Positions 1 to 6,948 of a stretch of 6,948 nucleotides of DNA are shown one piece after another. Source of the stretch: an uncultured Ruminococcus sp. (GTDB lineage Bacteria; Bacillota; Clostridia; Oscillospirales; Ruminococcaceae). Position 1 is the first letter of the stretch, and each line of letters begins with the position of its first letter. Made by a program: the position numbers and the translations under genes. The stretch covers positions 1 through 6,948 of the forward strand of contig CADBQZ010000226.1 in assembly GCA_902796865.1 (NCBI GenBank), written 5' to 3'. Below the pieces are notes generated by a model. The model was not told the DNA's origin, made no database searches, and was given only the letters and a program-made list of their open reading frames with translations.

Positions 1-1113
1 AAATTCCTTTACAGTCGTTTCATATATTCTGGGGTCGTTTCCGAAAACAGATATCGCTTCCTGCTGACCGTAATCGGTCTTGCAAACCCTCGGATATTCC
101 GGCCATGGGTTATTTTCAGAACGTGTATCAGGAAGCTTAGGCATCATCTCGAGCTGAACTATCGAAGCACATCCTTGTCTGATACAGCTTCCAACACAGT
201 CATTTCCGGTATCACCGCCGCCTATGACTACAACATTTTTATCTTTAGCTGAAATTATTTCCTTTTCTGTAAGATCGCCAAGCACACTCTTTGTAACGTT
301 TTTCAGAAAATCTACCGCAAAGTATATTCCGGAGGACTCTCTTCCCGGAGCTTTTATGTCTCTGGGGTTTGTACTGCCGCAGGCAAGTATAACAGCATCA
401 GAATCTGAAAGTATATCGTCTGCACTTATATCAGCTCCGACATCTGCATTCGTAACAAACTTTACCCCTTCCTTTTCCATAAGCTCGGCACGTCTGTCTA
501 TGATATGCTTTTCAAGCTTCATATTAGGTATACCATACATCAGAAGTCCGCCTATGCGGTCGGCACGTTCATATACCGTAACACTGTGACCTCTCTTATT
601 GAGCGTATCCGCAGCAGCAAGACCGGCAGGACCTGAACCTATTACTGCTATGCTTTTACCGCTCCTGTTTTTCGGCGGACACGGTTCCATAAGTCCGTTT
701 GCAAAGCCATGCTCTATTATAGCATTCTCATTTTCTCTTACAGTTACCGGGTCACCATAAATGCCGCAGGTACAGGCTTTTTCGCACAGTGCCGGACAAA
801 CACGAGAAGTAAATTCCGGAAAATTGTTTGTCATAAGAAGACGCTCTAAAGCCTGTTCCGGTCTGTCGTTATATAAAAGATCATTCCATTCGGGAATAAG
901 ATTATTTAATGGGCATCCCGAGATCATACCACCGAGCATTTTTCCGTTCTGACAAAACGGTACTCCGCAGTCCATACATCTTGCCGCCTGTTCTTTTCTT
1001 TCGTCAGCACTCAGCGGGATATGAAATTCATTGAAATTCTTTATTCTTTCAAGCTCATCTAAAGCTTTGCTGTCTTCCCTTATATATTCAAGAAATCCTG
1101 TAGGTTTTCCCAT
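1..1113 (-). CDS. gltD: Glutamate synthase (NADPH) small subunit, partial (C-terminus beyond left edge)
   Basis: This is the small (beta) subunit of glutamate synthase. It oxidises NADPH at FAD and passes electrons through iron-sulfur clusters to the FMN site of GltB, in the cytoplasm. The visible 371 codons begin MGKPTGFLEY. An N-terminal cysteine-rich domain has Cys46, Cys49, Cys54 and Cys67 (C-x2-C-x4-C, then GCP) and Cys106, Cys110 and Cys114 (CPALCEKAC), the usual ligand pattern of the two 4Fe-4S clusters. A GSGPAG dinucleotide-binding loop for FAD is at 159-164, MYGIPNMKLEK is at 192-202, and a second loop, GGGDTG at 298-303, is the likely NADPH site. Family members are about 480-490 residues, so roughly a quarter is missing at the window edge; there is no sign of a break. 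The ATG start is fixed by an AAGGAGG seven bases upstream. It sits two bases after the gltB stop, so the pair is almost certainly one transcript with coupled translation. A paralogous GltD-like oxidoreductase is less likely given this partner. Confidence 0.97.
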   Translation of the reverse strand, partial: MGKPTGFLEYIREDSKALDELERIKNFNEFHIPLSADERKEQAARCMDCGVPFCQNGKMLGGMISGCPLNNLIPEWNDLLYNDRPEQALERLLMTNNFPEFTSRVCPALCEKACTCGIYGDPVTVRENENAIIEHGFANGLMEPCPPKNRSGKSIAVIGSGPAGLAAADTLNKRGHSVTVYERADRIGGLLMYGIPNMKLEKHIIDRRAELMEKEGVKFVTNADVGADISADDILSDSDAVILACGSTNPRDIKAPGRESSGIYFAVDFLKNVTKSVLGDLTEKEIISAKDKNVVVIGGGDTGNDCVGSCIRQGCASIVQLEMMPKLPDTRSENNPWPEYPRVCKTDYGQQEAISVFGNDPRIYETTVKEF

Positions 1114-1115
1114 TT

Positions 1116-4100
1116 TTATGCCTCCTTGCGAAATTTATAAAATGCTTCTTCTTCTGCCTGTTCAGCTGTCATTCCCTTTTCTGTAAAGAGAGTCATAGCT
1201 GACTGCATCTTTGCATAATCATGAGGTATTATCTTTTTGAAAGAAGGGAGATACTGTTCAAAATTATCAAGTATCTTCTTAGCCTTCGATGAGCCTGTAG
1301 CTTCAAAATGTTCCTCTATAAGATGTCTTAATTCTTTTATATCATATTTATTTGAAAGGGGTTCAAGCGAAACAAGTGATCTGTTAAGCTTCATATAAAG
1401 ATCTCTGTCCTCATCAAGAACATATGCGATACCGCCCGACATTCCGGCTGCAAAGTTTTTACCTGTTTTGCCAAGTATTACGGCACGTCCGCCTGTCATA
1501 TATTCACATCCGTGATCGCCTACGCCCTCGCATACTGCATATGCGCCGGAATTTCTTACACAGAATCTTTCACCGGCAATGCCATTTATAAACGCCTTGC
1601 CCGATGTTGCACCATAAAGTGCTACATTTCCGACGATTATATTATCTTCTGCCTTGAATGCTGCATTCTTTTCAGGAGAAACTATAAGCTTTCCGCCCGA
1701 AAGACCCTTTCCGAAATAATCGTTGCTGTCACCGGTAAGCTTGAGCGTAAGGCCCTTTGGTATAAATGCACCAAAGCTCTGTCCGCCGCTTCCGTTGCAC
1801 TTTACAGTATACATATCATCATCAAGAGTATTCTCGCCCCATTGTCTCGTTATCTGCGCTCCGAAAAGCGTTCCGAGCGAGCGGTCAGTATTGCTTATCT
1901 TTATCTCTATTGTCTTAGGTGTTTTTGATTTAAGCGCTGCACCGAGCTTTTTCATTATAACTCTTTCGTCTACAGTCTTTTCAAGCTCAAAATCATATAC
2001 ATCATCGCTGCAGAAATGCTGTCCCTTATCTGCTGTGTCACGGCAAAGTATCTTTGAAAAGTCTATGTTTTTGCTGTTATCTCTTACCTTCAGAAGATCG
2101 GTGCGTCCGATAAGCTCATCAACGGTCCTGACACCGAGCTTTGCCATATATCCACGAAGCTCTTCGGCTACAAATCTCATAAAGTTTATGATATATTCAG
2201 GTTTTCCTCTGAATCTCTTGCGAAGCTCCGGATTCTGTGTTGCAATACCCATAGGACAGGTATCAAGATTGCAGACTCTCATCATCACGCATCCCATAGT
2301 TACAAGCGGTGCTGTAGCAAATCCATATTCCTCAGCTCCTAAAAGTGCAGCTACAAGAACATCACGGCCTGTCATGAGCTTTCCGTCAGTCTCTATAACC
2401 ACTCTTGAACGAAGGCCATTAAGAATAAGCGACTGGTGTGCCTCTGCAACACCAAGTTCCCACGGAAGACCTGCATTATATATAGAGCTTCCCGGTGCGG
2501 CACCTGTACCGCCGTCATATCCTGAGATAAGTATTACCTGTGCGCCGGCTTTTGCAACACCTGCTGCAACAGTTCCAACACCCGCTTCTGATACAAGCTT
2601 TACAGATATTCTTGAACGGTCATTCGCATTTTTAAGATCGTAAATAAGCTGTGCAAGATCTTCGATCGAGTAAATATCATGATGCGGCGGAGGTGATATG
2701 AGTGCTACTCCTGCCGTTGAATGACGTGTTTTAGCTATCCACGGATACACTTTTCCAGCCGGCAGATGTCCGCCTTCACCGGGCTTTGCACCCTGTGCCA
2801 TTTTTATTTGTATCTCTTTTGCAGATACAAGATATTCTGACGTAACACCAAATCTTCCCGAAGCTACCTGCTTTATAGCCGAACAACTGTCAGAATTTAA
2901 TCTTTCAGGTTCTTCTCCGCCTTCACCGGAGTTTGAACGTCCGCCTATTTTGTTCATAGCCTTCGCCATACATTCATGTGCTTCCTTTGAGATAGAGCCG
3001 TATGACATAGCGCCTGTCTTAAAGCGTTTGCAGATGCTTTCAACGCTCTCTACCTCATCAAGAGGTATTCCGCCTGTCTTATCAAATTCAAAATCCAGCA
3101 TACTGCGGAGAGTCATTGATCTGTCCTCTCTGTTTATGCTTTCAGAATATTTTTTATATACCTCATAATCTCCTGTCTGTGCTGCTCTCTGAAGAAGATG
3201 TATAGTTTCAGGAGTATAAAGATGCTCTTTTCTGCCGCTTCTGAGTTTATGTGAACCGGCACTTTCTATACCGCTCACTGTTCCAAGTCCCAGAGGATCA
3301 AATGCAAGATCATGAAGCTTTTCCGTTCTCCTGCTTATCTCAGCAAGTCCGATACCGCCGATACGGCTTACTGTACCGCTGAAATATTTATCTATGAGTT
3401 CCTGTGATATGCCAACAGCTTCAAAGAGCTTTGAACCCTGATATGAACGTATCGTAGAAATACCCATTTTTGAAGCTATCTTTACAATACCATGAAGTAC
3501 AGCACTGTTATAATCATCTTCTGCTGCATAGAAGTCTTTATCCAGCATTCCTGTATCTATAAGATCTCTTATCGTTTCCTGTGCAAGATATGGGTTTACG
3601 GCGCAGGCTCCGTATCCCAAAAGCGCCGCAAAATCATGTACCTCTCTAGGCTCTGCACTTTCAAGTATCATAGCAACAGCCGTACGCTTTTTTGTTGATA
3701 CAAGATGCTGCTGCAAAGCTGCTACAGCAAGGAGCGATGGGATAGCCGCTCTGTATTCATCAACATCTCTGTCAGAAAGGATAAGTATATTTGCACCCTC
3801 TCTGTATGCCTTGTCAGCATCAATGAATAAACGCTCAAGCGCTCTTTCAAGAGAAGTTCCAACATAATATGTTATCGGTATAACAGCTGTCTTCAATCCC
3901 TTGATATTCATGCTCTTGATCTTTAGCATATCTGTACTTGTAAGTATCGGGTTTTCTACTTTAAGTACGTGACAGTTCTCAGGCTTTTCCTCTAATATAT
4001 TTCCGTCCTCGCCTATATATGTAGAAGTGTCTGTTACTATCTCCTCTCTTATTGCATCAAACGGTGGATTTGTTACTTGTGCAAAAAGCTGTCTGAAATA

Positions 4101-5645
4101 TGAGAACAGCGGCGGTGCGCTTTCATCAAGCGGCGGCAAAGGTATATCAGAACCCATTGATGCTATTGGCTCTGCACCGTTTTTCGCCATAGGAAGAATG
4201 CTGTTCTTTATATTCTCATAGCTGTACCCGAACGCTTTCTGAAGCTTCTGAAGTTCCTCATGCGAATATGTCTTTACTCCCTTGTTCGGGATATGAAGAT
4301 CATGAAGTCTTACAAGATTACTGTCGAGCCATTCTCCGTAAGGCTGTCTTGAAGCATATATGCTCTTTATCTCATTATCGTCGATAAGTCTTCCCTGCTT
4401 TGTATCTGCAAGCAGCATCTTGCCCGGTCTTAATCTGTCTTTTTTGATTATCTTGTCAGCCGGGATATCTATACAGCCTGTTTCTGATGCAAGTACAAGA
4501 AATCCGTCATTTGTAACACAGTATCTTGAAGGACGAAGACCGTTTCTGTCAAGAACTGCTCCCATTATATCACCGTCAGAGAAAAGTATTGAAGCAGGTC
4601 CGTCCCACGGTTCCATCATAGTTGCATAGTACTGATACAGATCATACTTTTCCTTTGAGATACTGCGGTCATTCTTCCATGGTTCAGGGATAGTGACCAT
4701 AACTGCAAGCGGCAAAGGCATTCCTGACATTACCATAAATTCAAGAGCATTATCAAGCCTTGCCGAGTCTGAACCATTTATATCTATCGCCGGAAGTATA
4801 TCGTACATATCTTCCTTCAATGCTTCACAGTGCATAGATTCCTCTCGTGCAAGCATCTTATCTGCATTTCCGGTGATAGTATTGATCTCTCCGTTGTGTA
4901 CAATGAATCTGTTCGGGTGAGCCTTCTGCCAGCTTGGATTTGTATTTGTAGAGAATCTGCTGTGTACCATAGCTATTGCAGATGTAAAGCTCTTGTCCTG
5001 AAGGTCGGGATAGAACTTTCTTAATTCGTCTACAAGGAACATACCTTTATATACAACAGTACGGCTTGAAAGAGAACATACATATGTATTCTCGTCCGAC
5101 TGTTCAAATATACGTCTTGCAGTATAAAGCTTTCTGTCAAATTCAAGTCCTCTCTGCAAGCCTTCCGGACGCTTCACAAAGCCCTGCATTATATAAGGCA
5201 TACTGCTTTTCGCCTTATGTCCTAAAATATCCGGAACAGAAGGCACATCACGCCAGCCTAAAAATTCAAGACCTCTTTTTCTTAATATTACCTCGAACAT
5301 TTTTTTTGCCTGATTACGCTTCAATTCACTCTGTGGGAAAAAGAACATTCCAACCCCGAAATCCCCTCTTTCGCCAATGTCAAAACCGCACTTCAGGCAC
5401 TGACTCCTGAAGAAGACCTCCGGGATCTGTAATAGTATACCAACTCCGTCGCCCGTTTTTCCTTCAGCATCCTTACCTGCACGATGTTCAAGCTTTTCTA
5501 CTATTGTTAAAGCGTCGTCTATTACTTTTCTCGAAGCTTCTCCTCTTATATTTACCACAGCTCCTATGCCGCAGTTATCATGTTCAAACCGTGGGTCATA
5601 AAGTCCCTGTGCTTTGAACGGAGTACTTTCTCTGAAATTATCCAT
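1116..5645 (-). CDS. gltB: Glutamate synthase (NADPH) large subunit
   Basis: This is the large (alpha) subunit of GOGAT: glutamine + 2-oxoglutarate + 2 e- gives two glutamates. From the chosen ATG it has 1509 residues, the normal family length. The order is class II glutamine amidotransferase, central domain, FMN/2-oxoglutarate synthase domain and C-terminal GXGXG beta-helix. Cys25 (DNCGIG) is the expected N-terminal nucleophile after removal of a 24-residue propeptide. HSRFSTNT at 228-235 and HNGEIN at 250-255 are amidotransferase motifs. In the synthase domain, GGRSNSGEGGEE begins at 901, KPGEGGHLPAGK at 954 and SGYDGGTGAAP at 1041. Cys1119, Cys1125 and Cys1130 (C-x5-C-x4-C) are the 3Fe-4S ligands. 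GDHGCEYMTGG begins at 1376 in the GXGXG domain. No key residue looks lost. An upstream in-frame GTG at 5657 would add four residues (MTDS), but it leaves only one base after the AGAAAGG ribosome binding site, so ATG at 5645 is preferred. The gene is followed at once by gltD and preceded by a promoter and an attenuator-like leader. Confidence 0.98.
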   Translation of the reverse strand: MDNFRESTPFKAQGLYDPRFEHDNCGIGAVVNIRGEASRKVIDDALTIVEKLEHRAGKDAEGKTGDGVGILLQIPEVFFRSQCLKCGFDIGERGDFGVGMFFFPQSELKRNQAKKMFEVILRKRGLEFLGWRDVPSVPDILGHKAKSSMPYIMQGFVKRPEGLQRGLEFDRKLYTARRIFEQSDENTYVCSLSSRTVVYKGMFLVDELRKFYPDLQDKSFTSAIAMVHSRFSTNTNPSWQKAHPNRFIVHNGEINTITGNADKMLAREESMHCEALKEDMYDILPAIDINGSDSARLDNALEFMVMSGMPLPLAVMVTIPEPWKNDRSISKEKYDLYQYYATMMEPWDGPASILFSDGDIMGAVLDRNGLRPSRYCVTNDGFLVLASETGCIDIPADKIIKKDRLRPGKMLLADTKQGRLIDDNEIKSIYASRQPYGEWLDSNLVRLHDLHIPNKGVKTYSHEELQKLQKAFGYSYENIKNSILPMAKNGAEPIASMGSDIPLPPLDESAPPLFSYFRQLFAQVTNPPFDAIREEIVTDTSTYIGEDGNILEEKPENCHVLKVENPILTSTDMLKIKSMNIKGLKTAVIPITYYVGTSLERALERLFIDADKAYREGANILILSDRDVDEYRAAIPSLLAVAALQQHLVSTKKRTAVAMILESAEPREVHDFAALLGYGACAVNPYLAQETIRDLIDTGMLDKDFYAAEDDYNSAVLHGIVKIASKMGISTIRSYQGSKLFEAVGISQELIDKYFSGTVSRIGGIGLAEISRRTEKLHDLAFDPLGLGTVSGIESAGSHKLRSGRKEHLYTPETIHLLQRAAQTGDYEVYKKYSESINREDRSMTLRSMLDFEFDKTGGIPLDEVESVESICKRFKTGAMSYGSISKEAHECMAKAMNKIGGRSNSGEGGEEPERLNSDSCSAIKQVASGRFGVTSEYLVSAKEIQIKMAQGAKPGEGGHLPAGKVYPWIAKTRHSTAGVALISPPPHHDIYSIEDLAQLIYDLKNANDRSRISVKLVSEAGVGTVAAGVAKAGAQVILISGYDGGTGAAPGSSIYNAGLPWELGVAEAHQSLILNGLRSRVVIETDGKLMTGRDVLVAALLGAEEYGFATAPLVTMGCVMMRVCNLDTCPMGIATQNPELRKRFRGKPEYIINFMRFVAEELRGYMAKLGVRTVDELIGRTDLLKVRDNSKNIDFSKILCRDTADKGQHFCSDDVYDFELEKTVDERVIMKKLGAALKSKTPKTIEIKISNTDRSLGTLFGAQITRQWGENTLDDDMYTVKCNGSGGQSFGAFIPKGLTLKLTGDSNDYFGKGLSGGKLIVSPEKNAAFKAEDNIIVGNVALYGATSGKAFINGIAGERFCVRNSGAYAVCEGVGDHGCEYMTGGRAVILGKTGKNFAAGMSGGIAYVLDEDRDLYMKLNRSLVSLEPLSNKYDIKELRHLIEEHFEATGSSKAKKILDNFEQYLPSFKKIIPHDYAKMQSAMTLFTEKGMTAEQAEEEAFYKFRKEA
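1121..1127 (-). promoter_or_regulatory. gltD ribosome binding site embedded in the end of gltB
   Basis: AAGGAGG, a near-perfect Shine-Dalgarno, is formed by the last Lys-Glu-Ala codons of gltB (AAG GAG GCA TAA) and lies seven bases before the gltD ATG. Ribosomes finishing gltB would therefore cover the gltD start region, which supports coupled, near-stoichiometric production of the two subunits. Confidence 0.9.
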
Positions 5646-5658
5646 TGAATCTGTCACG

Positions 5659-5665
5659 CCTTTCT
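5659..5665 (-). promoter_or_regulatory. gltB ribosome binding site (decides the start codon)
   Basis: AGAAAGG matches seven contiguous bases of the anti-Shine-Dalgarno complement. It ends one base before the in-frame GTG at 5657 and 13 bases before the ATG at 5645. Because the match covers the 5' part of the full AGAAAGGAGG consensus, its effective spacing to the ATG is near 10, which is workable. A spacing of one base to the GTG is not. Confidence 0.65.
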
Positions 5666-5698
5666 GTGCCGATATCCTTATTTTTTATAAATAAATGC

Positions 5699-5744
5699 AA
5701 AAAGACGCTCTTTATGGCACACCTCTGCCATAAAAAACGTCTTT
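5699..5744 (-). terminator. Attenuator-like intrinsic terminator in the gltB leader
   Basis: Read on the minus strand, AAAGACG (5744-5738) pairs with CGTCTTT (5707-5701), TTT (5737-5735) pairs with GAG (5710-5708) through U-G, U-A and U-G, and TTTATGGCA (5734-5726) pairs with TGCCATAAA (5719-5711). This gives a 19-bp stem around the six-base loop GAGGTG, followed by a run of T ending at 5699. It starts within a few bases of the predicted gltB transcript start and lies wholly upstream of gltB, so it should act as a leader terminator for gltBD. The U-run is short (five T, the first three of them in the stem), so efficiency is uncertain. Confidence 0.68.
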
Positions 5745-5749
5745 GTTCT
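5711..5749 (-). promoter_or_regulatory. Candidate ANTAR-type two-hairpin antiterminator in the gltB leader
   Basis: The first hairpin (P1) is AGAAC (5749-5745), loop AAAGAC (5744-5739), GUUUU (5738-5734). Its six-base loop has A at position 1 and G at position 4, the signature of ANTAR-domain protein targets. It would bury the AAAGACG strand that the terminator needs. The second hairpin (P2) is AUGGCA, loop GAGGUG, UGCCAU, and forms the top of the terminator stem. Its loop keeps G at position 4 but has G instead of A at position 1. P1 and the full terminator cannot form together. The structure is drawn by eye and the ANTAR assignment is inferred. Confidence 0.5.
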
Positions 5750-5755
5750 ATAACA

Positions 5756-5784
5756 ATAATATCACATTAAAGTGGAAAAGTCAA
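5756..5784 (-). promoter_or_regulatory. Sigma-A type promoter for gltBD
   Basis: On the minus strand, TTGACT (5784-5779) and TATTAT (5761-5756) are separated by exactly 17 bp; each hexamer differs from consensus at one base. Transcription would start near 5749-5751, giving a leader of about 100 bases before the gltB ATG, just enough for the hairpins at 5699-5749 and the ribosome binding site. Confidence 0.82.
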
Positions 5785-5883
5785 GCAGTATATGAATGTT
5801 TGTCAAAGATATATCAATCTCCATGAGATTTTGCGAAAATTATATTCACATCTTACAAAAATGAATTTTTTTCAAAAAACCTA
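5785..5883. other. AT-rich spacer between the divergent gltB and amt promoters
   Basis: This stretch holds no gene. It contains two operator-like patterns, at 5801-5816 and 5816-5830, described separately. It also contains A/T tracts at about 5864-5880 directly upstream of the amt -35 box, which could act as an UP element or bend the DNA. A regulator bound here could affect both promoters, but the sequence alone does not identify one. Confidence 0.6.
5816..5830. repeat. Perfect inverted repeat, operator-like
   Basis: AATCTC-CAT-GAGATT is a perfect dyad with six-base arms and a three-base centre. It lies between the two promoters, about 31 bp upstream of the gltB -35 box and 53 bp upstream of the amt -35 box. 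Its size suits a dimeric DNA-binding protein, but it matches no operator I can name, and short dyads also occur by chance in AT-rich DNA. Confidence 0.4.
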
Positions 5884-5912
5884 TTGACATTTTTTTCACT
5901 ATGTTATATAAT
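5884..5912 (+). promoter_or_regulatory. Consensus sigma-A promoter for amt
   Basis: TTGACA (5884-5889) and TATAAT (5907-5912) are both perfect consensus hexamers separated by 17 bp, with A/T tracts just upstream. Transcription should begin near 5919, leaving a leader of about 190 bases before the amt ATG. A promoter this strong, on a gene that should be silent when ammonium is plentiful, suggests that control is exerted in the leader. Confidence 0.9.
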
Positions 5913-5923
5913 TAAAGCACAAA

Positions 5924-5954
5924 CAGCAAAGGGGCTGCGGATCAATGACGATTT
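5924..5954 (+). promoter_or_regulatory. Candidate ANTAR two-hexaloop antiterminator, amt leader element 1
   Basis: P1 is CAGC (5924-5927), loop AAAGGG (5928-5933), GCUG (5934-5937). P2 is GGAUC (5939-5943), loop AAUGAC (5944-5949), GAUUU (5950-5954, with two G-U pairs). Both loops are six bases with A at position 1 and G at position 4, which is the known recognition signature of ANTAR-domain RNA-binding antiterminators. One base separates the hairpins. The 3' strand of P1 is also the 5' basal strand of terminator 1, so a protein that stabilises P1-P2 would prevent termination. The element starts only a few bases after the predicted transcript start. Confidence 0.65.
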
Positions 5955-5972
5955 GCAGCCTTTTTATTTTTT
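5933..5972 (+). terminator. Intrinsic terminator 1 in the amt leader
   Basis: GGCTGCGGATC (5933-5943) pairs with GATTTGCAGCC (5950-5960) as an 11-bp stem with two G-U pairs and the six-base loop AATGAC, followed by TTTTT-A-TTTTTT (5961-5972). G-U pairs may extend the base by two. This is a textbook Rho-independent terminator lying inside the leader of amt, about 140 bases before its start codon, so it is best read as an attenuator. Confidence 0.82.
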
Positions 5973-5996
5973 GTGGCTTTTAATTTAAAAGCTCAC
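5973..5996 (+). repeat. Imperfect inverted repeat between the two amt leader terminators
   Basis: GTG-GCTTTTA (5973-5982) pairs with TAAAAGC (5986-5992) and CAC (5994-5996), with one bulged T and a three-base loop. It is AT-rich, has no T-run after it, and may only be a spacer fold that separates the two attenuator modules. A ten-base palindrome, CAAGCGCTTG, follows at 5998-6007. No function is assigned. Confidence 0.4.
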
Positions 5997-6010
5997 GCAA
6001 GCGCTTGAAT

Positions 6011-6050
6011 TATACACAACGGGGTGTATAGTACTTGAAACAAAAGTACT
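6011..6050 (+). promoter_or_regulatory. Candidate ANTAR-type antiterminator, amt leader element 2
   Basis: P1 is a perfect 7-bp hairpin, UAUACAC (6011-6017), loop AACGGG (6018-6023), GUGUAUA (6024-6030), again a six-base loop with A1 and G4. A second hairpin, AGUACUU (6030-6036) with AAGUACU (6044-6050), follows directly, but its loop GAAACAA has seven bases and lacks the A1/G4 pattern. The two hairpins share base 6030, so one end pair must open. The GGGG and GUGUAUA segments of P1 are needed for the base of terminator 2, so the two folds exclude each other. The arrangement matches element 1 and the gltB leader. Confidence 0.55.
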
Positions 6051-6065
6051 GTACGCCCCATTTTT
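6021..6065 (+). terminator. Intrinsic terminator 2 in the amt leader
   Basis: Bases 6021-6036 pair with 6044-6059 as an unbroken 16-bp stem (GGGG with CCCC at the base, two U-G pairs, GTACTT with AAGTAC at the top) around the loop GAAACAA. It is followed by A and five T (6060-6065). It lies about 45 bases before the amt ATG. Together with terminator 1, it means polymerase must pass two stop signals in series before reaching amt. Confidence 0.75.
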
Positions 6066-6094
6066 GCTGTAATAATTACCCGTTAACGGGAAAA

Positions 6095-6101
6095 ACGGAG
6101 G
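6095..6101 (+). promoter_or_regulatory. amt ribosome binding site
   Basis: ACGGAGG lies eight bases before the ATG at 6110 and fixes that start. A perfect 12-base palindrome, CCCGTTAACGGG (6079-6090), stands just upstream. Its CCGTT can pair either with the adjacent AACGG or with the AACGG at 6094-6098 that overlaps this site, so some occlusion of the site is possible. Confidence 0.85.
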
Positions 6102-6109
6102 TTTTAACT

Positions 6110-6948
6110 ATGGACGCTCAAGCACTTTTTAAAGAAGCGGTCGACAGTGCGAACAGCACAGTATTTCAGGTATGGTTCCTGATAGGCGCAGCTTTAGTAT
6201 TCTTTATGCAGGCAGGATTTGCAATGGTAGAAACGGGATTTACCCGTGCAAAAAATGCCGGCAATATTATAATGAAAAATCTTATGGATTTCTGCATCGG
6301 TACACCGATGTTTGTACTTATAGGATTCGGACTTCTTTTCGGAGAAGACATGGCCGGTATCATCGGCAAACCCGGATTCGACATCTTCACAGCATATGAC
6401 AGCTTTGAATGGTCGAACTTCGTATTCAACCTTGTATTCTGTGCAACTACCGCAACGATCGTTTCGGGAGCTATGGCAGAACGTACTAAATTCTCATCAT
6501 ACTGTGTTTATTCAGCCGTTATAAGCGGCGTTATCTACCCCATCGAAGCACACTGGGGCTGGGGCGGCGGCTGGCTCGCCCAGTGGGGATTCCACGATTT
6601 TGCAGGTTCATGTCACATTCATATGGTAGGCGGTATCGCTGCACTGATAGGTGCTGCTGTTTTAGGTCCTCGTATCGGTAAATTCACAAGAAAGAAAGAC
6701 GGAAACATTCAGGTAAACGCTATTCCTGGTCACAATATCCCGATTGGCGCACTCGGATGCTTCATTCTCTGGTTCGGTTGGTACGGATTTAACGGTGCTG
6801 CCTGCACAGCAGGAGATCAGCTAGGTTCAGTATTCCTTACAACAACTATCGCACCGGCAGTTGCAACTGTTGTCTGCATGGTATTCACATGGATAAAATA
6901 CGGTAAGCCCGATGTTTCAATGTGTCTTAACGCTTCACTTGCAGGTCT
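6110..6948 (+). CDS. amt: Ammonium transporter, Amt family, partial (C-terminus beyond right edge)
   Basis: This is a membrane channel/transporter for ammonium (Amt/MEP/Rh family), a trimer in the plasma membrane. The 279 full codons cover roughly the first seven of the usual eleven helices. The N-terminus is short (MDAQALFKEAV) and the first helix begins near residue 20, without the signal peptide seen in E. coli AmtB, as is usual for other bacterial Amts. By ungapped comparison with AmtB from memory, Phe106 and Phe110 fit the Phe gate (F103/F107), Trp151 in the HWGWGGG stretch fits W148, Asp163 fits D160 and His171 fits the first pore histidine, H168. Residues 163-188, beginning DFAGSCHIH, match the family signature. 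The second pore histidine lies beyond the window. Ala231 in GFNGAA stands where AmtB has Ser219. Missing are the remaining helices and the cytoplasmic tail; a downstream glnK or a fused PII domain is possible but not visible. Confidence 0.97.
   Translation, partial: MDAQALFKEAVDSANSTVFQVWFLIGAALVFFMQAGFAMVETGFTRAKNAGNIIMKNLMDFCIGTPMFVLIGFGLLFGEDMAGIIGKPGFDIFTAYDSFEWSNFVFNLVFCATTATIVSGAMAERTKFSSYCVYSAVISGVIYPIEAHWGWGGGWLAQWGFHDFAGSCHIHMVGGIAALIGAAVLGPRIGKFTRKKDGNIQVNAIPGHNIPIGALGCFILWFGWYGFNGAACTAGDQLGSVFLTTTIAPAVATVVCMVFTWIKYGKPDVSMCLNASLAG

Follow-up and report, generated by a model that had tools for sequence, protein, structure and literature searches.

The window, by which we mean the whole 6,948-nt stretch of DNA analysed here, is contig C226 of a draft genome (1.77 Mb in 276 contigs, 89% complete) of an uncultured Ruminococcus sp. 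It carries an ammonium transporter gene, amt, that diverges from gltB, the first gene of a glutamate synthase operon. The best named matches of the amt product are labelled Ruminococcus or Oscillospiraceae. The genes and leader features are as follows.

5884-5889, forward strand: -35 box TTGACA of the predicted amt promoter (spacer 17; sequence and promoter test)
5907-5912, forward strand: -10 box TATAAT of the same promoter (sequence)
5924-5937, forward strand: H1, hexaloop hairpin CAGC-AAAGGG-GCTG, loop at 5928-5933 (sequence, fold, conservation and covariation)
5928-5972, forward strand: T1, predicted intrinsic terminator, stem 5928-5943/5950-5965, T-run 5961-5972 with one A inside (fold)
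5944-5949, forward strand: AATGAC hexaloop, the apical loop of T1 (most relatives are without it)
6011-6030, forward strand: H2, hexaloop hairpin TATACAC-AACGGG-GTGTATA, loop at 6018-6023 (sequence, unit scan)
6021-6065, forward strand: T2, second predicted intrinsic terminator, stem 6021-6036/6044-6059, T-run of five at 6061-6065 (fold)
6110-6948, forward strand: amt, ammonium transporter, running off the window (PF00909, E 2.2e-78)
5756-5784, reverse strand: predicted gltB promoter, -35 TTGACT at 5784-5779, -10 TATTAT at 5761-5756, spacer 17 (sequence)
5734-5749, reverse strand: gltB-leader hexaloop hairpin AGAAC-AAAGAC-GTTTT, loop at 5744-5739 (by eye, then folding energies)
5699-5744, reverse strand: gltB-leader terminator with a five-T run (fold)
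1116-5657, reverse strand: gltB, glutamate synthase large subunit (ORF and Pfam)
1-1113, reverse strand: gltD, glutamate synthase small subunit, running off the window (ORF and Pfam)

The operon apparently continues beyond the window. One end of contig C173 is exactly identical to window nucleotides 1-87 and continues the gltD frame; past the junction it holds the rest of gltD, a glutamine-synthetase-like (GS-like) gene, a gene for an ANTAR protein, purF and asnB. Judging from this 87-nt join, the operon apparently reads gltB-gltD-GSlike-ANTAR-purF-asnB across the contig break.

Hairpins and terminators in the two leaders

Transcription of amt is predicted from the spacing of the promoter boxes to start at about 5919, some 5 nt before H1. 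The core arms of T1, GGCTGCGGATC and GATTTGCAGCC, lie at 5933-5943 and 5950-5960, and the fold adds basal pairs to give a 16-bp stem of -22.4 kcal/mol (z -6.47) that none of 200 shuffled sequences equals. The H1 loop carries A at position 1 and G at position 4 (A1/G4) over the 5’ base of this terminator, as in dual-hexaloop sites; the loops of H2 and of the gltB hairpin likewise have A1 and G4 above their terminators. A first-pass annotation of the region had described two hairpins, CAGC-AAAGGG-GCTG at 5924-5937 and GGATC-AATGAC-GATTT at 5939-5954 with a single C at 5938 between them, overlapping a terminator with a long T-run. All of these letters and coordinates are present in the sequence and the terminator fold is above chance; that reading overlooked the second unit of the amt leader at 6011-6065 and the unit in the gltB leader. 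Our own unit-finding script also missed the gltB hairpin, probably because the T-run there is only five long. A scan with Rfam 15 matched no model in the leaders, its sole match in the window lying elsewhere at E 2.7, far below the gathering score.

Folding indicates that each hairpin and its terminator are mutually exclusive. The free energy rises from -21.9 to -8.6 kcal/mol when H1 is enforced over T1, from -27.5 to -11.9 for H2 over T2, and from -26.8 to -11.5 for the gltB hairpin over its terminator. Forcing a hairpin to form is thus 13 to 16 kcal/mol dearer than leaving its terminator in place, and something would have to hold it. The H1 and AATGAC mini-hairpins alone fold at -7.7 kcal/mol, a weak signal equalled by 6 of 200 shuffles.

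Conservation of the promoter-proximal hexaloop

We compared the window with the best 80 of 587 confirmed amt loci in named genome records and with 26 loci of relatives, leaving out the window's own copy (L086), for a set of 107 leaders. We detected 135 terminators in 89 of them. The mini-hairpins over the terminator base have a six-base loop in 74 of the 135 cases, every other length from 3 to 10 occurring 2 to 26 times. Within these 74 hexaloops the bases are strongly constrained at positions 1, 2, 4 and 5 (A1 in 68, A2 in 68, G4 in 69, G5 in 62), as is the closing C-G pair (70), and position 3 is mixed (A 37, T 14, G 14, C 9). A1 and G4 occur jointly in 65 of the 74, from 55 leaders, so that the strict unit filter is passed by only 55 of the 107. 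Because it is position 3 and not A1 that varies, pairing with the T-run does not explain the conservation of A1.

A test free of this filter, starting from promoters, agrees. By the criteria we set, 59 of the 107 leaders have a strong promoter and the other 48 were not usable; with no stem filter, CAANGNNG lies 9-21 nt past the -10 box in 50 of the 59, compared with 362 of 11,800 shuffled sequences. Stem pairs 2, 3 and 4 are formed in 49, 50 and 39 of these 50 leaders. The covariation score over 33 distinct 14-mers is 0.580, compared with 0.281 (sd 0.036) in shuffles, none of 500 of which reaches it; kinship among sequences can also lift such a score above shuffles. In 29 of the 47 units with a promoter call, the distance from the -10 box to the start of the hairpin is 10-12 nt. 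The divergent gene follows the same pattern: we found ten gltB loci besides the window's own copy, and nine of the ten have the unit, one each, the exception being L062.

These patterns bear on two other accounts of the leaders. The terminators could be plain and constitutive, their bases resembling a hexaloop by chance, as might be expected where loop Gs pair with terminator Cs and A-tracts often precede terminators. Such a coincidence would have to accommodate the strong preference for length 6, the retention of A1 beside a variable position 3, the covariation of a 5’ arm that lies outside the terminator stem, and the near-fixed distance of the element from nitrogen-gene promoters, and we consider it very improbable. 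Alternatively, the AAxGG loop could be the Shine-Dalgarno sequence of a short leader ORF in a leader-peptide, ribosome-dependent attenuator. The loop bases are indeed AAGG-like and the window has an ATG at 5945, but a start codon follows 5-15 nt downstream in 26 of the 65 units where 28.5 would be expected, the loop varies at position 3, and the stem covaries. With no excess of start codons after the loop we rejected this idea, the least credible of those considered.

Among the nine strong-promoter leaders without CAANGNNG, four (L008, L009, L043 and L059) have, by eye, promoter-proximal hexaloops that begin with G (GAAGGC, GAGGGC, GAAGAC) in an otherwise equal layout, so A1 is not absolute. 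Another, L106, resembles by eye a variant with the G shifted. In the amt leader of L062 the first hairpin is accompanied by another A1/G4 loop (AAGGGC) with no T-run; as the 3’ arm of that stem looks, by eye, complementary to the ribosome-binding site, control there is perhaps translational.

One loop or two

The first-pass annotation had called the amt leader a canonical two-hexaloop site; an ANTAR dimer would then use AAAGGG and, a single base away, AAUGAC. Each loop is six bases long with A1 and G4, and the two can form together. The tip of T1 also recurs as an A1/G4 loop in L026 and L065. Six-base terminator tips carry A1 and G4 more often than expected (5 of 19, compared with 1.2; p 0.005), three of the five being in unit-bearing leaders (the window and the near-identical L026 and L065) and two in unit-less leaders; the tip of L018 is seemingly its hexaloop hairpin scored as a terminator. 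Against this, a second A1/G4 hexaloop lies inside just 5 of the 65 units, where the next base combinations, T/C and G/T, occupy 4 and 3, and the AATGAC loop is lost in close relatives (L003, L004, L006 and L016) that keep the first hairpin and its loop. The strict two-hexaloop site fails as a rule for the family: it occurs in 3 of 80 amt leaders (the best 80 of 587) and in 4 of 1,600 shuffles, which is above chance and too rare.

The published geometry points the same way. In the motif as described by Ramesh 2012 the hairpin at the 5’ base of the terminator is the second (P2) and its partner P1 lies upstream, which makes H1 the equivalent of P2. The linker between P1 and P2 is given there as 5-12 nt in the E. 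faecalis eut genes, with a 3-nt linker making induction drastically lower, and a range of 2-25 nt is given for ANTAR dual-hexaloop RNA in PMC8164766; the gap between H1 and the AATGAC hairpin is 1 nt, on the other side. Of the claimed pair, H1 holds up, conserved with covariation, and AATGAC, which is the tip of T1, does not. Loss of A1/G4 in close relatives, which that annotation named as grounds against its reading, is seen for the second loop and not for the first. The label of a canonical site is not supported, and there is no room for P1 between the predicted promoter and H1. We regard a canonical two-loop site in this leader as unlikely.

A partner further upstream was sought as well. 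In the window, no A1/G4 hexaloop was found within 40 nt upstream of either amt loop (the gltB hairpin lay outside this test). Among the 65 amt units one has such a loop at a linker of 3-14 nt (93 of 3,250 shuffled), and nine have it at 2-25 nt, where 2.9 are expected. Ahead of the second unit, three of the nine (L003, L004 and L006) show a hairpin that could be a P1 (loop AGCGCA or AGCGCT), and in these close relatives the equivalent of T2 may be a two-loop site. In four of the remaining six (L020, L041, L070 and L098) the hairpin lies, by position, on or upstream of the -10 box. In the 29 of 47 units whose hairpin begins 10-12 nt past that box, a few nucleotides beyond the expected start, an upstream partner would not be transcribed.

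The palindrome AAGCGCTT occupies window positions 5999-6006, between T1 and H2, and AGCGC is found at the equivalent place in L003 to L006 and in L016. This region can pair into an A1/G4 hexaloop on longer stems in L003, L004 and L006, whereas the window offers two pairs only. The palindrome could be what is left of a P1, or a DNA site.

It is also conceivable that H1 and H2 jointly make up one split two-loop site. The two types occur together in 12 of the 107 amt leaders, always with H1 first and in 11 cases at a spacing of 63-90 nt. Locus L016, from Ruminococcus flavefaciens, combines H1 and H2 with a gltB unit. By the strict filter, however, 45 of the 55 unit-bearing amt leaders have a single unit, as do the gltB leaders of nine relatives; T1 lies between the two loops; and a 20-nt extension of the linker is reported in Walshe 2022 to abolish EutV antitermination. 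We give this arrangement little credence. Since P1 lies upstream in the published motif and transcription is predicted to start only about 5 nt before H1, the amt leader looks, at the sequence level, like a single-hexaloop ANTAR antiterminator, present twice in tandem.

ANTAR proteins, their partners and the wider regulon

The general proposal of the first-pass annotation, that a nitrogen gene is switched by an ANTAR-type hexaloop and terminator, gains support. The genome, in which an absence of ANTAR proteins would have told against the proposal, encodes two (54.9 and 52.7 bits, above the cut-off; contigs C173 and C181). An ANTAR protein is present in 44 of 61 genomes and in 26 of the 27 that bear amt, the window's own included. 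Seven genomes have amt and an ANTAR gene on one contig, in six cases on opposite strands about 2-11 kb apart. An A1/G4 unit was sought in the leader of the second ANTAR gene in the window's genome and was not found there.

Both ANTAR genes of this genome follow a GS-like gene without catalytic residues, and a GS-like gene lies directly upstream in 26 of 30 ANTAR loci of relatives, one of the other four being cut by a contig end. We take D50’, E212, E327, R339, E357 and R359 to be the catalytic residues of an active type I glutamine synthetase and rely on this presumed numbering throughout. Mapped on the B. subtilis enzyme, the C173 GS-like protein has lost the equivalents of D50’, E327, R339, E357 and R359, and the C181 protein those of E212 and E327; across 28 GS-like proteins, nine retain the E327 equivalent and seven, all from the window's genus, have lost E212 (the flap alignment is approximate in each case). 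From their sequences the GS-like proteins look catalytically dead. The two GS-like genes of this genome and glnN, assigned to type III by eye, are its three GS-superfamily members.

The phospho-accepting Asp of the receiver is replaced by Asn in the C173 ANTAR protein and by Lys in the C181 ANTAR protein, and by eye it is retained in 2 of 32 aligned ANTAR proteins. The Response_reg model scores below its cut-off for the former and is absent for the latter. Unlike an EutV-type response regulator, then, these proteins have a receiver-like domain without a phosphorylatable Asp. By alignment, with the numbering offset inferred to be two, the EutV contact residues Lys149 and Glu160 named in Walshe 2022 are conserved; Tyr164 is replaced by His, the residue of AmiR, and Arg142 is not conserved.

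We think it probable that an ANTAR protein binds each lone loop (H1, H2 and that of the gltB leader) and keeps the terminators from forming, presumably under nitrogen limitation. In the absence of this protein, amt transcription would stop at T1 and T2, and transcription of the operon at the gltB terminator. The protein is apparently a product of the gltBD operon itself; by holding the single hexaloop hairpin it would prevent the terminator, the lone loop sufficing without the published P1. Two terminators in series may give tighter control of amt, and placing the regulator's operon under its own element would create feedback. Nitrogen limitation is suggested as the signal by analogy with NitR (PMC6316151) and with the GS-GlnR system (PMC9249791). 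Given a receiver-like domain with no phosphorylatable Asp, this signal may come from the neighbouring GS-like protein rather than from a kinase.

It is possible, however, that a lone loop binds without antiterminating, because EutV is described as needing both loops at the proper distance (Ramesh 2012, Walshe 2022). Walshe 2022 also reports that an EutV dimer binds one hexaloop, redefines a single loop of this kind as the minimal ANTAR target, and calls for further bioinformatic and experimental work on how far single loops are used. Such single-loop antitermination has natural candidates in the amt leader and its relatives, whose simple layout of promoter, hairpin and terminator can be tested in vitro.

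The amt leader shares with the EutV/EutW, NasR and AmiR sites described in Ramesh 2012 an A1/G4 hexaloop on a short hairpin over the 5’ base of a terminator, a place ahead of nitrogen genes and an ANTAR protein in the genome, and that paper already predicted ANTAR-type RNA matches ahead of ammonium transporters. It differs in having two successive one-loop terminators and no upstream partner hairpin; the terminator-proximal loop of eutP is placed at +53 in that account, and the first amt loop lies at about +10 of the predicted transcript. ANTAR proteins are likewise linked to ammonium-assimilation genes in the NitR/glnA cluster of Clostridium saccharobutylicum (PMC6316151) and, through Clo1313_2030, in the GS-GOGAT cluster of C. 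thermocellum (PMC4676874). What sets the present loci apart from those two, as these papers present them, are GS-like neighbours without catalytic residues and a target defined at the sequence level as a single hexaloop. A looser parallel is the control of GlnR and TnrA by feedback-inhibited glutamine synthetase (Travis 2022, PMC9249791), where a GS-fold protein encoded with the regulator would similarly relay nitrogen status; GlnR, by that account, binds DNA and works with a functional enzyme, whereas the putative partners here are an RNA-binding ANTAR protein and a seemingly dead GS-like protein. Among the titles and opening abstract lines of the open-access literature, a body that leaves most subscription journals outside, we recognised neither single-hexaloop amt leaders nor pairs of a GS pseudoenzyme with an ANTAR protein.

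To look for further members we trained a covariance model of promoter plus hairpin on amt leaders only and ran it over 37 genomes, scoring 150 of the 711 to 4461 first-look candidates in each. At E<=0.02 there are at least 30 matches. Eleven of the 30 precede amt (9 by ORF, 2 by position only) and nine precede glnN (3 Pfam-checked, 6 by eye). Single matches precede asnA, a glutamate-synthase amidotransferase gene, and genes for DUF1989, peptidase C26/GATase and PPDK_N proteins; the others are L257 (no Pfam match), L269, L271, L274 (without a terminator) and one at a contig end. The overlapping terminator was not detected in 8 of 28 assessed matches (L243, L244, L250, L253, L257, L269, L271 and L274). 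Two weaker matches, L275 and L276, also lie ahead of a gene for a glutamate-synthase protein. Matches at this threshold occur in 20 of 28 ANTAR-bearing genomes and in none of 9 ANTAR-less genomes (Fisher p 2e-4), a correlation confounded with the presence of amt; among amt-less genomes the split is 4 of 9 and 0 of 8 (Fisher p 0.08).

In the window's own genome amt alone is significant (E 1.8e-5); the next match, at 0.07, has a loop without G4 and no terminator. An A1/G4 unit was sought in its glnN leader and not found. That leader (L225) has a promoter-proximal hairpin, AAGAACG-CAGAAA-CGTTCTT, with no A1/G4 loop, and glnN leaders of other genera have the ANTAR-type unit.

It is tempting to speculate that Ruminococcus-like bacteria and their order place a whole nitrogen regulon under one-loop ANTAR antiterminators at the 5’ ends of transcripts, with a GS pseudoenzyme holding and releasing an unphosphorylated ANTAR protein in an RNA version of the GS-GlnR circuit. 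We put this forward tentatively, as a possibility that falls somewhat short of an expectation. Should the GS-like proteins prove to be the sensors, a dead enzyme would have been turned into a dedicated nitrogen sensor.

Within the genus, the pattern TATAMT-N(10-15)-RCAANGNNGY gave 86 matches in 11 genomes and its reversed form 93, so that the pattern alone is not enriched and was set aside as a detector. We tested 85 pattern matches for stem and terminator (the window's site was counted twice, and five amt leaders are not included). Eight distinct sites have a stem of at least three pairs and an overlapping terminator: two precede amt, two an Lrp-like regulator, two a circularly permuted ATP-grasp protein and one a glutamate-synthase amidotransferase, and the last sits at the end of a contig, pointing away from gltB. 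Pfam was run on one member per pair.

Two separate GS-like/ANTAR pairs (L083 1553-3418 and L084 5575-7467) reside in one genome with their catalytic residues differently degraded. Near both loci there are, by eye, secreted-cellulase-like genes (L083 1-1269 and L084 144-2420), one of them with a dockerin-like end.
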